From contig NZ_AP017312.1 in assembly GCF_002355375.1 (NCBI RefSeq), forward strand, positions 1,071,001-1,135,000: a stretch of 64,000 bases of DNA, read 5' to 3'. Position 1 is the stretch's first letter, and each line of letters starts with the position of its first letter. Shown here piece by piece: positions 1 to 64,000 of the stretch. The position numbers and the translations under genes were made by a program. The notes below the pieces were generated by a model. That model saw only the letters and a program-made list of their open reading frames with translations. It did no database searches and was not told the DNA's origin. Origin of the DNA: Aneurinibacillus soli. Its GTDB lineage: Bacteria; Bacillota; Bacilli; Aneurinibacillales; Aneurinibacillaceae.

Positions 1-2
1 TG

Positions 3-1529
3 CTTAAGGATGACAAAACGTATCCGTATATTAAGATTACCAACGAGCTCCATCCGCGCTTAGAGATTACGCGTAAGGTACTGAAAGACGGCGCGAAGTA
101 TTTTGGTCCGTATCCGAACGCCGGAGCTGCACAGGAGACGAAGAAGCTGTTAGACCGGCTGTATCCGTTTCGTAAATGCAAGCATATTCCAAAGCAGGTG
201 TGCCTGTATTACCATATGGGCCAGTGTCTTGCGCCATGCGAGTATGAACTTGATATGGCACAGTACAGCGAGATGATTGAACAGATCACCCGGTTTTTGA
301 ATGGGAATTACACCGAGATCAGGAGCCAGCTACAGCGGCAAATGGAGCAGGCAGCTGAGAATTTGGAATTTGAGCGTGCGCGCGATCTGCGGGATCAGAT
401 TCACTATATTGATGCCATTCTTGAGAAACAGAAGGTGACATTTGCGGATAACGTAGACCGTGACGCCTGGGGATACCATACGGATAAAGGCTGGATGAGC
501 ATACAGGTATTCCATATTCGCCAGGGCAAGATGATTGAGCGTAATGTCGCGTCTTTTCCGTATTACGGAGAGGAGCATGAGGGCTTTATCTCGTATGTTG
601 TGCAGTTTTACTTTGAAGAACATGTACGCCCGAAAGAAGTACTCTTGCCATCAGCAGAAGGAAGCGAGGGGCTGGAAGAATGGCTGGGATCGAAGCTTTT
701 GGTGCCGCAGCGCGGTCCAAAAAAGCAGTTGGTTGATATGGCAAATGAGAATGCCTGTATTGCGCTAAACGAGAAATTTGCGCTGATGGCGCGTGATGAG
801 GCGCGTACCGTGCAGGCGGTAGAGAAGCTCGGAGAAGCGATTGGCATTGGATATCCGAAGCGGATCGAAGCTTTTGATAACTCTAATATTCAGGGGATCG
901 ATCCGGTTTCTGCGATGATTGTATTCACGGATGGGAAGCCGGATAAAAAAGAATACCGCAAGTACAAGGTCAAAACAGTCGTGGGCCCGGATGATTACGG
1001 ATCAATGAAAGAAGTTATCCGCCGTCGTTATACACGTGTCCTTAAAGAAAATTTGCAGATGCCTGACCTGATTGTAGTCGATGGTGGTAAGGGGCAGATC
1101 TCAGCTGCTATCGATGTGCTCGAAAATGAACTCGGCCTCTATATTCCAGTATGCGGACTTGCCAAAGATGATCGCCACCGCACGTCCCAGTTGCTTGTCG
1201 GAGACCCACCGCTTCCGGTAGAGTTAAAACGGGACAGCAACGAGTTCTATCTATTACAGCGCATCCAGGATGAAGTTCACCGCTTTGCGATTACATTTCA
1301 TCGTACTACACGTGGTAAGACCATGTTTAAGTCGCAGCTCGATGATATTCCGGGTATCGGGGACAAGCGTAAGAAACTGTTGCTGAAGCATTTTGGCTCT
1401 GTCAAAAAGATGAAAGAAGCAAGTCTTGATGAGTACCGGGGACTTGGAATTGGTGATAAGCTGGCTCGTACGATTCTTGCTCATCTGTGTGGAACGTTGA
1501 ACGCAGAAGAGGGGACTGTAGACAAATAA
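3..1529 (+). CDS. uvrC: UvrABC system protein C, 3' portion
   Basis: The reading frame enters from the window edge and encodes the last 508 residues of UvrC, the endonuclease that makes both incisions around UvrB-marked DNA lesions in nucleotide excision repair. About 90 N-terminal residues, holding most of the GIY-YIG nuclease, lie outside the window. Visible parts are the end of that domain ([19 protein letters not shown]), a conserved Cys region (FRKCKH, CLAPCEY), the UVR helical hairpin for UvrB contact (around fragment residues 110-145), the RNase H-like 3' nuclease domain ([13 protein letters not shown]) and a C-terminal helix-hairpin-helix DNA-binding pair ([18 protein letters not shown]). 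The next gene, lysC, has its own promoter and riboswitch, so uvrC ends its unit here. Identity is certain; only the start is missing. Confidence 0.97.
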
Positions 1530-1533
1530 AGGG

Positions 1534-1562
1534 TTGCTCCTGGATTTGGATTGTGATATTAT
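1534..1562 (+). promoter_or_regulatory. Sigma-A promoter of the lysC leader
   Basis: TTGCTC at 1534-1539 and TATTAT at 1557-1562 are 17 bp apart, and a TG dinucleotide precedes the -10 box by one base (extended -10). It starts five bases after the uvrC stop and would initiate about 20 bp before the riboswitch. Confidence 0.7.
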
Positions 1563-1582
1563 ACTGATAAATTAAATATTTC

Positions 1583-1800
1583 AAGTAACGCCTCACTTAT
1601 ATGGTGAGGTAGAGGCGCGAAAACCATAAGTACCCTGCAGGAGGATTGAGAGTCCATAGAATGCAGAAGAAAGGGGAATTCGCCGAAATGACAGCTTGCT
1701 TCTCAGCGGCTGTTGTTGGGTCTGTATCGAATAGATGCAGGACTGTCACCGAATCGTCATCCCGGACGTTCGGTGGAGTACTATCTCGCACAGGGAAAAG
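1583..1800 (+). promoter_or_regulatory. Lysine riboswitch (L box) aptamer
   Basis: The leader carries the conserved L-box blocks: GGTGAGGTAGAGGCGCGA near the 5' end, AGTA after a short helix, AAGGGGAA followed by GCCGAAAT, a TCTGTATCGAAT stretch, a GTCACCGAATC region and a closing GGAGTACTATCTCG. It sits between a sigma-A promoter and an intrinsic terminator, directly ahead of aspartokinase, which is the classical lysine-repressed arrangement in Bacillales. High lysine should favour the downstream terminator. The outer boundaries are approximate. Confidence 0.93.
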
Positions 1801-1841
1801 GGACGTGAGCGTATTGCTGGAAGTTACCGAACGGACTTACA

Positions 1842-1890
1842 GGACAGCAGCGAAGGCACGTATGCCTTTCGTTTGCTGTCCTTTTTATTT
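1842..1890 (+). terminator. Riboswitch expression-platform terminator
   Basis: GGACAGCA at 1842-1849 pairs with TGCTGTCC at 1874-1881, with an inner helix around a CGTA loop, followed by a T-rich run. It is about 45 bp upstream of lysC and acts as the attenuator of the lysine riboswitch. Confidence 0.9.
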
Positions 1891-1935
1891 TATGCGGGAT
1901 AGAGAGAATATTCAGGAAAAAGAGGAGAGAGAAGC

Positions 1936-3180
1936 ATGAGTTTGATTGTACAGAAATTCGGCGGTACATCAGTAGGAACGGTAGAGCGCATCCAGGCGGT
2001 GGCACATCGTGTCATTCAGACGCGGAACGCTGGACATGATGTCGTTGTAGTCGTATCCGCCATGGGAAAATCAACAGATGTGCTTGTGGATATGGCGAAG
2101 CAGATTACAGCAGAACCACCTGCTCGGGAGATGGATATGCTTTTGACAACTGGAGAACAAGTATCTATTGCCTTATTGTCGATGGCGCTTCAGGCGGAAG
2201 GTCAGTCTGCTGTTTCGATGACAGGCTGGCAGGCAGGTATTACGACAGAAGATGTACATACAAAGGCACGTATTGTACAGATCGATCCAGCAACGATGCA
2301 GGATGCCCTTGCCGCTGGTAACGTTGTCATCGTTGCGGGTTTCCAGGGAATTACAGAAGATGGACAGATCACAACGCTTGGTCGCGGCGGCTCGGATACG
2401 ACAGCGGTAGCACTTGCCGGGGCATTGAAAGCTGATCTGTGTGAAATTTATACGGATGTAGACGGCGTCTATACAGCCGACCCGCGCATTGTGTCATCTG
2501 CCCGGAAACTTACAACCATTTCGCATGATGAGATGCTTGAACTGGCTACACTGGGTGCTGGCGTACTGCACCCGCGTGCGGTTGAATGCGCCAAACAGCA
2601 TGGCGTGCCGCTTGTGGTGCGCTCTAGCTTTGGTTATGAAGAAGGAACACGAGTACAGGAGGAAGTAGATATGGAACAAGGACTGATTATTAGCGGAATC
2701 GCCCATGATAAAAACGTAGCAAAAATTACAGTAGCAGATATGCCGATGCAGGTGGATACGATGTCGAAGTTGTTCACGACACTGGCTGACGAGCATATTA
2801 ATGTGGATGTGATCATTCAGAGTTCGTACGAAGCAGATACAACGAATGTCTCATTTTCCGTAAGTGGAGACGAGGTAAAGCGGACGCTGCAAATTTTGTT
2901 GCGTGAAAAAGAACATCTGCACTTTGGCTATGCTGTAGCGGAAGAAGAACTGGCCAAAGTATCCATTGTAGGTGCAGGTATGATTACCAATCCGGGAGTA
3001 GCGGCTCAGATGTTCCGTTGTTTGGCAGACGCGGGAATTGAAATCAAAATGGTATCGACATCCGAGATTAAAGTATCGTGTGTTGTACCGCTTGAGCAAA
3101 TGGAAAACGCCGTACGCAGCCTGCATACATCATTTGGACTTGACGTAGTAGAACGCGCAGTTGTCCATTCAGCGCAATAA
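1936..3180 (+). CDS. lysC: Lysine-sensitive aspartokinase II (alpha and beta subunits)
   Basis: Aspartate kinase phosphorylates aspartate at the entry of the lysine/diaminopimelate, methionine and threonine pathways. The 414-residue protein has the amino-acid-kinase domain (KFGGTSVG near the N terminus, GRGGSDTTAVALAG near residue 155, TDVDGVYTADPR) and two C-terminal ACT domains that bind the feedback inhibitor. ATG 1936 follows the AGAGGAGAGAG ribosome site. An internal in-frame ATG at 2671 has its own AGGAGG, matching the separate beta-subunit start known for Bacillus aspartokinase II. The gene is controlled by the lysine riboswitch and closed by a strong terminator. Diaminopimelate made downstream also feeds peptidoglycan and spore dipicolinate. 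Confidence 0.97.
   Translation: MSLIVQKFGGTSVGTVERIQAVAHRVIQTRNAGHDVVVVVSAMGKSTDVLVDMAKQITAEPPAREMDMLLTTGEQVSIALLSMALQAEGQSAVSMTGWQAGITTEDVHTKARIVQIDPATMQDALAAGNVVIVAGFQGITEDGQITTLGRGGSDTTAVALAGALKADLCEIYTDVDGVYTADPRIVSSARKLTTISHDEMLELATLGAGVLHPRAVECAKQHGVPLVVRSSFGYEEGTRVQEEVDMEQGLIISGIAHDKNVAKITVADMPMQVDTMSKLFTTLADEHINVDVIIQSSYEADTTNVSFSVSGDEVKRTLQILLREKEHLHFGYAVAEEELAKVSIVGAGMITNPGVAAQMFRCLADAGIEIKMVSTSEIKVSCVVPLEQMENAVRSLHTSFGLDVVERAVVHSAQ
2657..2673 (+). promoter_or_regulatory. Internal ribosome binding site and start for the aspartokinase beta subunit
   Basis: AGGAGG at 2657-2662 is followed after 8 bases by ATG at 2671, in frame with lysC. Translation from here gives a 169-residue protein equal to the regulatory ACT domains. 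B. subtilis makes such a beta subunit from inside lysC; the strong in-frame site here supports the same. Confidence 0.75.
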
Positions 3181-3193
3181 GTAAGATTCATAG

Positions 3194-3224
3194 TAAAAGG
3201 CCGGTCACTTGGACCGGCCTTTTA
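3194..3224. terminator. Bidirectional terminator between lysC and bioY
   Basis: AAAAGGCCGGTC and GACCGGCCTTTT form a GC-rich stem with A and T tracts on opposite sides. It can end lysC on the plus strand and bioY on the minus strand. Confidence 0.9.
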
Positions 3225-3260
3225 CTATCGCTATGGTACAGAAGGTGTGTTGAATCATGC

Positions 3261-3839
3261 TTATGCTGTATGATCTGTTTTTGACTGTGAATGCGACGGC
3301 ATAAGTCCCGCTGCTTTTAGACGGCGGATGACCAGAACGCCGACATAAGATGCAAGCGCGATTTTGAGCAGATCTGGTGCGATAAACGGAGTCATCCCAA
3401 CAGCAATCGCTTTGTTCCATGTCAGATGTGCAACCAGTTTAAGCTGTGCGACACCTAATGCATAAATAATAGCCAGGCCAACTACATTGGCGAGAAAAGC
3501 ACGGATAACTGTTATTGTATCCCGCTTAAGCATCATGCCCATCACAAATGCTGCGACGATGTAGCCAATCAAATAACCGCCTGTTGGACCTACAAGCACG
3601 GATGCCCCGGTTTTAAACTGTGCGAATACCGGAACTCCAATCACGCCGAGCAGTATATATAACAACACAGCAAGCGTCCCGTATCTCTGTCCGAGAATAA
3701 TAACGGTAAGGGCGATAGCAAAGTTCTGCATCGTGAATGGGACCATTGGAAGGAAGGAAATAGATAGCTGTGCACATACCGAAATAATGGCACAAAATAA
3801 GGCCGAAAGAATCATCATTTTCAAACGTTGACTTTGCAT
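3261..3839 (-). CDS. bioY: Biotin transporter BioY (ECF S component)
   Basis: This 192-residue integral membrane protein is the biotin-binding S component of an energy-coupling-factor transporter. It works alone or with the shared EcfAAT module, which is not in this window. Six hydrophobic segments are visible, plus the BioY signature regions YGTLAVLLYILLGVIGVP and GPTGGYLIGYI. ATG at 3839 is preceded on the minus strand by AAAGGAGAAACGC. The upstream region carries a BirA-type palindrome, so the gene should be repressed when biotin is abundant, in parallel with bioB at 8943. The minus-strand insertion between lysC and metX departs from the B. subtilis order. The C-terminal tail is polar. Confidence 0.95.
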   Translation of the reverse strand: MQSQRLKMMILSALFCAIISVCAQLSISFLPMVPFTMQNFAIALTVIILGQRYGTLAVLLYILLGVIGVPVFAQFKTGASVLVGPTGGYLIGYIVAAFVMGMMLKRDTITVIRAFLANVVGLAIIYALGVAQLKLVAHLTWNKAIAVGMTPFIAPDLLKIALASYVGVLVIRRLKAAGLMPSHSQSKTDHTA

Positions 3840-3853
3840 GGCGTTTCTCCTTT

Positions 3854-3884
3854 ATGTTAACTATGGTTTTATTTAAGTTTACAT
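3854..3884 (-). promoter_or_regulatory. BirA-type biotin operator of bioY
   Basis: ATGTTAAC at 3854-3861 and GTTTACAT at 3877-3884 form an imperfect palindrome with a 15-bp spacer, matching the BirA consensus of TGTWAAC half-sites. It overlaps the expected -10 region of bioY and resembles the operator ahead of bioB. Biotinyl-5'-AMP-loaded BirA would block transcription. Confidence 0.8.
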
Positions 3885-3905
3885 ACATCAATGTCAGACT
3901 GTCAA
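3876..3905 (-). promoter_or_regulatory. Probable sigma-A promoter of bioY
   Basis: Read on the minus strand, TTGACA (3905-3900) is followed 18 bp later by TAAACT (3881-3876), which overlaps the distal BirA half-site. The -10 box is only a moderate match. Confidence 0.5.
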
Positions 3906-3907
3906 TA

Positions 3908-3936
3908 TTGACATTGCCCACTAAAGCACGTAGTAT
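3908..3936 (+). promoter_or_regulatory. Probable sigma-A promoter of the metX leader
   Basis: TTGACA at 3908-3913 and TAGTAT at 3931-3936 are 17 bp apart, about 40 bp upstream of the SAM-I aptamer. The -35 box forms one half of a 14-bp palindrome (TGTCAATATTGACA, 3900-3913) whose other half is the bioY -35 box. Confidence 0.6.
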
Positions 3937-3974
3937 GTAGATAATTGTTAGTAAAGACTGAAAAAACTGAATAG

Positions 3975-4085
3975 CTCTTATCTAGAGAGGTGGAGGGACT
4001 GGCCCGATGAAGCCCGGCAACCCCGCAGTATATTGCGGATAAGGTGCCAATTCCAGCAGGACATTCGGTTCTGGAAGATAAGAGG
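3975..4085 (+). promoter_or_regulatory. SAM-I riboswitch (S box) aptamer
   Basis: The closing helix CTCTTATC/GATAAGAG brackets the S-box core: AGAGAGGTGGAGGGA, TGGCCCGATGAAGCCCGG, CAACC, GGTGCCAATTCC and a final AGCAGG arm. The aptamer lies directly upstream of a terminator and metX, as is usual for methionine genes in Bacillales. SAM binding should stabilise the terminator. Confidence 0.96.
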
Positions 4086-4101
4086 AGGTCTGGATCGGCA
4101 T

Positions 4102-4138
4102 AAGCCCCTCTTCTTTTGAATAAAGAAGGGGCTTTTTC
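4102..4138 (+). terminator. SAM riboswitch terminator
   Basis: AAGCCCC with a downstream TTCTTT arm pairs with AAAGAAGGGGCTT, followed by a T run. It lies 17 bp after the aptamer helix and 48 bp before the metX start. Confidence 0.93.
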
Positions 4139-4185
4139 TTTTTTCATGGATGTAGCGGAAAAGCTCGGAGGGAGTGACATATATA

Positions 4186-5295
4186 ATGGAGAAGAAGATG
4201 GTGCTTACGAGCATCACTTTAGAATGTGGGGAGACAATCAGTCAGGTAGAGGTGACGTACGAAACAAGTGGGAAGCTGAACGCGGAGAGAAACAACGCAA
4301 TTCTCATCTGTCATGCACTGACCGGAGATGCTAAAGCAGTAGGGGATGAAGAAACACCAGGCTGGTGGGAAGGGTTAATTGGACCGGGTCGGTATGTAGA
4401 TACAAATCAGTATTTTGTTATTACGTCCAATGTACTAGGTGGCTGCGCAGGAACGACAGGCCCGGCATCGGTTCACCCGGAGTCGGGTATACCGTATGGG
4501 GCTGACTTTCCCGTTGTGACAATTCGGGATATGGTGCAGGTGCAGTATGAACTAGTCCGGCATCTTGAAATTGATAAGTTGTTTGCGGTGATTGGTGGAT
4601 CAATGGGTGGCATGCAAGTGTTTGAATGGGCTACATCATATCCAGACATGATGGAAGTAGTAGTCCCGATCGCGACTTGCGCCCGCTTGTCTGCTGTGGC
4701 AATCGCGTATAATGATGTAGGGCGGCAGGCAATCCTGTCTGACCCAAGCTGGCAGCGCGGACATTATTACCCGGACAAAGGGCCGATTAACGGGCTGTCC
4801 GTCGCCCGGATGCTTGGAATGCTTACGTACCGAACGGCCGATTTGTTTGAATATCGGTTTGGTCGTCGGCTGAAAGATGATAAGGGGGATGTGACACAAT
4901 TCGACTCTACCTTCCAAATTGAGAGCTACTTGCGCTATCAGGGACAAAAGCTGGTCGATCGGTTTGATGCTAACAGCTATCTGTATTTGTTAAAAGCGAT
5001 GGACTCTCATGATATTGGACGCAACCGTGGCGGAATTAAAAAGGCGATTGAAAGCATACAGGCGCATGTACTTTCGATTGCGATTTCTGGTGATCTATTG
5101 TATCCGGCTGATCATCAGGAAGAAGTAGTGGCCATGATGCAGAAGGCTGGAAAAAATGTGGAGTATCACTATATTGATTCCATTTACGGACATGATGGTT
5201 TTCTCGTTGAGTTTGTGAAGATTGGCCCACTGGTAGAATCCTACCTCAATCAGCAGTATGTAAGGGTTTGTAAACGCTCCGCTGCTTCCTATTGA
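4186..5295 (+). CDS. metX: Homoserine O-acyltransferase MetX
   Basis: This alpha/beta-hydrolase acylates the hydroxyl of homoserine, the first committed step of methionine synthesis. The 369-residue product has the nucleophile elbow VIGGSMGGMQ (Ser near residue 145), the oxyanion region CHALTGDAK, the late Asp in ISGDLLYPADH and the catalytic His in IYGHDGF, the usual MetX triad. ATG 4186 is chosen because GGAGGG at 4168-4173 is correctly placed; an upstream GTG at 4174 overlaps that site and a further ATG lies at 4198. The SAM-I riboswitch controls expression. Acetyl versus succinyl specificity cannot be read securely by eye, although MetX-family enzymes are usually acetyltransferases. No clear terminator follows, but the sdh promoter begins about 40 bp on. 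Confidence 0.95.
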   Translation: MEKKMVLTSITLECGETISQVEVTYETSGKLNAERNNAILICHALTGDAKAVGDEETPGWWEGLIGPGRYVDTNQYFVITSNVLGGCAGTTGPASVHPESGIPYGADFPVVTIRDMVQVQYELVRHLEIDKLFAVIGGSMGGMQVFEWATSYPDMMEVVVPIATCARLSAVAIAYNDVGRQAILSDPSWQRGHYYPDKGPINGLSVARMLGMLTYRTADLFEYRFGRRLKDDKGDVTQFDSTFQIESYLRYQGQKLVDRFDANSYLYLLKAMDSHDIGRNRGGIKKAIESIQAHVLSIAISGDLLYPADHQEEVVAMMQKAGKNVEYHYIDSIYGHDGFLVEFVKIGPLVESYLNQQYVRVCKRSAASY

Positions 5296-5332
5296 TTATT
5301 GTTTAATTTCGACAATTTCTGTGGCGGTTTCC

Positions 5333-5361
5333 TTGACGCTAACCCGTCCAGAGAGTAAAAT
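5333..5361 (+). promoter_or_regulatory. Sigma-A promoter of sdhCAB
   Basis: TTGACG at 5333-5338 and TAAAAT at 5356-5361 have the ideal 17-bp spacing. The predicted transcript has a leader of about 200 bases before sdhC. Apart from this promoter and sdhC's ribosome site, nothing recognisable was seen in 5296-5573. Confidence 0.75.
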
Positions 5362-5573
5362 GAATTTGTCACAAAGTCTTCATTTTCATAGGCTTCCTTC
5401 ACAGGGAGCTTTTCTTCATGTCAGAGGCAGCCGCAGAGGCGAAGGAGGAGTGGAGAGAGATAGGATTTTACAGTTTTGTAGTGGTAGGGTGGAGAGAGTA
5501 GCCAACAAGCATGGATTTGTGAAAAAAATGCCAAACTAGAAAAACCAGAGGGTACCATTATGAAAGGGGGAAT

Positions 5574-6230
5574 ATGAAAATGATGAATCATCGTCATTTC
5601 TTCAACCGTAAACTTCACTCCCTACTCGGCGTAGTTCCGATTGGGGGCTTTCTATTCGTTCACTTACTAGTGAACTTTTACGCAACACGCGGCGAACCAG
5701 CTTTCCTGGAGCGCGTACAAATCATGGAGGGACTTCCGTTCCTTGCTTTGATTGAAATTCTGTTTATTTTCTTACCGATTTTGTACCATGGTATTTATGG
5801 TTTGTACATTGCTTTCCAAGCGAAAAACAACGTTGGCAACTATGGCTATTTCCGTAACACAATGTTCATGCTGCAGCGCGTTACGGGCGTAATTACTCTC
5901 ATCTTTATTACCTGGCACGTATACGAAACAAAAATCCAAATGCTGATTGGCAAAACAGATGCCACTGGTCTCTTTACACTCATGAATGACATTCTTGCGA
6001 ACAAGGTAATGCTTGCATTTTATGTCATCGGTCTTATTTCTGCTGTGTTCCATTTCGCGAACGGTCTCTGGAGTTTTGCAGTTAGCTGGGGCATTACAGT
6101 CGGTCCGCGTGCACAGCGCATCTCTACATATGTGACAATGGCGATTTTCGTGCTGATGTCTGCAATGGGTCTGATGGCACTGTTTGCATTCGCGAATCCG
6201 GTTGACGTGGCTCAGGCCATTCAGAAATAG
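5574..6230 (+). CDS. sdhC: Succinate dehydrogenase cytochrome b558 subunit
   Basis: This 218-residue membrane anchor of respiratory complex II binds two haems b and passes electrons from SdhB to menaquinone. Five hydrophobic helices are visible, with conserved His residues in or near the helices (RKLHSLLG, FVHLLVNF, LYHGIYGLY, ITWHVYE, FHFANGLWSF), as in the Bacillus one-subunit, di-haem type. GAAAGGGGG at 5562-5570 sets ATG 5574. It is the first gene of sdhCAB, 11 bp ahead of sdhA. As in other Firmicutes there is no separate SdhD. Confidence 0.96.
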   Translation: MKMMNHRHFFNRKLHSLLGVVPIGGFLFVHLLVNFYATRGEPAFLERVQIMEGLPFLALIEILFIFLPILYHGIYGLYIAFQAKNNVGNYGYFRNTMFMLQRVTGVITLIFITWHVYETKIQMLIGKTDATGLFTLMNDILANKVMLAFYVIGLISAVFHFANGLWSFAVSWGITVGPRAQRISTYVTMAIFVLMSAMGLMALFAFANPVDVAQAIQK

Positions 6231-6241
6231 GGGGTTAGAGC

Positions 6242-8026
6242 ATGAGTAAAGGTAAAATTATCGTAGTCGGTGGCGGTCTCGCAGGCCTCATGGCGACTAT
6301 TAAAGCTGCGGAAGCCGGTCATCCGGTTGAGCTGTTCTCACTTGTTCCGGTAAAACGCTCCCACTCTGTTTGTGCGCAGGGCGGTATTAACGGGGCAGTT
6401 AATACAAAAGGGGAAGGCGATTCCCCATGGATTCACTTCGATGACACAATTTATGGTGGCGACTTCCTTGCGAACCAACCGCCAGTTAAAGCAATGTGTG
6501 ATGCAGCACCTGGTATCATTTATATGTTCGACCGTATGGGCGTTATGTTCAACCGTACGCCGGAAGGTCTGATCGACTTCCGCCGTTTCGGGGGTACACA
6601 GCACCACCGTACAGCGTTCGCTGGTGCGACAACAGGTCAGCAGCTTCTGTACGCGTTGGACGAGCAAGTTCGCCGTTGGGAAGTAAATGGTCTCGTTACG
6701 AAATATGAAGGATGGGAATTCCTGTCCGCTGTTGTGGATGATGAAGGTACATGCCGTGGTATCACTGCGCAGAATCTCCGCTCTATGGAGATTAAAGCAT
6801 TCAAAGCGGATGCTGTTATTATGGCGACAGGTGGCCCTGGTATTATCTTTGGTAAATCTACAAACTCTGTTATCAACACAGCAACAGCAGCGTCTGCGAT
6901 CTATCAGCAGGGCGTTAAATATGCGAATGCTGAGTTCATCCAGATCCACCCGACTGCAATCCCAGGCGATGACAAGCTGCGTCTGATGTCCGAGTCTGCT
7001 CGTGGTGAGGGCGGTCGTGTATGGACATATAAAGACGGTAAACCGTGGTACTTCCTTGAAGAGAAATACCCGGCATACGGTAACCTTGTACCGCGTGATA
7101 TCGCGACCCGTGAAATTTTTGACGTGTGCGTTGTACAGAAATTGGGTATCAACGGCGAGAACATGGTATACCTTGACCTGTCTCACAAAGATCCGCACGA
7201 ACTTGACATTAAACTCGGTGGTATCATCGAGATTTATGAAAAATTCGCAGGGGACGACCCGCGTAAAGTTCCAATGAAAATCTTCCCGGCTGTTCACTAT
7301 TCTATGGGCGGTCTGTGGGTTGATTACAACCAGATGACAAATATCCCAGGTCTGTTTGCAGCTGGTGAGTGTGATTACTCGCAGCACGGTGCAAACCGTC
7401 TCGGTGCAAACTCGCTCCTGTCTGCTGTATTCGGCGGCATGGTGGCAGGTCCAAAAGCCATTGAATACATCAAAGGCCTTGAGAAGTCCGCAGAAGACAT
7501 CTCCTCTACTGTATTCGACGGAGAAGCCAAAAAACAGCAGGGTAAATACGATAGCATTACTAGCATGACAAGCGGTACAGAGAACGCATATGTAATCCAC
7601 CGCGAACTTGGCGAATGGATGACCGATAACGTAACGGTTGTACGCTACAACGACAAGCTGAAGCAGACAGATGAGAAGATTCAAGAACTCATGCAGCGCT
7701 ATCAGCAAATCAACATCAACGATACAGCAAAATCAAGCAATGCGAGCGCTGCATTTACACGTCAACTGTGGAATATGCTGCAACTCGCACGTGTTGTTAC
7801 ACTCGGTGCGCTTAACCGTAACGAAAGCCGCGGTGCACATTACAAACCGGAATTCCCGGACCGTAATGACGAGGACTTCATGAAAACGACAATCGCTGAA
7901 TTCGATCCAGCTACAAACGGACCGAAGATTTCGTACGAAGAAATTGATATTTCGCTGATTCAGCCTCGTAAACGTGACTACTCTTCGAAGCATAAAGTGG
8001 CTGACAAGAAAGAAGAGGTGAAATAA
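6242..8026 (+). CDS. sdhA: Succinate dehydrogenase flavoprotein subunit
   Basis: The 594-residue catalytic subunit oxidises succinate to fumarate in the TCA cycle on the inner face of the membrane. It starts with an FAD-binding dinucleotide fold (VVGGGLAGLMA), followed by KRSHSVCAQGGING, whose His is the covalent FAD attachment site in this family. Substrate-site motifs HPTAIPG, SARGEGGRVW and HGANRLGANSLLSAV follow; the last contains the catalytic Arg. The start is preceded by a GGGGTTAGAGC ribosome site. It lies between sdhC and sdhB with 11- and 2-bp gaps. Codon choice is biased toward CGT, GGT and GTA, as expected for a strongly expressed gene. Confidence 0.97.
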   Translation: MSKGKIIVVGGGLAGLMATIKAAEAGHPVELFSLVPVKRSHSVCAQGGINGAVNTKGEGDSPWIHFDDTIYGGDFLANQPPVKAMCDAAPGIIYMFDRMGVMFNRTPEGLIDFRRFGGTQHHRTAFAGATTGQQLLYALDEQVRRWEVNGLVTKYEGWEFLSAVVDDEGTCRGITAQNLRSMEIKAFKADAVIMATGGPGIIFGKSTNSVINTATAASAIYQQGVKYANAEFIQIHPTAIPGDDKLRLMSESARGEGGRVWTYKDGKPWYFLEEKYPAYGNLVPRDIATREIFDVCVVQKLGINGENMVYLDLSHKDPHELDIKLGGIIEIYEKFAGDDPRKVPMKIFPAVHYSMGGLWVDYNQMTNIPGLFAAGECDYSQHGANRLGANSLLSAVFGGMVAGPKAIEYIKGLEKSAEDISSTVFDGEAKKQQGKYDSITSMTSGTENAYVIHRELGEWMTDNVTVVRYNDKLKQTDEKIQELMQRYQQININDTAKSSNASAAFTRQLWNMLQLARVVTLGALNRNESRGAHYKPEFPDRNDEDFMKTTIAEFDPATNGPKISYEEIDISLIQPRKRDYSSKHKVADKKEEVK

Positions 8027-8028
8027 TC

Positions 8029-8778
8029 ATGGCTGAAAAAACAATTCATTTGATTGTTACTCGTCAGGATACTCCTGAATCAGCACCATATAAGCAAGAA
8101 TTCAAAATCCCATACCGTCCGAACATGAACATCATTAGCTGCCTGATGGAAATTCGCCGTAATCCGGTAACAGCAGATGGCAAGCAAGTGGCTCCAATCG
8201 TATGGGAAATGAACTGTCTAGAAGAAGTGTGCGGTGCATGCTCCATGGTTATCAATGGCAAGCCGCGTCAATCGTGTACATCACTTGTGGATAAGCTTGA
8301 ACAGCCGATCCGTCTTGAGCCGATGAGCACATTCCCGGTTGTACGTGACCTGGCTATCGACCGCAGCCGTATGTTCGATGGACTGAAGCGCGTAAAAGCT
8401 TGGATTCCGATCGATGGTACACATGACCTCGGTCCAGGACCACGCATGCCAGAAGTGGATCGCCAGTGGGCATATGAATTGTCCCGCTGCATGACGTGCG
8501 GTGTATGCCTCGAAGCATGCCCGAACGTAAATGACAAATCACCGTTCGTCGGTGCGTTTGCGATCTCCCAGGTGCGTCTGTTCAATGAACACCCGACAGG
8601 TAAAATGAACGCAGAAGAGCGCCTTGAAGGCATTATGGGCGAAGGTGGCGTTACGGATTGCGGTAACTCCCAGAACTGCGTACAGTCTTGCCCGAAAGGC
8701 ATTCCGCTTACAACGTCAATCGCAGCGATGAATCGTGCGACTACGTTATATTCTATTAAAAACTTCTTCCGTAGCTAG
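8029..8778 (+). CDS. sdhB: Succinate dehydrogenase iron-sulfur subunit
   Basis: This 249-residue electron-transfer subunit links SdhA flavin to SdhC haem. The N-terminal ferredoxin domain holds the [2Fe-2S] cysteines (CLEEVCGACSM, then RQSC). The C-terminal domain holds the cysteines for [4Fe-4S] and [3Fe-4S] clusters (CMTCGVCLEACPN and CVQSCPKG). It starts 2 bp after sdhA, with AAGAAGAGGTG inside the sdhA end as ribosome site. A strong terminator follows within 20 bp, ending the operon. Confidence 0.97.
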   Translation: MAEKTIHLIVTRQDTPESAPYKQEFKIPYRPNMNIISCLMEIRRNPVTADGKQVAPIVWEMNCLEEVCGACSMVINGKPRQSCTSLVDKLEQPIRLEPMSTFPVVRDLAIDRSRMFDGLKRVKAWIPIDGTHDLGPGPRMPEVDRQWAYELSRCMTCGVCLEACPNVNDKSPFVGAFAISQVRLFNEHPTGKMNAEERLEGIMGEGGVTDCGNSQNCVQSCPKGIPLTTSIAAMNRATTLYSIKNFFRS

Positions 8779-8794
8779 TAGAGAAGTGAGTGAG

Positions 8795-8833
8795 AAACCC
8801 CTGCATTCTTTTATAGGATGCAGGGGTTTTTAT
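8795..8833 (+). terminator. Terminator of sdhCAB
   Basis: AAACCCCTGCAT at 8795-8806 pairs with ATGCAGGGGTTT at 8818-8829, followed by T residues. Confidence 0.93.
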
Positions 8834-8862
8834 ATTAAATGACAACTTGATATTCTAACAGG

Positions 8863-8892
8863 TTGACATAGTGAAAGAATAGTCCGTATAAT
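8863..8892 (+). promoter_or_regulatory. Sigma-A promoter of bioB
   Basis: TTGACA at 8863-8868 and a perfect TATAAT at 8887-8892 are 18 bp apart. The BirA operator begins 2 bp further on, over the predicted start point. Confidence 0.87.
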
Positions 8893-8893
8893 T

Positions 8894-8927
8894 ATTGTTA
8901 ACCTGATAAAAACAAAAAGTTAACAAT
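8894..8927 (+). promoter_or_regulatory. BirA-type biotin operator of bioB
   Basis: ATTGTTAAC at 8894-8902 and GTTAACAAT at 8919-8927 form a perfect 9-bp inverted repeat with a 16-bp spacer. This is the canonical Bacillales BirA operator, covering the transcription start region. Confidence 0.93.
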
Positions 8928-8942
8928 GATGGAGAGTGACGT

Positions 8943-9980
8943 ATGAGCATACCTGTGATGGAAACAAAACCGACAACGGACTGGATGGTACTGGCAGAAG
9001 AGGTGCTAGCTGGACGCCAATTGAGCAAAGAGGAAGCGCTGTCTATTCTGCAGGCACCGGATGCAGAAATCTTGAGTCTTTTACAGGCTGCATACCGTAT
9101 CCGCAGTCATTATTATGGCAATAAAGTAAAGCTTAATATGATCATCAACGCCAAAAGCGGTCTTTGTCCGGAAGATTGCGGGTATTGCTCGCAGTCAATT
9201 GTATCGAATGCACCGATTGAGAAATACCCACAACTTTCTAAGGATGTTCTGGTAGACGGGGCACTGAAAGCGAAGGAAGCAAAAGCCGGTACATATTGCA
9301 TCGTCATGAGTGGACGCCGTCCGACGGATAAGGAAGTCGATAATGTCATTGAAGCGGTAAAAGAGATTAAGGAACAACATAATATGAAAATTTGTGCCTG
9401 TCTGGGACTCGTCACGCCGGAACAAGCTAAAAAGCTCAAGTCAGTTGGGGTAGACCGATTCAACCATAATATCAACACCGCAGCGAGCAATCATGAGAAT
9501 ATTACATCTACGCATACATATGAAGATCGCCTGAACACGTTAAACGCGGTCAAAGATGCTGGTATGTCACCTTGCTCCGGTGTAATCATTGGCATGGGCG
9601 AAACTGATGAAGAAATTGTGGACATGGCGTATACCTTGTATGAGCTCAATGCTGATTCCATTCCGGTCAACTTCTTGAATGCCATTCCAGGTACACCGCT
9701 GGAAAGCATGAAAAAAGTGGGTGCAGTAAAAGCGCTTAAAGTGGTAGCGTTGTTCCGCTTTATTAACCCGACAAAAGAAATTCGTATCGCAGGAGGGCGA
9801 GAAGTCAACCTGCGCCATCTTCAGCCGATGGGACTGTACGCCGCCAATTCGATCTTCGTCGGTGATTATCTAACGACAGATGGCCAGAAGATGCGCGTAG
9901 ATCATGAAATGATTGAGGATCTCGGTTTTGAAATTGAAGAATGTGCCTATGATAGCGAGCCGCCGACAGTAACGGCGTAA
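8943..9980 (+). CDS. bioB: Biotin synthase
   Basis: This radical-SAM enzyme inserts sulfur into dethiobiotin in the last step of biotin synthesis. The 345-residue protein contains the CxxxCxxC radical-SAM motif in GLCPEDCGYCSQS, the [2Fe-2S] cluster region (MKICACLGLV) and the late IRIAGGREVNLR with the cluster-ligating Arg. ATG 8943 follows ATGGAGAGTGACGT. It is monocistronic here, between a BirA-regulated promoter and a terminator; no other bio biosynthetic gene is nearby, so earlier pathway steps must be encoded elsewhere or dethiobiotin imported. Confidence 0.97.
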   Translation: MSIPVMETKPTTDWMVLAEEVLAGRQLSKEEALSILQAPDAEILSLLQAAYRIRSHYYGNKVKLNMIINAKSGLCPEDCGYCSQSIVSNAPIEKYPQLSKDVLVDGALKAKEAKAGTYCIVMSGRRPTDKEVDNVIEAVKEIKEQHNMKICACLGLVTPEQAKKLKSVGVDRFNHNINTAASNHENITSTHTYEDRLNTLNAVKDAGMSPCSGVIIGMGETDEEIVDMAYTLYELNADSIPVNFLNAIPGTPLESMKKVGAVKALKVVALFRFINPTKEIRIAGGREVNLRHLQPMGLYAANSIFVGDYLTTDGQKMRVDHEMIEDLGFEIEECAYDSEPPTVTA

Positions 9981-9999
9981 GCGATACATGTATTGAGAA

Positions 10000-10030
10000 G
10001 CTCCCGTAATACACGGGAGTTTTTGTTTTT
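10000..10030 (+). terminator. Terminator of bioB
   Basis: CTCCCGT at 10001-10007 pairs with ACGGGAG at 10013-10019, followed by a long T-rich run. Confidence 0.9.
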
Positions 10031-10073
10031 TTATAGTTCTGATAAAATAGGGGAAAACGATAGGAGTGTAACT

Positions 10074-10550
10074 ATGGGAAAAGCGACATACATTCAGCCG
10101 GATCTTGAAAGATGGATGAAAACCTTTCATTTTGAAACCGATATCAAAATTCGTTACTGCGAAACGGATATGTCGGGTCATGTAAATAATGTAAGTTATC
10201 TCATATATTTCGAGCAGGGGCGGATTGATTATTTTGATCGACTGGATATAGGGGATGAAGTACTGCACGATAAAGCAGAATTTATGGTTGTAACGGCAGA
10301 TATTACGTGCCATTATCACAACGAACTTTTCTTCCGTGAAAATCCTACGCTGCTTGTACGCGTTGCACGGCTTGGCAATACGTCGATGGATATTGAATAT
10401 TGTCTGGTTGTAAAAGACAAAAATAAAGTAGCGGCTACCGGAAGCGGGACAATTGTACTTGTAGGAAAAGAAACGAAACGAAGCACACCCATTCCGTCGC
10501 AGGTGCGCGAGCGTATTATAAAGTTTGAACAGATGGAGATGACGATGTAA
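10074..10550 (+). CDS. Hotdog-fold acyl-CoA thioesterase (YsmA-like)
   Basis: A 158-residue protein of the 4-hydroxybenzoyl-CoA thioesterase family, which hydrolyses acyl-CoA thioesters. The signature is IRYCETDMSGHVNNVSYLIY near residue 30, in which the Asp and the HVNN stretch form the active site on the hotdog helix. ATG 10074 follows TAGGAGTGTAACT; longer in-frame readings have no ribosome site. Its position between the sdh block and gerE matches ysmA of B. subtilis. The substrate cannot be inferred. The next gene starts three bases after its stop. Confidence 0.87.
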   Translation: MGKATYIQPDLERWMKTFHFETDIKIRYCETDMSGHVNNVSYLIYFEQGRIDYFDRLDIGDEVLHDKAEFMVVTADITCHYHNELFFRENPTLLVRVARLGNTSMDIEYCLVVKDKNKVAATGSGTIVLVGKETKRSTPIPSQVRERIIKFEQMEMTM

Positions 10551-10553
10551 CCC

Positions 10554-10961
10554 ATGTTTTTTCACGGCATTCCGTATAAGTATATACAGGTTCACTACCC
10601 TGTAATTTCGCCCCGCCATAACACAGAGGATCTGACAGAAGCTCAGAAAGCTGACAGTCGTCATTTAATCGAGCGCTTCGGTCTCGAACCTGTACATCTT
10701 CTTGCGTATGAGCGTGGCGTGTACGGACTTAAGGACTGCTTGACAGCCTGCTTTTCCTTTGGGGATGTCGTATTTGCTTTTTGTTCGCTGTCGCCCCCGC
10801 TCTTGCAGCTTAGTACTCATGAAGTAGGAGTAAAGGAGCTTGATCTGCGGGAGGCACGTTGGATTTTCCTCAATGGAGTGGAACATCAAGCAAAAATCCA
10901 AACGCGGTTCCCTGGAATCAAGGTTTTCGTCTGCACGGAGGAAAAGCATACTGGAATATAA
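10554..10961 (+). CDS. Hypothetical protein, 135 residues
   Basis: I do not recognise this protein. It is 135 residues, begins MFFHGIPYKYIQVHYP, has no signal peptide or clear membrane segment, and carries several aromatic and Cys residues (LKDCLTACFSFGD). It begins 3 bp after the thioesterase stop, with only weak GGAGATGA purines 16 bp upstream, so it may be translated by coupling. It is the last gene before the spore regulator gerE. The frame is open throughout with codon use like its neighbours, which supports a real gene. No counterpart sits here in B. subtilis as far as I recall. Confidence 0.6.
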   Translation: MFFHGIPYKYIQVHYPVISPRHNTEDLTEAQKADSRHLIERFGLEPVHLLAYERGVYGLKDCLTACFSFGDVVFAFCSLSPPLLQLSTHEVGVKELDLREARWIFLNGVEHQAKIQTRFPGIKVFVCTEEKHTGI

Positions 10962-10993
10962 TGTGTCGCAGGCCCAAATTCAGCCATCCCTTG

Positions 10994-11023
10994 AACCACC
11001 TGGCTTCCCGGGTCATAAATATA
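10994..11023 (+). promoter_or_regulatory. Possible sigma-K-like promoter of gerE
   Basis: AACC at 10994-10997 and CATAAATATA at 11014-11023 resemble a sigma-K promoter (AC, about 16 bp, CATANNNTA) with one extra base inside the -10 box. gerE is sigma-K dependent in B. subtilis. This is a weak match. Confidence 0.3.
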
Positions 11024-11081
11024 TGATGACTGTATCCCTAGCCTTGCACTTGAGAGCCCAGGCCAAGGAGGGGTAGCACTT

Positions 11082-11303
11082 TTGAGTAACGAACAGAAAG
11101 CCAAGCCGCTATTGACCAATCGGGAACGAGAGGTATTTGAACTGCTAGTGCTTGACAAGACGACGAAAGAGATTGCGCAGCAGCTGTTTATCAGTGAAAA
11201 GACCGTCCGTAATCATATCAGTAATGTCATGCAAAAGCTCAATGTAAAAGGTCGTTCCCAGGCAGTTGTCGAACTCGTCCGTTTAGGTGAATTGAAAATT
11301 TAA
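11082..11303 (+). CDS. gerE: Spore germination/coat transcription factor GerE
   Basis: GerE is the last regulator of the mother-cell cascade and binds DNA to activate or repress sigma-K-dependent coat genes. The 73-residue product is almost only a LuxR-type helix-turn-helix: LTNREREVFELL, the positioning helices around KEIAQQLFISEKTVRNHISN, and a C-terminal dimerisation helix. Length and position, downstream of sdh and the thioesterase, match B. subtilis GerE (74 residues). Translation starts at TTG 11082 behind AAGGAGGGG at 11065-11073. A terminator follows within 20 bp. Confidence 0.93.
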   Translation: MSNEQKAKPLLTNREREVFELLVLDKTTKEIAQQLFISEKTVRNHISNVMQKLNVKGRSQAVVELVRLGELKI

Positions 11304-11322
11304 TAATTCCCAATACGGGCAG

Positions 11323-11349
11323 CCCACCTCTATAAGAGGCGGGTTTTTT
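11323..11349 (+). terminator. Terminator of gerE
   Basis: CCCACCTC at 11323-11330 pairs with GAGGCGGG at 11336-11343, with one A-C mismatch, followed by TTTTTT. Confidence 0.9.
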
Positions 11350-11373
11350 ATGTCAGATAATCTTACATGAAAG

Positions 11374-11402
11374 TTGTTATAGCGGTTGACTCTCGATATA
11401 AT
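11374..11402 (+). promoter_or_regulatory. Sigma-A promoter of the exonuclease gene
   Basis: TTGTTA at 11374-11379 and TATAAT at 11397-11402 are 17 bp apart. Confidence 0.7.
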
Positions 11403-11434
11403 TACAGGAAAAGGAATCAGGGCGGGGATGAACG

Positions 11435-12190
11435 ATGAAAGAGCAGTCGTCTGCGTTTTTCACACGCATTTCACAGCTGCTCTCACGCGGCATCGGAAAG
11501 CAGCAGATGAGTATGTTTTACGGGCAAGGGGGCAGAAGTCTGCAAGAAGAAGCGCAGGTGAGAGCCTATCTGCGCGAATCACAGCGTCAGCAGGCATTTC
11601 GTAAGTTGCCGGTGGAGCAAGTCGTATATACATCACTTGATACCGAAACAACTGGATTTCATCCCGAGCATGGAGATGAGATCATCTCCATTGGAGCCGT
11701 GCATATGAAGGGACCGATACTGACGGATGAGATTTTCTCGACATTCATTCGACCTTCTTGTTCGATTCCGTTTTCGATAACAGAGTTGACGGGCATCTCC
11801 GAGCAGGATGTGGCAGAAGCCCCTGTTTTGGCAGATATAATGGGGGAGTTGAATGGTTTTCTACATGATACTGTCGTAATTGGCTGGTACATCGGCCATG
11901 AGGTTAAATTTTTTAATTATTTTCTATGGCGAAAGTATCGGGCGAGATTTACATATCGCGTATTGGAAATGAAGCGTATGGTGGAATGCGTATACCCCGA
12001 GCTTAGTGCCTGTACAGGGCTGGAAGAAGTGCTGGATGCGATGAACATACGTGTAGAGAAGCGGCATGAAGCGCTGGCGGATGCACAGATGACGGCGCAA
12101 TTATGGGGACTTATTCAGAATGAAATTCGTCACAGAGGGATATATACAATGGAAGAGCTGTACACTTTCCTGGCAGAAGGTGGACGATGA
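11435..12190 (+). CDS. DEDDh-type 3'-5' exonuclease (DnaQ/PolC epsilon-like)
   Basis: This 251-residue protein has a basic 60-residue N-terminal extension followed by an RNase T/DnaQ exonuclease fold. Motif I is SLDTETTGFHP (Asp69, Glu71) and motif III is RHEALADAQMTAQ (His and Asp). The fold degrades single-stranded nucleic acid from the 3' end using two metal ions. Motif II is unusual: where DnaQ has HN..FD, this has GHEVKFFN, so the usual Asp is absent unless the adjacent Glu serves. It occupies the place of ysmB, between gerE and racE, with its own promoter and terminator. A role in repair or RNA turnover is plausible but not shown. Confidence 0.83.
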   Translation: MKEQSSAFFTRISQLLSRGIGKQQMSMFYGQGGRSLQEEAQVRAYLRESQRQQAFRKLPVEQVVYTSLDTETTGFHPEHGDEIISIGAVHMKGPILTDEIFSTFIRPSCSIPFSITELTGISEQDVAEAPVLADIMGELNGFLHDTVVIGWYIGHEVKFFNYFLWRKYRARFTYRVLEMKRMVECVYPELSACTGLEEVLDAMNIRVEKRHEALADAQMTAQLWGLIQNEIRHRGIYTMEELYTFLAEGGR

Positions 12191-12206
12191 TAGATCATGA
12201 TTGACT

Positions 12207-12245
12207 ACAGGCTTTCGCGTTTTACACGCGGAGGCCTGTTTTCTG
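12207..12245 (+). terminator. Terminator after the exonuclease gene
   Basis: ACAGGCTTTCGCGT at 12207-12220 pairs with ACGCGGAGGCCTGT at 12226-12239 (including G-T pairs), followed by TTTTC. Confidence 0.85.
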
Positions 12246-12259
12246 TATAAATTGCAGGA

Positions 12260-12288
12260 TTGACGTAGACAAAGGGAAAGCGTATCGT
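12260..12288 (+). promoter_or_regulatory. Possible sigma-A promoter of racE
   Basis: TTGACG at 12260-12265 and TATCGT at 12283-12288 are 17 bp apart. The -10 box matches four of six positions. Confidence 0.5.
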
Positions 12289-12385
12289 AAAATGGGCATG
12301 TGCCCGGACTGTGAACCGTGGTATTTATATATCCATATACTGGGTACTAACGAAGGATTCTACACGTAAGGAAGCGACTGAACTG

Positions 12386-13198
12386 ATGAAAAGAGGAATA
12401 GGCATTATTGATTCCGGAGTGGGGGGATTGACCGTAGCGAAAGAAGTGCTGCGTCAGCTTCCACGTGAGGATATTTTATATTTTGGTGATACGGCGCGCT
12501 GTCCGTATGGTCCACGTCCGGCGGAAGAAGTGCGGGAGTTTTCGCTCCAAATGATCCGTTTTTTGTTGCAACATAAGATAAAAGCGCTGATGATCGGATG
12601 CAACACGGCTGCCGCAGTGGTACTACAGGAAGTAAGCGAGATGCTTGATATTCCGGTGATTGGGGTAATTGAGCCAGGTGCTCGTTCTGCCATTAAGGAA
12701 ACTGATACGGGACGAATTGCGGTAATCGGCACCGAAGGAACCATTCGAAGTGGTGCATATGCTGCCGCGCTACGAAAGCTTAATCCGCAAATTCAAGTTA
12801 CAAGTCTTGCCTGTCCGACCCTTGTTCCCCTTGTAGAGAGCGGTCGGCTGCATGATAGGGAAGGCATCACGATTGTGCGGGAGGCGCTTGCACCGCTTGC
12901 AGGAGAGGACTTCGATACGCTCATTCTTGGCTGCACACATTATCCGTTAATCGCGCCATTTATTCAGGAAGTCGTAGGAGAAGGTATTACGCTAATAAGT
13001 TCGGCGGAAGAAGCAGCGCGTGAGTTAAGTACGGTGCTGTGGCATAGACGTATGTTAGCGAACGGGGGAGATGTTGTGAATCCGATGCATCAATTTTTTA
13101 CAAGTGGAAATTCAGAGTTGTTCATGTCCATTGCCGAAGAATGGCTGAACATTAAGGTGCAGGCAAAGCAGATTGATCTTGAAGCGGGCCTGTCATAA
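12386..13198 (+). CDS. racE: Glutamate racemase
   Basis: A cofactor-independent racemase that makes D-glutamate for peptidoglycan. The 270-residue protein has the N-terminal IGIIDSGVGGLTVAKE motif and the two catalytic cysteines in GCNTAAA (near residue 73) and LGCTHYPL (near residue 185), as in MurI/RacE. ATG 12386 gives the usual N terminus (MKRGIGIIDSG); a longer reading from 12311 adds 25 atypical residues. The ribosome site, AAGGAAG, is somewhat far upstream. It is followed by gerM, as in B. subtilis. murC at 48.9 kb serves the same wall-precursor pathway. Confidence 0.95.
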   Translation: MKRGIGIIDSGVGGLTVAKEVLRQLPREDILYFGDTARCPYGPRPAEEVREFSLQMIRFLLQHKIKALMIGCNTAAAVVLQEVSEMLDIPVIGVIEPGARSAIKETDTGRIAVIGTEGTIRSGAYAAALRKLNPQIQVTSLACPTLVPLVESGRLHDREGITIVREALAPLAGEDFDTLILGCTHYPLIAPFIQEVVGEGITLISSAEEAARELSTVLWHRRMLANGGDVVNPMHQFFTSGNSELFMSIAEEWLNIKVQAKQIDLEAGLS

Positions 13199-13275
13199 AA
13201 TTTGGACAAAGCAGGCATACATCCCAAGAAGGCTCGTATACATAGTAATACAAAATGAGCCTGAGGAGGGAAACT

Positions 13276-14331
13276 ATGGCCCGCAAATTACCATATGTCG
13301 GTGCTTTTCTTAGTGCAGTATTCTTACTTAGCGGCTGCGGCCTGTTCGGACCAAAAGATGTTTCAAGTCCGCAACAGATGGATCCACCGCAGCTTACGCC
13401 GCCATCTGCCGCAACAAGTGAGAAAGTGACGGCGCCGCAGACTGGCTCTGAGCAGAAAGCGAATAAAGCAGTGAAGGTACAAAAACTGTATGTGCTTGAT
13501 GCGGACGGCTATGTTGTGCCATGGGCACTACAGCTGCCACATTCAGAAGGTAAAGGATCTGCGAAGCAAGTTCTTGGTTACATGGTCCAAGGTGGAGAAG
13601 GTGAGAAACTACTGCCGCAAGGGTTCAAGGCGGTGCTGCCGAGTGGAACGAAGGTGCTTGGCATCACGATTAAAAATGGGATAGCTACCGTAGATTTCTC
13701 ACAGGAATTCAAAAAATACAAAGCCGAAGATGAACAAAAAATTCTCGATGCGGTAACATGGGCGATGACGGAGTTCGATACCGTGAAAGAGGTTAACATC
13801 CGGATTAACGGCCATCCGCTTGATGCGATGCCGGTGAAAGGCACGCCTGTGTCTCATCTTAGCCGGGAGACGGGAATCAATGTAGAAGTAGCGGAAGGGG
13901 TCAAACCGGGAAGCGCGATGGCAGTTACGGTATATTTCCAGGGCCAGGTCAATGACAAGCTTACCTATTTTGTTCCGGTAACACGTTACGTGCCGAAAAC
14001 AGACAATCGCGGATTGGCAGCGATGAAAGAGTTGATTCAGGGACCGAAGCAACATTCTCAGCTCTTCTCCCCACTGCTTCAGGCGAACGTATTAAGCGTC
14101 AAGCAGCAGAAGGATACAGTTCTGGTTAATTTCGATAATAAACTGCTATCATACAATCAGGGACAGGCAAGTCCGGATGCGATGGAATCAGTTGTGCTAT
14201 CACTCATCGAGAATTCGGGTGCCAAAAAAGTGCAGGTGATGGTGGACGGCAAGAAAAATGTGAAAGCAGGAACGATTGACTATTCCAAGCCGGTGAGCCG
14301 TACCATGGTCGAACAGGCACAAAAATATTAG
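13276..14331 (+). CDS. gerM: Germination/sporulation lipoprotein GerM
   Basis: A 351-residue lipoprotein: the signal peptide ends in the lipobox LSGC (Cys near residue 21), followed by a Pro/Gln/Ser-rich linker and two GerMN repeats (about residues 85-180 and 215-335), the second containing MKELIQGPKQHSQLFSPL. In B. subtilis GerM is needed for sporulation and for contact of the SpoIIIA-SpoIIQ channel with the forespore. ATG 13276 follows GAGGAGGG; a start 21 bp upstream is less good. Weak sigma-E-like boxes lie upstream (GCATACA at 13215-13221 and TATACATA at 13237-13244, 15 bp apart), which would fit mother-cell expression. A terminator lies immediately downstream. Confidence 0.92.
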   Translation: MARKLPYVGAFLSAVFLLSGCGLFGPKDVSSPQQMDPPQLTPPSAATSEKVTAPQTGSEQKANKAVKVQKLYVLDADGYVVPWALQLPHSEGKGSAKQVLGYMVQGGEGEKLLPQGFKAVLPSGTKVLGITIKNGIATVDFSQEFKKYKAEDEQKILDAVTWAMTEFDTVKEVNIRINGHPLDAMPVKGTPVSHLSRETGINVEVAEGVKPGSAMAVTVYFQGQVNDKLTYFVPVTRYVPKTDNRGLAAMKELIQGPKQHSQLFSPLLQANVLSVKQQKDTVLVNFDNKLLSYNQGQASPDAMESVVLSLIENSGAKKVQVMVDGKKNVKAGTIDYSKPVSRTMVEQAQKY

Positions 14332-14339
14332 AAATGATA

Positions 14340-14370
14340 AGGAGAGGGGGAGACACCACCTCTCTTTTGT
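14340..14370 (+). terminator. Terminator after gerM
   Basis: GAGAGG at 14342-14347 pairs with CCTCTC at 14359-14364, followed by TTTTG. Confidence 0.7.
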
Positions 14371-14409
14371 TTCGCTATTGGTGTATGGTACATGTTCTGT
14401 AAGGTGTTG

Positions 14410-14418
14410 TGCTATAAT
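14410..14418 (+). promoter_or_regulatory. Extended -10 promoter of the rph operon
   Basis: TGCTATAAT at 14410-14418 is a perfect TATAAT with a TGN extension. There is no good -35 box. It would start the rph-rdgB-phosphodiesterase-unknown transcript. Confidence 0.6.
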
Positions 14419-14450
14419 AATCCAGATATTACGAATTGGGAGGTAATGGA

Positions 14451-15215
14451 ATGCGAATAGATGGACGTACGTACGATCAAATTCGACCGGTTACAATGAC
14501 AACCGATTACATAAAGCATGCGGAAGGCTCGGTATTAATAGAAGTGGGCGATACGAAAGTGATCTGTACAGCCACAGTAGAAGAAAGGGTGCCGCCTTTC
14601 ATGCGCAATCAGGGACGCGGCTGGGTGACAGCGGAATATTCGATGCTGCCGCGTGCAACAGAAAGTCGCAATGTGCGGGAATCAAGTCGAGGTAAGGTTA
14701 ACGGACGTACGCAAGAAATCCAGCGCTTGATTGGCCGTGCCCTGCGCTCGGTTGTGAATTTGGAAGCGCTCGGGGAGCGGACGATTTGGCTTGATTGCGA
14801 TGTGATTCAGGCAGACGGTGGCACACGTACGGCATCCATTACGGGAGCATATGTAGCAATGGTGCTGGCGATGGGCGGACTTATAGAGAAGCAGCAGCTT
14901 ACCAAATTGCCGGTAACGGATTATCTTGCAGCAACAAGTGTGGGCATCCTGGAAGAAAAGGCGCATCTTGATCTGTGTTATGCAGAAGATTCCAAAGCAA
15001 AAGTAGACATGAATATCGTGATGACTGGAGCTGGTAAGTTCGTAGAAGTACAGGGCACAGGAGAGGAAGCGCCATTCAGCATGGAAGAGCTGCAGCAGCT
15101 GCTTGCCTTTGGAAAAAAAGGCGTAGAAGAGTTGATTGAAGCTCAAAAAGAAGCGATTGGCAAGTGGAGCACGCAGATTGGAACCCAGACAGAAGGAGCG
15201 GCTCGTCATGCGTAA
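14451..15215 (+). CDS. rph: Ribonuclease PH
   Basis: RNase PH trims the 3' ends of tRNA precursors by phosphorolysis. The 254-residue protein opens [14 protein letters not shown], typical of the family, and carries [30 protein letters not shown] (phosphate- and RNA-contacting Arg residues) and [24 protein letters not shown] 14451 follows GGGAGGTAATGGA; an upstream TTG at 14436 would overlap that site. The first gene of a tight operon, it overlaps rdgB by 8 bp, as in B. subtilis. Confidence 0.97.
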
Positions 15216-15828
15216 GAAAGAAGCATTTCCATGGGAGAGTGTCGTACTGGCTACGAAAAATAAAGGGAAGATCAAAGAGTTTACCCGGATGTTCAGTCAC
15301 TGGAACGTGCGTGTATTGACGATGGAAGATGATCTGGATTTTCCGGATGTCGTAGAAGACGGGGAAACATTTGAAGCGAATGCTCGCAAAAAAGCAGAAG
15401 AAATCATGAAAGCGACCGGACTTGCGGCGCTTGCGGATGATTCCGGCCTGGAAGTGGCTGCGCTTGATGGCAAGCCAGGTGTGTATTCGGCCCGCTTCGC
15501 AGGGGAACATGCTTCCGATGCGGATAACAACGCGAAGCTTGTTCAGCTAATGAAGGATGTGCCGGAAGCGGAACGAGAGGCACGATTCGTATCTGTACTC
15601 GCGCTTGCGTTACCAGGGGACGATATCATTCTTGTTCGCGGCACGTGTGAAGGGCGGATTGTGCTCGAAGCATCCGGAACAAATGGATTTGGATATGATC
15701 CGTACTTTTATTTGCCAGAGAAAGAGAGGACGATGGCCGAGCTTGCACCTGATGAGAAAAATGCAGTGAGCCATCGGGGTGTTGCCGTACGGAAGCTTAC
15801 AGCAGAGCTTGCGGAGCGGTTCGCATGA
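15208..15828 (+). CDS. rdgB: XTP/dITP diphosphatase (RdgB/HAM1 family)
   Basis: This nucleotide pool sanitiser hydrolyses dITP, ITP and XTP to monophosphates. The 206-residue protein has [14 protein letters not shown] at the N terminus (phosphate-binding Thr-Lys), [31 protein letters not shown] and [14 protein letters not shown], all diagnostic. ATG 15208 lies 8 bp inside the end of rph, behind AGAAGGAGCGG, so translation is coupled. It corresponds to ysnA of B. subtilis and overlaps the next start by 4 bp (ATGA). Confidence 0.96.
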
Positions 15829-16364
15829 AGCTCGTTGTCGTAAGTGATACACATGGCAGTATGGAGCATCTAGCAGCCATTCGAGAACGCCATGGAGAGG
15901 CATGTTTTTTTCACTGTGGTGATGCATGCTATCCGATTGCAGAAGAACCTGATTTTGTTTATGTAAAGGGGAACTGTGATCGGGATCGAGTGATGCCAGA
16001 GGAGCTTATAACGGAACAGGACGGGCTTGTTATTTTGCAGACGCATGGAGACGCGTATGGGGTGAAGCAGACCGGGATGCGGCTGCGCTATCGGGCTCTT
16101 GAGGCGGGCGCAAATCTTGTGCTGTTCGGACACACGCATGTGCCAACTTGTGTGCAAGATGATGGCGTATTGTTTTTGAATCCCGGAAGTTTACTGTTGC
16201 CACGTTCGCACCCGATTGCGACGTACGCGGTACTTGATGGGAAGACAGACGGTGCATGTATCACAGTGGAAGTCGTATTTTATGCGCTTGATGGTACGCG
16301 GCAGGCTGGATTGGGCGGCACGTATCGTTTGCAGGCTGCTTATGGAGAAGGCGGCCTGTCATGA
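15825..16364 (+). CDS. YfcE/MJ0936-family metallophosphoesterase
   Basis: A 179-residue calcineurin-like phosphodiesterase. The metal-binding set is complete: SDTHG (motif I), CGDA (II), KGNCD (III), QTHGD (IV) and FGHTHVP (V). Family members are Mn-dependent phosphodiesterases acting on model substrates; the natural substrate is unknown. It overlaps rdgB (ATGA) and the next gene (ATGA), so it belongs to the rph operon, corresponding to ysnB of B. subtilis. Confidence 0.92.
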   Translation: MKLVVVSDTHGSMEHLAAIRERHGEACFFHCGDACYPIAEEPDFVYVKGNCDRDRVMPEELITEQDGLVILQTHGDAYGVKQTGMRLRYRALEAGANLVLFGHTHVPTCVQDDGVLFLNPGSLLLPRSHPIATYAVLDGKTDGACITVEVVFYALDGTRQAGLGGTYRLQAAYGEGGLS

Positions 16365-17050
16365 AGGAAGTGGATAAAAAGCAGCAAGACAATGTCGTTT
16401 TGTTTCCCGGATCCGGGGAGAGACGGTTCCAGATGGTAGAAGCATCGGTGCTGCGTAGGCTCGATGAGCAAGAAGGGTATGCGGAACGGCTGTGTACGAT
16501 GCTGCATGCTGGTACGGTGGCTGAACAGCTTGCGGCAGTTGAACAGCTTACATATATTTACGATGATGCAACCATTACGGCTCTTCGTTCGTATATAGAA
16601 GGAGAGCGAGGCGATCCGGTCGCTAAGACACTGGCGTTGCGTGCGCTCAAAGAGCAGGGACAGGCGGGGATGATTGGAGTCCGGAAATTCGGTCGTCTGC
16701 TTACTGTAGACATCAGTGAGGTTCCGCTTGATGACGGCGAACTTCCGGTGGGACAGGCTGCGGTAATGCATGAGTTGGAGCGGGTGACTGAAGCACACGA
16801 TGCTTCTGTGCTGCCGCTTGCTCTTCAGTTGTGGACAACCTACTTTTTTATGGCCTATCCTCTTGTGCCAGATGTTGACGCACATGGTGTAGGTGTGTGG
16901 GCTTCGGCCCTTCATTATGCGGTTACAAAGTTGCTCGGAACAGGGCAAACCGTAGAGAGAATCGCAGACCTATATGATGTGGACGGCCAGGCGGTAAGTC
17001 GCTGTTACCAGGAGCTTCAGGCGGTGCCAGGTCTTATATCTGGTGGGTGA
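16361..17050 (+). CDS. Conserved-type hypothetical protein with helical repeats and a C-terminal helix-turn-helix-like segment
   Basis: A 229-residue soluble protein without a sure family assignment. Residues 20-110 look all-helical and HEAT-like (AEQLAAVEQLTYIYDD, AKTLALRALKEQG). The last 60 residues (HYAVTKLLGTGQTVERIADLYDVDGQAVSRCYQEL) resemble a cyclin-like or HTH segment found at the end of some Firmicutes TPR/SEC-C proteins. In B. subtilis the TPR protein gene ysoA lies between ysnB and tig, so this may be a divergent functional counterpart. It is the fourth gene of the rph operon, overlapping the phosphodiesterase by 4 bp. Confidence 0.7.
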   Translation: MKEVDKKQQDNVVLFPGSGERRFQMVEASVLRRLDEQEGYAERLCTMLHAGTVAEQLAAVEQLTYIYDDATITALRSYIEGERGDPVAKTLALRALKEQGQAGMIGVRKFGRLLTVDISEVPLDDGELPVGQAAVMHELERVTEAHDASVLPLALQLWTTYFFMAYPLVPDVDAHGVGVWASALHYAVTKLLGTGQTVERIADLYDVDGQAVSRCYQELQAVPGLISGG

Positions 17051-17092
17051 TTTGCCTTCGGATGGAAAGTGTCACCGGTCAGTTGAAAACCC

Positions 17093-17120
17093 ATTTGATT
17101 ATGATATAATGAAATGGTTA
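17093..17120 (+). promoter_or_regulatory. Sigma-A promoter of tig
   Basis: TTGAAA at 17093-17098 and TATAAT at 17115-17120 are 16 bp apart. Confidence 0.75.
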
Positions 17121-17205
17121 TAATGGCAGGTGTACATAGTGTACGGTTTTTCATGAACAGTAGCACGTGTATTTGTTGATAGGATCTTAGGAGGGGAAAG
17201 CATAA

Positions 17206-18492
17206 ATGAAAGCAACTTGGGAAAAGTTAGAAAATAACCAGGGTGTTCTCACTGTTGAAGTGGAAGAAACTCGGGTTGACAAAGCAATTGATCAAGCATT
17301 TAACAAAGTCGTAAAGAAAATTAACGTACCGGGCTTCCGTAAAGGCAAAGTACCGCGTAAGATTTTCGAAGCGCGTTTCGGAATCGAATCGCTCTATCAG
17401 GATGCACTCGACATCATCCTTCCGGAAGTGTATTCCGAAGCAGTACAAGAGACAGGCATTGATCCGGTTGACCGTCCGGAAGTAGACGTAGAGCAAATGG
17501 GCAAAGGCCAAAAGCTCGTCTTCAAAGCGACTGTTACAGTTAAGCCAGAAGTAAAACTTGGCGATTACAAAGGTCTTGCGGTAGAAGCAAAAGATTTCGC
17601 TGTAACAGATGAAGCGATTGCAGAAGAACTGACAGCGATGCAAAACCGCAGTGCTGAACTGGTTGTTCTCGAAGACGATGCAGCTGTAGCAACTGGCGAC
17701 TTCGCAATCATTGACTTCACAGGTTTTGTAGAAGGGGAAGAATTCGAAGGCGGATCAGCTGAGAACTATCAGCTCGAGATCGGCTCTGGCACATTCATCC
17801 CAGGCTTCGAAGATCAAGTGATCGGCATGAAGAAGGACGAAGAGAAGGACGTTAGCGTCACATTCCCGGAAGACTATCATGCACAAGACCTCGCGGGTGA
17901 GCCGGTTGTTTTCAAAGTGAAAGTAAACGAAATTAAACGCAAAAACCTTCCTGAGCTTGATGATGAATTCGCGAAAGATGTAAGTGAATTCGACACGCTT
18001 GATGAATTGAAAGCGGACATTAAGAATAAACTCGAAGAAAAAGCAAAAGTAGACGCTGAAAACTTCAAAAAAGAATCGCTGATTGAGCAGGCAACAGCTA
18101 ACGCTACAATCGACATTCCAGAAGTTATGGTTGAACAAGAAATCAACCATATGGTGAATGACTTTGCACAGCGCCTTCAATATCAAGGTATGAACCTTGA
18201 CCTGTACTACCAGTTCACAGGCCTTGATGAGGAAAAACTGCGTGACCAGTTCCGTGAAGATGCACAGAAGCGTGTTCGCACATCTCTTGTGCTCGAAGCG
18301 ATTAGCGAAGCGGAAAAAGTAGAAGTAACTGAAGAAGATGTTAATGCTGAGCTTGATGTGATGGCTGAGCAATACAAGCGTTCCGCTGACGAACTTCGCA
18401 AGATTTTCGCAGGCCGTGACGGACTTGCAAGCCTGAACCAAGACATTCGTATGCGTAAGACGATTGATCTTCTTGTAGCAAACAGCAAATAA
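17206..18492 (+). CDS. tig: Trigger factor
   Basis: A ribosome-bound chaperone and prolyl isomerase that meets nascent chains at the exit tunnel. The 428-residue protein has the ribosome-docking loop PGFRKGKVP (near residue 45), a central FKBP-type PPIase domain (about 150-245, including [17 protein letters not shown]) and a long helical C-terminal chaperone domain. ATG 17206 follows TAGGAGGGG. It starts the tig-clpP-clpX block and is closed by its own terminator. Codon use is strongly biased, as in the sdh genes. Confidence 0.97.
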
Positions 18493-18527
18493 TCGTATAC
18501 TTACCTTTCAGCTATAGAACAAGGCAC

Positions 18528-18557
18528 GATAATTCGTGCCTTGTTTTTCAAACCAAT
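18528..18557 (+). terminator. Terminator of tig
   Basis: AACAAGGCACGA pairs with TCGTGCCTTGTT around a TAAT loop, followed by TTTC. Confidence 0.93.
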
Positions 18558-18590
18558 CATACATAATTTTGAAGGGGGGCTGTATAAGTA

Positions 18591-19181
18591 ATGAGCGTTA
18601 TACCTTATGTTGTTGAAAGCACCAACCGGGGCGAGCGCGCCTATGATATTTATTCCCGTCTCCTAAAGGACCGGATTATTCTACTTGGGTCTGCCATTGA
18701 TGATGATGTGTCAAATGCGATTGTTGCTCAGCTTTTGTTCCTGGCAGCTGAGGATTCGGAAAAAGATATCAGCTTATACATAAACTCTCCCGGCGGATCG
18801 ATTACGTCCGGCATGGCAATCTATGATACGATGCAGTTCATCAAGCCGGATGTGTCGACGATTTGCATGGGCATGGCTGCTAGCATGGGGTCGTTCTTGT
18901 TGATGGCCGGAGCAAAGGGTAAGCGGTATGCGCTTCCGCATAGTGAAGTCATGATTCACCAGCCGCTTGGTGGCATTCGCGGCCAGGCGACAGATATCAA
19001 AATTCACGCGGATTGGATTTTGCGTACGAAGGGGAACTTGAACCAAATCTACGCAGACCGCACCGGCCAGCCGCTCGAAAAAATCGAGCGCGATACCGAC
19101 CGCGACTATTTTATGAGTGCCCTTGAAGCGAAAGAATACGGGTTAATTGATGAAGTCATCACCCGTAATGAACAAAAGTAA
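18591..19181 (+). CDS. clpP: ATP-dependent Clp protease proteolytic subunit
   Basis: ClpP forms the tetradecameric serine protease chamber used with ClpX, ClpC or ClpE. The 196-residue protein has the catalytic Ser in GMAASMGSF (near residue 98), His in MIHQPLGG (near 123) and Asp in the DTDRDYFM region (near 172), plus the N-terminal [19 protein letters not shown]. The ribosome site GAAGGGGGG is at 18571. It lies 11 bp upstream of clpX. In B. subtilis clpP is elsewhere; the tig-clpP-clpX order is like that of clostridia and proteobacteria. No CtsR box was seen upstream. Confidence 0.97.
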
Positions 19182-19192
19182 GGGGTGAGTCC

Positions 19193-20467
19193 ATGTTTAA
19201 GTTCAACGATGAAAAAGGTCAGCTGAAATGTTCATTTTGTGGCAAATCTCAGGATCAGGTACGTAAGCTCGTAGCCGGTCCGGGTGTATATATTTGTGAT
19301 GAATGTATTGAACTATGCACTGAAATCGTAGAAGAAGAACTGGGCACGGAAGAGGAAGTTGACCTCAAAGAAATTCCGAAGCCCAAGGAAATTCGCACGT
19401 TCCTTGATGACTATGTCATCGGCCAGGATGAGGCGAAAAAAGCGCTATCTGTAGCGGTATACAATCACTACAAGCGCATCAATACCGGCTCCAAAATTGA
19501 TGATGTAGAGCTTGCGAAGAGCAACATCCTCATGCTTGGACCGACAGGTAGCGGGAAAACTCTGCTGGCGCAAACAATGGCGCGCATTTTGAATGTGCCG
19601 TTTGCGATTGCGGATGCAACATCGCTTACCGAGGCTGGTTATGTTGGAGAAGATGTGGAGAACATTCTCCTCAAGCTGATTCAGGCAGCTGATTATGATG
19701 TAGAGAAGGCTGAGCGTGGCATCATCTACATTGATGAGATTGATAAAGTAGCCCGCAAATCGGAAAATCCGTCGATTACACGCGACGTATCCGGTGAAGG
19801 GGTACAGCAGGCGCTCTTGAAAATTCTGGAGGGCACGGTTGCCAGTGTGCCGCCGCAGGGTGGACGCAAGCATCCGCACCAGGAATTCATTCAAATCGAC
19901 ACATCGAACATTTTGTTCATCGTCGGTGGTGCCTTTGATGGTATTGAATCGCTTATCAAACGTCGTGTTGGTAAGAAAGTCATCGGATTTGGAGCAGATA
20001 TTGAATCCGGTACAAAAGATATGAAATCCGGCGAGTTCCTGCAAAAGGTACTTCCAGAAGACCTGCTTAAGTTCGGTCTTATTCCGGAGTTCGTTGGCCG
20101 TCTTCCGGTCATTACAACATTGGAACCACTTGATGAACCAGCACTGATTCGTATTTTGACAGAGCCAAAAAATGCGCTTGTTAAACAGTATCAGAAGCTG
20201 CTGGAAATGGACGAAGCCGAGCTTGAGTTTACAGACAGTGCTCTGCACGAGATTGCAAAAGAAGCAATCAAGCGTAACACGGGCGCGCGCGGTCTGCGCT
20301 CTATCATCGAGGGCATCATGCTCGATATCATGTTTGACCTGCCGTCCCGTGATGACATCGTGAAGTGCGTCATTACCGAAGAGACCGTCAAACAAAAGAG
20401 CAACCCTGAGCTGTACAACAATCAGGGCAAAATCGAATCACCAAAGACAAAAACAGCAAGCGCGTAA
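19193..20467 (+). CDS. clpX: ATP-dependent Clp protease ATP-binding subunit ClpX
   Basis: This AAA+ unfoldase delivers tagged proteins to ClpP. The 424-residue protein starts with a C4 zinc-binding domain (CSFCGKS and CDECIELC) for substrate and adaptor recognition, followed by Walker A GPTGSGKT (near residue 117), Walker B IIYIDEID, the pore loop GYVGED, sensor motifs and the IGF loop (KKVIGFGAD) that docks on ClpP. AAGGGGTGAG precedes ATG. The only clear terminator downstream is more than 300 bp away, beyond palindromic element A, so the mRNA probably carries that element as 3' UTR. Confidence 0.97.
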
Positions 20468-20511
20468 TTGCAGCATAGTTTTTTAAGAACGAGATCAGCG
20501 AAATGTAGTGG

Positions 20512-20718
20512 GGGAGCAGGGAGAAGAGAAGTGCGTCACTTCTTTATGTGCTACAAAGAAGCGATAACTGGTCGCTCCAGGAGTCCGGCAGACTTGCCCG
20601 CAAAGCGCAAGCCAGGGCAGCTTCACATAGAAGCCTGCGGGCAAAAGCTCGTCTGCCAGCCCCCTTCCACTGGGCGAGCACATAAAACAGTTCCTTACTT
20701 TCTCTTCTCCCCGCTCCC
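20512..20718 (+). repeat. Long palindromic element A (about 207 bp)
   Basis: The ends form a 19-bp inverted repeat with one mismatch (20512-20530 against 20700-20718). Inner helices are TTTATGTGCT 20543-20552 with 20677-20686, GGCAGAC 20587-20593 with GTCTGCC 20651-20657, and TTGCCCGC 20594-20601 with GCGGGCAA 20637-20644, leaving a loop of about 35 bases. On the plus strand it is homologous to the minus strand of element B at 20888-21093, with the central 65 bases matching at 52 positions without gaps. It lies between clpX and its terminator. The open frame across it (20468-20836) has no ribosome site and is probably not coding. Confidence 0.85.
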
Positions 20719-20787
20719 AACACAGTTTGCTGTCTATTTCCTTAAAAACTTACGCTTCAACCTTATGCAAGAAGAATCAAAGAAGAG

Positions 20788-20824
20788 AAAAGCGTCCCAT
20801 CGCATGTGGGACGCTTTTTTTCTT
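20788..20824 (+). terminator. Terminator downstream of clpX and element A
   Basis: AAAAGCGTCCCA at 20788-20799 pairs with TGGGACGCTTTT at 20807-20818, followed by more T residues. It lies between the two palindromes, 321 bp after the clpX stop. Confidence 0.93.
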
Positions 20825-20887
20825 TTGTTTTTATAAAGCAAAAGCATATGTAAGATGTGCTTAAAATGGAAGTGAACAAAGTTACGT

Positions 20888-21093
20888 TTGGAGCAGCGGA
20901 GCGGAAATCAGGGAACGCCTTTACGCGACTACATAGCGGAGGAAGAACGGTAAACGTGCCTTTGCCCGCAATCTTCTAGGAGAAGCTTCTCTGGCCTGCA
21001 CTTTGCGGGCGAGTTTACCGGGCTTACGGAGCGGACAGTCTCTACTTCTTGTAAGCGTAACAAAGTGACAGGATTTCCGCTCCGCTGCTCCAA
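20888..21093 (-). repeat. Long palindromic element B (about 206 bp)
   Basis: The ends are a perfect 22-bp inverted repeat (20888-20909 against 21072-21093; core GGAGCAGCGGAGCGGAAATC). Inner helices are GGTAAAC 20949-20955 with GTTTACC 21013-21019, and GCCCGCAA 20964-20971 with TTGCGGGC 21003-21010, plus an apical CTTCT/AGAAG hairpin. It is a second, inverted copy of the family represented by element A, 169 bp away. It lies outside the clpX terminator and upstream of the lonB promoter. No transposase and no obvious target-site duplication were seen. Confidence 0.85.
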
Positions 21094-21153
21094 TCACCAT
21101 ACTTAGTCTGGCTACCACTCTTTTTTAAACTGGCACCACACATAGCTCACTCC

Positions 21154-21182
21154 GTTTATTCCCGATTCGGTTCGGCAATAAT
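21154..21182 (+). promoter_or_regulatory. Putative sigma-F (forespore) promoter of lonB
   Basis: GTTTA at 21154-21158, a 15-bp spacer and GGCAATAAT at 21174-21182 match the sigma-F consensus (GYWTA, N15, GGNNANANT) at every defined position. lonB is sigma-F-controlled in B. subtilis. The predicted start is about 45 bp upstream of the lonB ATG. Confidence 0.7.
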
Positions 21183-21232
21183 ACACCTAAGATAATGTGA
21201 GAAATCGTATTTTTTACATGTGGGAGGAAACT

Positions 21233-22915
21233 ATGAACTGGACAATAATATTCACGCTTATTCAGGTGTTTTTTGCCGTGATTATCGGAACATACTTCTG
21301 GAACTTGCTGAAAAACCAGCGCAATAACAAAACAACAATTGATCGGGAATCACGCAAGGAGATGGAGCAGTTACGCAAGCTTCGTTCGATTTCATTGTCC
21401 GAGCCGCTTGCTGAGAAAACGCGCCCGGCAAGCCTTGCCGATATGGTGGGCCAGGAAGATGGCATTCGTGCGCTACGTGCCGCCCTGTGTGGGCCGAATC
21501 CACAGCACGTACTGATATATGGTCCACCTGGTGTCGGCAAAACAGCGGCCGCCCGTGTCATTCTGGAAGAAGCAAAAAGACAACCTGGATCTCCATTCAC
21601 ATTCGAATCGGTCTTTACCGAACTTGATGCGACGACAGCTCGATTTGATGAGCGTGGCATCGCTGACCCGTTGATTGGCTCTGTGCATGACCCAATCTAT
21701 CAAGGGGCTGGCGCGATGGGACAGGCAGGGATTCCGCAGCCGAAGCCGGGAGCTGTGACCAAAGCACACGGTGGAATACTATTTATTGATGAGATCGGGG
21801 AGTTGCATCCGATTCAGCTAAACAAATTACTGAAGGTGCTCGAAGACCGGAAAGTAGTGCTTGAGAGTGCGTATTACAGCGACGAGAATCAGCAAATACC
21901 GAAGCACATTCATGATATATTCCAGAATGGCTTGCCTGCTGACTTTCGTCTGGTTGGTGCGACGACACGGACGCCGGAGGAATTACCACCTGCCCTTCGT
22001 TCTCGCTGTCTCGAAATTTTCTTCCGTTCTTTAACGCAGACCGAAGTGGTTGAAATCACTAGAAAAGCCGTAAAGAAAATGAAGATGGACGCAGACGATA
22101 CAGCGATTGCGTATTTATCTCACTATGCGACAAATGGACGGGAAGCTGTTAACATGGTACAAATTGCGGCTGGCTTGGCCATTACCGAGCAACGTTCATG
22201 CATTACGCGTTCTGATATCGAATGGGTAGTAAACAGCAGTCAGAAATCACCACGATCTGACAAAAAAGTGCTCGGTGGTGCGTATGTCGGGTTCGTAAAC
22301 GGATTGGCTGTATACGGTCCGAATATGGGAGCACTGCTTGAAATTGAAGTAACGGCGTCCAAAGCAACAGTACCAGGTGCAGGAACGGTAACGGTAACCG
22401 GAGTCGTCGATGAAGAAGAAATGGGAGGTAAGGGGCGGACGTTACGCCGTCGCTCCATGGCACGAGGTTCTTTGGATAATGTGCTTACGGTATTGCGTCG
22501 CTACGGGATCGCTACGCATGATTATGTTTTGCACGTTAACTTTCCAGGAGGTGCACCAGTAGACGGCCCTTCAGCGGGCATTGCAATGGCTACGGCAATT
22601 TATTCGGCGATTACTGAACAGCCGGTGGATAACTATGTGGCGATGACTGGTGAGATCGGGATTCATGGAACGGTGAAGCCTGTCGGGGGCGTGGCGGCTA
22701 AAGTTGAAGCAGCTCGCCATGCCGGTGTGAAAAAAGTGCTTGTGCCAAAAGAGAACTGGCAGGATATTTTTGCAGCGATGAAAGACATTCGTGTGATTGC
22801 AGTTGAACAGATGGAGGATGTATTCAAATATGCGTTTATACCACAAGAACAGATGGAATCCGCAGAAGTCCCGTTGCTTCAGCCGAACGAAGTGTTCAAT
22901 CCTCCTGCCTTTTAG
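21233..22915 (+). CDS. lonB: ATP-dependent protease LonB (forespore type)
   Basis: LonB is the shorter, membrane-anchored Lon homologue, forespore-expressed in Bacillus. The 560-residue protein has an N-terminal transmembrane helix (about residues 4-22, IIFTLIQVFFAVIIGTYFW), an AAA+ domain ([24 protein letters not shown]) and a C-terminal Ser-Lys protease domain (GPSAGIAMATAIYS, with Lys in KKVLVPKENW or the preceding GGVAAKVEAA helix). ATG 21233 is set by GGGAGG. A putative sigma-F promoter lies upstream. lonA follows, as in B. subtilis, but with its own vegetative promoter. Confidence 0.95.
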   Translation: MNWTIIFTLIQVFFAVIIGTYFWNLLKNQRNNKTTIDRESRKEMEQLRKLRSISLSEPLAEKTRPASLADMVGQEDGIRALRAALCGPNPQHVLIYGPPGVGKTAAARVILEEAKRQPGSPFTFESVFTELDATTARFDERGIADPLIGSVHDPIYQGAGAMGQAGIPQPKPGAVTKAHGGILFIDEIGELHPIQLNKLLKVLEDRKVVLESAYYSDENQQIPKHIHDIFQNGLPADFRLVGATTRTPEELPPALRSRCLEIFFRSLTQTEVVEITRKAVKKMKMDADDTAIAYLSHYATNGREAVNMVQIAAGLAITEQRSCITRSDIEWVVNSSQKSPRSDKKVLGGAYVGFVNGLAVYGPNMGALLEIEVTASKATVPGAGTVTVTGVVDEEEMGGKGRTLRRRSMARGSLDNVLTVLRRYGIATHDYVLHVNFPGGAPVDGPSAGIAMATAIYSAITEQPVDNYVAMTGEIGIHGTVKPVGGVAAKVEAARHAGVKKVLVPKENWQDIFAAMKDIRVIAVEQMEDVFKYAFIPQEQMESAEVPLLQPNEVFNPPAF

Positions 22916-22940
22916 TGAACATTGTCCAGTGTTGCATGAT

Positions 22941-22969
22941 TAGACATTATAGGGCACATACGATACAAT
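22941..22969 (+). promoter_or_regulatory. Sigma-A promoter of lonA
   Basis: TAGACA at 22941-22946 and TACAAT at 22964-22969 are 17 bp apart. No CtsR or CIRCE operator was found near it. Confidence 0.65.
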
Positions 22970-23040
22970 AAAACGAAGGTAAAATGCTGTAGGAGTCCCC
23001 ATTTAATGGAGTAAGATACATAAAATTGGAGGTAGAGTAG

Positions 23041-25374
23041 ATGGGAACAAATGAAAAAGAGAGACAAATCCCTCTTCTTCCATTGCGCGGCCTGCTTGTG
23101 TTTCCAGGAATGGTACTTCATCTGGATGTCGGGCGCGCCAAATCCGTTAAAGCGCTTGAAAAAGCAATGGTTGATGATAACTTGATTCTTTTATCCACAC
23201 AGGAAGAAGTACATATAGAGGAACCGGAGAAGGATCAGATTTTCGTAATTGGTACAGTAGCACGCGTAAAGCAAATGCTAAAGCTGCCGAATGGAACGAT
23301 TCGCGTACTTGTGGAAGGAACAGGGCGTGCTAGAATAGAAGAGTTTTTGCAAGAAGAGGAGTATTTTGAAGTTCAGGTCTCCTATGTTGATGAGAACGAG
23401 GAGCGAACACCAGAGATAGAAGCGCTGATGCGTACGGTGTTAGCTAACTTCGAGCAGTATATTACGCTTTCTAAAAAGATTATCCCTGAGACATTTGCGT
23501 CAGTGGCCGACATTAACGAACCGGGACGCCTGGCGGATATTATTACGTCTCATCTGCCGCTCAAAATTCGCGACAAACAGGACATTCTTGAGACAATTGC
23601 TATACAAGATCGTTTGGAAAAGTTGCTTAGCATTTTGAACAATGAGCGGGAAGTACTCGAACTTGAGCGCAAGATCGGGCAGCGCGTCAAGAAGCAGATG
23701 GAGAAAACGCAGAAGGAATACTACCTTCGCGAACAGATGAAAGCCATCCAGAAAGAGCTGGGCGACAAAGAAGGGCGTGCAGGTGAGGTAGAGGAACTAC
23801 GCCGCAAGCTGGACGAGTCTGGTGCGCCGGAGAATATCGTGGCCAAAGTGGAACGTGAGCTTGAACGGCTAGAGAAGATGCCTTCGACCAGTGCGGAAGG
23901 CAGCGTGATTCGCACGTACATCGACTGGTTACTTGCCATTCCGTGGACGAAACGTACGGAAGACAATCTTGATCTGCATAATGCAGAGACTGTGCTCGAT
24001 GAAGATCATTTCGGTCTTGAAAAGGCAAAAGAGCGAGTACTTGAATATCTTGCAGTTCAAAAGCTTGTGAACAAGCTGAAAGGACCGATCCTGTGCCTGG
24101 TTGGACCACCTGGTGTCGGGAAGACATCACTTGCTCGTTCCGTAGCGCGTGCGCTTAATCGTGAGTTCGTTCGCATTTCGCTTGGCGGTGTACGGGATGA
24201 AGCTGAAATTCGTGGTCACCGCCGTACATACGTTGGAGCGATGCCGGGTCGTATCATTCAAGGGATGAAAACAGCAGGCACAGTCAATCCCGTTTTCTTA
24301 CTCGATGAGATTGACAAAATGGCCATGGACTTCCGGGGTGATCCGGGTGCTGCCCTGCTCGAAGTGCTCGATCCGAATCAAAATGATACTTTTAGCGATC
24401 ACTACATTGAAGAGCCATACGATCTATCATCGGTTATGTTTATTACAACCGCGAATGCGGTGCATACGATTCCACGTCCGCTGCTTGACCGGATGGAAAT
24501 GTTGTATATTCCAGGTTATACTGAGATTGAGAAGCTAAAAATTTGTCAGGATTACTTGCTTCCGAAGCAGATGGAATCGCATGGGCTCGGTCGTGACAAA
24601 CTGCAAGTCAATGAAGAATCACTTAGTAAAGTCATTCGATTGTACACACGTGAAGCCGGGGTGCGCAATCTGAATCGTATGATGGAGACAATTTGTCGCA
24701 AAGCCGCTCGTATGATCGTAGCAGGTACGAAGAAGAAAGTGGTTGTGACAGGCAATACGCTTGAAAATCTGCTTGGTAAGCCGAGATTCCGTTATGGCAT
24801 GGCGGAGCAGGAAGATCAGGTAGGGGCGGTAACAGGACTGGCCTGGACGGAAGCAGGCGGGGATACGCTGACGATTGAAGTATCTGTTGTGCCAGGCAAA
24901 GGCAAATTGACGCTCACCGGTAAGCTTGGCGATGTAATGAAAGAGTCTGCCCAGGCTGCGTTCAGTTACATTCGTTCCCGTTCTAAGGAGCTTGGGATTG
25001 ATCCGGAATTCCATGAGAAGAATGACATTCACATTCATGTTCCGGAAGGTGCAATCCCAAAAGACGGTCCATCTGCAGGTATTACGATGGCCACAGCGCT
25101 TGTGTCCGTATTAAGCAATACCCCGGTATCGCGTACAGTAGGCATGACCGGAGAAATTACGCTGCGCGGACGTGTACTGCCGATCGGTGGTCTGAAAGAG
25201 AAAGCGCTAGCTGCTCACCGTGCCGGGCTGCAAACAGTAATCATGCCAAAAGATAATGTGCGGGATATTGATGATATTCCAGAAAGTGTGCGTCAGGATC
25301 TCAAGTTTATCCCGGTTGAACATCTCGATCAGGTACTTGATGTGGCGCTGTTAAAAAAGGTGGCTCATTCATGA
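23041..25374 (+). CDS. lonA: ATP-dependent protease La (LonA)
   Basis: LonA is the hexameric cytosolic AAA+ serine protease for misfolded and regulatory proteins. The 777-residue protein has the N-terminal substrate domain ([15 protein letters not shown]-like start), a coiled-coil region (about 190-270), AAA+ motifs ([24 protein letters not shown]) and the protease domain with catalytic Ser in [14 protein letters not shown] and Lys in [24 protein letters not shown] at 23026 sets ATG 23041. It overlaps engB by 4 bp (ATGA). Confidence 0.97.
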
Positions 25375-26006
25375 AAGTAACACAGGCTGAATTTGTAATC
25401 AGTGCTGTATCTCCAAAGCAGTACCCGCATGGCACCCTGCCAGAATTCGCCTTGGCAGGGCGTTCTAATGTCGGGAAATCATCGTTTATTAACAAGATGA
25501 TCAATCGCAAAAATCTGGCACGGACATCGTCGAAGCCAGGGAAGACACAGACGCTGAACTATTATTTGATTAACAAGGACTTATATTTTGTAGATTTGCC
25601 GGGATACGGCTATGCCAAAGTTTCCAAGACGGAGAAAGAAAAATGGGGCAAGATGATGGAGGAGTACCTTCAGACGCGAGAGCCGCTGCGGGCTGTTCTG
25701 CAAATTGTCGACATTCGCCACTCTCCGACGAAAGACGACCAGGCCATGTATGAATACTTGAAGCACTTCGGGATTCCAGTTGTAGTCATTGCTACCAAAG
25801 CGGATAAAATTCCGAAGGGCAAATGGCAGAAGCATCTGAAAGAAGTGCGTACCGTGCTTAACATGGACCCGGCTGATGAACTGATTTTGTTCTCTGCTGA
25901 AAACGGGCATGGAAAAGACGAAGCATGGAAAGCGATCCTCGCACGGGCGAAGGCCAAGCCAAAAGTTCAGCCGGAAGAGGAACAGCAGGTAGAAGACGAG
26001 ATGTAA
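25371..26006 (+). CDS. engB: Ribosome biogenesis GTPase EngB (YsxC)
   Basis: An essential TRAFAC-class GTPase needed for late assembly of the 50S subunit. The 211-residue protein shows G1 [11 protein letters not shown]2 Thr in SSKPGKTQ, G3 [11 protein letters not shown]4 TKADK and G5 FSAENG. It is translationally coupled to lonA (ATGA overlap), exactly as lonA-ysxC in B. subtilis. The C-terminal tail is acidic and Gln/Glu-rich. Confidence 0.96.
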
Positions 26007-26018
26007 TACGATTCATGT

Positions 26019-26050
26019 AAAAAGCCGAAGCGCATTTGCTTCGGCTTTTT
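26019..26050. terminator. Bidirectional terminator between engB and the DMT transporter gene
   Basis: AAAAAGCCGAAGC and GCTTCGGCTTTTT form a perfect stem with A and T tracts on opposite flanks, located between convergent genes. Confidence 0.95.
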
Positions 26051-26058
26051 GGCATACG

Positions 26059-26994
26059 TCAGGACGAGACTGTTTTTTGTTTCTTCCAGCGTGCTGCCAC
26101 CGAACTGAACGGGAATTCTGCGAGAATCATGCCGAGAAAGATTAGCATGCAACCAGCAAGGGCACGTGATGTCAGAAGCTCGTCATTAAAGAAGTAAGCA
26201 GTCGCTGCTGCGAATACAGGCTCCATCGCAAAAATAAGCGCTACACGAGTCGCTGTCGTAAACTTCTGGCATTCTGTCTGTGCGAGAAAGGCAAGTGCTG
26301 TTGCTGGAATGGCGGTAACAAGCAGAGCGATGTATACAGTAGGCGTAGTAAATGTTTTAAAAGAAAGAGCAACCTGCCAGTTTTCCAGTATGAGTGCGCT
26401 TATGCCACTCAGCACCGAGACGACAAAAATCTGTATACAGGCAAGTGCCAGCGATGGAAAATGTGGCGCATAGCGCCCGGTGAAAATAATTTGTAGTGCA
26501 AATGATATGGCACAAAAGAATACAAGAATATCCCCACGATTGACTGCTAGAGAATCTCCCATCGTTAGCAAATACAGTCCTGTTGTTGCGACCAGCACGC
26601 CGATCACCGCTGGAACACGCGGTTTCTGTTTGAGGATTAGCAACGCAAGCATCGGTACGAGTACAACAGAGAGGCCCGTAATAAAACCAGCTTTTGCTGA
26701 TGTGGTATACAACAGCCCCACGGTTTGAAATGCATAGCCGAGAAACAGCCATATGCCAATTAAGATGCCTGCGCCGAGCAGTCGTGCATTTATTTGTGCG
26801 AGTTGGCTGCGATAGAATAACAGCAGGCAACCAAACAGAAAGATAGCAGCCATAAAAAAACGCACCGCATTAAACGTAAGCGGTGGAAGCGTCGCAATGG
26901 CATTCTGCACTACGACAAACGTTGCGCCCCAGATGAATGTCACAGTGAGCAGGATGCTGTCAGCAAGCATAGATTTTTTCATACACATCTTCAC
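26059..26994 (-). CDS. EamA-family (DMT superfamily) transporter
   Basis: A 311-residue inner-membrane protein with ten predicted hydrophobic helices in two EamA repeats. The first repeat begins ADSILLTVTFIWGATFVVVQ and the second GDILVFFCAISFALQIIF. Family members export amino acids, purines or other small metabolites; the substrate cannot be told. ATG 26994 is preceded on the minus strand by AAGGGTG; ATG 26982 is an alternative. With the chemoreceptor and ppx-ppk genes it interrupts the engB-hemA junction seen in B. subtilis. Confidence 0.9.
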   Translation of the reverse strand: MKMCMKKSMLADSILLTVTFIWGATFVVVQNAIATLPPLTFNAVRFFMAAIFLFGCLLLFYRSQLAQINARLLGAGILIGIWLFLGYAFQTVGLLYTTSAKAGFITGLSVVLVPMLALLILKQKPRVPAVIGVLVATTGLYLLTMGDSLAVNRGDILVFFCAISFALQIIFTGRYAPHFPSLALACIQIFVVSVLSGISALILENWQVALSFKTFTTPTVYIALLVTAIPATALAFLAQTECQKFTTATRVALIFAMEPVFAAATAYFFNDELLTSRALAGCMLIFLGMILAEFPFSSVAARWKKQKTVSS

Positions 26995-27144
26995 ACCCTT
27001 AAAATAATTTCTATTATAGCGAAATATACATAGTGAAATAAATAGAAAAAATATTCAGTAAATAAGACCAGAGAAGCAGGTGAAAAATGGGCTCTTGACG
27101 AAATGAGTAACATATGGTGGATAAAAAAGGGAGGAACGCAACGG

Positions 27145-28764
27145 ATGAGCAGAATGCTGCGGACGAAAAGTGCCCGTGCCGGACTCAAAAAAGTAGAACG
27201 GGTGGCGGGCAGAATCAGAGATATCATCCGGCAGGCAGGCACGCTTGAATCATGCGCGGACCGCGTTCGCGCCGTCATGGATGAAGAACTGGGTCATGAT
27301 GAGTATTTTGTGTTAGTTGATGTGGATAGTGAGGGACGAATCCATACGAATCGACTTCGGGAGGGCACACATTTTTTAGATGAGGTAGGGGTGAAGGCAG
27401 CGAAGACGGATATCCCCCTTCTGCAGTTGTACCCACGCAACACAGGGGAGGTTCTTGTCGATGCATCATGCCCGATCGTTACGCTTGATAATGGCAAGCG
27501 ATACAACTTGCGTATGGGGCGCCTTATGCATAAACCATTTCTTGCCCCTGCTATATTTGGCCTTGGAATTCTGCCGACTGTATTCGGAAGTGTATATGGT
27601 CTGGCAAGTGGACAGCTCATCCATACAGTATGGCCATGGCTACTTATGGCAATAGCGTGTGGCATGGGACTGGCTGCGTTTATTTATATACAGATTAATA
27701 CAAGGCTGAAAGAATGGTATCAGATTACGCGAAGCATATCAGCAGGGGATCTGACAGTATCAGCTGCCCACAAGGGACGGAATCAGTTCGCGCAGATGGG
27801 GTATGAACTGAACAAAATTATTATCGGTACACGTGCTATGATTGATGAACTTGCTGCATCAGCAGAAGTGACCCGTACGGTTAGCAACCATCAGGCGGAA
27901 GAATCCACTGCGTTAGCACGTACATTCGAAGAGATGTCGCATATGATGCAGACGTTTCGGGAAGGCACAGAGACACAGCTTGGTTCTCTTGAAGAAGTAC
28001 GGGCGATGATTACCGAGATGATGGAAGAAGTTAATAAAATGCAGCGCAATACGAAGAATGCGAGTGAGCTTTCTTTCCGGGTATCCGATAGTGCCAAAGC
28101 GGGGAAGCGAGCTGTCGAAGATTCTGAAGAGCAGATGAAGCAGATTGAGGCAGCAGTAGGAGCGTCTGTCCAGACAATTTCAGAGCTATCGCATAGCACG
28201 CATGAGATTATGAACAAAGTATCGGCCATTACACAGATTGCCAGGCAGACGAATACACTTGCCCTTAATGCTTCGATTGAAGCGGCACGTGCGGGAGAAG
28301 CAGGCCGAGGATTTGCAGTTGTGGCAGGGGAAGTACGCAAGCTTGCAGAAAGCACATCGACTTTTGCGGAAGATATCCGTAGCCTGCTAGAGGTGACAAG
28401 GCAACAGGCAGTGGAAGCAGGCGAGCGTGCATCAGCGAGCGTAACAAGCATTCAGCGCGGTCGTGATGTTGTATATGTGGCTGGAGACTCCATCCGTAGT
28501 ATGGAAGAGGCAGCACAGCGTGCACAGGAGCAGGTAGACTTGAATTACGATCTATCCAATCACTTGATTGAAGAAAGTGTAGAAATCGAGAAAATCATTG
28601 AGACGTTAACACATATCGCAGAACAATTTACCGAATCGATGACACGGGGCGCGGCAGCGATGGAAGAAAAAGTAGAAAGTGTTCACCAGCTGGCAAAGGA
28701 TGCAGCGCTCTTATCCGGACAGTCTACATCTCTTCATACAATTGTCAAACGATTTCATACGTAA
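27145..28764 (+). CDS. Methyl-accepting chemotaxis protein
   Basis: This 539-residue receptor should signal to CheA/CheW. Unlike classical receptors it starts with about 140 cytosol-like residues (no signal sequence), followed by two close membrane helices (about 145-200) with almost no external loop. A HAMP-like linker and the long methylation/signalling coiled coil follow, with hairpin tip [20 protein letters not shown] and [16 protein letters not shown]. Sensing is therefore likely intracellular or membrane-state related. ATG 27145 is placed by GGGAGGAACG. No partner che gene is in the window. Confidence 0.92.
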
Positions 28765-28773
28765 ATCACATTT

Positions 28774-28787
28774 TGTAAGCGATTACA
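28774..28787 (+). promoter_or_regulatory. Putative cre site (CcpA) upstream of ppx-ppk
   Basis: TGTAAGCGATTACA matches the cre consensus TGWAANCGNTNWCA at every defined position. It lies about 65 bp upstream of the predicted ppx -10 box and 9 bp after the chemoreceptor stop. Confidence 0.6.
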
Positions 28788-28807
28788 AAAAAAGAAATTC
28801 ATAAACC

Positions 28808-28859
28808 TTAACCTGATATTTAACATTTCTTAACATGAATTTAGTAAACTAGTTATAAT
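28808..28859 (+). promoter_or_regulatory. Putative PhoP-regulated promoter of ppx-ppk
   Basis: Four TTAACA-like hexamers start at 28808 (TTAACC), 28820 (TTAACA), 28830 (TTAACA) and 28841 (TTAGTA), a spacing of 12, 10 and 11 bp. They are followed by a perfect TATAAT at 28854-28859 with no normal -35 box. Tandem TT(A/C/T)ACA repeats at about 11-bp period just upstream of the -10 box are the Bacillus PhoP box arrangement. Confidence 0.7.
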
Positions 28860-28881
28860 GATAAAAAACAGGTAAGGTTGG

Positions 28882-30417
28882 ATGCATATGGGAAGTTATA
28901 ATGCAGTCATTGATATGGGGTCCAATTCAGTCCGGATTGTCATGTATTACGAAGAGGAAGACGGTGCTTTCTATGAAATAGATAATATGAAGCAGACCAT
29001 CCGTCTTAGCTCATATGTAGATGCAGAACAATGTATTACAGAGCAAGGTATACGAGAAGTGCTGGCTGTCCTGCGCCAGTTTCGCCAGCTTTGCTCGGCA
29101 CGTGCTGTGTCACGTGTGATTGGGGTAGCGACTGCTACAGTACGTCGTGCCAAAAATCGGACGGAATTTCTAACACGTATTTATCAAGAGACAGGATTCC
29201 GCTTTCGGGTGTTATCAGGCGAAGAAGAAGCTTATTATGGATATTTAGCAGTTGCAAACACGACTCCGGTCACGAATGCATTCACGATCGACATTGGCGG
29301 TGCGAGCACAGAGATCGTCAACGTTAAAGACAGAAAGCTAATAAACAGCTACAGTTTTCCATTCGGAGCTGTGACGCTTACCCGGGAGTTTTTTCGCGGT
29401 TCTATCCCTGGAAAAGTAGAAATGAAAGAGATGATCGAGTATGTACGTGCGGAGCTTGTCCGGCATGACTGGCTAATGAATTCGTCTCATCCTCTTGTGG
29501 GAATGGGCGGAACAGCACGGAATCTTAGTAAGATTCATCAGATGATGATCCGGTACCCATTTCCGAGCCTTCATTATTACCCGATGCGTAAGTATGAAGT
29601 GGACAGCGTGTTTCATCTTCTGCTTGATCAGGCCCCAGAGCGTATGCAGTCTGTTCAAGGGCTTTCTAAGGAGCGGGCTGATATTATCCTAGCCGGTGTG
29701 CTGTTGATTAAAACGGTGATGGAACATATAGGTACGACTGAGTTTGTTACAAGTAATAAAGGATTGCGCGACGGTGTGCATCTGGAATCATATCTAAAAC
29801 GGGTACAGAAGCCACTGCTTGAGGATGTAGTCCAACATGGTGTTAACGTATTCATGAATAATTACAAGGTGAATCGTACTCATGCAAGGCATGTAAGAGA
29901 GCTTGCATTGAGCTTGTTTGAGGGAGTAAAGAAGTTGGAGTTGCATTCATATGGGGCACCCGAATCCAAACTGCTCGATGTCGCGGCACAGCTGTATGAC
30001 ATAGGACGGAGCATCAATCTACGCGAGTCGCACCGTCACACCTTTTACTTGATGATCCATGTACTTCTACCGGGCTTAACCCACCGGGAGCGTATTCTAG
30101 CGGCACTGATCGCGTCATATAAGGGAACGAAACGGTTGCAGGAACTGGCAGCTCCGTACGAATCGCTTCTGTCAGAAGCGGACATGCAGATGGCCGATAC
30201 CCTCGGTGTGTTGCTTACCATGGCACGAGCGCTTGACCGGACAGAAAGTGGGCAGGTGAAGGCCGTTCGTGTTCAGCGCATCAGGGATGAAATCGTGCTG
30301 CTGTGTGAAGGGGGGAGCCGCCCTGAACTTGAACTGCAGGCGATTGAAGAATACCGGAAGAAATTCAGAAAACAGTTTAGACTCCCACTGGTAATCCGGT
30401 GGGTAGAATATAGTTAA
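28882..30417 (+). CDS. ppx: Exopolyphosphatase (Ppx/GppA family)
   Basis: This ASKHA-fold phosphatase removes terminal phosphate from polyphosphate or from pppGpp. The 511-residue protein has the phosphate loops NAVIDMGSNSVRIVMY (N terminus) and FTIDIGGASTEIV (near residue 135), plus the catalytic Glu region LSGEEEAYYGYLA. The last 180 residues form the helical HD-like C-terminal domain of long Ppx proteins. ATG 28882 follows AGGTAAGG; ATG 28888 is an alternative. The gene is 30 bp upstream of ppk and so forms a polyphosphate synthesis/degradation pair. Confidence 0.93.
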   Translation: MHMGSYNAVIDMGSNSVRIVMYYEEEDGAFYEIDNMKQTIRLSSYVDAEQCITEQGIREVLAVLRQFRQLCSARAVSRVIGVATATVRRAKNRTEFLTRIYQETGFRFRVLSGEEEAYYGYLAVANTTPVTNAFTIDIGGASTEIVNVKDRKLINSYSFPFGAVTLTREFFRGSIPGKVEMKEMIEYVRAELVRHDWLMNSSHPLVGMGGTARNLSKIHQMMIRYPFPSLHYYPMRKYEVDSVFHLLLDQAPERMQSVQGLSKERADIILAGVLLIKTVMEHIGTTEFVTSNKGLRDGVHLESYLKRVQKPLLEDVVQHGVNVFMNNYKVNRTHARHVRELALSLFEGVKKLELHSYGAPESKLLDVAAQLYDIGRSINLRESHRHTFYLMIHVLLPGLTHRERILAALIASYKGTKRLQELAAPYESLLSEADMQMADTLGVLLTMARALDRTESGQVKAVRVQRIRDEIVLLCEGGSRPELELQAIEEYRKKFRKQFRLPLVIRWVEYS

Positions 30418-30447
30418 AGAGAATGAGAAGGGAAGAGGGTGAACGGT

Positions 30448-32622
30448 ATGGCGGATACGATGATGACACAGGAAACCGATATGCCGAAAGAAGAGGTTGA
30501 TCTAGATTGTACTGATTATTACATCAACCGGGAATTAAGCTGGCTTGCATTTAACCATCGTGTACTAGAAGAGGCGGAGGATGAAGCAACTCCTGCCTTA
30601 GAACGTCTGAAGTTCTTGGCGATTACAAGTTCGAACCTGGATGAATTTTTTATGGTTCGTGTAGGATCAATGAAGGATCAGGAGAAACATGGTATTACGA
30701 CTCCGGAGAACAAGGCGGGGATGACGCCACGTCAGCAGCTTGAAGCGATGTCACGAGAGGCGCATAAAATGGTAGCCAAGCAGTATCGCATCTGGAACGA
30801 AGCCCTGCTTCCTCAATTGGAGATAAATGGAATTTCTTTCGTGAAGCCGGATGATTTGAGCGAGGAGCAGGAGGCGTTCTTGCGCACGTATTTTTATGAT
30901 CGAATTTATCCGGTTCTGACTCCGATGGCAGTCGATGCAAGTCGTCCGTTTCCGATGCTTTTAAATAAGAGTGTAAATCTTGCTGTCACACTTGAGAGTG
31001 AAAGCGATGGCAAGAACAAAATTTTGTTTGCGGTCGTACAAGTTCCATCTGTGCTCCCGCGTTATATCGAGCTTCCAAGTACGACAACAGAAGAGAAGCA
31101 ATTTGTTTTGTTAGAAGATGTGATTTGCCATTATATTGACTTCTTGTTTAAAGGCAATCGAATTTGTGCGGTCAAGCCGTTTCGGATTACGCGTAATGCA
31201 GATATGACACTTGATGAGGAAGGCGCAGAAGATCTTCTTAAGGAAATTCAGAAAGAGCTGAAGAAGCGGCGCTGGGGAGCGGCGGTTCGCCTGGAAGTAA
31301 CGGAAGAGATGGATGAGTATATGAAGGGCATCCTACAGGAATCACTGGAGATTGAGCCAAGTGACATTTATGAAGTCAAAGGGCCGCTGGATTTAACGTT
31401 TTTGATGAAGTTTTCTCAGCTTGCAGGGTATAACGATCTTCGCTATCCTCCGCTGGCTTCCCAGCCGCCGGCAGATTTCATCGGAGAAAATAACATTTTT
31501 GAAGCGATTGCTCATAAAGATATTCTGGTGCACCACCCGTACGAATCATTCGATCCGGTGATTCATTTCGTCAAGCAGGCGGCAGAAGACCCAAATGTGC
31601 TGGCGATTAAACAGACGTTGTATCGGGTAAGCGGAGATTCGCCTATTGTAGGGGCGCTTGCCAAAGCGGCGGAGAACGGCAAGCAGGTTACGGTGCTTGT
31701 CGAGCTGAAAGCACGTTTTGATGAAGAAAATAATATTGTCTGGGCTAAAAAATTAGAAAAAGCAGGCTGCCATGTAATTTACGGGCTGGTAGGGTTAAAG
31801 ACACATTGCAAAATTACGCTCGTTGTTCGTCAAGAAGGAAAGAGCCTGAAGCGGTATGTCCACCTTGGCACCGGCAACTATAATGATTCAACGGCGCGGT
31901 TGTATACCGACCTTGGTATGTTTACATGCAAGGAGCCATTTGGCATTGACGCTTCTTATATCTTTAATCATCTATCAGGGTATTCTAAGCCCCCAAAGTT
32001 TAAAAAAATCGAAGCGGCTCCGAATGGATTGCGAAATAAAATCCTACAGCTGATCGATAACGAAATTGCGAAAAGTACACCAGACCAGCCGGGACGAATC
32101 ATTCTAAAAATGAATTCACTGACGGATAAAAAACTGATTAATGCTCTGTTTAAGGCGTCAGCTGCCGGTGTAAAAGTTGATATGATTATTCGGGGAATCT
32201 GCTGCCTGCGTCCGGGTATTCCAGGTGTAAGTGAGAACATCCGGGTTATTAGCATTGTGGATCGCTTCCTTGAACACTCACGTATTTTCTACTTCCAAAG
32301 CGGTGGCGATGATAAAATGTATCTGGCAAGCGCGGACTGGATGACACGAAATATGGAACGCCGGGTAGAAATCATGTTTCCAATCGAGGTCGCGTCTTTG
32401 AAAGAACGAGTCAAAAAGATTCTGGACGTACTGCTGCAAGACAATGTAAAAGCACGTGTCCTCAATTCAAGCGGCGTTTATACACGCGTAGAGGTACAAC
32501 CAGATGAAAAACGGATTCATAGTCAACTTGCTTTTCATGCAGCGGCAGTGAAAAATGCGAAGAAAATTCGCCAGACACCATACATGAAGCAGTTAAAGCC
32601 TAAAACGCATATTGATGTATAA
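30448..32622 (+). CDS. ppk: Polyphosphate kinase 1
   Basis: PPK1 polymerises the gamma-phosphate of ATP into polyphosphate through a phosphohistidine intermediate. The 724-residue protein shows the N domain (INRELSWLAFNHRVLEEA, SSNLDEFFMVRVG), the head domain and the two phospholipase-D-like catalytic domains, including KTHCKITLVVR and VHLGTGNYNDSTARLYTD. Arg and Lys residues contact polyphosphate (KQTLYRVSG, ELKARFDEENN). ATG 30448 is preceded by GAGGGTG; an in-frame GTG at 30439 is also possible. It shares the phosphate-type promoter ahead of ppx and ends at a strong hairpin. Confidence 0.96.
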   Translation: MADTMMTQETDMPKEEVDLDCTDYYINRELSWLAFNHRVLEEAEDEATPALERLKFLAITSSNLDEFFMVRVGSMKDQEKHGITTPENKAGMTPRQQLEAMSREAHKMVAKQYRIWNEALLPQLEINGISFVKPDDLSEEQEAFLRTYFYDRIYPVLTPMAVDASRPFPMLLNKSVNLAVTLESESDGKNKILFAVVQVPSVLPRYIELPSTTTEEKQFVLLEDVICHYIDFLFKGNRICAVKPFRITRNADMTLDEEGAEDLLKEIQKELKKRRWGAAVRLEVTEEMDEYMKGILQESLEIEPSDIYEVKGPLDLTFLMKFSQLAGYNDLRYPPLASQPPADFIGENNIFEAIAHKDILVHHPYESFDPVIHFVKQAAEDPNVLAIKQTLYRVSGDSPIVGALAKAAENGKQVTVLVELKARFDEENNIVWAKKLEKAGCHVIYGLVGLKTHCKITLVVRQEGKSLKRYVHLGTGNYNDSTARLYTDLGMFTCKEPFGIDASYIFNHLSGYSKPPKFKKIEAAPNGLRNKILQLIDNEIAKSTPDQPGRIILKMNSLTDKKLINALFKASAAGVKVDMIIRGICCLRPGIPGVSENIRVISIVDRFLEHSRIFYFQSGGDDKMYLASADWMTRNMERRVEIMFPIEVASLKERVKKILDVLLQDNVKARVLNSSGVYTRVEVQPDEKRIHSQLAFHAAAVKNAKKIRQTPYMKQLKPKTHIDV

Positions 32623-32635
32623 AAGTAGTTCATCG

Positions 32636-32700
32636 AAGGAAACTAGAAGCGTACAGGAAACGGACATGTTTTCCAGCGCTTCCGGTTTCCTTTTTGTTTT
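32636..32700 (+). terminator. Terminator of ppx-ppk
   Basis: GGAAAC, GAAGCG and inner GGAAA arms pair with TTTCC, GCTTC and GTTTCC, followed by TTTTTGTTTT. Confidence 0.9.
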
Positions 32701-32796
32701 CTGTGCTGCTTTTTGTTATAATGCTTGTGTATGTGAGAAGAAAGTTGCGGCTTCAAAAAATCTTCACATTTAGAATCCGGACGCTTTCTGTTTCGG

Positions 32797-32805
32797 TGTT
32801 ATAAT
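32797..32805 (+). promoter_or_regulatory. Extended -10 promoter of the hem operon
   Basis: TGTTATAAT at 32797-32805 is a perfect TATAAT with a TGN extension and no good -35 box. A second TATAAT lies at 32717-32722. The region 32701-32901 otherwise contains the hairpin described at 32831. Confidence 0.6.
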
Positions 32806-32830
32806 AAATCGATGTAGATAAAGAGCGGAC

Positions 32831-32865
32831 ATGCGGAGAGAACTGGTAGAAAGCCAGCACCGCAT
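32831..32865 (+). promoter_or_regulatory. Structured hemA leader hairpin, T-box stem-I-like
   Basis: ATGCGG at 32831-32836 pairs with CCGCAT at 32860-32865 and CTGG at 32843-32846 pairs with CCAG at 32854-32857. The 5' side holds AGAGA and the inner loop resembles the distal arm of T-box stem I; a GAG triplet follows at 32870-32872. No T-box (GGTGGTACCGCG-like) antiterminator or terminator follows. The hairpin is clear, its function is not. Confidence 0.45.
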
Positions 32866-32901
32866 TAACGAGTATAAAGAACGTAGGATGGGGTGTCAGA
32901 C

Positions 32902-34260
32902 ATGCACATTCTTGCTATCGGATTGAACTATCGCACAGCACCGGTCGAGATTCGGGAGCAGTTTGCTTTCGCGGATGAAGACAAGGTTGAAGCGCTGCGT
33001 ACACTGCAGCACACCAAGAGCATATTAGAGTGTGTAATTGTGGGCACCTGTAATCGTACAGAACTGTATGCAGTTGTGGATCAGCTTCACACCGGCCGCC
33101 ATTTTATGAAGACATTTTTGTCTGAATGGTTTGGTGTATCACGCGAACAGTTCGAAAATCATTTATATGTAAAAGAAAATGACGCTGCTGTGCAGCATCT
33201 GTTCCGTGTAGCCTGTGGACTCGATTCCATGGTGCTTGGGGAGACACAAATTCTCGGTCAGGTAAAGGATGCATTCCAGTTAGCGCAAGCGAACAATGCG
33301 ACAGGGACTGTATTTAATATGTTGTTTAAGCAGGCCGTAACGCTAGCGAAGCGCGCGCATTCCGAAACAGAAATCAACAAGAATGCGGTATCCACAAGTT
33401 ATGCGGCCATTGAACTTGGCAAAAAAGTGTTTGGCTATTTTACGGACAAGACCGTGCTTGTGCTTGGTGCAGGTAAAATGAGTGAGCTGACGGCGAAGCA
33501 TCTTCATGCCAATGGAGCTGCTCGTGTGCTTGTGGCGAACCGAACGTATGAACGAGCTGTTTCACTGGCTGAGAAATTCCGTGGGAAAGCGATTGAGATG
33601 GACCGCCTTGCTGAAGCGCTTGTGCTAGCTGATATTGTGATCAGCTCAACAGGTGCTGACGGCTATGTAGTAACGAAGCAGGACATCGCCGCTGTTATGC
33701 GTAAGCGGATGGGCCGCCCGTTGTTTCTAATTGATATCGCTGTGCCACGTGACCTTGATCCGGCGATCAATGATCTGGATGGCGTATATTTATATGATAT
33801 TGACGATCTAGAAGGCATCGTAGAAGCGAATATGCGGGAACGCGCCCGTGAAGCCGAGAAGATTGGAGTTATGATCGGAGAAGAGCTTGTTGCATTTAAG
33901 GCATGGCTTGGCACACTTGGTGTTGTGCCACTGATCAGTGCGTTGCGCGAGAAACTGCTTACTCACCAGCAGGAAGCGATGCGCAACATTGAGAACAAAT
34001 GTCCGGATCTGACGGACAAGGAAGTGCGTATGATCAACAAGCAGACCCGGAGTCTGATTAACCAGATCATGCATGATCCGATCGTGCGTATAAAAGAAAT
34101 GGCCGGTCAGCCAGAAAGTGATGTAGCGCTTGAGATGTTTATTCGGCTGTTCGCACTTGAGAACGAGTTAGAAGAAATGGCTCATCCAATAGAAGAAGCA
34201 AAAGAATCATACATCCCACTGCGGCACCGCCGTGTGCTGACAGGTCAGGAAGCTTTTTAG
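32902..34260 (+). CDS. hemA: Glutamyl-tRNA reductase
   Basis: HemA reduces glutamyl-tRNA(Glu) to glutamate-1-semialdehyde, the first committed step of C5-pathway haem synthesis. The 452-residue protein has the N-terminal catalytic domain with the active Cys in VGTCNRTELYAV (near residue 50), LGETQILGQVK, the NADPH-binding domain (VLVLGAGKMSELTAKHL) and a helical dimerisation domain. ATG 32902 gives MHILAIGLNYRTAP and is spaced 8 bp from GGATGGGG. It heads hemAXCDBL. Confidence 0.97.
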   Translation: MHILAIGLNYRTAPVEIREQFAFADEDKVEALRTLQHTKSILECVIVGTCNRTELYAVVDQLHTGRHFMKTFLSEWFGVSREQFENHLYVKENDAAVQHLFRVACGLDSMVLGETQILGQVKDAFQLAQANNATGTVFNMLFKQAVTLAKRAHSETEINKNAVSTSYAAIELGKKVFGYFTDKTVLVLGAGKMSELTAKHLHANGAARVLVANRTYERAVSLAEKFRGKAIEMDRLAEALVLADIVISSTGADGYVVTKQDIAAVMRKRMGRPLFLIDIAVPRDLDPAINDLDGVYLYDIDDLEGIVEANMRERAREAEKIGVMIGEELVAFKAWLGTLGVVPLISALREKLLTHQQEAMRNIENKCPDLTDKEVRMINKQTRSLINQIMHDPIVRIKEMAGQPESDVALEMFIRLFALENELEEMAHPIEEAKESYIPLRHRRVLTGQEAF

Positions 34261-34305
34261 AAAGAACGATAATCCTGTTGCTCCTGCGGAGAGGAGTTAT
34301 GTCCA

Positions 34306-35127
34306 TTGCTTCATGAAAGCTTGATTTACGACGCCATCATTTACATTTATGCTTGCAGCATTTTGCTGTATTTTGCGGATTTTATAAATCGCAGCCGGAA
34401 GGTGAACCGTACAGCCTTCTGGCTTCTTGCTGTTGTTTGGGCGCTGCAAAGCGTCTTTTTTGGTATCAGTATGATGGAGAAAGAATACTTTCCTGTATTG
34501 ACGTTGTTTGAGACGCTCTTTTTCTATTCATGGATTCTTGTCACGATGTCGCTTGTGATTAACTATTTTTTTAGAATTGACCTACTTGTTTTTTTTACCA
34601 ATGTAATTGGATTTTCGGTGCTGGCGATTAACTTTTTTGCGAATCAGAATGCATCGCCGATGGTAGCTGAACGGTTAACCTCGGAGTTGTTGTTTATTCA
34701 TGTTAGCATCGCATTTGTAAGCTATGGAGCGTTCTCGCTCTCGTTTATTTTTTCGCTTATGTATCTGGTAGAAGACCGGATGCTCAAGCAGAAGATGTGG
34801 AACAAGTGGCTGCACAGGCTTCCTGGACTGGGCTTGCTTGATTTGTATTCGTATCGACTGAACATGGCCGGTGTTCCGCTTCTTTTGCTCGCAATTATTC
34901 TGGGCACGATTTGGGCACACCTTAAAGTGCCGGGAGATTTTTGGATTGACCCGAAAGTGTTAATGTCTGTCGGCGTGCTGATTGCCTACTCGCTGTATTT
35001 GTACCAGAGAGTCACATACGGCTGGGCAGGACGTAAGCTGGCACTATGGAATGCAGGAACGTTTATGCTTGTTCTCGTAAATTATCTGATTTCTGGTTCT
35101 GTATCTTCATTTCATCAGTGGCTTTAG
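34306..35127 (+). CDS. hemX: CcsA-family membrane protein HemX
   Basis: A 273-residue membrane protein of the cytochrome c assembly (CcsA/CcmC) family with about eight hydrophobic segments. The tryptophan-rich signature is displaced toward [18 protein letters not shown]. In B. subtilis HemX lowers the cellular level of HemA. No ATG start is suitable (ATG 34299 is followed by a stop), so TTG 34306 behind GAGAGGAG is chosen. It sits between hemA and hemC, as in Bacillus. Confidence 0.92.
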
Positions 35128-35144
35128 AAAGGATTGTGACGAAC

Positions 35145-36071
35145 ATGAGAAAAATTATTGTAGGTTCTCGTCAGAGCGCACTTGCGCTTACGCAGACAAA
35201 CTGGGTGATTGAACAATTGAAAAGTTTTGGACTCCCATTTGAATTTGAGATCAAGAAGATTGTCACCAAAGGAGATAAAATTCTGGATGTAACGCTGTCG
35301 AAAGTCGGCGGTAAAGGATTGTTTGTCAAAGAAATTGAACAAGCCCTCTTAGACGGGGAAATTGATCTGGCGGTGCACAGCATGAAAGATATGCCGGCAG
35401 AGCTACCGGAAGGGCTTATGGTCGGCTGCGTACCGAAGCGTGTCGATGCACGGGATGTATTGATTAGTGAAGATGGGAAGACACTTGCCGAACTACCAGA
35501 TGGCTCGATTGTAGGGACAAGTAGTTTGCGTCGTGCTGCTCAGTTAAAAGCACAGCGTCCGGACCTTGTTATTAAACCGATTCGCGGCAACATCGATACA
35601 CGTATACGCAAACTAAAAGAGGAAGATTTCTCTGCGATCATTCTGGCTGCAGCAGGGCTTGAACGCATGCAGTGGAACGGGGAAATCACGGAGTTTCTGC
35701 CGATTGAACAAAGTCTCCCAGCTGTTGGGCAGGGTGCGCTTGGGATTGAATGTCGGGAGAATGATGTGGACGTTCGCAACTTGCTAGCACGCTTGCACGA
35801 TGAAGCAACAGGCAAAGCGACTGAGGCAGAGCGAGCTTTTCTGAGAACGATTGAAGGAAGCTGTCAGGTACCGGTTGCAGCATATGCAACGATGGAAGGT
35901 AATCGTATCACATTGACTGGCCTTGTAGCAGATTCGGAAGGTGCAATCGTTCTGAAAGAAACAATGAGTGGCGAGAGTCCAGAAGAGATCGGACATATGC
36001 TTGCTGCTCGTCTAAAAGAGCAAGGGGCTGCGGATATTTTAGCGCGTGTACAGCAGGCGAATGAATCATGA
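35145..36071 (+). CDS. hemC: Porphobilinogen deaminase (hydroxymethylbilane synthase)
   Basis: HemC joins four porphobilinogens on its dipyrromethane cofactor. The 308-residue protein has the N-terminal [36 protein letters not shown] (catalytic Asp), RRAAQL and the cofactor-binding Cys in [12 protein letters not shown] (near residue 240). ATG 35145 lies 11 bp after an AAAGGA site. It overlaps hemD by 4 bp (ATGA). Confidence 0.97.
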
Positions 36072-36853
36072 AACCGGGCTACCCGCTAGCAGGACGGCGC
36101 ATCGTTGTCACGCGTGCGGCGAATCAGGCGCATGATTTCAGTACGCGAATTGAGAAGCTTGGCGGTACAGCGATTGCCTGTCCGGTGATTCGTACCGTAT
36201 CGCCGACTGATTCTCGCCTGATTGATGAAGCCTTACAGAAGCTTGACTCCTTTGACTGGCTATTTTTTACCAGTGTAAACGGGGTCGCTTTTTTCTTTGA
36301 TAAGCAGGAGAAGCTTGGACTGACACATATTCCCCTTCCGCCACGTATTGCGGCAGTCGGATCGAAAACAGCTGCGGCACTTGAGGCGCGAGGGATTCCT
36401 GTCTATCATATGCCGGATACATTCACGGCGGAGCATCTCGTTGCTTCGCTTGCCGGTGTGATTCATCAGGGGGATAAGGTGCTATTGGCCCGGGCTCGTA
36501 TTGGCCGCGCCGTGCTGCCGGAAGGGCTTGTAAGGCTCGGGGCGGAAGTGACAGACGCAGCCGTGTATGATACGGTAAAGGCGAAGGAAAATATAACCGA
36601 ACTTGTTCGGCTACTGCATGCCGGGCAAATCGATATGATTACATTCACAAGTCCGTCTACGGTGCGAAATTTGTTGTCCGAACTTGACGAATCGGCGCGT
36701 AAGGCACTGGATTGTGTGAAGCTCGCCGTCATCGGACCGGTGACAGCAAAAGCGGTGCAAGAGGCCGGGCTTATGGCCCATGTTATGCCGGTTGAATACA
36801 GCATCGACGGGCTGCTGGATGCAATCATCCACTATACCGGATGGAACTCATAA
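36068..36853 (+). CDS. hemD: Uroporphyrinogen-III synthase
   Basis: HemD cyclises hydroxymethylbilane with inversion of ring D. The family is poorly conserved; this 261-residue protein shows two alternating alpha/beta domains, an opening [31 protein letters not shown], the linker motif [12 protein letters not shown] and [11 protein letters not shown], all typical. The ATG overlaps the hemC stop. Identity rests on these motifs plus position in the hem operon. Confidence 0.93.
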
Positions 36854-36868
36854 AAGGAGGAAAAGTAG

Positions 36869-37849
36869 ATGTCTGCTTATTTTCAACGTCACCGCCGCCT
36901 GCGCACAACAGCGGCGATGCGCAATCTTGTACGCGAAACGTATCTTCATACGAACGATTTGATTTATCCGATCTTCACGGTAGAAGGCGAGAACGTAAAG
37001 CATGAAATCTCATCAATGCCAGGTGTGTTCCATTATTCACTTGATCGTCTGGAAGAAGAAATTCAGGAAGTAGTTGAGCTGGGCATTCAATCGGTTATTC
37101 TGTTCGGAGTTCCGAATGAGAAAGATGCATGTGGCCGAGAGGCGTATGCAGAGAACGGGATTGTGCAGCAAGCGACGCGTAAAGTAAAGCAGTGGGCACC
37201 GCAGCTTGTCACAATGGCCGATACATGTCTGTGTCAGTATACAGATCACGGCCACTGCGGGATGATTCACGATGAATATGTCGATAATGATTCTTCACTT
37301 GAATTGCTTGTGAAGACTGCTGTCTCCCAGGCACAAGCGGGCGCAGATGTAATCGCGCCATCGAATATGATGGATGGGTTTGTTGCAGCGATTCGCCAGG
37401 GTCTTGATGACGCCGGATTCATCAATGTGCCAGTTATGTCATACGCAGTAAAATACGCGTCTCAGTTTTACGGTCCATTCCGTGATGCGGCGCACTCGAC
37501 TCCACAATTTGGCGACCGCAAAACGTATCAGATGGACCCGGCCAATCGATTGGAAGCAATGCGCGAAGCAGCATCTGACGTGGCAGAAGGCGCTGACATG
37601 CTGATGGTCAAACCGGCGCTTGCTTATATGGACATCATCCGTGAAGTGAAGGATAACTTTGATCTTCCGGTAGCAGCGTACAACGTGAGCGGGGAATACG
37701 CGATGATCAAAGCGGCTGCACAGCGCGGCTGGGTGGATGAGAAAGGGATTACGCTTGAGATGCTGACCGGTCTAAAACGTGCGGGTGCAGATATGATTCT
37801 CACGTATTCTGCGAAAGATGCGGCACGCTGGCTGAAAGAACAGAACTAG
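36869..37849 (+). CDS. hemB: Delta-aminolevulinic acid dehydratase (porphobilinogen synthase)
   Basis: HemB condenses two 5-aminolevulinate molecules to porphobilinogen. The 326-residue protein has the zinc-binding Cys cluster [12 protein letters not shown] (near residue 120), the two Schiff-base Lys sites in YAVKYAS and [10 protein letters not shown], and the [10 protein letters not shown] region. It is therefore the Zn type. AAAAGGAGG sets ATG 36869, 15 bp after hemD. Confidence 0.97.
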
Positions 37850-37876
37850 GAACGGAACAGAACAGGAGGAAGCGGC

Positions 37877-39166
37877 ATGCATAAAGGATATGAAACATCA
37901 GTAGCAAGCTTTGCTGAAGCGAAGAAGTATATGCCAGGTGGTGTAAACAGCCCGGTCCGTGCTTTTAAATCAGTTGGAATGAATCCAGTCTATATGGAGC
38001 GCGGCATGGGCTCCAAAATTTACGATGTGGACGGGAATGAATACATAGACTATGTTGGTTCCTGGGGACCGCTTATTCTTGGGCACTGTCACCCGGTTGT
38101 GCAGCAGGCATTGCAGAAAACACTCGAATATGGCGTAAGCTTCGGCGCACCAACTGTGCTGGAGACGGATATGGCCAAGCTCGTATGTGATATCGTGCCA
38201 TCTGTAGAAGTTGTCCGTATGGTAAACTCCGGAACAGAAGCGACGATGAGTGCCCTGCGTCTGGCACGCGGCTATACAGGACGCGATAAAATTATGAAAT
38301 TTGAAGGTTGCTATCACGGTCACGGCGACAGTCTCCTGATTAAAGCGGGTTCTGGTGTTGCTACGCTTGGTTTGCCGGACAGCCCGGGTGTACCGTCATC
38401 CGTAGCAACGCATACGATCACTGTACCGTATAATGATCTGGCAAGTGCTAAGCTGGTATTTGAGAAGTTCGGCCATGAACTGGCGGCTGTAATTGTTGAG
38501 CCGGTTGCGGGCAATATGGGGATCGTTCCGCCGGTTCCGGGCTTCCATGAAGGCTTGCGTGAGCTAACTACTGAATACGGTGCGCTTCTGATTTTTGATG
38601 AAGTTATGACGGGCTTCCGTGTTCATCGTGGTTGTGCACAGTCACGTTTTGGCATTACACCGGATTTGACGACGATGGGTAAAGTGATCGGCGGCGGACT
38701 TCCGGTTGGCGCATATGGTGGCAAGGAAGAAATCATGCGCCAGATCGCACCGGATGGCCCAGTTTATCAGGCTGGTACACTGTCCGGTAATCCATTGGCG
38801 ATGGCTGCTGGATTTGCGACGCTGACTGAGCTTGGCAAGCCAGGTGTGTACGAGCGACTTGAAGACATCGGTGCTCGTCTTGAAGAAGGATTTGCGGCGA
38901 ATGCGAAAGAGGCGGGTATTCCAGTGCAATTGAACCGTGTGGGTTCTATGCTCGGTGTGTTCTTTGCAGAGCAGCCAGTCGTGAACTATGAAACAGCGAA
39001 AGCATCTAATATGGATCGGTTCGCAAAATACTTCCGTCTGATGATGGATCAAGGCATTTCTTTGCCGCCATCTCAGTTTGAAGGGATGTTCCTCTCAACT
39101 GCTCATACAGACGAAGATATTGAACGGACAATTGAAGCGAACTACAATGCACTCAAACAGCTGTAA
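37877..39166 (+). CDS. hemL: Glutamate-1-semialdehyde 2,1-aminomutase
   Basis: This PLP enzyme converts glutamate-1-semialdehyde to 5-aminolevulinate. The 429-residue class-III aminotransferase shows [28 protein letters not shown] (phosphate site), [18 protein letters not shown] (PLP-ring Asp) and the PLP Lys in [17 protein letters not shown] (near residue 267). AGGAGG sets the start. It is the last gene of the hem operon, with a terminator 18 bp downstream. Confidence 0.97.
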
Positions 39167-39183
39167 ATGAAATGGATAGATGT

Positions 39184-39214
39184 AAGGAGGGGGATGTAAT
39201 CCTCTTCCTTTTTT
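39184..39214 (+). terminator. Terminator of the hem operon
   Basis: AAGGAGGGGGAT at 39184-39195 pairs with ATCCTCTTCCTT at 39199-39210 (including G-T pairs), followed by a T run. Confidence 0.87.
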
Positions 39215-39384
39215 ACTACCCAAAAATTAGTATTGAACTATTTGTGAATTATTTCACTTTTCTATTTATTAATGCTAGAAAGTATGGGAAGATAGAGAAA
39301 GAAGTGCGCATCTAGAGTCTCTCATCTTGCTAGACTTCAATGCCTTCATACTTATCCAACACATTACAAAAGGGAGAGTTGCGA

Positions 39385-40428
39385 ATGAAGAAACATGTTG
39401 TCTTTTTCGAAGTCGTAGGAGGAACGGATAAAGGACCGGATGGACACCGTGCCGATACAATGCCAATGGTCAAATCGCTTGAGGCGCGTGGCTGGACTGC
39501 TGAAGTGATTTTTTATTCCGATGAGAAGAAAGATGAGATTTTCGAACAGGTAGCCAAGTCAGCGGATGCGTATGTAAGCCGCATTAATCCGGGAAATTTA
39601 AAGAGCGAAGCTATTTATTTCCAGATGCTACGCGACCTGTGTGAGCATGGTGTGAAAGGCATGCCACATCCGGAAGCGATGATTGGATATGGTGCCAAGG
39701 ATGCGCTTGTCAAACTGCGCGAAACAGCGCTCGTACCGGAAGATACGTATGCCTACTATGACATTGACTCCTTCAAGGAGAATTTCCCGAAGGTGCTTAA
39801 GAATGGCGAGCGTGTTCTCAAGCAGAATCGGGGATCGACCGGGGAAGGAATCTGGCGAGTGCAGTTGATCAGTGAGATTGGTGATGCTTCTGAAGTGCCG
39901 CTCACAGCAACCGTTCGCTGCACAGAAGCAAAAGACAACCATGTGGAAGAGCACGATCTCGAAGCGTTCATGACGTTCTGCGAGCAGTATATTGTAGGGG
40001 AGAATGGCATGCTGGTAGATATGCCATTCCTACCGCGTATTAAAGAAGGCGAGATTCGTCTGCTCATGCTCAATAAGACTCCGGTTAACGTCGTGCATAA
40101 GAAGCCGGCGGATAGTGCAGATGCTTTCTCAGCGACACTTTTCTCTGGAGCGCAGTATCGCTACGATGAGCCGGAAGATTGGGCGGATCTGGTTCATTCG
40201 TTTATGTCGACGCTACCGATGATTACGGAGCGTCTGGGCGGATATGACCTGCCGTTGATCTGGACAGCCGATTTTATTCTGGATACAGACGAGAATGGTA
40301 ACGATACGTATATTCTTGGTGAGATGAACTGTTCCTGCGTAGGCTTCACATCGCAGCTTTCGCTGAGTGAGAATGTAGCAGATGAGATCATTAGCATTCT
40401 GACGCAGACGGAAACAGTAGAACAATAA
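39385..40428 (+). CDS. Cj0069-like ATP-grasp-type protein
   Basis: A 347-residue cytosolic protein that resembles Cj0069-family proteins, a little-studied group with a glutathione-synthetase-like ATP-grasp fold. Supporting stretches are the N-terminal VVFFEVVGGTDKGPDGHRAD, a glycine-rich VLKQNRGSTGEGIWRV like the ATP-grasp lid, LPRIKEGEIRLLMLN, and a late EMNCSCVGF where ATP-grasp enzymes place their metal-binding Glu-x-Asn. A ligase reaction is thus likely but the substrates are unknown. ATG 39385 is set by AAAGGGAGAG. It is monocistronic between two terminators and absent from this place in B. subtilis. Confidence 0.7.
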   Translation: MKKHVVFFEVVGGTDKGPDGHRADTMPMVKSLEARGWTAEVIFYSDEKKDEIFEQVAKSADAYVSRINPGNLKSEAIYFQMLRDLCEHGVKGMPHPEAMIGYGAKDALVKLRETALVPEDTYAYYDIDSFKENFPKVLKNGERVLKQNRGSTGEGIWRVQLISEIGDASEVPLTATVRCTEAKDNHVEEHDLEAFMTFCEQYIVGENGMLVDMPFLPRIKEGEIRLLMLNKTPVNVVHKKPADSADAFSATLFSGAQYRYDEPEDWADLVHSFMSTLPMITERLGGYDLPLIWTADFILDTDENGNDTYILGEMNCSCVGFTSQLSLSENVADEIISILTQTETVEQ

Positions 40429-40435
40429 TCATATG

Positions 40436-40480
40436 AAAAAGGACATGGTGCGCTCTATTATCGCATCGTGTCCTTTTTTT
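40436..40480 (+). terminator. Terminator after the ATP-grasp-like gene
   Basis: AAAAAGGACA at 40436-40445 pairs with TGTCCTTTTT at 40469-40478, with an inner TGCG/CGCA helix, followed by T residues. Confidence 0.92.
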
Positions 40481-40484
40481 CTTG

Positions 40485-40513
40485 TAATATCCGCCTTTCC
40501 TTCTCTATATATT
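40485..40513 (+). promoter_or_regulatory. Putative sigma-E (mother-cell) promoter of spoVID
   Basis: TAATATC at 40485-40491, 14 bp, then TATATATT at 40506-40513 match the sigma-E consensus (KMATATT, N14-15, CATACAHT) at 6 of 7 and 6 of 8 positions. spoVID is sigma-E-dependent in B. subtilis. Confidence 0.5.
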
Positions 40514-40551
40514 TTACAGAAAGCATTACGAGGAGGGAGGAAATACGTATC

Positions 40552-42264
40552 ATGCAGAACAATCGTAAAGCCGTTCTGGCATTTCCGGTGCAGCATTCGA
40601 TCTTTATTCCCCAGGATCAGAATGAAATCGAACAGATCGATGAAATAGAATTAACACCGAACATTCACATTGAAGAAGTAGTGGATGAAGTCATTGTCTC
40701 TGGATATTTGAAGCTCGAAGGCACGTACACCGGGCGTCCACCTAAGTTCCCTGATATTCCTGAAAATGAAAACGGCGTTCCACTGACAGGATACGTCGAT
40801 TCTGTTGTGTTTAATCCATTTGCTATGGATCCGGATGATTTCCCATCAGAAAGCGAAACAACCCCATTTGAACAAAAAATTCCAGTTCATATTCGGATTG
40901 CTCGCGATAAGATCAGCGCAATGGACGACTTGTATGCGGCGATCTCAGCATTTGATTATGATATTCAATCCGCAAGAAAATTGACCATTACAGCTGAGCT
41001 TGTCCTCAATGGAATTCAACAAACGTCGGTCCGGCAGCCTGAAATGGAGACTCATGTGATACCGACATCGTTTGAGTATACCCTTCCGATGCAGGAGACG
41101 GAAGAGGAGGGACTTCAGGAACAGGCAGAAGAACAAGAACCGGAAGCGAAGCAGGAAATAGTACCAGAGCTGATTTCATTTACGCCAGAACCAGCACCTG
41201 AACCAGTCTCAGAACTAATACCTGAAATCATAATAAAGCCGAAACCTGACAGGACAGAAGCGGCTGCGGAAGTACCACCTGAATTAGTGGAAGAAGTCAG
41301 TCGAAAACAGACGGATGCGCCATCCTTGCAAAAGGATGTAACGACCGTGCAGGCAGTTCAGAAAGAGGAGTCCGATCCAGACCCGAATCCGCAGATTGAA
41401 CTCGTTTCGGCAGAGATCATACAGCCTCCCGTACAGGAAGAAGAACAAGAACCGGAAGTGAAGCAGGAAATAGTACCAGAGCCGATTTCATTTACGCCAG
41501 AACCAGCATCTGAAATCATAGTAAAGTCGGAACCGGACAGGGCAGAAGTGGCTGCGGAAGTACCGCCTGAGTTAGTGAAAGAAGTCAGTAGAAAGCAGAC
41601 GGATGCCCCAGCCTTGCAAGACGATATAACAGATGTGAAAGAAGAGGGAGAACTGGTACGCGAAGAAAAAGAGATGCTGACAGAATCAGCGCCAGAGCTA
41701 AAAGTAGAGAGAAAACCGGAGCTGAAGCCAAAGCTGGAGCTAAAAGCGGAGCGGGACCCAGAGCCGGAGTTAGAACCAGAAGCGAACCGGGACCTAGAGA
41801 TGAAGCTAGGATCGGAACTAGAAGGAGATCGGGACCCGGAAAGTGATGAGGAGCCAGAGGATGCAAAAGTATCCATTACGCTCAAAGGAACAAGGCGGGA
41901 CCCGGTAACAGTGACAACCGGACTTTTATCATCGGTTGCAGCAACTGCGGAAGCGGAAAAACGCGCTGAGGAAGTACAGGCGGAAGAGAATAGGATTAGC
42001 CAGCAAGAGAGAGAGGCCCGGGCAGAAGAAGAAAAAGCGGCACGTGCGTTGCGAGAAGATGCCCTGTATTTAACGAATTTCATGAACAAGACGGAGGAGA
42101 CATTTGCTCGCCTGAAGATGTGCATTGCACAGAAGGACGAAACGCTTGAAGAAATTGCTGATCGTTACAACATTACTGCGGCAGAAGTAGCGGAAGCGAA
42201 TGGTTTGCATACGAATTCTACTGTAGCCAGAGGGCAAGTGTTGTATATTCCTGTGAGAGGATAG
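40552..42264 (+). CDS. spoVID: Stage VI sporulation morphogenetic protein SpoVID
   Basis: SpoVID drives coat encasement of the forespore and binds SafA and SpoIVA. The 570-residue protein has the conserved N-terminal domain (about 1-190, with FPVQHSIFIPQDQNEI and VVDEVIVSGYLKLEG), a very acidic Pro/Glu-rich middle that contains an imperfect duplication (see 41128), and a C-terminal LysM domain (about 525-568, ETLEEIADRYNITAAEVAEAN). Length and architecture equal B. subtilis SpoVID (575 residues). ATG 40552 follows AGGAGGGAGGAA. Two degenerate kinases follow in the same operon; in B. subtilis ysxE also neighbours spoVID. Confidence 0.88.
   Translation: MQNNRKAVLAFPVQHSIFIPQDQNEIEQIDEIELTPNIHIEEVVDEVIVSGYLKLEGTYTGRPPKFPDIPENENGVPLTGYVDSVVFNPFAMDPDDFPSESETTPFEQKIPVHIRIARDKISAMDDLYAAISAFDYDIQSARKLTITAELVLNGIQQTSVRQPEMETHVIPTSFEYTLPMQETEEEGLQEQAEEQEPEAKQEIVPELISFTPEPAPEPVSELIPEIIIKPKPDRTEAAAEVPPELVEEVSRKQTDAPSLQKDVTTVQAVQKEESDPDPNPQIELVSAEIIQPPVQEEEQEPEVKQEIVPEPISFTPEPASEIIVKSEPDRAEVAAEVPPELVKEVSRKQTDAPALQDDITDVKEEGELVREEKEMLTESAPELKVERKPELKPKLELKAERDPEPELEPEANRDLEMKLGSELEGDRDPESDEEPEDAKVSITLKGTRRDPVTVTTGLLSSVAATAEAEKRAEEVQAEENRISQQEREARAEEEKAARALREDALYLTNFMNKTEETFARLKMCIAQKDETLEEIADRYNITAAEVAEANGLHTNSTVARGQVLYIPVRG
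41128..41627 (+). repeat. Imperfect direct duplication within spoVID
   Basis: Segment 41128-41340 recurs at about 41439-41627. Both encode EEQEPE-KQEIVPE-ISFTPEPA followed by PDR-E-AAEVPPELV-EVSRKQTDAP. The second copy lacks 24 bp. The two are very similar at DNA level, so the duplication looks recent. Confidence 0.85.
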
Positions 42265-42283
42265 AGTGGAAGGGGAGAGAAAG

Positions 42284-43258
42284 ATGAATCTGCATGCAGA
42301 AATTTTCCGCAGTCATCTCGAAGAATACCCCTTTAGTATCGACGAAGTAAAGCAGGCAGACGGCGGATGGATAATCCAGACGGACAGGGGCTGTAAGGCG
42401 GTGCTGTACTGTCCGGATGAAAATTTGCTGCGCTGGTCACATAGCTGGCGCGAGTACCTTGTACGGACAGGATTTCGTTCTGTTCAGCGGTACCTGGCGA
42501 CTCGTTCCGGTGCGCACTGGATTACAGATAGCATCGGTTGTTGCGCATTGTTTGACTGGTGGGAAGAGGAGAAGAGCTGGCTCGATGACGACCAGCTGCG
42601 GCAGGAAGGATATCGGATCATCGGTCGGGTTCTTGGGCAGATTCATGCGTTTTTTGATGAGAGAACGGTTTATTATCGTGGGCGTTACCGCAAAAAAGGG
42701 ATGATTACGGCGACTCGTCTTCATAGTGCATGTAGGAACATTCATGCGGCCATTAATCAGATTGCTTCGGAGCCGTCCACCAAAGATACACGGTGGCTCA
42801 TGTACAATATTACACGCAGTAGCGAACGGATACGGCGGGCAGAAGAGCTGTACAAAGGAAGCGGAGTGGAAGAAGAGGTTCTCCCGCTTTCGTTCGCTTT
42901 TGTTGATTTGTCTTCGCTTGTGTACTGGGAAGGGGAATGGTACGTAACGGGATTGCACAATCCGGTGCTTGTGCCGCGCCATGAGGACACGGTATCGCTG
43001 CTGGAGCAAATCATTATATACGATGGGATGGAGAGCGTTGCAGTATTTCTCGATGCTTATTTTGCACAGCGGACGATGACGGAAGCAGAATGGAATTACG
43101 TGGAGGCGCTGCTTGCCTATCCATATGCTGTACTTACGGCAATAGAAGAACCGTTTCAGCCGGACCTGTACGAACGAGTTCGAGATGCTCTTGTCAAACA
43201 GGTACAGCGGGAGCAGTTGCTCGGCGAGATGCATCGAAGGCGGAAGGAGACGGGCTGA
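42284..43258 (+). CDS. YsxE/CotS-like degenerate kinase-fold protein 1
   Basis: A 324-residue protein with the layout of CotS/YsxE spore-coat kinases (aminoglycoside-phosphotransferase fold). The N lobe shows IIQTDRGCKAVLYC and a GQIHAFF helix. At the catalytic loop, where CotS-type kinases have HGD..xxN, this has SFAFVDLSSLVYWEGEWYV, so His, Asp and Asn are lost; the metal-binding IDF.. is GLHNPV. It is probably a pseudokinase. ATG 42284 is set by GGAAGGGGAGAG, 19 bp after spoVID, so co-expression in sporulation is expected. It overlaps the next gene by one base. Confidence 0.65.
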   Translation: MNLHAEIFRSHLEEYPFSIDEVKQADGGWIIQTDRGCKAVLYCPDENLLRWSHSWREYLVRTGFRSVQRYLATRSGAHWITDSIGCCALFDWWEEEKSWLDDDQLRQEGYRIIGRVLGQIHAFFDERTVYYRGRYRKKGMITATRLHSACRNIHAAINQIASEPSTKDTRWLMYNITRSSERIRRAEELYKGSGVEEEVLPLSFAFVDLSSLVYWEGEWYVTGLHNPVLVPRHEDTVSLLEQIIIYDGMESVAVFLDAYFAQRTMTEAEWNYVEALLAYPYAVLTAIEEPFQPDLYERVRDALVKQVQREQLLGEMHRRRKETG

Positions 43259-44256
43259 TGGAATGGGTCCGTCATATTTTATACGAATATGATCTTACGC
43301 TGCTTGACGTAGAAGCGAAAGGAAATCATGTTTGGAAGGTTCAAACGAACCGGGGAATGTTTCGATTGAGTCGACAGACGGAATCGGAGGAGCAGCTTGT
43401 CTTTGCGGGCGGCTGGTTACGACGGTTGCGGCAGTCAGGCATTCGAAGGGTCATTCCGTATGGGATAACCAAGTATGGAGAATCCGTCGTTTCGGTAGCA
43501 GATGGCCGGTATGTTTTGCAGCCCTGGATACAGCCGGTCTGCTCTGTGCGGGATGTGCCTGGCTGGGAGCGGCAGGTGATGCGCCAGCTTGGACAGATTC
43601 ATCAGGTTAGTGCGGCTGCCGCCCAGGAAGCGAGCACGCCCGGGCTGGCACCATCCGTGGTTCGAAAGCGATGGCTGGATGGAATGAATGCTGTGCGAGA
43701 ACTGGCTCACCAGTATGTCCGTCATCAGAAGGGTGGAGCATTCGGCTTACTTGTATGCGAAAGTGAGTCGTATGTGATGTCCATGGTGGAACGAGCGATT
43801 GAGCGGCTTGAGCGTGCGATATCCGATATGTCAGCGGACGGAGAAATTCCCCATGTTCTTTGCCATGGACGACTGCGTTCTGGCTATGTCCTGGCGACCG
43901 GACAAAATAGGCGGCAGTTGTACCTCACAGGATTTGAGCGGGCGGGGTATGATGGAGCTGTACGTGATCTGACAGTTTGTGTGCGGCACTGTGGAGAAGA
44001 TGCGGGCTGGAATGTTCGACTTGGCCGTCGCTGGTTGGGTGCGTATGAAGCGGAACGACAGCTGTCAGAAACGGAACGACAGCTTCTTTCCTGTTATCTG
44101 CTGTATCCGGAACCGATGATGAGAGTGGCGAAAAACTGCCTGGAGACAGCGGAAGTGGACCAATCTGAAACGGCGAGATGGGCGCATATATGGCGCAGGC
44201 AGCTTACGCGTTTGTTTGATATGCAGCAGTTTGCATTTGAGATTATTGAGAAATAG
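43258..44256 (+). CDS. YsxE/CotS-like degenerate kinase-fold protein 2
   Basis: A 332-residue paralogue-like neighbour of the preceding protein: ILYEYDLTLLDVEAKGNHVW, FRLSRQTESEEQ and RQLGQIHQVS match the N-terminal half of CotS/YsxE proteins. The catalytic loop is HVLCHGRLRSGYVLA, keeping His-Gly but with Arg in place of the catalytic Asp, and the metal motif is LTGFERAGYDG instead of IDFE. Phosphotransfer is doubtful. The ATG overlaps the preceding TGA by one base (TGATG), with AAGGAGACGGG as ribosome site. It ends at a hairpin shared with a convergent small gene. Confidence 0.65.
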   Translation: MEWVRHILYEYDLTLLDVEAKGNHVWKVQTNRGMFRLSRQTESEEQLVFAGGWLRRLRQSGIRRVIPYGITKYGESVVSVADGRYVLQPWIQPVCSVRDVPGWERQVMRQLGQIHQVSAAAAQEASTPGLAPSVVRKRWLDGMNAVRELAHQYVRHQKGGAFGLLVCESESYVMSMVERAIERLERAISDMSADGEIPHVLCHGRLRSGYVLATGQNRRQLYLTGFERAGYDGAVRDLTVCVRHCGEDAGWNVRLGRRWLGAYEAERQLSETERQLLSCYLLYPEPMMRVAKNCLETAEVDQSETARWAHIWRRQLTRLFDMQQFAFEIIEK

Positions 44257-44283
44257 GCCGCTCCCGATCGGGATGCGGCCTAT
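44253..44283. terminator. Hairpin at the convergent gene ends
   Basis: ATAGGCCGC and GCGGCCTAT, with inner CCCG/CGGG, form a long stem that covers both stop codons. T tracts are poor on both sides, so it may terminate inefficiently or protect 3' ends. Confidence 0.6.
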
Positions 44284-44465
44284 AGCCAATCAAGCAGAAC
44301 GGCGGCATATAGCAGGGAAAGAAGAGCAAGCAGAATGACATCGACGGAAGTCGGTAGAATGACAGTACGAACGAATTGAAACACGATGAACGGCACAAGC
44401 AGCTGCAGGGCGCCAAAGCGGATTTTAATATACCAGGGATGGCAGCGCCAGCGGCTTTTCCACAT
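44280..44465 (-). CDS. Small two-helix membrane protein, 61 residues
   Basis: Unrecognised. The product has a basic N terminus (MWKSRWRCHPWYIKIRFG) and two hydrophobic segments (ALQLLVPFIVFQFVRTVIL and VDVILLALLSLLYAAVLL). ATG 44465 is preceded at 8 bp by AGAAGG on the minus strand; an in-frame GTG at 44474 would overlap that site. It is convergent with the kinase-like genes and divergent from the valS leader. Good ribosome site and clean topology support a real small gene, perhaps a sporulation or envelope peptide. Confidence 0.55.
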   Translation of the reverse strand: MWKSRWRCHPWYIKIRFGALQLLVPFIVFQFVRTVILPTSVDVILLALLSLLYAAVLLDWL

Positions 44466-44548
44466 GAGAGGCACCTTCTTTCATAGGAACTGTTGAGTTC
44501 AGTATACGCAGGAACCTACGAAGGGTGCGTGGAACCATAAGGCGTGTA

Positions 44549-44578
44549 TTGACTATTTCACGGCGAACTGGGTACAAT
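44549..44578 (+). promoter_or_regulatory. Sigma-A promoter of the valS leader
   Basis: TTGACT at 44549-44554 and TACAAT at 44573-44578 are 18 bp apart. Confidence 0.75.
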
Positions 44579-44584
44579 GGATAA

Positions 44585-44829
44585 TGCATGTAAAGTGAAT
44601 ATGCATTAGGTGTTGAAGGGGAAGAGTATATCATGATGCCATACCAGAGAGCGGACCAAAGGTGGAAGGCCGCATGGATGTAATGATAGAAGGTAGCCCT
44701 GGAGCCGTGTGCCCGAACGATTCGAGTAGGGCATACCGGGTTTTACCCGTTATCGTAATGTAAGAGAGTTCGCGTGCTTGAACATGTACAGGTGTTGCGC
44801 GAGCTAACAAAGGTGGTACCGCGAGATAC
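44585..44829 (+). promoter_or_regulatory. T-box leader of valS
   Basis: The leader carries a stem I with CAGAGAGCGGACC and GGTGGAAGGCCGC arms and a likely GTA (Val) specifier at 44680-44682, followed by AGGTAGCCC stem structures. The diagnostic T-box AAAGGTGGTACCGCG is at 44809-44823, just before a terminator. Uncharged tRNA(Val) should pair with the specifier and the TGGT bulge to prevent termination. The first base is approximate. Confidence 0.95.
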
Positions 44830-44866
44830 GCTCCTCGTCCTTTGCAGGATGAGGGGCTTTTTTATT
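44830..44866 (+). terminator. T-box attenuator terminator
   Basis: GCTCCTCGTCC at 44830-44840 pairs with GGATGAGGGGC at 44847-44857, followed by TTTTTT. It competes with the T-box antiterminator. Confidence 0.93.
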
Positions 44867-44898
44867 TTTAGAAAGAAGAAGCAGGAGGTTATGTATAG

Positions 44899-47556
44899 AT
44901 GTCAAACGAGCAAAATGAATTGCAAATGCCAACCAAATATGAACCGAAACAGACGGAAGCAAAATGGTATCCGTACTGGCGCGACAACGGCTACTTCAAA
45001 GCGGAGCGCAATCCGGATAAGAAGCCGTTCACTATCGTAATCCCACCGCCGAACGTTACGGGTAATCTACATATTGGCCATGCGCTAAATAACACACTGC
45101 AAGATATTATGATCCGCTTCAAACGCATGCAGGGCTATGATGCACTCTGGTTGCCAGGGATGGACCATGCTGGAATCGCAACGCAGGCGCGTGTGGAAGG
45201 TAAGCTGCGTGAAGAAGGCATTAGCCGCCATGATCTTGGTCGTGAGAAATTCGTAGAGAAAGTATGGGATTGGAAAGAACATTATGCGAGCATAATCCGC
45301 AAGCAGTGGACCAAAATGGGGCTGTCGCTTGATTATAGCCGCGAGCGTTTTACGCTTGATGAAGGATTGTCCCGTGCGGTGCGTGAAGTATTTATCCGCC
45401 TGTATGAAAAAGGTTTAATCTATCGTGGCAAATACATCATTAACTGGGACCCGGCTACCCGCACGGCGCTCTCAGACATTGAAGTAGAATACAAAGATGT
45501 ACAGGGGGCGCTTTACCACCTGCGCTACCCGCTTGTAGATGGAAGTGGGTATATCGAAGTCGCAACGACTCGTCCAGAGACGATGCTTGGTGATACGGCT
45601 GTTGCGGTTCATCCAGAAGATGAACGCTATCAAGATCTGATCGGCAAAAACGTTGTCGTACCGTTCGTTGGACGCGAAATTCCAATTGTGGCGGACGACT
45701 ATGTAGACCGCGAATTCGGAAGCGGTGCCGTAAAAATCACACCAGCTCACGACCCGAACGACTTCGAACTCGGTCTGCGCCACAACCTGCCGCAAATTCT
45801 TGTTATGGACGAATCCGGCAAAATGAACGAAAACGCAGGCGCATACCAGGGACAGGACCGCTTTGAGTGCCGCAAAAACATCGTGCGTGATATGCAGGAG
45901 CAAGAAATCCTGTTCAAAATCGAAGAGCACATGCATTCGGTTGGTCATAGTGAGCGCAGTGGCGCGGTTGTCGAGCCGTATTTGTCCACCCAATGGTTCG
46001 TAAAAATGGGACCACTTGCTGAACGGGCGATTGAAGCACAGAAGTCCAATACAGGTGTGCAGTTCGTACCAGACCGTTTCGAAAAAATTTATCTGCACTG
46101 GATCGAGAACGTGCGTGACTGGTGTATTTCTCGTCAGCTCTGGTGGGGCCACCGTATCCCGGCATGGTACTGCGAATGCGGTGAGATGACCGTATCGAGC
46201 GAAGACATTACTGAATGTCCGAAATGCGGCAGTAAGCATTTAACACAAGATACAGACGTACTGGATACATGGTTCAGCTCCGCACTCTGGCCGTTCTCCA
46301 CACTTGGCTGGCCGGATGCAACAGAAGACATGAAGCATTTCTATCCGACCGATGTACTCGTAACCGGTTATGATATTATTTATTTCTGGGTTGCACGCAT
46401 GATCTTTACCGCGCTTGAATTTACCGATCAGAAGCCGTTCGAACATGTACTCATTACAGGTCTCGTACGCGATGCGGAAGGGCGTAAAATGTCCAAGTCG
46501 CTTGGCAACGGGGTTGACCCGATGGAAGTCATCGAGCAGTATGGGGCGGATGCAATGCGCTACATGCTGGCAACAGGTTGCACGCCGGGGAATGACCAGC
46601 GCTTCCGCTGGGAACGTGTAGAATCTTCCCGTAACTTTGCTAATAAAATCTGGAATGCCTCCCGTTTTGCTCTGATGAACATGGAAGGCTTCACATATGA
46701 CGAAATCGATATTACGCAAAACCTGGGCATTGCGGACAAATGGATTTTGCATCGCCTGAACGAAACGATCAAAGATACAACACGCCTGCTGGATACGTTT
46801 GAATACGGTGAAGTGGGCCGGGTACTGTACAACTTCGTATGGGACGAGCTGTGCGATTGGTACATCGAGGTGGCGAAGCTGCCGCTGTATGGCGATGACG
46901 AAGCAGCGAAGAAAACAACTCGTTCGGTTCTTGCGTACGTGCTTGACCGTACAATGCGTCTGTTGCATCCGTTCATGCCGTTTATTACAGAAGAGATCTG
47001 GCAGCACCTGCCGCATCAAGGCGAGAGTCTGATCGTAGCCGAATGGCCACAGGCAGATGCTGCGCTTGAGAATGAAGAAGCGGTGAAGCAGATGGAGCTT
47101 CTCATGGGCATCATCCGCAGCGTGCGCAACATTCGTGCGGAAGTAAATGTGCCGATGAGCAAAAAAATCGAGCTGATCGTCAAAGCGAATGATGCCGAAA
47201 CACTGGCACACCTTGAAAGTGGCAAACCGTATATCGAACGTTTCTGCAATCCAGAAGTGTTAACGATTGGTACGGATATTACCGCGCCAGACAAAGCGAT
47301 GTCTGCTGTTGTAACAGGGGCGGAGCTTTATTTGCCGCTTGCAGGTCTGATCGACATCGAGCAGGAAATCGCTCGTCTTGAAAAAGAATTAAAAGCACTG
47401 GACGCTGAGGTGGAACGCGTACAGAAGAAACTATCGAATCAGGGCTTCGTAGCAAAAGCACCGGCTCAAGTAATCGAGCAGGAGCGTGCCAAAGAAGCCG
47501 ATTACCTGGACAAGCAGGCGAAAGTAGCTGCCCGTATCCAGGAACTCAGAGGGTGA
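44899..47556 (+). CDS. valS: Valyl-tRNA synthetase
   Basis: This class-I synthetase charges tRNA(Val). The 885-residue protein has the HIGH motif in [10 protein letters not shown], the CP1 editing domain ([19 protein letters not shown]), a zinc-ribbon-like [19 protein letters not shown] segment, KMSKSLGNG and a C-terminal coiled coil ([20 protein letters not shown]) that grips tRNA. The ribosome site AGGAGG lies upstream of ATG 44899. Expression is set by the T-box leader. folC follows after 6 bp, as in B. subtilis. Confidence 0.97.
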
Positions 47557-47562
47557 TCGAAC

Positions 47563-48891
47563 GTGGAACAGCACGCGCTACATGAGGCGCTGTCATGGCT
47601 CGGTGGACTGGAGCGATTCTCCATCCGCCCGGGTCTTGAACGTATGGAATATTTAATGGAGGCGCTCGGGCATCCCGAGCGTCGCCTTAAGTTTATTCAT
47701 ATCGCAGGCACGAATGGCAAAGGATCAACGGCGGCGTTTCTGGATGCGATCCTACGAGAAGCAGGACAGGATACAGGAATGTTTACGTCACCTTATATTG
47801 AAACGTTTCACTCGCGCATTCGCTACAATGGCACCCCGATTACAACCGAAGAATTGCTCGGGTTAATTGAGCGAATTCGTCCGATTGTAGAAGAGATGCG
47901 GAACCATGAAGTGGGGACACCGACTGAATTCGAAGTCGTGACCGCGCTGGCACTGCTTTATTTCGCCACGGTTACCTACCCCGATATTGTCATCTGGGAA
48001 ACAGGTCTTGGTGGACGACTGGATTCGACTAACATTGTGCATCCACTGGCTTCCATTATTACGAACGTCGGACTGGATCATATGAATATACTGGGCGAAA
48101 CAAGAGCGGACATTGCCCGGGAAAAAGCTGGCATCATCAAAAGTGGTGTCCCGGTTATTATGGGCCGCATGCACCCAGATGCTCTCGCTGTGTTAGAAGA
48201 GACGGCGCAGGCAAGGAAGGCGACGATGTATCGTGCCGGATGCGAGTATACAGCGGAACGTCAACTGGCAGAGGGAAGGGAACATCTAACCTTCACGGGT
48301 CCGTTTGGTCGCCTTGAAAACAGTGGGCTTGGTCTGTATGGTGCCCACCAGGCGGACAATGCTGCCGCAGCACTGATGACACTTCAGGTGCTGCGCAGCT
48401 ATTATGCGCTGTATGTCGATGACGATCATATGCGAAACGGTCTGGCTCGTGCTACGTGGCCAGGGCGTTTCGAGCGTGTGGCGGAAAAACCTGACATGAT
48501 TTTTGACGGGGCGCATAATGTAGATGGGATAAAAGCATTAAAACAGACCTTGGATGACTACTATCCGGGGCAGCGGATTCGACTTGTGTTCTCAGCACTT
48601 GGCGACAAGGAGTACTCGCAGATGGTGGCGGAACTAGCCCCTGCCTGCGGAGAAGTATGGGTGGCACGCACGGGTCATCCACGGGCAGCGGAACCAGAGA
48701 AAATCGCGGCCGCATTCCGGCAGGCGGTACCAGGGATTCCGGTGCACGTATACGAAAACGGTATAGAAGCATGGGAAGAGGCCTGTGTCGATGCTGCGCC
48801 GGAGGATGTGATTCTGGCAGCGGGCTCTCTTTATTTTATTTCGGATGTACGGAACGGATGGAAACAAACTAGGAAAGCTGGTGATGAATAA
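47563..48891 (+). CDS. folC: Folylpolyglutamate synthase/dihydrofolate synthase
   Basis: FolC adds glutamate to folates (and to dihydropteroate). The 442-residue Mur-ligase-fold protein has the P-loop HIAGTNGKGSTAAFL, SPYIETFHSRIRYNG (omega loop), WETGLGGRLDSTN, TNVGLDHMNILG, GPFGRLENSGLGLYGAHQ and DGAHNVDG. It starts at GTG 47563 behind GAGGGTGA, 6 bp after valS, and overlaps murC by 8 bp. Confidence 0.96.
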   Translation: MEQHALHEALSWLGGLERFSIRPGLERMEYLMEALGHPERRLKFIHIAGTNGKGSTAAFLDAILREAGQDTGMFTSPYIETFHSRIRYNGTPITTEELLGLIERIRPIVEEMRNHEVGTPTEFEVVTALALLYFATVTYPDIVIWETGLGGRLDSTNIVHPLASIITNVGLDHMNILGETRADIAREKAGIIKSGVPVIMGRMHPDALAVLEETAQARKATMYRAGCEYTAERQLAEGREHLTFTGPFGRLENSGLGLYGAHQADNAAAALMTLQVLRSYYALYVDDDHMRNGLARATWPGRFERVAEKPDMIFDGAHNVDGIKALKQTLDDYYPGQRIRLVFSALGDKEYSQMVAELAPACGEVWVARTGHPRAAEPEKIAAAFRQAVPGIPVHVYENGIEAWEEACVDAAPEDVILAAGSLYFISDVRNGWKQTRKAGDE

Positions 48892-50302
48892 GATGGACAC
48901 ACAGGAACAAAGACAGCAGGAATCAACGAAACGTGAACACGTTCATTTTATCGGCATTGGCGGGTATGGAATGAGCGCCATCGCCCGGGTGATGCTGGAC
49001 ATGGGTTGCCATGTAACAGGCTCGGACGTGGCACGCAAAGAACTGACAGACAAGTTGCAGAAAAAAGGGGCGCACGTATTCATCGGGCATCGGGCGGAAA
49101 ACGTCGCAAACGCCGATGTAGTTGTGTACTCCACCGACATTCCAAAAGACAATGTGGAGCTGGCAGCGGCAAAAGAACAGGCAATCCCGCTTATTCACCG
49201 TTCTCAAATGCTCGGCCGTCTGCTCAATGAGAAGAAAGGGATCGCGGTTGCGGGTGCACACGGTAAGACAACAACGTCCTCGATGATTGCGCTTGTGATG
49301 GAAAAAGCCGGGGCGGACCCGACTTACATCATTGGCGGCGAAATTATGGACATTGGTAGCAATGCGCGCGCGGGAGCGGGAGAGTATGTCGTAGCCGAAG
49401 CGGATGAGAGCGATGGCACGTTCCTTGAATATTTCCCACACATCGCGGTCGTAACTAATATCGAGCCGGACCATCTTGAAAACTATGACAGTGACTTTGA
49501 AAATCTGAAAAAAGCATACCGCCAATTCCTCTCGCAAGTAAAAGCGGATGGAAAGGCGATTGTATGTGTCGATGACGGATATGTTCGTGAAATGATTGAC
49601 GCACAACAGGGCAGCGTATCGTTCCTTACATACGGCATTGAACGCAATGCGGATTATACGGCTGCCAACATTGAACCGGGTGATCGAACTGTCTCTTTTG
49701 ATGTGCTGCATAAAGGGCAGTTGCTGGGCAGAATGAAGCTGTCCGTGCCGGGCATGCATAATGTGTATAATGCGCTTGCTACAACAGCAGTTTGTCTCGA
49801 AGCCGGACTCACATTTGAAGCGATCGTTCAGACGATTATCGCGTTTCGGGGAGCGAAGCGCCGCTTCCAGGTGATTGGAGAGGTGAACGACATTCTTGTC
49901 GTGGATGATTACGCTCACCATCCGACAGAGATCGAGGCGACGCTTGAAGCATCCCGGTCGACGAATCGTCGCATTGTGGCGATTTTCCAACCGCAGCGAT
50001 ACACGCGTACGTTCTTCCTGCTGGATGCGTTCAGTAAAGCGTTCAAGGAAGCGGACGAAGTGATCATTGTCGATATTTATTCGCCGGCCAATGACCCGGA
50101 AATCGAAGGTGTAAGTGCTGCGAAACTGGTTGAACTCATTCGTCAGAACAGCAATGAAAAAGCCCGTTATATCGCTACGAAAGAAGAAGTAGTAGCCGAG
50201 CTTGAGAAGCTGGCACAATCAGGGGATCTGGTGATTACGATGGGCGCAGGTGATATCTGGAAAGTTGCGGAACAGTTTGTGACGGTTTTAGAACAAAAAT
50301 AG
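48884..50302 (+). CDS. murC: UDP-N-acetylmuramate--L-alanine ligase
   Basis: MurC adds L-Ala to UDP-MurNAc, the first amino acid of the peptidoglycan stem. The 472-residue protein has HFIGIGGYGMSAIA and VTGSDV (UDP-binding domain), the ATP loop AVAGAHGKTTTSSM, EADESDGTF, TNIEPDHLENY and VDDYAHHPTEI. ATG 48884 is 8 bp inside folC, behind AGGAAAG; ATG 48893 is an alternative. The folC-murC pairing differs from B. subtilis, where murC lies elsewhere. A hairpin follows the stop. Confidence 0.96.
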   Translation: MNKMDTQEQRQQESTKREHVHFIGIGGYGMSAIARVMLDMGCHVTGSDVARKELTDKLQKKGAHVFIGHRAENVANADVVVYSTDIPKDNVELAAAKEQAIPLIHRSQMLGRLLNEKKGIAVAGAHGKTTTSSMIALVMEKAGADPTYIIGGEIMDIGSNARAGAGEYVVAEADESDGTFLEYFPHIAVVTNIEPDHLENYDSDFENLKKAYRQFLSQVKADGKAIVCVDDGYVREMIDAQQGSVSFLTYGIERNADYTAANIEPGDRTVSFDVLHKGQLLGRMKLSVPGMHNVYNALATTAVCLEAGLTFEAIVQTIIAFRGAKRRFQVIGEVNDILVVDDYAHHPTEIEATLEASRSTNRRIVAIFQPQRYTRTFFLLDAFSKAFKEADEVIIVDIYSPANDPEIEGVSAAKLVELIRQNSNEKARYIATKEEVVAELEKLAQSGDLVITMGAGDIWKVAEQFVTVLEQK

Positions 50303-50313
50303 TAGAAAAATGT

Positions 50314-50355
50314 AGAAAGCCTTCCTGGTTGCTATATAGCACAGGGAGGCTTTCT
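50314..50355 (+). terminator. Hairpin after murC
   Basis: AGAAAGCCTTCCTG pairs with CAGGGAGGCTTTCT, with an inner TGCTATATAGCA palindrome. The T tract is short (TTTCTGTC), so termination may be partial. Confidence 0.7.
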
Positions 50356-50408
50356 GTCGTATGATATAGGTAGTATGTCCTTTGATAAAGAAAGGCAGGG
50401 GAGGAAGA

Positions 50409-53400
50409 ATGAGGGGATTGTCACGACGGGTTCTAAGTTTGATGATGGCGGTGCTTTTGATCGTAGGTGGACTGCTTGCAGGGATCAGCTACATTTGGGC
50501 AGACGACACGACGAAGATACGTGTGCTTGAGATTACAGACAAGAAGAATGTAGACAGCAGTGGAGAAGAAACGGGTGTGCCTTCTGAACTAGGTAATCTG
50601 GGTAACAGCTATGTAGTAACGACAATAAGCATGAAAAAGTTTGTAGCGTTGCGGGAGGAGCTGGATGGCAAGTATGACGTCATTTATATTGCTAGTGGTA
50701 TTGCTAGTGGCCCATACTCGACAAAAGGCGTACAGGGGAAAGACCACGATACGAAAGCAGTTATGAATGATATTACGAATCTGAAAGCAAAAGAAATTCG
50801 CGAAAAATTTATTGAAAAAGGACAGCCGGTCGTATTACATGAAGACATTTTCAAAGATAATGCGAGCAAGCTCAAGGCTAACTTCTATACGTATAAAACA
50901 AATCCAGTCGCAAACGTGAAAGTGGTAACGAAAGCGGCAGATGCGCTAGCATTCATTCAATCGATAGATATCAATACGTTAAAGCGACCGCATGTGGAAA
51001 TGACTAAAACGCCGGATGATTATATGAAAGGATCCTCTACCATATATAAGCCGGGAGATACTGTATCATTTGGCTATCAGATCGGGGATTATGATAAGAA
51101 ATTTGCCTCGCATAAGGCAAGAGTCAATCTTTATCTTGATATGAACTTTGACAAGAAGTATGAAGCGTCTGAGATGCTGGCGTCTGTCCCGCTTTCTTCG
51201 GCAACCGGAGAACTGAATTATACGCTAACGCGTGGATATTCCGGGATGCGTTATTGGAAGCTGGAAATTGAGGATATGGATACGCATTTGAAAACATATG
51301 AAACGGGTGTCTTCCGTTTCCGTGACCGTGCCGTGGAAGTGCGGACACTCCAGGTTACCCAAGATAACAATCTGGCTAGTAGTCTATTAAATACAAATAA
51401 CATGAAAGCTAACTACCTCAATGATCCGAACAATCCCGATTACAAGATTAAAATAACTGTGAAATCGATGAGCGAATTTAATAATACCGAATATAAAAAC
51501 CTTAACGGGAACTACGACATGCTCATTTTTGGTTTTGCCGATTCGTATAATAATGCAGCAATAAGCGAAGAGGCAGCCAAAGCGGTGAAAACATTCATCG
51601 CCACTGGACAGGGCGTTATGTTTACACACGATACGATTTTTAGGACAGGGAACAACTGGGTGAAATATTTTATGTATGATACTGGACAGATTGCACCGAT
51701 GACTGACCTTGGATATGGTGCACCGAATACATCCAAAATTACGAAGAAAATGAATGACGGGATGATCAATCAGTATCCATTCCAGCTTGGAGATAATGTA
51801 GCGGTAAATACAACGCATAATCAATATTACACACTCGATTTGGAAGATGAAACGGTTGTGCCGTGGTATAACATTATCGGTAGCAAGCGGGACCAGGATG
51901 ATAGCTGGAACCATTACTACACGTATTCCAAAGGAAGTGTCACCTATTCTGGTACCGGTCATACGAATACGAATTTTCCGGATCAGGAACAGCGCTTGTT
52001 TGTTAATACGATTTACCGAGCTTTTATCGGGGCAAACCACAGTCCGGAGATTACGGCGTATACACCGAAAAACAATGATAGCATTCGGACAATCGATCCG
52101 CTTGAAATCGTCTGGAAGGTAGAAGACTTTGACTTGACTGATCAGTTCCTGGATACGAAAGTAACCATCTACAATGAAAAAGGTGAAGATATTACGCCAA
52201 AGAATGCGGAAGCACCAAGCAGTTTTACGGATGTCCGCACCGGAACTGTCATGAAATATGTGCTACCCGAGCTGCCTGCTTCTATCAGGGAAAACGGTGG
52301 CAAGCTCACGATCAAAATTGAAGCGAATGATAAGCGAGGAGCAAAGGCGGAGCCAGTTATTTTGACGGTCAACGTCAAAAAGATTATCGCCAAGCTTGTG
52401 CTTGACCGAGAACGTGAGATCAAAGTGGCAGCCGGACAGGAAGCATCTGTTCATTATACAGTAGCGCCACTTCCGATTACCGAAAAACTGACCAACGGTG
52501 TTGATACGATGCCGGTAACATCTATCCAGTTCCGAGAGACGTTCCCAGCAGGTGTGGAAGTAACTGTACCCGCAGGATTTAGTCGTACGGGAACGGTGAA
52601 TACTGGCTATACGGTAACGAAAACATTCGATAATATTGTCTACCGAAAGCAAGCAGATGGGACGTATAAGGCGGACGGTGACGGACTTGCTTTTGAGTTG
52701 AAAGTAAAACCGACAAAAGCCGAGAAGTATGTGCTTGCCGATTCGAAGCTTTCATATACGGATCTCGATAAAACACCGAATGTAGAAGCAAAATTCCCGG
52801 CGCTCATCCTGAATGCGGAGTCCGACGTAACCGGCATTCAGATTAGTCCGAAGCCGACCACGATTCAGGTTGGCGATATGCAGACGTTGTTTGCGAATGT
52901 AACACCGGATGCGAGCATGGCAAAGAATGTCGTATGGGATTGGCAGTCAAACACCACGATAGCGGAGATTACGAGTCAGACAGGTGGAACGGTGGTTATT
53001 AAGGGATTAAATCCGGGAAAAGCCATACTGCGGGCTACGATCAAAACGGCGGATGGCCGAACGTTAACGGATACGTGTGAAGTTACGGTGATACCAGTGC
53101 CTGTGAAAGGAATTAGCCTGCCACCATATGTACAACTCACAACAGATACAGCGCCAAACAATGAGCCGAAAGTTAAACCGGTAAATACGACAACACTGGT
53201 GCCAAATGTTTTTCCAGTAAATGCAACAAATAAAAAAGTTAGCTGGTCCAGTGATCACCCGGATTGGGTATCAGTCGATCAGAATGGGACCATTCGAGCT
53301 CTTATGCCAGGTACGACAGCTACGATTACAGCAAAAACCGCGGACGGCGGACAGGAAGCCACGTGTGTGGTATACGTCATGCGTGTGACACTTGATCGTT

Positions 53401-54377
53401 CTACCATATCGATGAACGTGAACGGATCGGCGACACTCGTCCCGAAAGTGACACCGCCAGAAGCACCAAATCAAAATTTGCTCTGGTCGTCGAGCAATCC
53501 GGCTGTTGTTACAGTTGACGGGGGCGGAAAGCTTACAACAGCAGCCAGCGAAGGAACCGCGATCATTACAACCTGGGTAGCAGACAGTCATGCATACGCA
53601 CAGTGCCAGGTTACGGTAAGTAAGAATATGCTGATTCCGGAATTTACTGTAGAGGCGAAAATTATCGATAATCAATTCGCGATCGTCAAGGTTAAACCGA
53701 CAAAAAATATTATTGATGTCCCTAGCAATGCGGCAAATGAGGAAACGCAGTGGTTTAAACGAACCGAGGATACAACGATTCCTCCATATGAGACAGGGAC
53801 TACATTACATGATGCTTTTGCGCACGGAATTCCGACATCGGCAGATAAAACGTATGAGTTTATCGTACCGAAAGGAGACTTTGCAAAACTCATATACATC
53901 ACAGCCGTTCAGCCAGGTGGGCTTGGATCTGCCCAGGAGCATATCAGCGTTATAGGAGCACCGAACATTCCTATACCGGATGATTTCCTGAAAGTGACCG
54001 CGAGTGCGGTGCCTGCATCTGAGAATAGGGCGGCTCAGATTGCGGTTTCATATGAAGAAAACATACCAGCCGACTTAAAGGATATGGGAGCAAGTATTAC
54101 AATTATAGATGGATCGTATACGGTTCAAACAAAGGGGAGTAGTGCGAATCCATTTAGGAGTAAATTAGTGCTGCCAACTGGGGGCATAATGCCATTCAAT
54201 AAAGCGATTAAAACGAGTCAGCTTTTCAAGACAGCTGGAACATCAGGTGAGTATACGCTAGATGCAAATGTGGTAGCTAAACTTCAGGTTACCGTTCTGG
54301 GTCAACCAATCGCAAAAGACCGAACATTCTCAGTACAGCTTCCGTTCAATGTGAAGGCAAAAGAAAATTTAAAGTAG
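50409..54377 (+). CDS. Large secreted protein with duplicated DUF5057-like domains and three Ig-like (Big_2) domains
   Basis: A 1322-residue exported protein. Residues 1-33 form a signal peptide or anchor (LSLMMAVLLIVGGLLAGISYIWA). Two related DUF5057-like blocks follow (about 35-300 and 308-550): compare KYDVIYIASGIASGP...GQPVVLHEDIF with NYDMLIFGFADSYNN...GQGVMFTHDTIF. After a linker with fibronectin/cadherin-like strands come three Big_2 Ig-like domains (about 804-895, 897-992, 992-1072; for example VSWSSDHPDWVSVDQNGTIRA, LLWSSSNPAVVTVDG) and a 250-residue unassigned C-terminal region. GGGGAGGAAGA sets ATG 50409. It is convergent with the minor-pilin genes, separated by a shared terminator. 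A surface or pilus-associated adhesin role is an inference. No sortase motif was seen. Confidence 0.8.
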   Translation: MRGLSRRVLSLMMAVLLIVGGLLAGISYIWADDTTKIRVLEITDKKNVDSSGEETGVPSELGNLGNSYVVTTISMKKFVALREELDGKYDVIYIASGIASGPYSTKGVQGKDHDTKAVMNDITNLKAKEIREKFIEKGQPVVLHEDIFKDNASKLKANFYTYKTNPVANVKVVTKAADALAFIQSIDINTLKRPHVEMTKTPDDYMKGSSTIYKPGDTVSFGYQIGDYDKKFASHKARVNLYLDMNFDKKYEASEMLASVPLSSATGELNYTLTRGYSGMRYWKLEIEDMDTHLKTYETGVFRFRDRAVEVRTLQVTQDNNLASSLLNTNNMKANYLNDPNNPDYKIKITVKSMSEFNNTEYKNLNGNYDMLIFGFADSYNNAAISEEAAKAVKTFIATGQGVMFTHDTIFRTGNNWVKYFMYDTGQIAPMTDLGYGAPNTSKITKKMNDGMINQYPFQLGDNVAVNTTHNQYYTLDLEDETVVPWYNIIGSKRDQDDSWNHYYTYSKGSVTYSGTGHTNTNFPDQEQRLFVNTIYRAFIGANHSPEITAYTPKNNDSIRTIDPLEIVWKVEDFDLTDQFLDTKVTIYNEKGEDITPKNAEAPSSFTDVRTGTVMKYVLPELPASIRENGGKLTIKIEANDKRGAKAEPVILTVNVKKIIAKLVLDREREIKVAAGQEASVHYTVAPLPITEKLTNGVDTMPVTSIQFRETFPAGVEVTVPAGFSRTGTVNTGYTVTKTFDNIVYRKQADGTYKADGDGLAFELKVKPTKAEKYVLADSKLSYTDLDKTPNVEAKFPALILNAESDVTGIQISPKPTTIQVGDMQTLFANVTPDASMAKNVVWDWQSNTTIAEITSQTGGTVVIKGLNPGKAILRATIKTADGRTLTDTCEVTVIPVPVKGISLPPYVQLTTDTAPNNEPKVKPVNTTTLVPNVFPVNATNKKVSWSSDHPDWVSVDQNGTIRALMPGTTATITAKTADGGQEATCVVYVMRVTLDRSTISMNVNGSATLVPKVTPPEAPNQNLLWSSSNPAVVTVDGGGKLTTAASEGTAIITTWVADSHAYAQCQVTVSKNMLIPEFTVEAKIIDNQFAIVKVKPTKNIIDVPSNAANEETQWFKRTEDTTIPPYETGTTLHDAFAHGIPTSADKTYEFIVPKGDFAKLIYITAVQPGGLGSAQEHISVIGAPNIPIPDDFLKVTASAVPASENRAAQIAVSYEENIPADLKDMGASITIIDGSYTVQTKGSSANPFRSKLVLPTGGIMPFNKAIKTSQLFKTAGTSGEYTLDANVVAKLQVTVLGQPIAKDRTFSVQLPFNVKAKENLK

Positions 54378-54387
54378 CAATGTAGAC

Positions 54388-54437
54388 AAGAAGCTGTCCC
54401 GCTCGCCATGTTTTGGCTTTTGGGACAGCTTCTTTGT
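54388..54437. terminator. Bidirectional terminator between the Ig-like protein and pilin genes
   Basis: AAGAAGCTGTCCC at 54388-54400 and GGGACAGCTTCTT at 54422-54434 form a perfect 13-bp stem. Confidence 0.9.
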
Positions 54438-54455
54438 CGTAGAGTGATGTATTTG

Positions 54456-56432
54456 TTAGAAGACTAGATGGAGTTCATCCGGTAGCGGTGAATAATACAC
54501 GTCATACACATCAAGCGAGTAGCTGCTTCCAACCGGAAGGCCAGGAGTCGGTCGTTCAAAAATGCCGCGGTTGAACTGGACAACCAGCCGGGCGGCCCCG
54601 CCCGTTTTATCATCTTGAGAATCTTCCCGCTTCGTGTTTAGCTCAATATAATTGGCACTTGTCGCAAGTCCGCCGACAATCCAGTTGAAGGAGTCATGCG
54701 AGTATAGCTCCAGATTATTTTCCGAATACAGAAAGGCAGATAGTATGGGTGAAGCCTTACCGTTGGTAGAAGTATCTGTCCACTTTCCCACTTGACCCGG
54801 GTTATCCCGATCGAGGTACCGATCGGTGAGAGTAATCTTGCCGGTAGAAATAATGGCAAGATTGTTTTTCTTCCCAGTATCGGAGTCTATATTTCCGGCT
54901 TCCCGAATGACGACATCCCCGTCTACATAAATTGCTCCGTTGATTTTAATATCCCCGACAATATCAAGATTGCCATGAATGTAGATCACCCCATCAAAAG
55001 TAAACGGCTCTCCTGAATCATCCGGTGTTTGCTTGAATGAGCCGGTACGTCCCATCTCTACAGTAGCGAGCTTAGTAGAATCGGTTGGGCCGACAAAAAT
55101 CCGGTCTGCTTTTCCGATTAGGCTGTTTCCAGTCAAGCGAACAGTAAGCGGAATGGCTGCGCTGTCTTTCGCATAATCGGAGGCAATCACAAGCTTCCCA
55201 TCTGCGGTTGTCTGCCTGATATCAATTGGTTCGAGTGCATCGCTATCGTTGACAGGGACTTCAAGGGCAAGCGGGCGTGTCTTGTAGCGGGCAGGATCAC
55301 CTGAGTTCATTCCGCTTATCAGGTCAACTGCCGGTTCTGTCACTGAGAAAGAATTGATTCCATTGGCTGTTTCCTGTTTGGCCATATAGGAAGCGATACT
55401 GCCAAGTGATAATTTCTGTTTCAGGCTTGCATTACGAGAGAAAGTCGGAATATCATAGCCTGGAATATACGGCGTGGTTGATTTTGCATTCAACACGGTC
55501 TCATTGTCTGGTAGCGCATGTGGCGTAAAAATACTGTGCGATGCCAGCGAAGAGCGCGAGAAATCGTTTATTTCATTTTTGGTCGTAGAGTCGAGGTTTG
55601 GCTTATCGGTTCCACCCGCTGTAGGCAGTGAAGGAACTTGATAAAGCTTTCCTGCCTGGTTATTGAATACAGCGCGTCCTTCGATATACGACTGCGTGCC
55701 GCTGTTTCCAGGATCGATCTGCCAGACGCCATTCTGGCTGTACAGGTGCTGGGTGCTTGTTACGAGATTACCAGCCGTGACATCTCCGATAATGTTACTT
55801 CCACCGAACAAGCGCAAATCTCCCGGCGTACTGACCGCAAAGCGGAATGGAGCATCGATGGTGTTGATATACGCGGTCGCAGTCAGCAGCACGCGCTTCT
55901 GTCCGTTTCTATTGTCTGCTGCAGCCCGAGCTGGAATGCCGACAATATACAGGCGCAGCTTGCGCACATACGGCTGGCTTGGCTTGGTTGGGTCTGTCAC
56001 CGCACCAATCACATCATTCTGTCCGCTTGCGGCTGCGTCGTTTGAGACATAGGCAATGCCGAAACCACCTTGATCACCTGGTACTTCTCTTTGAGGAAGC
56101 CAGGTTACTTGGTAGGCTAGTTGTTGAGCGTTTATATTTTTTATATCCGGGGGATCATTACGTCTGGCTACGTTATCTAGCAAGGCCAGTACGTCATGAT
56201 CAGCGAGCGGTTTTCCGTCTGCTCCGAACTTTGCTTCTTTCTCCATATACGATTGCAAATACATTAGTCCTGTATCAGCAAGCATTTTGCCTTCGACTTC
56301 ATCATCTGCTACTGCCCGTTGCTTTGCTCCTTGCATCATGTAGGAAGCCAGTGAAAAGCCAAGCAAGGTAAGCAAGATGAGAATAAATAGAACGGTTAGT
56401 AGTGCGGCACCTTTTTCCCGATGTTGTATCAT
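54456..56432 (-). CDS. Large PilX-like type IV pilus accessory protein
   Basis: A 658-residue protein whose N terminus (MIQHREKGAALLTVLFILILLTLLGFSLASYMM) has the PilX/prepilin-like layout: short basic leader, Gly, then a hydrophobic helix; the Glu5 typical of major pilins is absent, as in PilX. The remainder is beta-rich, with a GDIKINGAIYVDGDVVI stretch like polymer-forming or beta-helix proteins, around residues 485-530. PilX-type minor pilins are usually about 200 residues, so this one is exceptionally long. ATG 56432 follows AGAGGGTGAG, 4 bp after the upstream pilin stop. It is the last of three minor-pilin genes on the minus strand. Confidence 0.75.
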   Translation of the reverse strand: MIQHREKGAALLTVLFILILLTLLGFSLASYMMQGAKQRAVADDEVEGKMLADTGLMYLQSYMEKEAKFGADGKPLADHDVLALLDNVARRNDPPDIKNINAQQLAYQVTWLPQREVPGDQGGFGIAYVSNDAAASGQNDVIGAVTDPTKPSQPYVRKLRLYIVGIPARAAADNRNGQKRVLLTATAYINTIDAPFRFAVSTPGDLRLFGGSNIIGDVTAGNLVTSTQHLYSQNGVWQIDPGNSGTQSYIEGRAVFNNQAGKLYQVPSLPTAGGTDKPNLDSTTKNEINDFSRSSLASHSIFTPHALPDNETVLNAKSTTPYIPGYDIPTFSRNASLKQKLSLGSIASYMAKQETANGINSFSVTEPAVDLISGMNSGDPARYKTRPLALEVPVNDSDALEPIDIRQTTADGKLVIASDYAKDSAAIPLTVRLTGNSLIGKADRIFVGPTDSTKLATVEMGRTGSFKQTPDDSGEPFTFDGVIYIHGNLDIVGDIKINGAIYVDGDVVIREAGNIDSDTGKKNNLAIISTGKITLTDRYLDRDNPGQVGKWTDTSTNGKASPILSAFLYSENNLELYSHDSFNWIVGGLATSANYIELNTKREDSQDDKTGGAARLVVQFNRGIFERPTPGLPVGSSYSLDVYDVYYSPLPDELHLVF

Positions 56433-56436
56433 GAAC

Positions 56437-57213
56437 TCACCCTCTTATCAAATCATTCACAGCAAACTCGGTGCGAACCAGGTGAATGTAGCCTGGGAGT
56501 TTGTTTTCGTTTGCGTCCCTCAGACGATTCAACTCTGCTTCTACATCCTCAACGGTGCGAAATTGAGTTATTTCCCCATCACTTGTTGTGATCTGCTCGC
56601 CTCTCGGTGCAATGAGTAAATAGACGATCAGCTTCTGGCTGCCATCTGTGGTCATCTCAAACAGGCCATCAATGAGATAGCGGTCATCCTGGATCGGGAA
56701 GCGCTGATACAGTCCGTTTGTACCTGCTGGCAGCGTTTCGGATAGCACGTAGCCGACGCGGGAGACGGACGATTGCGTAATTTTTTCCTCGTCCTGGTTA
56801 TTTGGATCACGGGACACAAGCTTCACGCTGCGATAGTAGACAAGTGCAGCATTTTGGACAGCAGATCTTGCTGTCTCATCCATCATGCCACCTGCCAGTC
56901 TGTGAGAGAAGATTCGTCTTAGTGTCTCTTCTGAATCAGACGGATAGTTCTCCAGTTCAAATGAAGAGACCGGACTACCATTGACCGGGTTATCTGGCTC
57001 CCGATGTTCACGCAGTGTACGCATGATATCGCCCAGTACAAAATCCGCTTCATTGCGCAGATCGGTTTGGGTCCGGGTGGTGGCGTACAAGGAAACCCCT
57101 TTCGTATAGACCGAGGTGAGCGGCAACAGAATTGCAAAAAAGATGGTCAGTGCTGCTAGCACTTCAATTAGAGTCAACCCGCGTTCATCGTGTGGCACAT
57201 GTATATGTCGCAT
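56437..57213 (-). CDS. Minor pilin, PilW/PilJ-like prepilin
   Basis: A 258-residue prepilin-like protein with the type III signal ERGLTLIEVLAALTIFFAIL: the prepilin peptidase would cut after Gly and N-methylate Leu; Glu5 is present. The body is soluble and mainly beta. ATG 57213 is spaced 8 bp from AAGGG; a GTG at 57222 overlapping the upstream TGA (GTGA) is the alternative. It lies between the PilV-like and PilX-like genes. Its job is probably initiation or tip assembly of the pilus. Confidence 0.82.
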   Translation of the reverse strand: MRHIHVPHDERGLTLIEVLAALTIFFAILLPLTSVYTKGVSLYATTRTQTDLRNEADFVLGDIMRTLREHREPDNPVNGSPVSSFELENYPSDSEETLRRIFSHRLAGGMMDETARSAVQNAALVYYRSVKLVSRDPNNQDEEKITQSSVSRVGYVLSETLPAGTNGLYQRFPIQDDRYLIDGLFEMTTDGSQKLIVYLLIAPRGEQITTSDGEITQFRTVEDVEAELNRLRDANENKLPGYIHLVRTEFAVNDLIRG

Positions 57214-57218
57214 CGCGC

Positions 57219-57686
57219 TCACCCTTTCTCCGGAACGCCCGTGTGCAGCACAGTCAGTACATCGTCTGGGTGATTCGCATCACGTACGGTAATGGTCAGC
57301 AGTAAAAGCTGGTGGGCAGTATCTGGATCAAGAGCGCTAATTGCTACCTCTTGTAAATAGCTGCGTCCGTTAATGCTGAGCGGCGCTCCTGCATTTATTG
57401 TAATGGTCTGCCCTTTGAACTTTTTTATTTCGTCATATGTAACGGGTGTGCCTGCCTCAATTGTCACTCCATTGACTGTAGTGGATGACGTAACCATACC
57501 TGCTTCGCTTTTCCATTCTTCGGCAGTTTGTCGTGCTAGATTCAGCGCGATCATCCGATTATCCTGCTTCTTGGAAAGACTGTAGCCTTTTACAAAAAAA
57601 TTGCTGAATAATAGAATCGCGATCGAGAAAATGACGAGAGCTGCAACGACTTCAATCAGGGTGAAGCCTTTTTCTTTTTGTGTCAT
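57219..57686 (-). CDS. Minor pilin, PilV/GspI-like prepilin
   Basis: A 155-residue prepilin-like protein: MTQKEKG, then FTLIEVVAALVIFSIAILL, with the consensus cleavage site after Gly and Glu5. ATG 57686 gives a normal seven-residue leader; a start at 57713 would add nine residues without a well-placed ribosome site. It is first in the divergent minor-pilin operon; a TATAAT on the minus strand lies just upstream, without a good -35 box. Confidence 0.82.
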   Translation of the reverse strand: MTQKEKGFTLIEVVAALVIFSIAILLFSNFFVKGYSLSKKQDNRMIALNLARQTAEEWKSEAGMVTSSTTVNGVTIEAGTPVTYDEIKKFKGQTITINAGAPLSINGRSYLQEVAISALDPDTAHQLLLLTITVRDANHPDDVLTVLHTGVPEKG

Positions 57687-57771
57687 ATCACCTGTCACCC
57701 TTCCTTTCCTCATTCCTTTATATTATATTTAGCAAGAAACGCATAGAATTTTTTTGAAAATGGGTGATACG

Positions 57772-58530
57772 ATGAACCTAGCAGGACTAACTGGATATTA
57801 TCTCCTATATGTCTTTTTGACTATTTTATTAAGTATCCTTTCGCGCCACAAGTTAAAAGAAATAAAACGTGGATATATCGCCTTTGGAATCGCGGTCTGT
57901 CTTGGTGCAGCAGCACCGTTTCTCACAGCATGGTTTGGCCTACTCATGGTTGTTGTGCTTCTTGCAGTTGTTTCTGTTGTGCTTGTGCTTACGTTTTCAT
58001 TTGTGGAAGTGGAAGAGGCAGTGTGGATACATGTTCCGCTTCCGATAGAGGATGATAGGGATGTTGTGAAACCAGAAGATGAAGTAGAAGTGGAAGCAGA
58101 GGAGGAACATAAAGCGGCGGAATTGTTACAGTTTGCTGATAAGCCTGTATCGGTGGAGCAAGAAATGCACGATCTATTGAATCATACAGCGTTCCCTGCC
58201 TCTGCAGATGAAGTTCATAGTATGATAGAGTTACATTTTATTGAGGAATTACCGATGAAAGAAGAAGAACTACTGATAATAGAAAAGGAAGAAGTACAGG
58301 AAGAGTCTTCTCTACTAGAAGATGAGGTGCCAGAGGCAGAATCTCATCTTGCATTTGAGTTTGAAGACGGCTCGCCAGCACCTGTTTTGGAACAAGAAGC
58401 TGACGAGAAGGAGAAGGACTATTTTATTCATCTTGGTGATGTATTACAAGAAGAGGGTGTATCATTTGAACGCCTGAAGAGTAAGGCAGATGATGATCCT
58501 ACGGAAGAGGGAGGATGGCACCGTGCTTGA
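57772..58530 (+). CDS. Membrane protein with long acidic cytoplasmic tail, unknown function
   Basis: Unrecognised 252-residue protein. Three hydrophobic segments occupy residues 1-85 (NLAGLTGYYLLYVFLTILLS, YIAFGIAVCLGAAAPFLTAW, LLMVVVLLAVVSVVLVLTF). The remaining 165 residues are strongly acidic (EDEVEVEAEEEHKAAELL, EEELLIIEKEEVQEE) and probably disordered. The ribosome site is weak (GGGTGAT). It begins divergently from the minor-pilin operon and overlaps the VanW gene by 8 bp, so it is the first gene of the pilus-motor transcript and may be a pilus platform accessory. That role is inferred from position only. Confidence 0.65.
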   Translation: MNLAGLTGYYLLYVFLTILLSILSRHKLKEIKRGYIAFGIAVCLGAAAPFLTAWFGLLMVVVLLAVVSVVLVLTFSFVEVEEAVWIHVPLPIEDDRDVVKPEDEVEVEAEEEHKAAELLQFADKPVSVEQEMHDLLNHTAFPASADEVHSMIELHFIEELPMKEEELLIIEKEEVQEESSLLEDEVPEAESHLAFEFEDGSPAPVLEQEADEKEKDYFIHLGDVLQEEGVSFERLKSKADDDPTEEGGWHRA

Positions 58531-60058
58531 GAAGCTGCGCGGCAAAGAAACAAGAACAATGCTTATCCTGCTGTTTGCTCAGCTGACGATCGTAAGCCTG
58601 CTTGCTCTGTCAGTGTCCGGGGTGGCCGGAGAAGTCGATCCGGGTGGTGATTATGACCCGCAATTGACAGTAGCGGGGTTATCATTGGGCGGCTTGACTG
58701 AAAAACAAGCCCAGGAAAAAGTTCAGCAGCTTGTAAATCGCATTCAAAAGGAACAAGTGATCCTGACGATTGACACGAGACAACGTATGATCGATCAACA
58801 AGAGATTGGTGTACGGTATGATATTGCCGGAACGCTTGAGGACGCTAGGCGTACATCTGAGGAACGATCTGGTATGCTCGGATGGTGGAAAAGCTGGCGG
58901 GGAACGTCTCCAGCCGCTGGTCTGCCGTTGCGGGTAACTTTTGATAAGGAGAAAGCGTCCAATATTCTAGGAGGAATGGAGCAGACGATCAATCGGACGG
59001 CTGTTCCGGCCCAGGTAGAAATTACGGGCCAGAATGCTCGGATTATACCGGAAATAGAAGGACGGCATCTCGATATAGAGAAAACAATGACGGCACTTAC
59101 AAACGAGCTTTCGTATTACCAGAAGCACCTACATGTTCCACTTGAGGTGGACAGCAGCAAACCGGAGCTTACCAGGAATGATCTTGCCGGGGTGGAAGCG
59201 TTGCTTGGTGAGCAGCGCCTTAGTCTTGGTGGAGCAGCTGCACGGCTTGATAATGTGCAGAAAGCTGCCTCTTTACTGAACGGGGCTGTGATCAAACCAC
59301 AGGAAACATTCTCCTTTAATGCGCGTACTGGACCATTTAATCCAGGTAAGGGGTATATTCCGGTAGCTGCACCGCCAGACAGACCGGAGGATGGTGTGAA
59401 CGGCGGAGCCTCTCAGGTCGCTTCAGCCTTGTATTACAGTGCACTTCAGGGAAGGCTTGCCATCGTTACACGCAGCGCGCATCTTCAAAGGGTGGAGTAT
59501 GCATCACCTGGGCTAGATGCTTTTGTAGATGGTAAAGAAAAAGACTTACGGATTGCAAACCGAAGTGACAAGCCGGTGTACATATATGCGGTCGTAAAAA
59601 ATAATGAGCTACGTGTAGCGCTATTTGGAGGCAAGCAAAAAGGCATACCTGCCGCTGTAAGCACAAGTGCGGTTCAGGAAATCCCGCAGGATACCGTTGT
59701 GCGGGCGGACAATACCGTTCCATATGGACAGGAGCGCATCATTCGCCAGGGAGCGGTTGGTACGCGTGTTAGTGTGAATGTGGCGTGGTACGACGAAGCC
59801 GGTACGCTTCAGAAAGAGAGGGTCTCAGTGGATTACTACGTACCGCTCTCGACCATTATCGCATCGAGTGTGCGGAAGGAAGGGGAGGCGGCGAATTCTG
59901 TGCCTGCCTCCAACCCGGAGACTTCTTCGAGTTCAAAAGCGGTGTCAGGCACGACACCATCTCCAACTACCCCACCGACAGAAAAAGCGCCTGTGCCAGA
60001 CAAGGGAAACGGAAGTACAAAAATCAGAGTGAAAGATAATGTCATTTATCTGGATTAG
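58523..60058 (+). CDS. VanW-family protein with G5 domain
   Basis: A 511-residue membrane-anchored extracellular protein: one N-terminal helix (about 12-34), a YoaR-type putative peptidoglycan-binding domain (about 60-215), a VanW domain (about 225-355, GAVIKPQETFSFNARTGPF, NGGASQVASALYYSAL), a G5-like domain (about 385-450, VPYGQERIIRQGAVGTR) and a Ser/Pro/Thr-rich tail. VanW proteins are found in glycopeptide-resistance clusters but have no proven enzymatic role; G5 domains bind wall polymers. GTG 58523 lies inside the upstream gene behind GGGAGG. Placement ahead of pilB suggests a wall-crossing or anchoring role for the pilus. Confidence 0.85.
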   Translation: MLEKLRGKETRTMLILLFAQLTIVSLLALSVSGVAGEVDPGGDYDPQLTVAGLSLGGLTEKQAQEKVQQLVNRIQKEQVILTIDTRQRMIDQQEIGVRYDIAGTLEDARRTSEERSGMLGWWKSWRGTSPAAGLPLRVTFDKEKASNILGGMEQTINRTAVPAQVEITGQNARIIPEIEGRHLDIEKTMTALTNELSYYQKHLHVPLEVDSSKPELTRNDLAGVEALLGEQRLSLGGAAARLDNVQKAASLLNGAVIKPQETFSFNARTGPFNPGKGYIPVAAPPDRPEDGVNGGASQVASALYYSALQGRLAIVTRSAHLQRVEYASPGLDAFVDGKEKDLRIANRSDKPVYIYAVVKNNELRVALFGGKQKGIPAAVSTSAVQEIPQDTVVRADNTVPYGQERIIRQGAVGTRVSVNVAWYDEAGTLQKERVSVDYYVPLSTIIASSVRKEGEAANSVPASNPETSSSSKAVSGTTPSPTTPPTEKAPVPDKGNGSTKIRVKDNVIYLD

Positions 60059-60078
60059 CAGGAGAGGAAGGTGCTTCG

Positions 60079-61737
60079 ATGGCGCGGAAACGTCTTGGTG
60101 ATATCCTGATTGAGAGCGGCATGATCTCAGAAGAGCAGTTGAAAAAAGCGCTAGAAGAGCAGAAAAAATCAAAGCTGAAGCTGGGGGATCATCTACTTCA
60201 GACCGGATATATTACGGAGCAGCAGCTAATTGAGACGCTGGAGTTCCAACTGGGTATCCCACATGTTCGTCTGTTCCGCTACCGACTTGATCCATCTCTT
60301 TCGAGCATTGTGCCGGAAGAGGTCGCTCGCCGCAACATGCTGATCCCGATAAAAAAAGAGGGCAACAGACTTACGATTGCGATGGTTGATCCGATGGACT
60401 ATTTCGCCATTGATGAACTGCGGATGAGTACGGGATTTGCGATCGAACCAGTCATTGCTACGCGTGATGAAGTACAGCGGGCGATTAATCGCATATATAG
60501 CATGCAGGACTCGGTAAAAGAGCTCATGGAGAATATAAATTCGGCATCGGATGTGGAAGAGGCCGAAGTAATGGATGAGGATTCACCGATTGTCCGCCTT
60601 GTAAATCAGATGTTTGAGCAGGCAACACAGCTTCGAGCGAGTGATATTCACATTGATCCACAGGATGACGGCGTTCGGATTCGCTATCGGATTGACGGAA
60701 TGCTTCGTACGGAGCGGGTGCTGCCCCGTCATATGCACGGGATTTTGACTGCCCGTCTTAAAATTATGGCGAACTTGAACATTGCGGAACGGCGCGTGCC
60801 GCAGGACGGACGCATGCAGCTGCGGATTGCGTATAAAGAATACGATATTCGTGTTTCAGTGCTGCCGACGGTTTTCGGGGAGAAAATGGTAATGCGTCTG
60901 CTGGATTTAACGAATGTCATGATGGAAATTGATCAGCTTGGCCTGACAAGGCGCAATCTGGTCGCCTTTCGTGAGATTATTCGAAAGCCAAATGGCATCT
61001 TTCTGCTGACAGGTCCGACAGGAAGCGGAAAATCGACGACACTGTATGCGGTGCTTCATCATTTGAATCGTGAGGATGTAAATATTATCACGGTAGAGGA
61101 CCCGGTGGAGTACCAGCTTGAAGGAATTAATCAGGTTCAGGTCAATTCAGCTATCGGCATGACGTTCGCCTCTTCGCTGCGTTCGATTCTCAGGCAGGAC
61201 CCGGACATTATTATGATCGGGGAAATGCGCGATACCGAAACAGCTGAGATTGGCATCCGGGCCGCGCTTACCGGCCACCAGGTACTGAGCACACTGCATA
61301 CGAATGATGCGATTAGCAGTGTGATTCGTATGAGTGATATGGGGATTGAGCCGTTTTTGATCGCATCGTCTGTGAATGGAGTGATGGCGCAGCGGCTCGT
61401 ACGCCGTATCTGCAAGGAGTGCCGCGATGAATATCCGGTAAATGAGCATGAGCAAGCCATCTTTGCTCAGCGCGGTGTTAAGGTTGAGAAGCTGTGGCGT
61501 GGCAAAGGTTGTGCCGCGTGCAATCTTACCGGCTATCGGGGGCGAGCGGCGCTGCATGAAATCTTTTCGCTTGATGATACGATGCGCCGTATGATTGCAG
61601 AGCGAGCCCCTGCTTCTGAACTGCGCCGTCATGCGATGAAAAACGGCATGATTTTGCTGCTTGATGATGGGCTGATTAAAGTGACGCAGGGCATTACGAC
61701 GATGGAAGAAGTATTGCGTGTTTGTGCTACGGAATAA
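60079..61737 (+). CDS. pilB: Type IV pilus assembly ATPase PilB (GspE family)
   Basis: A hexameric motor that powers pilus extension. The 552-residue protein begins with two tandem RLGDxLxxxG-type repeats (about residues 5-28 and 34-57) typical of MshEN c-di-GMP-binding domains. The ATPase domain shows Walker A GPTGSGKST (near residue 315), Asp box TVEDPVEYQLEG, Walker B QDPDIIMIGEMRD, His box LTGHQVLSTLHTND and the zinc-binding pairs CKEC and CAAC. ATG 60079 follows AGGAGAGGAAGG, 20 bp after the VanW gene. It is followed by pilT and pilC, the usual motor/platform order. Confidence 0.93.
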   Translation: MARKRLGDILIESGMISEEQLKKALEEQKKSKLKLGDHLLQTGYITEQQLIETLEFQLGIPHVRLFRYRLDPSLSSIVPEEVARRNMLIPIKKEGNRLTIAMVDPMDYFAIDELRMSTGFAIEPVIATRDEVQRAINRIYSMQDSVKELMENINSASDVEEAEVMDEDSPIVRLVNQMFEQATQLRASDIHIDPQDDGVRIRYRIDGMLRTERVLPRHMHGILTARLKIMANLNIAERRVPQDGRMQLRIAYKEYDIRVSVLPTVFGEKMVMRLLDLTNVMMEIDQLGLTRRNLVAFREIIRKPNGIFLLTGPTGSGKSTTLYAVLHHLNREDVNIITVEDPVEYQLEGINQVQVNSAIGMTFASSLRSILRQDPDIIMIGEMRDTETAEIGIRAALTGHQVLSTLHTNDAISSVIRMSDMGIEPFLIASSVNGVMAQRLVRRICKECRDEYPVNEHEQAIFAQRGVKVEKLWRGKGCAACNLTGYRGRAALHEIFSLDDTMRRMIAERAPASELRRHAMKNGMILLLDDGLIKVTQGITTMEEVLRVCATE

Positions 61738-61802
61738 AAATAAAAAATTTTTAATGATATGGGTACTAAGTAGTAGTAAAATATAATCAGGGGTAATGAA
61801 GA

Positions 61803-62846
61803 ATGAGCGAGATTGATATTAAGAAATTGCTAAAGTACGCTTGTGAGAAGAAAGCGTCTGATCTTCATATCACGGTGGGATCTGCTCCCGTTTTCCGGAT
61901 TGATGGGGAATTAAGACGGCTTGATATTCCGTCGCTTACACCGCAGGATACGGAACTGATGGCCCGCGAGCTAATTCGAGAGAATCTGTACGCGTCGTTT
62001 ATCGAACGGGGGGAGCTTGATTTCTCATACGGCCTGCCGGGAGTATCGCGTTTTCGTGTTAATGCGTATCATCAGCGCGGCTGTATCAGTCTGGTAGCTC
62101 GCGTTGTGCCATCGGGTATTCCAGGACTTGATTCTCTGGCGTTGCCTGAAGTACTCAAGACGCTTTGTCGCAAACCACAGGGGCTTGTACTCGTTACAGG
62201 TCCGACGGGTAGCGGGAAATCGACCACGCTTGCGGCAATGATCGACTATATTAACAGTACGATGCGCAAGCATATCATTACGCTGGAAGATCCGATTGAA
62301 TATTTGCATAAGCATCAGCTTTCAATCATCAACCAGCGGGAGGTCGGATTTGACACGAATAATTTTGCGAGCGGGCTTCGATCAGCGCTCAGACAGGACC
62401 CGGATGTCATTCTAGTTGGGGAGATGCGTGATCTGGAGACGATTAGTACGGCGATTACGGCAGCGGAAACCGGGCACCTCGTATTCGCAACGTTGCACAC
62501 ATCGGATGCACCGCAGACCATTGATCGCATCATTGATGTATTTCCAGGGAGTCAGCAGCCGCAGGTTCGAATTCAACTGGCATCTGTTCTGGTCAGCATT
62601 GTCTCTCAGCGTTTGTTCCCAAAAGTGGGGGGCGGACGGGTAGCAGCGACAGAAGTGCTGGTGAATACATCGGCCATCGGCAACTTGATTCGCATGGAGA
62701 AAGTGCATCAGATTAAAAGCATGATGCAGACAGGTCGCGAGCTTGGCATGCACACGATGGAGATGTCGATTAAGGAACTGCTGGGTCAGGGGAGCGTCGC
62801 ACGTCAGGCGGTACAGCACCATCTGAATGAAAGGGCTTTTGAGTAA
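61803..62846 (+). CDS. pilT: Type IV pilus retraction ATPase PilT
   Basis: PilT depolymerises pili and drives twitching or retraction. The 347-residue protein has an N-terminal PAS-like domain (SDLHITVGSAPVFRIDGEL), Walker A GPTGSGKSTT (near residue 136), LEDPIEYLH, Walker B RQDPDVILVGEMRD, His box AAETGHLVFATLHTSDA and a C-terminal AIGNLIRM, close to the AIRNLIRE motif required for retraction. GGGGTAATGAAGA precedes ATG. It lies 65 bp after pilB and one base before pilC. Its presence argues for dynamic, retractable pili rather than only a competence pseudopilus. Confidence 0.94.
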   Translation: MSEIDIKKLLKYACEKKASDLHITVGSAPVFRIDGELRRLDIPSLTPQDTELMARELIRENLYASFIERGELDFSYGLPGVSRFRVNAYHQRGCISLVARVVPSGIPGLDSLALPEVLKTLCRKPQGLVLVTGPTGSGKSTTLAAMIDYINSTMRKHIITLEDPIEYLHKHQLSIINQREVGFDTNNFASGLRSALRQDPDVILVGEMRDLETISTAITAAETGHLVFATLHTSDAPQTIDRIIDVFPGSQQPQVRIQLASVLVSIVSQRLFPKVGGGRVAATEVLVNTSAIGNLIRMEKVHQIKSMMQTGRELGMHTMEMSIKELLGQGSVARQAVQHHLNERAFE

Positions 62847-62847
62847 C

Positions 62848-64000
62848 ATGCCGTTGTTTTCGTATGAAGCAGTCGGGCTGGATGGAGTCAAGACAAAGGG
62901 CAAGCTTACGGCGGCAAATAAGCTGTTAGCACTTGCGGAGCTGAAGCAGCAGGGACTGTATGTTTCCGTGATTCGTGAAGAGAAGCAAGGTGTGTTGAAA
63001 CGGGAGATCACGCTGTTTCGTCCAGTTAAGAGTAAAGATTTTATTGTGTTTTTGCGGCAGCTCTCAACACTCATTAAGGCGGGTGTTGGCATTGTAGAAA
63101 GTATTCATATTCTTGCCCAGCAGAGTGAGAGTAAGCGGCTTCGTCAGGTGCTGCTTGATATTGAGATTGAGATTCAAGGGGGACGGCAGCTTTCGGAAGC
63201 ATGCGCAAAGCATCCACGTATTTTTGATGAATTGTATATTAGCATGCTAAAAGCAGCTGAGGCGTCCGGTAGTATGGAAACCATACTGGACCGGATGGCC
63301 GGGTTTTATGAGAAGTCGCATTATACGAGAGAGAAGCTCAAATCTGCGATGATTTACCCGCTTACGATGCTGGGACTTACCGTGGGAGTTACCTTGTATT
63401 TGCTGACAAATGTGGTGCCCATGTTTGTCCAGATGTTTAACGGGCTGCATGCAGAACTTCCCGCTATTACGAAAAGCGTCGTGGCCGTTAGTAATAGCAT
63501 GATTGAAACATGGTACATGTATGTACTGGCTATACTCGGCCTATATATTGCCCTGCGGTTGATTTTTCGTACGAAGCGAGGACGATACTGGGCGGATTAT
63601 ATGAAACTACGTATCCCGGTGTTCGGCAAGCTGTTGCAAAAAGGGGCGCTGGCGCGGCTGAGCCGGACGATGAGCACGCTGTTTGCGAGTTCCGTGCCGG
63701 TCTTACAGGCACTTACGATTGTGGAGAATGTGGCGGATAATCGGGTGATCGGGCAGGCAATCGCCAAATCAAGAGACAGCTTGCGAGCAGGTCGACCGCT
63801 ATCTGAACCACTCAAGCAGGAGAAGGTTTTTCCACCGCTTGTAAGTCACATGATTGCGATCGGGGAGGAGACCGGCGCAATGGATGGGATGCTAGAGAAG
63901 ATTGCGGAATTCTACGAGGCGGAAGTAGAGAACTCGGTTGAGCGCATTAAAGCGCTCATTGAGCCTGTTATGATTATCGTACTTGCGGTTATCATCGGTT
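62848..64000 (+). CDS. pilC: Type IV pilus inner-membrane platform protein PilC (GspF family), 5' part
   Basis: The frame stays open to the window edge (384 codons). It begins MPLFSYEAVGLDGVKTKGKL, typical of PilC/GspF, and contains the first T2SSF domain (FLRQLSTLIKAGVGIVESI, LYISMLKAAEASGSMETIL, EKLKSAMIYPLTMLGLTVGV) and most of the second (LARLSRTMSTLFASSVPVLQAL, HMIAIGEETGAMDGML). The protein organises the motors and extracts pilins from the membrane. ATG 62848 starts one base after the pilT stop. Confidence 0.93.
   Translation, partial: MPLFSYEAVGLDGVKTKGKLTAANKLLALAELKQQGLYVSVIREEKQGVLKREITLFRPVKSKDFIVFLRQLSTLIKAGVGIVESIHILAQQSESKRLRQVLLDIEIEIQGGRQLSEACAKHPRIFDELYISMLKAAEASGSMETILDRMAGFYEKSHYTREKLKSAMIYPLTMLGLTVGVTLYLLTNVVPMFVQMFNGLHAELPAITKSVVAVSNSMIETWYMYVLAILGLYIALRLIFRTKRGRYWADYMKLRIPVFGKLLQKGALARLSRTMSTLFASSVPVLQALTIVENVADNRVIGQAIAKSRDSLRAGRPLSEPLKQEKVFPPLVSHMIAIGEETGAMDGMLEKIAEFYEAEVENSVERIKALIEPVMIIVLAVIIG

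Follow-up and report, generated by a model that had tools for sequence, protein, structure and literature searches.

The region between clpX and lonB of Aneurinibacillus soli carries two elements, A and B, of a repetitive palindromic family, and on balance we think it probable that these are non-coding, non-autonomous, MITE-like elements that target terminator hairpins and are moved in trans. What is new is how large and widely spread the family is, together with its terminator-hairpin target, its IS1182-family partner in one genus (g50), its convergent doublets, and its conserved core. No description of the family was found in the open-access literature searched. The window is the 64,000-nucleotide stretch of DNA that was analysed, and the genome from which it comes is referred to as G000.

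Elements A and B and the extent of their family

The features of the clpX–lonB region are as follows; R1 is the covariance model described below, and G006 is the nearest relative.

19193–20467, plus strand: clpX, the upstream gene (open reading frame; Pfam zf-C4_ClpX and AAA_2)
about 20477–20762, plus strand: element A, the full extra stretch that is missing from the clpX–lonB gap of G006 (L352); limits set by eye
20543–20690, plus strand: conserved core of A (R1, 119.6 bits, E 4.3e-28; A is among the 44 sequences that built R1)
20789–20821, plus strand: terminator-like hairpin and T-run 3' of clpX, between A and B (from the sequence; counterpart at the same place in G006)
about 20823–21152, minus strand: element B, the full extra stretch that is missing from G006 (L352); limits set by eye
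20916–21061, minus strand: conserved core of B (R1, 130 bits, E 8.5e-31; B is likewise among those 44 sequences)
21233–22915, plus strand: lonB, the downstream gene (open reading frame, start at the second Met; Pfam Lon_C and AAA)

The best named match of LonB, with records very near the window excluded, is from Ammoniphilus (72% identity). The initial annotation described A and B as homologous palindromes in inverted orientation, with a 19-bp terminal repeat containing one mismatch in A and a perfect 22-bp repeat in B, and this description holds. The arms of A (20512–20530 and 20700–20718) are 19 nt long and 95% complementary, while those of B (20888–20926 and 21055–21093) are 39 nt long and 79% complementary, with the outer 22 nt perfect. 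The inverted repeat spans most of the length of both elements, which fold far better than their dinucleotide shuffles (z = −7.7 for A and −5.8 for B). Plus-strand A and minus-strand B are identical at 137 of 203 aligned positions, with a score of 58.5, compared with 6.5 or less for 500 palindrome-preserving shuffles of B and 6 for the opposite orientation. The similarity is real, and chance palindromes are ruled out. The limits given at first, 20512–20718 and 20888–21093, enclose only the inner parts of the elements, since the comparison with the empty site in G006 shows that the full elements are longer.

Only short open reading frames without evident meaning overlap A and B, and the elements, with a length of 265–290 bp, contain no transposase gene. 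No target-site duplication was seen around A and B. Because the clpX terminator sits between them and has a counterpart in G006, they are most plausibly two separate insertions flanking one terminator and not a single unit.

A blastn search of this genome with A gave 40 matches. R1, which has 149 positions, was built from 44 of 46 oriented copies from G000 and G006, with the incomplete L021 and L039 excluded; it gave at least 150 matches in the 4.1 Mb of G000 and 89 in G006. A second, broader covariance model, R2, was built from 47 diverse cores and found matches in all 11 genomes of the organism's own family (f1; 2 to at least 129 matches each), in none of four genomes of another family of the same order (f2), and, within the class, in 69 of the 398 genomes sampled, representing 29 of 145 genera. 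In a phylum-wide draw, one of 398 genomes was positive, namely this one. Since the sequences behind R2 came from G000, G002, G003, G005, G007, G008, and other positive genomes, matches in those genomes arise partly by construction; G001, G004, G006, G009, and G010 of f1 contributed no sequence. All R1 and R2 copy numbers are minimum values, and across species within one genus they range from 2 to at least 150. With abundant copies in the genome, further copies in relatives and other genera, and the alignment score well above that of shuffled palindromes, the proposal of a defined element family is substantiated.

No R1 copy was found near lonB in 80 named relatives, with the proviso that R1 misses diverged copies. 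Three queries of plasmid records and one of phage records gave no family match at the sensitivity used, so that a plasmid- or phage-borne element was set aside at that sensitivity. Comparison with Rfam, which the initial annotation had proposed, gave no match at A or B at the gathering thresholds. Among 15 loci with copies, searched with E up to 5, there were chance-level matches only, one of which overlaps an element (E 1.1). A known riboswitch or sRNA is ruled out because no Rfam family matches A, B, or the copies at these loci above the gathering threshold.

Two further observations were made in these searches. Elsewhere in the window, Rfam matches a lysine riboswitch (1602–1791), a SAM riboswitch (3975–4084), and a T-box leader (44604–44845), and at 585–684 of L005, on the minus strand (near 4.05 Mb of G000), a guanidine-I riboswitch scores 59.4 bits against a gathering threshold of 63. 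The top R1 copies listed for G000 and G006 are absent from the first ~0.35–0.48 Mb and the last ~0.3–0.6 Mb, with the exceptions of a G000 pair near 4.05 Mb found by blastn and some R2 copies nearer the start; should the origin lie at the start of the assemblies, this gap would be an origin-proximal depletion.

Empty sites, target hairpins, and a probable IS1182-family partner in genus g50

The LonB of G006 is 98% identical to that of the window over 200 residues, and its clpX–lonB region (L352) retains the terminator while A and B are both missing. Other sites in G000 were compared with syntenic G006. At L228, a single 285 bp element, with a possible 7-base repeat flanking it, lies inside a terminator T-run and has no counterpart in G006; a G006 counterpart is likewise missing for the stretches at L229 (655 bp) and L232 (511 bp). 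At L231, a 730 bp composite is found where G006 carries another terminator stem-loop. The 611 bp insert at L233 is missing from G006, yet its right end is retained there, and the G006 counterparts of L203 and L230 (L313 and L326) are deletion derivatives in which only the palindrome arms are left. Thus, some of the differences between the two genomes are losses in G006.

In more distant relatives, degenerate core-like stretches in both orientations were recognized by eye between the clpX terminator and lonB, at the position that B occupies in the window, in G002 (L360), G003 (L355), and G005 (L357). Those of G002 and G005 entered R2, so that the R2 match at this place in G002 arises by construction. 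No such stretch was seen by eye in the gap of G001, G004, G007, G008, G009, or G010. Given this mixture of relatives with and without degenerate stretches, the site looks either repeatedly used or old and repeatedly lost.

Direct repeats were clearest in genus g50 (G204 and G240), where 15 of 17 copies lie between repeats located 58–69 bp to the left and 55–59 bp to the right of the core. Thirteen of these 15 repeats outscore every one of 400 mismatched-flank controls; comparison with shuffles identifies 13 of the 15 as hairpins, and several are followed by a T-run. A sequence of the TGTAGACAAA type is found at each end of the g50 elements. In G054 (genus g28), two tandem copies share a common 52-base repeat, consisting of a hairpin followed by CAGCATGTAGACAAAG, and in G212, four of six copies have repeats of 8–11 bases at matching distances, each within the control range. 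A clear target duplication was absent from all eight copies in G213, G186, and G249 (also g28), and from the tested copies of G107, G036, G050, G195, G005, G007, and G008. The search of flanks and empty sites that had been advised gave a divided result, with empty sites in G006, target duplication in g50, weak or no duplication in most of the other genomes, and none seen at A or B.

The genome of G204 also contains IS1182-family insertion sequences of 1546 bp. The transposase at L285 belongs to the IS1182 family (NF033551, 491 bits against a cut-off of 270). The element ends in L249 and L254 agree with the end of this insertion sequence, TCAGCCTGTAGACAAAG, at all 17 of 17 bases, and those in L250 at 16 of 17. 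Four of the six copies of the insertion sequence that were compared lie between duplicated hairpins, while L285 has a 7-base repeat only and the sequence of the sixth, L333, is incomplete. IS1272, a member of the IS1182 family, is described in PMC5678879 as targeting and replacing stem-loops; the insertions seen there were without duplication, and one pathway of the published model duplicates the whole stem-loop. On the basis of the hairpin duplications, the TCAGCCTGTAGACAAAG end shared with an insertion sequence of the same genome, and the IS1272 precedent, we most readily interpret the g50 elements as non-autonomous passengers that travel with IS1182-family insertion sequences.

No IS1182-type gene was found in G000, G249, G107, or G050, all of them element-bearing. 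A protein search of G212 found no such protein, another search gave one match below the cut-off, and G006 has fragments only. Some composites in G000 have outer GGCTGTC hairpins that are similar to the ends of a G005 insertion sequence carrying the IS1182-type transposase domain. A short outer-hairpin motif occurs near 13 of 39 left ends and 15 of 39 right ends in G000, and near both in 8 of 39, against a background of 59 of 1362 windows; we regard this likeness to the G005 ends as suggestive only. At L342 and L343, G005 has a repeated insertion sequence of 1691 bp with CGAGGCCACTGAAAAA ends, which seems to be seated in terminator-hairpin loops and to be flanked on either side by a short repeat of the loop.

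In the mechanism that we propose, an IS1182-type transposase, supplied in trans, would recognize the terminal repeats and attach the element ends at the feet of a terminator stem-loop. Attachment at the 5' feet would copy the stem-loop on both sides, and other outcomes would replace it or place the element in the T-run. In the window, insertion would have taken place immediately 5' of the clpX terminator for A and immediately 3' of it for B. The elements probably owe their movement to hairpin-seeking transposases carried by other mobile elements. Since no source transposase can now be detected in G000, the copies there are probably relics or rarely mobile. Against this explanation, the IS1182-family partner is shown in genus g50 only, and target duplication was not seen in most other genera.

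The family resembles IS1182-family insertion sequences, including IS1272, in its end sequence in g50 and in its stem-loop targets, as well as in the fate of the hairpin, which is duplicated in g50 and replaced at L231 of G000, the latter being a mode described for IS1272 in PMC5678879. The elements differ from them in being geneless and in consisting of one long palindrome with a conserved core, and in that no IS1182 gene was found in the genome of the window.

The core and its pairing

Each element is one imperfect palindrome with a conserved core and strong Watson–Crick covariation. In 96 copies from 40 regions of G000, changes on both sides are found at 16 of 27 base pairs, compared with 7.5 in shuffles, and slid-pairing controls lower the paired fraction from 95% to 34–47%. 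The diverse alignment gives a covariation score of 0.82, compared with 0.21 when shuffled. The stems change across families, but the layout and the unpaired motifs CTGTCCGCTCC, CCGCTGGG, and AAAA persist, and low-copy lineages have the recurrent unpaired motif AAAACATCTGGGTAG..GGAGACA. A subfamily with a nearly constant apical AAAACATCTGGGTAG..GGAGAC (L404, L405, L409, L413, L401, L402, L407, L400, and L403) occurs in G001, G002, G003, G004, and G009, which have 2 to 23 R2 matches each.

Could the core then be a structured RNA with a function, or a protein-bound single strand of DNA, that has become repetitive? Mobility would then be secondary and the core a constant cargo, whose mobile ends may differ by lineage. 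We consider this unlikely, although the recurrence of the core and its unpaired motifs in families with different stems, the covariation, and the convergent neighbors seen repeatedly in several genera are in its favor. Rfam has no match, and wobble pairs are scarce, with 16 G.U among 2427 cells over 26 of the 27 pairs. The one pair column left out of this count (at most 60% Watson–Crick cells), in a two-pair helix, has G.U in 36 of 96 copies. In the diverse set, 23 of 955 cells are G.U. In minimum-energy folds, the share of G.U ranges from 2 in 70 pairs to 8 in 79 for A and B, and from 3 in 36 to 17 in 77 for the three riboregulators of the window. Since nearly all the pairing is Watson–Crick, with few G.U, it looks more like that of a DNA palindrome than that of an RNA, by a modest margin.

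The tests of strand disagree between genera. In these tests of folding energy, mismatches, and unpaired bases, matches shorter than about 120 bases were excluded (4 of 96 in G000). Mismatches are richer in A.C in five of eight groups (174 A.C and 110 G.T in G000) and richer in G.T in the other three (35 G.T and 16 A.C in g28), thus pointing to opposite strands. By folding energy, the minus strand is the more stable one in 97 of 161 copies, and the groups are split. Unpaired A exceeds T on the A strand in seven of eight groups, which counts in favor of an RNA. An initial reading of the minus strand as the RNA strand was dropped because it failed to hold in other genera. The gene context, obtained with a simple ORF caller for 45 resolved single elements, gives 11 sense, 16 antisense, 10 tail-to-tail, and 8 head-to-head, with four unresolved cases and the two-match loci outside these counts. 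Relative to neighboring genes, neither strand is clearly preferred, and the 11 sense and 16 antisense cases among 27 co-directional gene pairs count against an RNA. For the structured RNA named as a candidate at the outset, the conserved core speaks in its favor, whereas the rare G.U pairs, the discordant strand tests, and the lack of a clear gene-strand preference argue against it; an RNA or single-strand role keeps a low probability.

The ends alone would be enough for passengers, yet the core is conserved; it must have some role besides that of the ends, perhaps in extrusion or in recognition of the folded strand. A bolder form of this idea, which we hold only tentatively and think unlikely, gives the core a task of its own as a conserved folded nucleic acid, either RNA or an extruded single strand of DNA; it would be the constant cargo of mobile shells whose ends vary by lineage and which often form convergent doublets at gene ends. 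If true, it would be the bacterial analogue of SINE-like or guide-like RNAs, aboard hairpin-targeting transposons.

Convergent doublets and other bacterial repeats

Many copies in G000 form convergent doublets. Within 420 bp, all 39 neighboring pairs in the fetched regions are plus-then-minus, as are all 20 pairs in the top match list, a set that overlaps the 39. The spacer is 210–212 bp in 18 of the 39 (range 140–236). The 40 regions came from the top of the match list, and many were picked for a visible pair, so the rate of pairs in them is not a genome-wide rate. In other genera, 8 neighboring matches are plus-then-minus, 1 is plus-plus, and 2 are minus-minus. By rough ORF calling, the gene gaps holding the 39 pairs are tail-to-tail in 14 cases, head-to-head in 5, and co-directional in 20. 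At the sites looked at, the elements lie in or beside terminators.

What is the function of such doublets, if they have one? Their regular orientation and spacing, and the prevalence of tail-to-tail over head-to-head gaps, would be consistent with REP/BIME-like sites that are bound by a host protein (of the gyrase, nucleoid, or condensin type) or that act as transcription buffers at gene ends, selected after spreading. Many of the G000 doublets look like copies of one two-subfamily composite in either direction, so their orientations are not independent. Furthermore, species belonging to a single genus differ in copy number from 2 to at least 150, which is unlike an essential site. We therefore think such a role quite improbable.

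REP/BIME and REPIN elements are palindromes found in inverted doublets between genes, and the A/B family is similar in these respects. The family elements are about 265–290 bp long, whereas REPs are 20–40 bp according to PMC3733652. Movement by a Y1 (RAYT) transposase, as for REPINs, would fit the high-copy intergenic palindromes in inverted doublets and is nevertheless highly improbable: a Y1 gene is not consistently present with the family, being absent from 7 of 19 R1-positive genomes, which rules it out as a general partner. The genomes without Y1 include G204, G240, G212, G107, and G054, with 24 to 100 R2 matches, and Y1 is also absent from R2-positive G002.

Bacterial MITE families are usually restricted to one species or genus. 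The A/B family is like bacterial MITEs in being short, non-coding, and high in copy number, with inverted ends and empty sites in a relative, and unlike them in that its core is found in 29 of the 145 genera sampled in the class; a covarying core across so many genera is not expected for MITEs. A further comparison, by description, is with bcr1 of the Bacillus cereus group, an intergenic repeat of 147–167 bp which, like the A/B family, has a conserved structure and a mobile character (PMC2267715), and which is termed specific to that group in the title of a reference therein. Of the three candidates proposed initially, namely a MITE-like element, a structured RNA, and a DNA cruciform or insulator, the MITE-like element is the best supported, by the empty sites and by the shared ends and duplications in g50, with the lack of duplication in most genera as a point against it.

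At least 150 sites of one small element, from a family found in several families of Bacilli and without a match in Rfam, are thus present in a genome of 4.1 Mb. G204 pairs the element with an IS1182-family insertion sequence having the same end, which makes the mechanism directly testable. If hairpin recognition drives the movement of MITE-like elements of this kind, it would link terminators to genome plasticity. The 3' ends of operons would then gain a mobile, structured neighbor, and annotation and RNA-seq analysis should account for these elements.
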